From: Hadesarchaea archaeon
Lineage (GTDB): Archaea; Hadarchaeota; Hadarchaeia; Hadarchaeales; Hadarchaeaceae
Direction of reading: 5' to 3'
DNA: 5,548 nucleotides
Assembly (NCBI GenBank): GCA_030616505.1
Contig: JAUWXD010000034.1
Coordinates: 1-5,548 of the forward strand
This document shows, one piece after another, positions 1 to 5,548 of this stretch (the first letter of the stretch is position 1; every line of letters begins with the position of its first letter). The translations under genes were made by a program, and so were the position numbers. The notes beneath the pieces were generated by a model. That model saw only the letters and a program-made list of their open reading frames with translations. It ran no database searches and was not told where the DNA came from.

Positions 1-42
1 CCGGTAGTTCCTCCTCGCTGTTCTAGGCATTACCCACCCCCG

Positions 43-116
43 TTATTTTGACATTTTCCTTACTCTTTTGACGTTCTTCCAACTTTCCTGACATCAAGCT
101 TATTTTTTCCTGACAT
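43..116 (+). repeat. Four phased TGACRT direct repeats (iteron- or operator-like)
   Basis: TGACAT occurs at 49-54, 89-94 and 111-116, and TGACGT at 69-74. All four are in the same orientation, with start-to-start distances of 20, 20 and 22 bp, close to two helical turns. Each box is preceded by a pyrimidine run (ttattt, ctcttt, ctttcc, ttttcc), so the repeat unit is roughly YTYTYY-TGACRT. The array lies directly upstream of a DNA-binding protein gene and the replication genes. Plasmid iterons are typically about 20-22 bp, so a replication-initiation array is plausible. An operator for the adjacent AbrB-like protein is equally plausible. The repeats are seen directly; the role is inferred. Confidence 0.6.
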
Positions 117-154
117 CTATTTACCGTTATCGTTAGAGTGCAGGAGAAGATCAA
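117..154 (+). promoter_or_regulatory. Leader and Shine-Dalgarno site of the AbrB-like gene
   Basis: The SD-like AGGAG at 142-146 lies 8 nt before the ATG at 155, which supports that start. A short tandem CGTTAT-CGTTAG sits at 125-136. I see no convincing bacterial -10 at 17 nt from the TTGACA-like boxes, and no clear archaeal TATA box. The T-rich stretch at 101-110 is the only weak candidate, so the promoter itself is not assigned. Confidence 0.45.
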
Positions 155-406
155 ATGGAGAAGTTATGGGACGTAGTAACAGCATACTCGACAGGTGGAC
201 GCGACAGTATTGTAGTCTGCATCCCGCACAAACTCCGGAGAGACCGGCCAATCAAAGTCGGGCAGCAGTTCGCTGTCAAAACCGACGATGCAGGGCGGTT
301 AATTTTTGAACCTTTGGATAAAAAGCAGGAAATCGGCCCCAACGTGCGAGGGAGAGGCCGCCCCCGGAGACCAGCCCAAAGCCACACGAAGCCCAAGGAG
401 GTCTAA
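155..406 (+). CDS. AbrB/SpoVT-type DNA-binding protein with AT-hook tail
   Basis: An 83-aa protein. Residues 4-54 have the AbrB/MazE/SpoVT swapped-hairpin pattern: a short strand (WDVV), then GRDSIVVCIPHKLRR, then IKVGQQFAVKTDD and GRLIFEPL. The I-P-x-x-L-R and K-x-G-x-x-F-x-V elements are typical of this fold, which acts as a dimeric DNA binder and is often autoregulatory. The tail is basic, and RGRGRPRRP at 65-73 contains the G-R-P core of an AT-hook, a minor-groove binding motif. The start is set by AGGAG 8 nt upstream. No toxin gene follows, so an antitoxin role is not supported. The phased repeats just upstream are a natural binding site, making this a candidate repressor or initiation accessory factor of the replication operon (inference). 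Confidence 0.75.
   Translation: MEKLWDVVTAYSTGGRDSIVVCIPHKLRRDRPIKVGQQFAVKTDDAGRLIFEPLDKKQEIGPNVRGRGRPRRPAQSHTKPKEV
397..401 (+). promoter_or_regulatory. Shine-Dalgarno site supporting a GTG start at 410
   Basis: GGAGG lies inside the last codons of the AbrB-like gene with 8 nt to GTG 410, an ideal spacing. It is the main support for calling the 58-aa gene. Because AAG-GAG-GTC also encodes the C-terminal K-E-V of the upstream protein, chance cannot be excluded. Confidence 0.5.
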
Positions 407-409
407 ATA

Positions 410-586
410 GTGTCTATTTTTCACATCATAAAAACTTTCGCTTTCGGGTCTTCCGCCACCTACTGCTTTCGCCAGATTTTTGGATACCGAGAGCGACCGG
501 GCCATGCTTTCTATCGGAATCCACCAGCCGATTCAAAATTGTTCATGATTCACGCTCGTTCGTTGAACGAGGGGAGGCAGTTTTGA
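410..586 (+). CDS. Small 58-aa protein of unknown function (GTG start)
   Basis: The frame opens with GTG 3 nt after the stop of the AbrB-like gene, behind a GGAGG at the right distance. It closes with TGA at 584-586, whose final A is the first base of the next gene's ATG (TGATG overlap). Such junctions are typical of translationally coupled operon genes, and this frame otherwise fills the gap between its neighbours exactly. The predicted protein starts MSIFHIIKTFAF, is rich in aromatics (F, Y) and Arg, and ends NEGRQF. It has one Cys, no clear transmembrane segment and no domain I recognise. The N-terminal 12 residues are hydrophobic, but too short for a firm signal or membrane call. The alternative is untranslated spacer that happens to stay open. 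Confidence 0.45.
   Translation: MSIFHIIKTFAFGSSATYCFRQIFGYRERPGHAFYRNPPADSKLFMIHARSLNEGRQF
555..571 (+). promoter_or_regulatory. Perfect 7-bp hairpin just before the SSB-like gene's SD
   Basis: CTCGTTC (555-561) and GAACGAG (565-571) are perfect complements with a 3-nt GTT loop. The stem ends 1 nt before the GGAGG (573-577) of the ssDNA-binding protein gene. In mRNA it could affect ribosome access or be opened by ribosomes translating the 58-aa frame. There is no U-tract, so it is not an intrinsic terminator. The structure is visible; the function is inferred. Confidence 0.45.
573..577 (+). promoter_or_regulatory. Shine-Dalgarno site selecting ATG 586
   Basis: GGAGG, within the longer GGGGAGG, lies 8 nt before ATG 586 but only 5 nt before the in-frame TTG at 583. 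This favours the ATG as the true start. Confidence 0.7.
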
Positions 587-1233
587 TGGATGAAACGGAA
601 ATCGAAAAAAACTTGGAAGAACTCGCAAAGGCGTATGACAAGAAGCTCGAGGTCGCGAAGGCGATCTATGACGATTGTAGAAAGCAAGGTGGAGCGACGG
701 CTGAGGACGCGTTTAAAATAACTAAAGAAAAATTTGAGCAGGAATTCGGATTTCGCGAGGAAACGCCGATTCCTGCCGAAACACCGGAGCTGAAACCAGC
801 ACCCGCCACTAAACCAATAAAAACACGCCAACTTGTATTGCGCGTCAAAGAAAGCAAGGAACTTGTTCATTGGGATGAGGGGGCATGGAACACCGTCGTT
901 AGCGGCATCACCTCCGACGAAATGCCGTTGGGGAGGATAGATTCGAACGGAGCGCCAATAATCAACGAAGTGTTTAGGATTTCATTCCAAAGAAACGACG
1001 GGCAAGCGATCGATGGAATAACAAGCCGCATTTTCTCGACGAAAAGCAAATTGTATTCTTGGTATTCTGCCATTCTCGGAAGGGAACCAGCGGTCGGCGA
1101 AGACATTGACCTCAACGAGCTAGTCGGGCGACGCTGCAGAATTATTGTGAAAAACAAAGCAACAAAAAGGGGCGGTGTTGCGAGCCAAGTTACCGATGTG
1201 CTCAGCGCGGAGGGCAACGTCCAAAATGCGTGA
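586..1233 (+). CDS. Probable ssDNA-binding (OB-fold-like) replication protein
   Basis: A 215-aa protein using the ATG at 586. Residues 1-55 are charged and helical, probably a coiled coil or helical hairpin. Residues 61-80 form a Pro/Lys linker. Residues 81-208 resemble the ssDNA-binding-like proteins encoded beside phage and plasmid primases: beta strands VFRISFQ and RIF, then SKLYSWYSAILG (154-165), DLNELVGRRCRIIVKN (175-190) and a final QVTDVL (201-206). The order 'KSKLY-helix, D-L-x-x-L-V/I-G-R-x-C-x-I-x-V, V-T-D-V' is my basis for the family call, made from memory without a profile search. It overlaps the preceding frame by 1 nt and sits upstream of the primase-helicase, fitting a role in coating ssDNA at the element's fork. 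The N-terminal helical region is an extra that might mediate oligomerisation or partner binding. Confidence 0.55.
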   Translation: MDETEIEKNLEELAKAYDKKLEVAKAIYDDCRKQGGATAEDAFKITKEKFEQEFGFREETPIPAETPELKPAPATKPIKTRQLVLRVKESKELVHWDEGAWNTVVSGITSDEMPLGRIDSNGAPIINEVFRISFQRNDGQAIDGITSRIFSTKSKLYSWYSAILGREPAVGEDIDLNELVGRRCRIIVKNKATKRGGVASQVTDVLSAEGNVQNA

Positions 1234-1354
1234 AAAACGCTGGAACACGGCATGACCCATCGGGATGAATGCCGCAATTTAGCGGTGTGGTGAGTCAATG
1301 ATCCAAGAGGGCGTGAGCGATGATTTGTTTTAACCGTTTTGCGGGGGTCGGAGC
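1234..1354 (+). other. Gap before the primase gene: hairpin and micro-ORFs
   Basis: This is the only gap of more than about 100 bases between genes. GGCAT (1249-1253) can pair with ATGCC (1269-1273) around an inner CCC/GGG pair, and CCGC (1272-1275) can alternatively pair with GCGG (1282-1285), so competing small hairpins are possible. Two tiny frames lie downstream: 1298-1333 (11 aa) and 1320-1358 (12 aa). The second has GAGG 9 nt before its ATG, and its TGA overlaps the primase ATG. TTTTAA at 1328-1333 is weakly TATA-like. It may be a leader for translational control; no larger gene is visible on either strand. Confidence 0.35.
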
Positions 1355-4300
1355 ATGACCGAGACTATTCCATCCCAGTTGGATTTTCCCGAGACGATAC
1401 ACCTGCTGAAGAAGTTAATCGTCAACCGCGACAATGCTTTCGCTGAGCAACAACCCGACGGCCAATACTATTGCAAAAAGGAGGAGCTTTCAAACTTGGT
1501 GCTGGAGGATCATCTTAAGGGAACTCGGACCATCGGGGTTTACTTAATCAATCCCGAGAAGCAGGATGTCAAAACAATTGGATTCGACATAGACGGCGAC
1601 CCGAGAGACTTGGGGCCCACGAAAGCCGCAAGCAACGTGATCCATCAGGCGTTGCTGGATTCGGGCGTTCCGCAAGATTCGATTTTAGTGGAGTTCACGG
1701 GCTTGAAAGGTTTCCGAGTGACGGTATTTTTAGATCCGCCCATAAGCGCGGCGGTAGTGCGGAATTTCGCGTTAAAGGCAACGGGGGATATCAAAATCCC
1801 GGACGGCGCGAGCCTTGAGATTTTTCCAAAACAGGATCGCGTCGAGAAGGGACACTTCGGCAACCTCGTCAAACTTTTTTTCGCGCTCCACCGGAAGAGC
1901 GGGAAGCGTGCTCATCTCGTTCATCCAATTTCTTTCGATCCTTGGCCCTGGGAGGCCTTGAAAGCCATCAAACCGTGGAGGATGCCCCTCGAGCTACGCG
2001 TACACGATACGACCGTACGAAAAGAAATTCCAAAAACCCCGCTATCTGCCGAGGACTATCCGTGCTGGAAAAAGATTTCCGTGGGCGACATCCCGCCGGG
2101 TTCCCGGCACGACGCTGGGTTCGCATACTGCCGACACCTACGTGATAAAGGGCTTAGCTTAGAGGCCACACTTTCTGTAATGGAAAGCTGGTGGGGGAGA
2201 CTTGCCCAGCCCCCGCAAGCCGCAGAGGCTAGACCTTGGGCAAACATTGAAAGTGCGGTAAAGGACGCGTACGAGCAAAAATACGCGGTCGGGTGCAGGA
2301 CGGTCCGCGAACGCTGGCCCGACCTGTGCGATCCCGATTGTTCGATCAGAAAGCGCGAGGAAGCATGTCAGAACTTCCAGAGCGGGAACGTGAAAATCCA
2401 AATTGAGCACGGTATTTGCAGCACGGAATTTAACGATGCGCCGAAGGCACGGCTGATAATCAAGCACGTGAGAAAAAAGTGGCGTTATCAGGTCGCCACG
2501 ATCCGTGAGGACGGCTTTGAGCCGGGGATCGAACACCCGAGCGGGGCCGCACCGTGGGAGGAAAACAGAGTCTTGTGGAAAACATTGACTGGTGAGCTCG
2601 AAAAAGCGGGGGTTGAAAAACCGCGCGAATCTCTCGAAGAAATCGGGAAGACCCTCTCCAAGAACGGGGGGGAAGCACTATTCGAGGAGAAAAAAACTGG
2701 GGGCGAAGACGAGGCGATAACGCCCGGGGCCCGGGAGAAGGCGCTCGATATCCTCAAGCACGGTAACCCAATCGAATATGTCGGTGACACGGTACAATTA
2801 ATGCACAAGGGGGATTACGAGCTGGGACAGTACCTCTGGCTCGGTACCCTGACCCCGGAACTAGGCTCCCGGGAACACGTAATCGCGGTCGGCGCGAGCG
2901 GAGTCGGAAAGAGCGATCTAATTCGAAAGGTATGTCGGTGCGTGCCCCCGAACAAGAGGGTGAAGCTGGACAGCGCGAGCGCAAAATCCCTTTACTACGC
3001 CGTGAAGGCCGGGGTCGACATCAGCGGGGTCGTGTTCAACATAGACGACGTGGACCCGGACGACCCGGAGCAGGTCTCCCTCCTGAAGCTGATGGCGACC
3101 GACGACCCGGAAGAGCTCAGGCACTGGACCCTCACCGACGACCGGGAGTTCACGGAGCTCGTGTGCTCGCGCCGCTTCGTCGTCTTCGCCTCGACGATAG
3201 AGAGCCTGCCTGGCAAGCAGGGGCAGATCCTCCGGAGGTACGAGGTGCTGAATCCGAGCGAGGACGAGAAAGCGCTGAAGGACACACTGGATTACATTAA
3301 AGGCGAAGTCAGGGGGGGCAGAAGTGAAGAGAGTTACCCGCCCGAGTTCGAGGTCGCGCGGGCCATCACCGACGAAATAAAAAATCAAGAGCTCAAGGTC
3401 GCCATTCCGTTTAATTTCGACTTCCCGCAGCAGAGCTTCGAGGCGAAGACCGCCCTGAAAAAGTTCGCGGCCCTGGTGTGGGCGGCCGCTAAGGCACGAT
3501 TCATGCAGCGGATCGTCATCGGTGACACCCTACTTGCACAGCCCGAGGACTTCGACCTCGTGGTCAAGCTCTGGGGAAAGCGTCAGCCGCTCAAGGTGGA
3601 CGAGATCGCGATGCGCGTGCTAGATAATCTAGACGACCAGGAACCCATGGAGAAATACGACCCGGAGGAAAAGCAACGGTACTGGAACCCCGCGCCACGG
3701 ACATCCACCACCCTCTCGCGGCAGCTGGGGGTGCCGCCACGGACGGTCAGGGACAAGCTGGGCCACCTGTACGACATGGGGTTGACCGACCGAAAACAGG
3801 CGGGAGGGAGAGGCAACCCGTACGCCTACTGGTGGGCCGCTGGGGTATCGGAAAAGATAGGAAATTTGGTCAAAAGGGACAAGGATATACGGCAGTTCGT
3901 GGCTCCCCAAAAGATGCTACCTTCTCTGGACCCAAACGGGCTCGTTTCTTCCTTGGACGATTATTACGACCAAAACCAGACAAGCATGAACGAGAGAGAG
4001 AAAGAGAAATGGTCCGAGTACGTGGGGCGGGTTTCACGCTACGCCTCTCTCTCTCTTTCTTCCGTAGGGGAAAATGAACGTAATAATCAACAAAGCAAGG
4101 AAACCACCCCTATTGAACAATCTAAGCAAAAAGAAATTACGCCGTTGCCCGTTGCCGAAGAGAAAAGAATGTTTAAGCCAAAAGAAGCCGAATGCGGTGA
4201 GTTTAGTCCTACTCAAGTCGGAGAACGAGAAGAAGGGGGTGCAAAGCCCGAAACCGGTGGGACGGAGAAGGAAGGGGAACTCTCCCAAGCCGATCTCATG

Positions 4301-4714
4301 GGGCAACTTGGCGAGCTGTACAAAAGAATTGGTGGAGCTGATTTTTCCGTCGAGGGCTTTGTGACGATGGCGCAGGCGAACCTGCGGGGCGAGCGCGAAG
4401 AGCGTTTGCGCGAAGCCGTCCGGCAGATGGCCGACCGCGGTGTGGTGTTTAGGGCAGGCACACCCGAAAAAATCGATAAAGATGACGACGTTTCGAAAAC
4501 GGCGGCGAACGCACCAGCATCCGAATCCAGAGAAGGTGAGTATGTGGGGTTCGAGTTCACCAAGCCTCTCGAGCAAGAGATCTCCTATCCCGACCCCGAA
4601 AATCCTGAAAAGTCCATAACCTTCGGGCCCTTTTCGGGAAAAGAGACCAAGGGGCTCCCAGCCGGGCTCGCCAGGGGGCTCAAGCGTGACGGTTACGGGA
4701 GGATCCTACCATGA
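1355..4714 (+). CDS. Giant AEP primase / AAA+ ATPase (primase-helicase) fusion
   Basis: An 1119-aa replication protein. Residues 40-190 are an AEP primase core of the kind found in plasmid/virus and TOTE-type primases: DHLKGTRTIGVYLI, catalytic FDID (77-80), GFRVTVF (119-125, motif II region), LEIFPKQD (154-161), then FGNLVKL and HRKSGKR. Residues 246-308 look like a PriCT-type helical domain (RHDAGFAYCRHLRDKGLS), followed by a Cys cluster (C314, C325, C329, C338). Residues 505-640 are an AAA+ ATPase with Walker A GASGVGKS (513-520), Walker B VVFNIDD (559-565), a sensor-1-like strand FVVFAST and a candidate Arg finger R627/R628. Residues 775-830 and 976-1036 are two winged helices, separated by a charged disordered linker (about 875-975). 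Residues 1061-1119 resemble a GINS B-domain. The start has only a loose G-rich SD (1343-1348). The protein probably primes and unwinds the element's DNA. Confidence 0.75.
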   Translation: MTETIPSQLDFPETIHLLKKLIVNRDNAFAEQQPDGQYYCKKEELSNLVLEDHLKGTRTIGVYLINPEKQDVKTIGFDIDGDPRDLGPTKAASNVIHQALLDSGVPQDSILVEFTGLKGFRVTVFLDPPISAAVVRNFALKATGDIKIPDGASLEIFPKQDRVEKGHFGNLVKLFFALHRKSGKRAHLVHPISFDPWPWEALKAIKPWRMPLELRVHDTTVRKEIPKTPLSAEDYPCWKKISVGDIPPGSRHDAGFAYCRHLRDKGLSLEATLSVMESWWGRLAQPPQAAEARPWANIESAVKDAYEQKYAVGCRTVRERWPDLCDPDCSIRKREEACQNFQSGNVKIQIEHGICSTEFNDAPKARLIIKHVRKKWRYQVATIREDGFEPGIEHPSGAAPWEENRVLWKTLTGELEKAGVEKPRESLEEIGKTLSKNGGEALFEEKKTGGEDEAITPGAREKALDILKHGNPIEYVGDTVQLMHKGDYELGQYLWLGTLTPELGSREHVIAVGASGVGKSDLIRKVCRCVPPNKRVKLDSASAKSLYYAVKAGVDISGVVFNIDDVDPDDPEQVSLLKLMATDDPEELRHWTLTDDREFTELVCSRRFVVFASTIESLPGKQGQILRRYEVLNPSEDEKALKDTLDYIKGEVRGGRSEESYPPEFEVARAITDEIKNQELKVAIPFNFDFPQQSFEAKTALKKFAALVWAAAKARFMQRIVIGDTLLAQPEDFDLVVKLWGKRQPLKVDEIAMRVLDNLDDQEPMEKYDPEEKQRYWNPAPRTSTTLSRQLGVPPRTVRDKLGHLYDMGLTDRKQAGGRGNPYAYWWAAGVSEKIGNLVKRDKDIRQFVAPQKMLPSLDPNGLVSSLDDYYDQNQTSMNEREKEKWSEYVGRVSRYASLSLSSVGENERNNQQSKETTPIEQSKQKEITPLPVAEEKRMFKPKEAECGEFSPTQVGEREEGGAKPETGGTEKEGELSQADLMGQLGELYKRIGGADFSVEGFVTMAQANLRGEREERLREAVRQMADRGVVFRAGTPEKIDKDDDVSKTAANAPASESREGEYVGFEFTKPLEQEISYPDPENPEKSITFGPFSGKETKGLPAGLARGLKRDGYGRILP
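3992..4055 (+). repeat. GA-rich / CT-rich inverted repeat in the linker coding region
   Basis: GAGAGAGAGA (3992-4001) and TCTCTCTCTC (4046-4055) form a perfect 10-bp inverted repeat around 44 bp. Both arms sit within longer purine (3992-4009) and pyrimidine (4044-4063) runs. In protein the arms encode the charged NEREKEK and the serine-rich SLSLSS of the disordered linker. Simple dinucleotide tracts like this tend to slip during replication, and could form a hairpin or triplex-like structure. I see no separate gene here. Confidence 0.6.
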
Positions 4715-4911
4715 GCACGGCGGACCTGCTGGAACTGGCCTGTTTTTGCGACAGGTGCGGTGTGCGCCTCGACGACGACGTTTGCTCGGCGCCGCCCGGT
4801 TCTCGCTTTAAGCAGCTCTGCAGTGCTTGTGCCGACGCAGAACTTTTCGAGATGCACTACGGTGGGTGGGACGAATACCTCGAAGATTACGGGGAGGGAG
4901 ACGATTGCTAA
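4711..4911 (+). CDS. Small zinc-ribbon-like protein, 66 aa
   Basis: The protein has a CxxC pair at C13/C16 (within CFCDRCG, which adds C11) and a second pair C37-S-A-C40, about 20 residues apart. This is the arrangement of a small zinc ribbon or treble-clef-like knuckle. C25 and the C-terminal C66 are extra. After the zinc site the chain is acidic and aromatic (MHYGGWDEYLEDYGEGDD), more like a protein-interaction tail than a DNA-binding one. The ATG overlaps the primase-helicase stop (ATGA), and GGAGG at 4698-4702 lies 8 nt upstream, so translation is coupled to that gene. A role as a partner of the primase-helicase is suggested only by position; no specific family is recognised. Confidence 0.65.
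   Translation: MSTADLLELACFCDRCGVRLDDDVCSAPPGSRFKQLCSACADAELFEMHYGGWDEYLEDYGEGDDC
4893..4897 (+). promoter_or_regulatory. Shine-Dalgarno site supporting a TTG start at 4905
   Basis: GGAGG, within GGGGAGGGAG, lies inside the end of the zinc-ribbon gene, 7 nt before TTG 4905. The other in-frame candidates lack a comparable site: ATG 4827 sits deep inside the upstream gene, and GTG 4974 has no SD. The TTG is therefore preferred. Confidence 0.6.
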
Positions 4912-5123
4912 CTCGTACCACTAGCGGGAACAGGCAGGGTGGCGCTCGTCGAACTAATCACGCGGTTCCATCTGTGACCAGGAGCAAGCAAATTGACCGC
5001 TGCCTCGATGAATTGCTGTTAACAATCGACGACTTTTTCAGCCACGTTCCCGGTGAGCTCAGGCCCGACCTCCATCGTGCATACTGGGATGTGTGTCGAA
5101 TGCGATTGGGGGTGCGTGAGTAA
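4905..5123 (+). CDS. Small 72-aa helical protein of unknown function (TTG start)
   Basis: The TTG start overlaps the last 7 bases of the zinc-ribbon gene, and the TAA stop shares its last A with the next ATG (TAATG). Residues 1-27 are polar and basic, probably flexible (Thr, Ser, Asn, Gly, Arg). Residues 28-70 look like two or three amphipathic helices: KQIDRCLDELLLTIDDFFSHV, then LRPDLHRAYWDVCRMRL. C33 and C64 are isolated and do not suggest a metal site. I recognise no family. If GTG 4974 were used instead, the protein would be only the 49-residue helical part. Packing between coupled genes supports it being real. Confidence 0.55.
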   Translation: MLTRTTSGNRQGGARRTNHAVPSVTRSKQIDRCLDELLLTIDDFFSHVPGELRPDLHRAYWDVCRMRLGVRE

Positions 5124-5530
5124 TGACCGCCGTTGTAGAGGATAAGCCTGTCGCCCACCAAACCGGGTTTACTAGGGACTTGATAGCGATTTTCGAGGCC
5201 AACTTGAGAAACAGCGAGGAGTGCTTGGGGCCATACCTTGAACACGCCGCGAAGCTCTGGCGTATGAGCGTTAAGTGGGCCAGCAACCGGATACCAAGGC
5301 GGGAGGGGGATCCCAACTTTGACGATGGCGAGCGAGATCGGCGCATATTCGAGCTAACAAAGGAAATTTTCGTTAAACTCATGCCCAGCTTTCCCAAGGT
5401 GGAGGCCTGGACTTGGAGAGCTTTGGAACATTGGAACCCAAGGAATACCACAAAACCGTCAGCGGGGGATTTGGAGCAGAAGGGTGCGGTGAGGGATCGC
5501 GGCGGCCCAACGCCAATCGTTAGAGGGTGA
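5123..5530 (+). CDS. 135-aa mostly helical protein of unknown function
   Basis: It starts at the ATG overlapping the previous stop, with GGGGGTG (5107-5113) 9 nt upstream as a G-rich SD. The first 14 residues look flexible. Residues 15-55 (TRDLIAIFEANL to MSVKWASNRI) and 68-105 (DGERDRRIFELTKEIFVKL to WTWRALEHW) are predicted amphipathic helices, with a charged R-R-E-G-D-P-N loop between. The last 30 residues are Gly/Pro/Arg-rich and probably disordered. There are four Trp residues and no Cys pairs, nucleotide-binding loop or nuclease motif that I can see. Its position suggests an accessory factor of the replication operon. No family is recognised. Confidence 0.65.
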   Translation: MTAVVEDKPVAHQTGFTRDLIAIFEANLRNSEECLGPYLEHAAKLWRMSVKWASNRIPRREGDPNFDDGERDRRIFELTKEIFVKLMPSFPKVEAWTWRALEHWNPRNTTKPSAGDLEQKGAVRDRGGPTPIVRG

Positions 5531-5535
5531 GAATC

Positions 5536-5548
5536 ATGACCGAGCGAA
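5536..5548 (+). CDS. 5' end of another gene (truncated by the window)
   Basis: ATG 5536 begins 5 nt after the previous stop, behind a GAGGGTGAG run (5523-5531). Only M-T-E-R is visible, so the product is unknown. The spacing and SD suggest the operon continues past the window. Confidence 0.5.

Follow-up and report, generated by a model that had tools for sequence, protein, structure and literature searches.

Proteins in which an AEP, a PriCT domain, an ATPase and a winged helix (WH) follow each other in this order have been described for mobile elements (Kazlauskas 2018, PMC5862659). As presented there, mobile-element replication proteins of the PrimPol-PV1 supergroup (e.g., the PrimQH family) are of this kind, their P-loop ATPase belonging to the MCM family in some cases, and PolpTN2 of the Thermococcus plasmid pTN2 is a single chain made up of PriS-like, PriCT/PriL-like and WH parts, for which the description mentions no AAA+ domain (PMC5862659). 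For archaeal integrated elements, a primase-helicase-HTH-Zn-finger protein with fusellovirus relatives has been reported (Makarova 2014, PMC4158269), and the same account gives a primase, a fuselloviral-related helicase, an HTH and a Zn finger for arCOG07809 or Mpal_2033-type prim-pols, the ATPase of which it terms superfamily I helicase or DnaA-like AAA. A helicase-fused type, CAPP-Helicase, has furthermore been published for CAPP_A prim-pols (PMC8211822).

Here, we analyzed a stretch of 5,548 nucleotides (the window) from a Hadesarchaea archaeon that contains a gene for an AEP/PriL-like/MCM-like primase-helicase of 1119 amino acids (1355..4714, + strand, as for all features below). It is quite likely that this protein initiates the replication of a mobile element, be it a plasmid, an integrated element or a virus, whose host is probably an archaeon. 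Fused primase-helicases are already known, and it is the combination of parts that looks like a new variant. The preliminary description had been unable to match the protein to a named family, a view that we had to abandon because AEP-PriCT-helicase-WH proteins are published and because the domain order recurs in locus L165 from an archaeal genome and in viral contigs of the L001 type. Identity with an already characterized family extends to the order of AEP, PriCT, ATPase and WH, whereas the type of AEP, the linker and a possible second WH differ: unlike PrimPol-PV1 proteins as described in PMC5862659, the window protein combines an AEP of the CAPP/TOTE type with an ATPase that belongs to a cassette found in archaeal elements, and it has a long linker and possibly a second WH. 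Unlike arCOG07809 prim-pols, compared by their description in PMC4158269, it contains a different AEP, and the zinc-ribbon-like part resides in a separate, overlapping open reading frame.

Domain layout of the primase-helicase

The order AEP-PriCT-ATPase-WH is present in the window protein according to Pfam matches, structural models, relatives and cysteine counts. The AEP Prim-Pol domain (1382..2002, residues 10-216) is followed by a PriL/PriCT-like domain with four conserved cysteines (2042..2359, residues about 230-335; C237, C314, C325 and C329) and an alpha/beta insert domain apparent from model and alignment (2372..2683, residues 340-443; pLDDT 68-85 across 341-440 as block values of the full-length model), which in the alignment is present in P0001 and P0004 and absent from P0002 and P0003. 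Next come an MCM-like AAA+ helicase domain (2717..3580, residues 455-742) and the first winged helix (3581..3862, residues 743-836), the latter seen as helices and strands in the model and as a sub-threshold match to HTH_20. A long low-confidence linker (3863..4279) with one predicted long helix (867-906) leads to a possible second winged helix (4280..4456, residues 976-1034), for which predicted structure and alignment speak: three helices are predicted with pLDDT 39-57 in the full-length model, and the region can be aligned with P0002, P0004 and L165. P0001 to P0004 carry PF27228 as a precomputed Pfam label. The architecture proposed in the preliminary description is thus largely borne out for the AEP, PriCT/Cys, AAA+ and first winged helix parts and becomes a mere possibility for the second winged helix, while the C-terminal docking domain is unsupported: the tail (4457..4711) is without predicted structure, was seen only in the window protein and finds no support in Pfam or PDB, for which reason a GINS-B-like identity of this segment was likewise dropped. 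The full-length model has a mean pLDDT of 54 and is poor outside the N-terminal domains; all statements on the AAA+ part are derived from a separate model of that part.

The AEP and four-cysteine domains

The catalytic domain is of the CAPP_A/AEP-TOTE type. It matches PF22548 (AEP-TOTE) above the cut-off, the DNA primase family phrog_5362 with an E-value of 1.1e-18 and the NCBIfam model for CRISPR-associated primase-polymerases with an E-value of 2.5e-24, yet below its cut-off; in terms of fold, CAPP is closest among the matches listed. The domain with four conserved cysteines, supported by cysteine counts and alignment, is reminiscent of the C-terminal domain with conserved cysteines described for MpCAPP (PMC8211822). 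A sub-threshold PF04104 match was obtained for P0002 (E 0.0013), and PriCT_1 is detected above cut-off in the relatives L001 and L033. The matches to CAPP and AEP-TOTE, together with the published CAPP-Helicase type, are what would be expected if the protein were a primase-polymerase of CRISPR adaptation or of a conflict system (CAPP or TOTE type), whose helicase aids DNA synthesis in spacer capture or defence. We consider this very unlikely, as no Cas-like match was found among the five open reading frames scanned on this short contig and no CRISPR-like repeats are listed for the window, as the helicase architecture prevails among the non-CRISPR CAPP relatives of mobile elements in the account of PMC8211822, and as integrase genes lie near the helicase cassette in three other loci (L211, L212 and L216). 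The window protein further departs from CAPP_A in motif II, where Arg takes the place of His.

This exchange deserves closer attention. The acidic residues of motif I, D78 and D80, and E155, which we take to be the acidic residue of motif III, are retained in the window protein, P0002, P0003 and P0005, whereas position 121 in motif II is Arg in all four close AEPs. Among the other aligned AEPs, which make up 161 rows derived from 147 unique open reading frames, 29 rows have a gap at this position and 131 of the remaining 132 have His. Judged from this alignment, Arg in place of the motif II His is a trait of the AEP clade to which the window protein belongs. The AEP might then be impaired as a primase, and the protein might act mainly as an origin-binding MCM-like helicase that makes use of the host primase. 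This is distinctly improbable given the intact acidic residues and the fact that the AEP of P0005 is still 72% identical next to a different C-terminal half. In addition, PMC5862659 reports known AEPs that lack the motif II His, with Gln in the active PolpTN2 and Arg or Lys in DR0530-like proteins, and names Gln or His for PrimQH.

Relationship of the AAA+ domain to MCM helicases

That the ATPase has an MCM-type AAA+ fold follows from the fold matches of its model and from profile-profile comparison: all 50 of the 50 PDB fold matches listed for the separate model are MCM chains, and the profile-profile match with MCM reaches 95.0% over 249 columns with the lid included. The model also contains a predicted pre-sensor-1 beta-hairpin (strands 140-145 and 151-156, ahead of strand 160-166). 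The fold matches to viral proteins include named fuselloviral ones, SSVK1 A460 at rank 3 with an E-value of 1.0e-13 and SSV7 at rank 16 with 5.6e-8; the matches at ranks 1, 2 and 4 are without a name, and DUF927, MoxR-like and D5/VirE-like names appear lower down. Walker A (GASGVGKS, 2891..2914, residues 513-520) differs from that of archaeal MCMs; its lysine, K519, is found in all 26 family rows. The Walker B acids D564 and D565 (3044..3049), identified from sequence and family alignment, are each Asp in 24 and Glu in 2 of the 26 rows. The usual form of Walker B is DE; here, it is DD. R628 (3236..3238), invariant in 26/26 rows, is aligned beside the SRFD arginine-finger region of MCM.

With archaeal MCM helicases, the window protein shares the AAA+ fold, the predicted hairpin, the arginine-finger region, the lid and a WH that follows, but it lacks the MCM N-terminal domain and the full helix-2 insert. 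There was no Pfam match to the MCM N-terminal (OB/Zn) domain, residues 1-450 being occupied by the AEP, the four-Cys domain and the insert. The distance from the Walker A Lys to the Walker B Asp is 45 residues (40-47 in 26/26 family rows) compared to 57-59 in six of six MCMs from four archaeal genomes, one of which (L224) is a shorter and more divergent copy; the absence of a full helix-2 insert is deduced from this spacing. From sequence alone, the assignment to MCM would be weak: the Pfam MCM model yields 14.4 bits, below the curated cut-off of 23.3, and when the A8 profile was compared to PDB the best MCM (E 0.097) ranked after ABC and Lon ATPases, the matches of which cover the P-loop only. 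The low Pfam score, the lack of the helix-2 insert that is a hallmark of MCM and the additional names among the viral fold matches could be accommodated if the ATPase were an SF3-type or other AAA+ helicase, similar to MCM through the shared AAA+ fold only. The uniform PDB fold matches and the profile-profile match that extends into the lid render this unlikely.

Relatives, genetic environment and proposed role

Protein searches with the primase retrieved only P0002 to P0005. P0005 retains the AEP and the Cys domain, being 72% identical across 30% of the query, and its C-terminal half aligns poorly and carries no PF27228 label. Peptide patterns uncovered no close relatives in viral contigs (full protein, A2 and A4) or in genome contigs (A2); tblastn against plasmids and phages returned matches to the AEP domain only, in 3 and 6 records, respectively, and the helicase region of L189 gave no tblastn match in phages. 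More distant proteins were informative. L165 shares the domain order, is found by the A5 profile with an E-value of 7.7e-23 although it is not part of that profile, and has an integrase in the same stretch. The L001-type viral contigs also encode this order (hhalign 99.1% over 15-532; AAA-WH part 98.5% over 318 columns). The loci L001 to L080, at least 80, stem from at least 600 candidate stretches, and since L001 to L158 were fetched by AEP patterns, residues within these patterns are conserved by construction. While the three best AEP matches among the loci listed are archaeal records (L112, L099 and L087; 33-34% identity), most of the AEP relatives fetched in a later pattern search are bacterial records, which is why we call the host no more than probably archaeal.

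In a survey of the architecture, as suggested in the preliminary description, the order recurs in L165 and the L001-type contigs. The helicase cassette (A7 profile, E<=1e-15) was detected in 41 of the 294 genomes available for the methanogen phylum to which G003 belongs, and it occurs with several different primases. Its distribution is patchy at the same threshold, with none in 227 genomes of the phylum of G004 and one in 256 of the class of G352, namely G352 itself, whose protein is part of the profile. In L211, L212 and L216 the cassette lies near integrase genes; partner primases are PF09250 in L212, an NrS-1-type HBD in L216 and DnaG/Toprim in L174, where the AAA match is partial (E 3.1e-8). 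Inspection of six proteins by eye revealed AEP-like motifs together with Cys pairs near the C-terminus in L187, L189 and L196, whose AAA+ domains match the A7 profile with E-values of 5e-36, 4e-35 and 3e-32; we infer that they belong to arCOG07809. The window protein ties together CAPP-type prim-pols, PriL/PriCT domains and MCM-like helicases, and the comparison suggests that the little-described archaeal helicases of the arCOG07809/fuselloviral type are MCM-like without the helix-2 insert.

Upstream, four TGACRT hexamers at 49, 69, 89 and 111 (49..116; steps of 20, 20 and 22 bp) form candidate iterons within an AT-rich leader (34% GC across 41-125), so that the repeat array noted earlier is real; it is absent from 10 of 10 tested flanks of relatives. 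As initiator, the window protein would use one or more winged helices to bind this candidate origin. Several copies, likely six, would assemble into an MCM-like AAA+ ring that opens the DNA and translocates along it. The strand laid bare would receive its primers from the AEP, which lies N-terminally in each subunit, would be assisted by the PriL-like four-Cys domain and may also extend the primers before host polymerases take over elongation. The long linker might give the C-terminal helices reach to DNA or to a partner, for instance the replisome of the host. Comparison supports the view that helicase and winged helix form one cassette, to which mobile elements join different primases by recombination. 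What counts against an initiator is the Arg that this clade has in motif II instead of the His that many AEPs require, the lack of an integrase in the window, the DD form of Walker B (though DD is found in most of the family), the poor full-length model, the missing iterons in relatives and the patchy cassette. The contig also offers no sign of circularity, as its ends share neither a terminal overlap of 8-399 bases nor, in the first and last 300 bases, a single 12-mer. The best reading is still that of a primase-helicase by which a mobile element replicates, in view of the same order in L165 near an integrase and in the L001-type viral contigs.

Going further, we tentatively propose, as possible rather than probable, that an exchangeable fusellovirus-type MCM-like helicase cassette without helix-2 insert is common to archaeal mobile elements and has repeatedly been fused to different primases (CAPP-like, PriS-like, PF09250, NrS-1-like and perhaps DnaG-type), and that the window variant, PriS-like, PriL-like and MCM-like in one chain, is a self-assembling hexameric primosome that works at an iteron origin of its own with six primases whose motif II has Arg instead of His. 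If true, it would serve as a compact single-subunit model of how a primase is coupled to an MCM-type ring, and it would allow the function of the helix-2 insert to be tested in a natural case.

The term all-in-one replisome goes too far, as the five open reading frames scanned include no other polymerase, clamp, loader or recognizable SSB. The neighbor previously regarded as SSB-like is a 215-aa open reading frame without recognizable family (586..1233), conserved with P0007 and P0008, the only proteins that a search with the frame taken as 583-1233 retrieved. The window contains no tRNA and gave no match in an Rfam search. An 83-aa open reading frame (155..406) may specify an AbrB/MazE-like DNA-binding protein, its match to NF047400 (NCBIfam) being weak (E 0.0021, 17.9 bits, cut-off 50). 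Downstream, a 66-aa open reading frame (4711..4911) has a zinc-ribbon-like CxxC...CxxC pattern, read by eye, with a DZR match of only E 0.18, and its start codon overlaps the stop codon of the primase gene (ATGA).

The primase-helicase and its closest relatives

On the forward strand, the reading frame at positions 1355–4714 is open over 1119 codons, and the best reading of its product (P0001) is that of a replication initiator primase-helicase from a probably archaeal mobile element, for which we infer activity, ring formation, origin and host. A protein search retrieved four metagenomic relatives (P0002–P0005). According to the alignment, the AAA+ half is common to the window protein and P0002–P0004, and the Prim-Pol (AEP) domain is shared with P0002, P0003 and P0005. 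At the motif II site of the AEP (residue 121, positions 1715–1717) arginine replaces histidine; arginine occupies this site in 4/4 close AEPs and in none of the other 132 rows of the alignment that have a residue there, so that the exchange is confined to the clade of the window protein. P0005, encoded on a 4143-base contig, is 72% identical over the AEP and the cysteine domain and has a different C-terminal half, for which no Pfam match at E ≤ 0.05 was found; the two proteins are probably related by a module swap. P0004 is a 717-residue relative of the AAA+ half with its own cysteine-rich N-terminus. Since it carries this half without an AEP, primase and helicase halves can, judging from sequence, occur as separate genes.

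The PriL-like domain that follows the AEP has four conserved cysteines. Cys237 and Cys314 are retained in nine of the ten rows with a residue in the alignment used for counting (A10), the exception being the archaeal locus L112, which lacks both, and Cys325 and Cys329 in 11 of 11, though the N-terminus of P0004 differs there. In Pfam, a PriL family match in P0002 (E 0.0013) stayed below the cut-off, PriCT_1 matches in the viral contigs L001 and L033 exceeded the cut-off of that family, and the predicted structure of the domain is middling (block pLDDT 59–78 over residues 231–330). A kinship of the PriCT and PriL Fe-S domains is proposed in passages of PMC5862659.

Two winged helices had been claimed in the preliminary description. 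The first stands: it lies directly C-terminal to the AAA+ domain in the predicted structure, and HTH_20 matches below threshold occur in P0001–P0004, four of the five aligned proteins. The second is possible: three helices are predicted weakly, and the region can be aligned with P0002, P0004 and the protein of the archaeal locus L165. The claimed C-terminal docking domain found no support: the final 85 residues are without predicted structure, no counterpart was found in P0002–P0005, whose ends may be cut by contig borders, and a docking role is a guess. By analogy only, archaeal RPA contacts primase and PolD through a winged helix (PMC11686378).

Distribution and partners of the helicase cassette

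The architecture of AEP, cysteine domain, AAA+ domain and winged helix recurs in viral contigs of the L001 type (L001, L007, L013, L014, L033; profile comparison, 99.1% over window residues 15–532 and 98.5% over the AAA-WH part). L165 comes from a genome that belongs to the same phylum as a Bathyarchaeota record (L099). Its 880-residue protein combines four cysteines and an AAA+ domain, matched at E 7.7e-23 by a profile built without L165, with a winged helix, a linker and a helical part at the C-terminus; its AEP differs from that of the window protein, and its DNA_primase_S and PriCT_1 matches are both sub-threshold. An archaeal integrase (E 3.2e-9) is encoded in the longer stretch around L165 (L211), as is an ASCH protein. 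The replication gene is followed directly by a 211-residue reading frame (L211:3534–4169), which may encode a nuclease, judged by eye; a Pfam match at E ≤ 0.05 was not found.

In the phylum of the Methanosarcinales record G003, 64 of 294 genomes match the AAA-WH profile at E ≤ 0.001 and 41 at E ≤ 1e-15; 20 of the 23 weaker matches cover only model positions ≥261, mostly the winged helix. With an earlier profile (A5), the phylum of G001 yields seven matching genomes of 398 at 0.001, of which G352 alone remains at 1e-15. The class of G352 yields 12/256 at 0.001 and, by construction, only G352 at 1e-15, and the phylum of the Heimdallarchaeota record G004 yields 7/227 and 0/227, respectively.

The cassette has various partners, such as a PF09250 Prim-Pol in L212 (E 3.9e-21) or an NrS-1-type HBD in L216 (E 5.6e-15). 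The N-terminal parts of L189, L187 and L196 gave no Pfam match; AEP-like motifs were read by eye in these and in L185. In L174 a DnaG-type (Toprim) primase is fused to a domain distantly related to this AAA+ domain (partial match, E 3.1e-8). When the reading frames of five of the eight fetched neighbourhoods (L211–L214, L216) were surveyed, no integrase candidates were found by eye in the lists for L213 and L214; integrases were picked by eye and confirmed by Pfam in the other three.

Described systems and the likely host

The earlier statement was that the system could not be matched to a named plasmid family. Passages of Kazlauskas 2018 (PMC5862659), however, already describe mobile-element proteins of the order AEP-PriCT-ATPase-WH, in which the ATPase sometimes belongs to the MCM family. 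Passages of Makarova 2014 (PMC4158269) present arCOG07809, a protein from integrated elements of archaea that comprises primase, helicase, HTH and Zn finger; fuselloviruses encode close relatives of its helicase. Fuselloviral proteins were also named in our viral fold search (SSVK1 A460 at rank 3, an SSV7 protein at rank 16), and phage proteins also appear there, under the names DUF927, MoxR-like and Toprim. Further passages describe a helicase-fused CAPP type (PMC8211822) and the exchange of replication modules, primase-helicase fusions among them, in spindle-shaped viruses (PMC12934983). The kind of protein is thus known, and the particular domain combination in the window is a variant of it; this exact set was not found described in the passages of open-licence literature searched.

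The 78 AEP-relative records are mostly bacterial. The best three AEP matches among the loci listed are all archaeal (L112, Aenigmatarchaeota; L099, Bathyarchaeota; L087, Methanosarcinales) and 33–34% identical to the window AEP. An archaeal host is the likelier one, since it was in archaeal groups that the helicase cassette turned up, the cellular genomes searched for it being archaeal only. A relative of the neighbouring reading frame 586–1233, P0007 (88% identity over 81%), carries the label marine sediment metagenome. The contig comprises just the 5548 bases of the window, and no overlap was found between its ends.

Surroundings in the window

The repeat array noted beside the primase-helicase gene was borne out: the leader at 41–125 (34% GC) carries four TGACRT motifs at regular steps, the repeat definition having been set after the array was seen. 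On sequence grounds it is a candidate iteron origin or operator; in passages of PMC7581432 the Cch2 helicase of SCCmec requires an iteron sequence near its own gene, which offers an analogy. Directly after the leader lies a small AbrB/MazE-like reading frame (155–406), possibly a regulator. At 5123–5530, on the same strand as the primase-helicase gene, a 135-residue reading frame gave no Pfam, PHROG or NCBIfam match at E ≤ 1. Another, at 4711–4911, opens within the stop codon of the primase gene (ATGA) and has a zinc-ribbon-like CxxC...CxxC pattern (Pfam match only at E 0.18). By eye, this pattern is similar to that of the Zn fingers at the C-termini of P0005, L099, L087 and L187-type proteins, and the reading frame may represent the same module, encoded separately.
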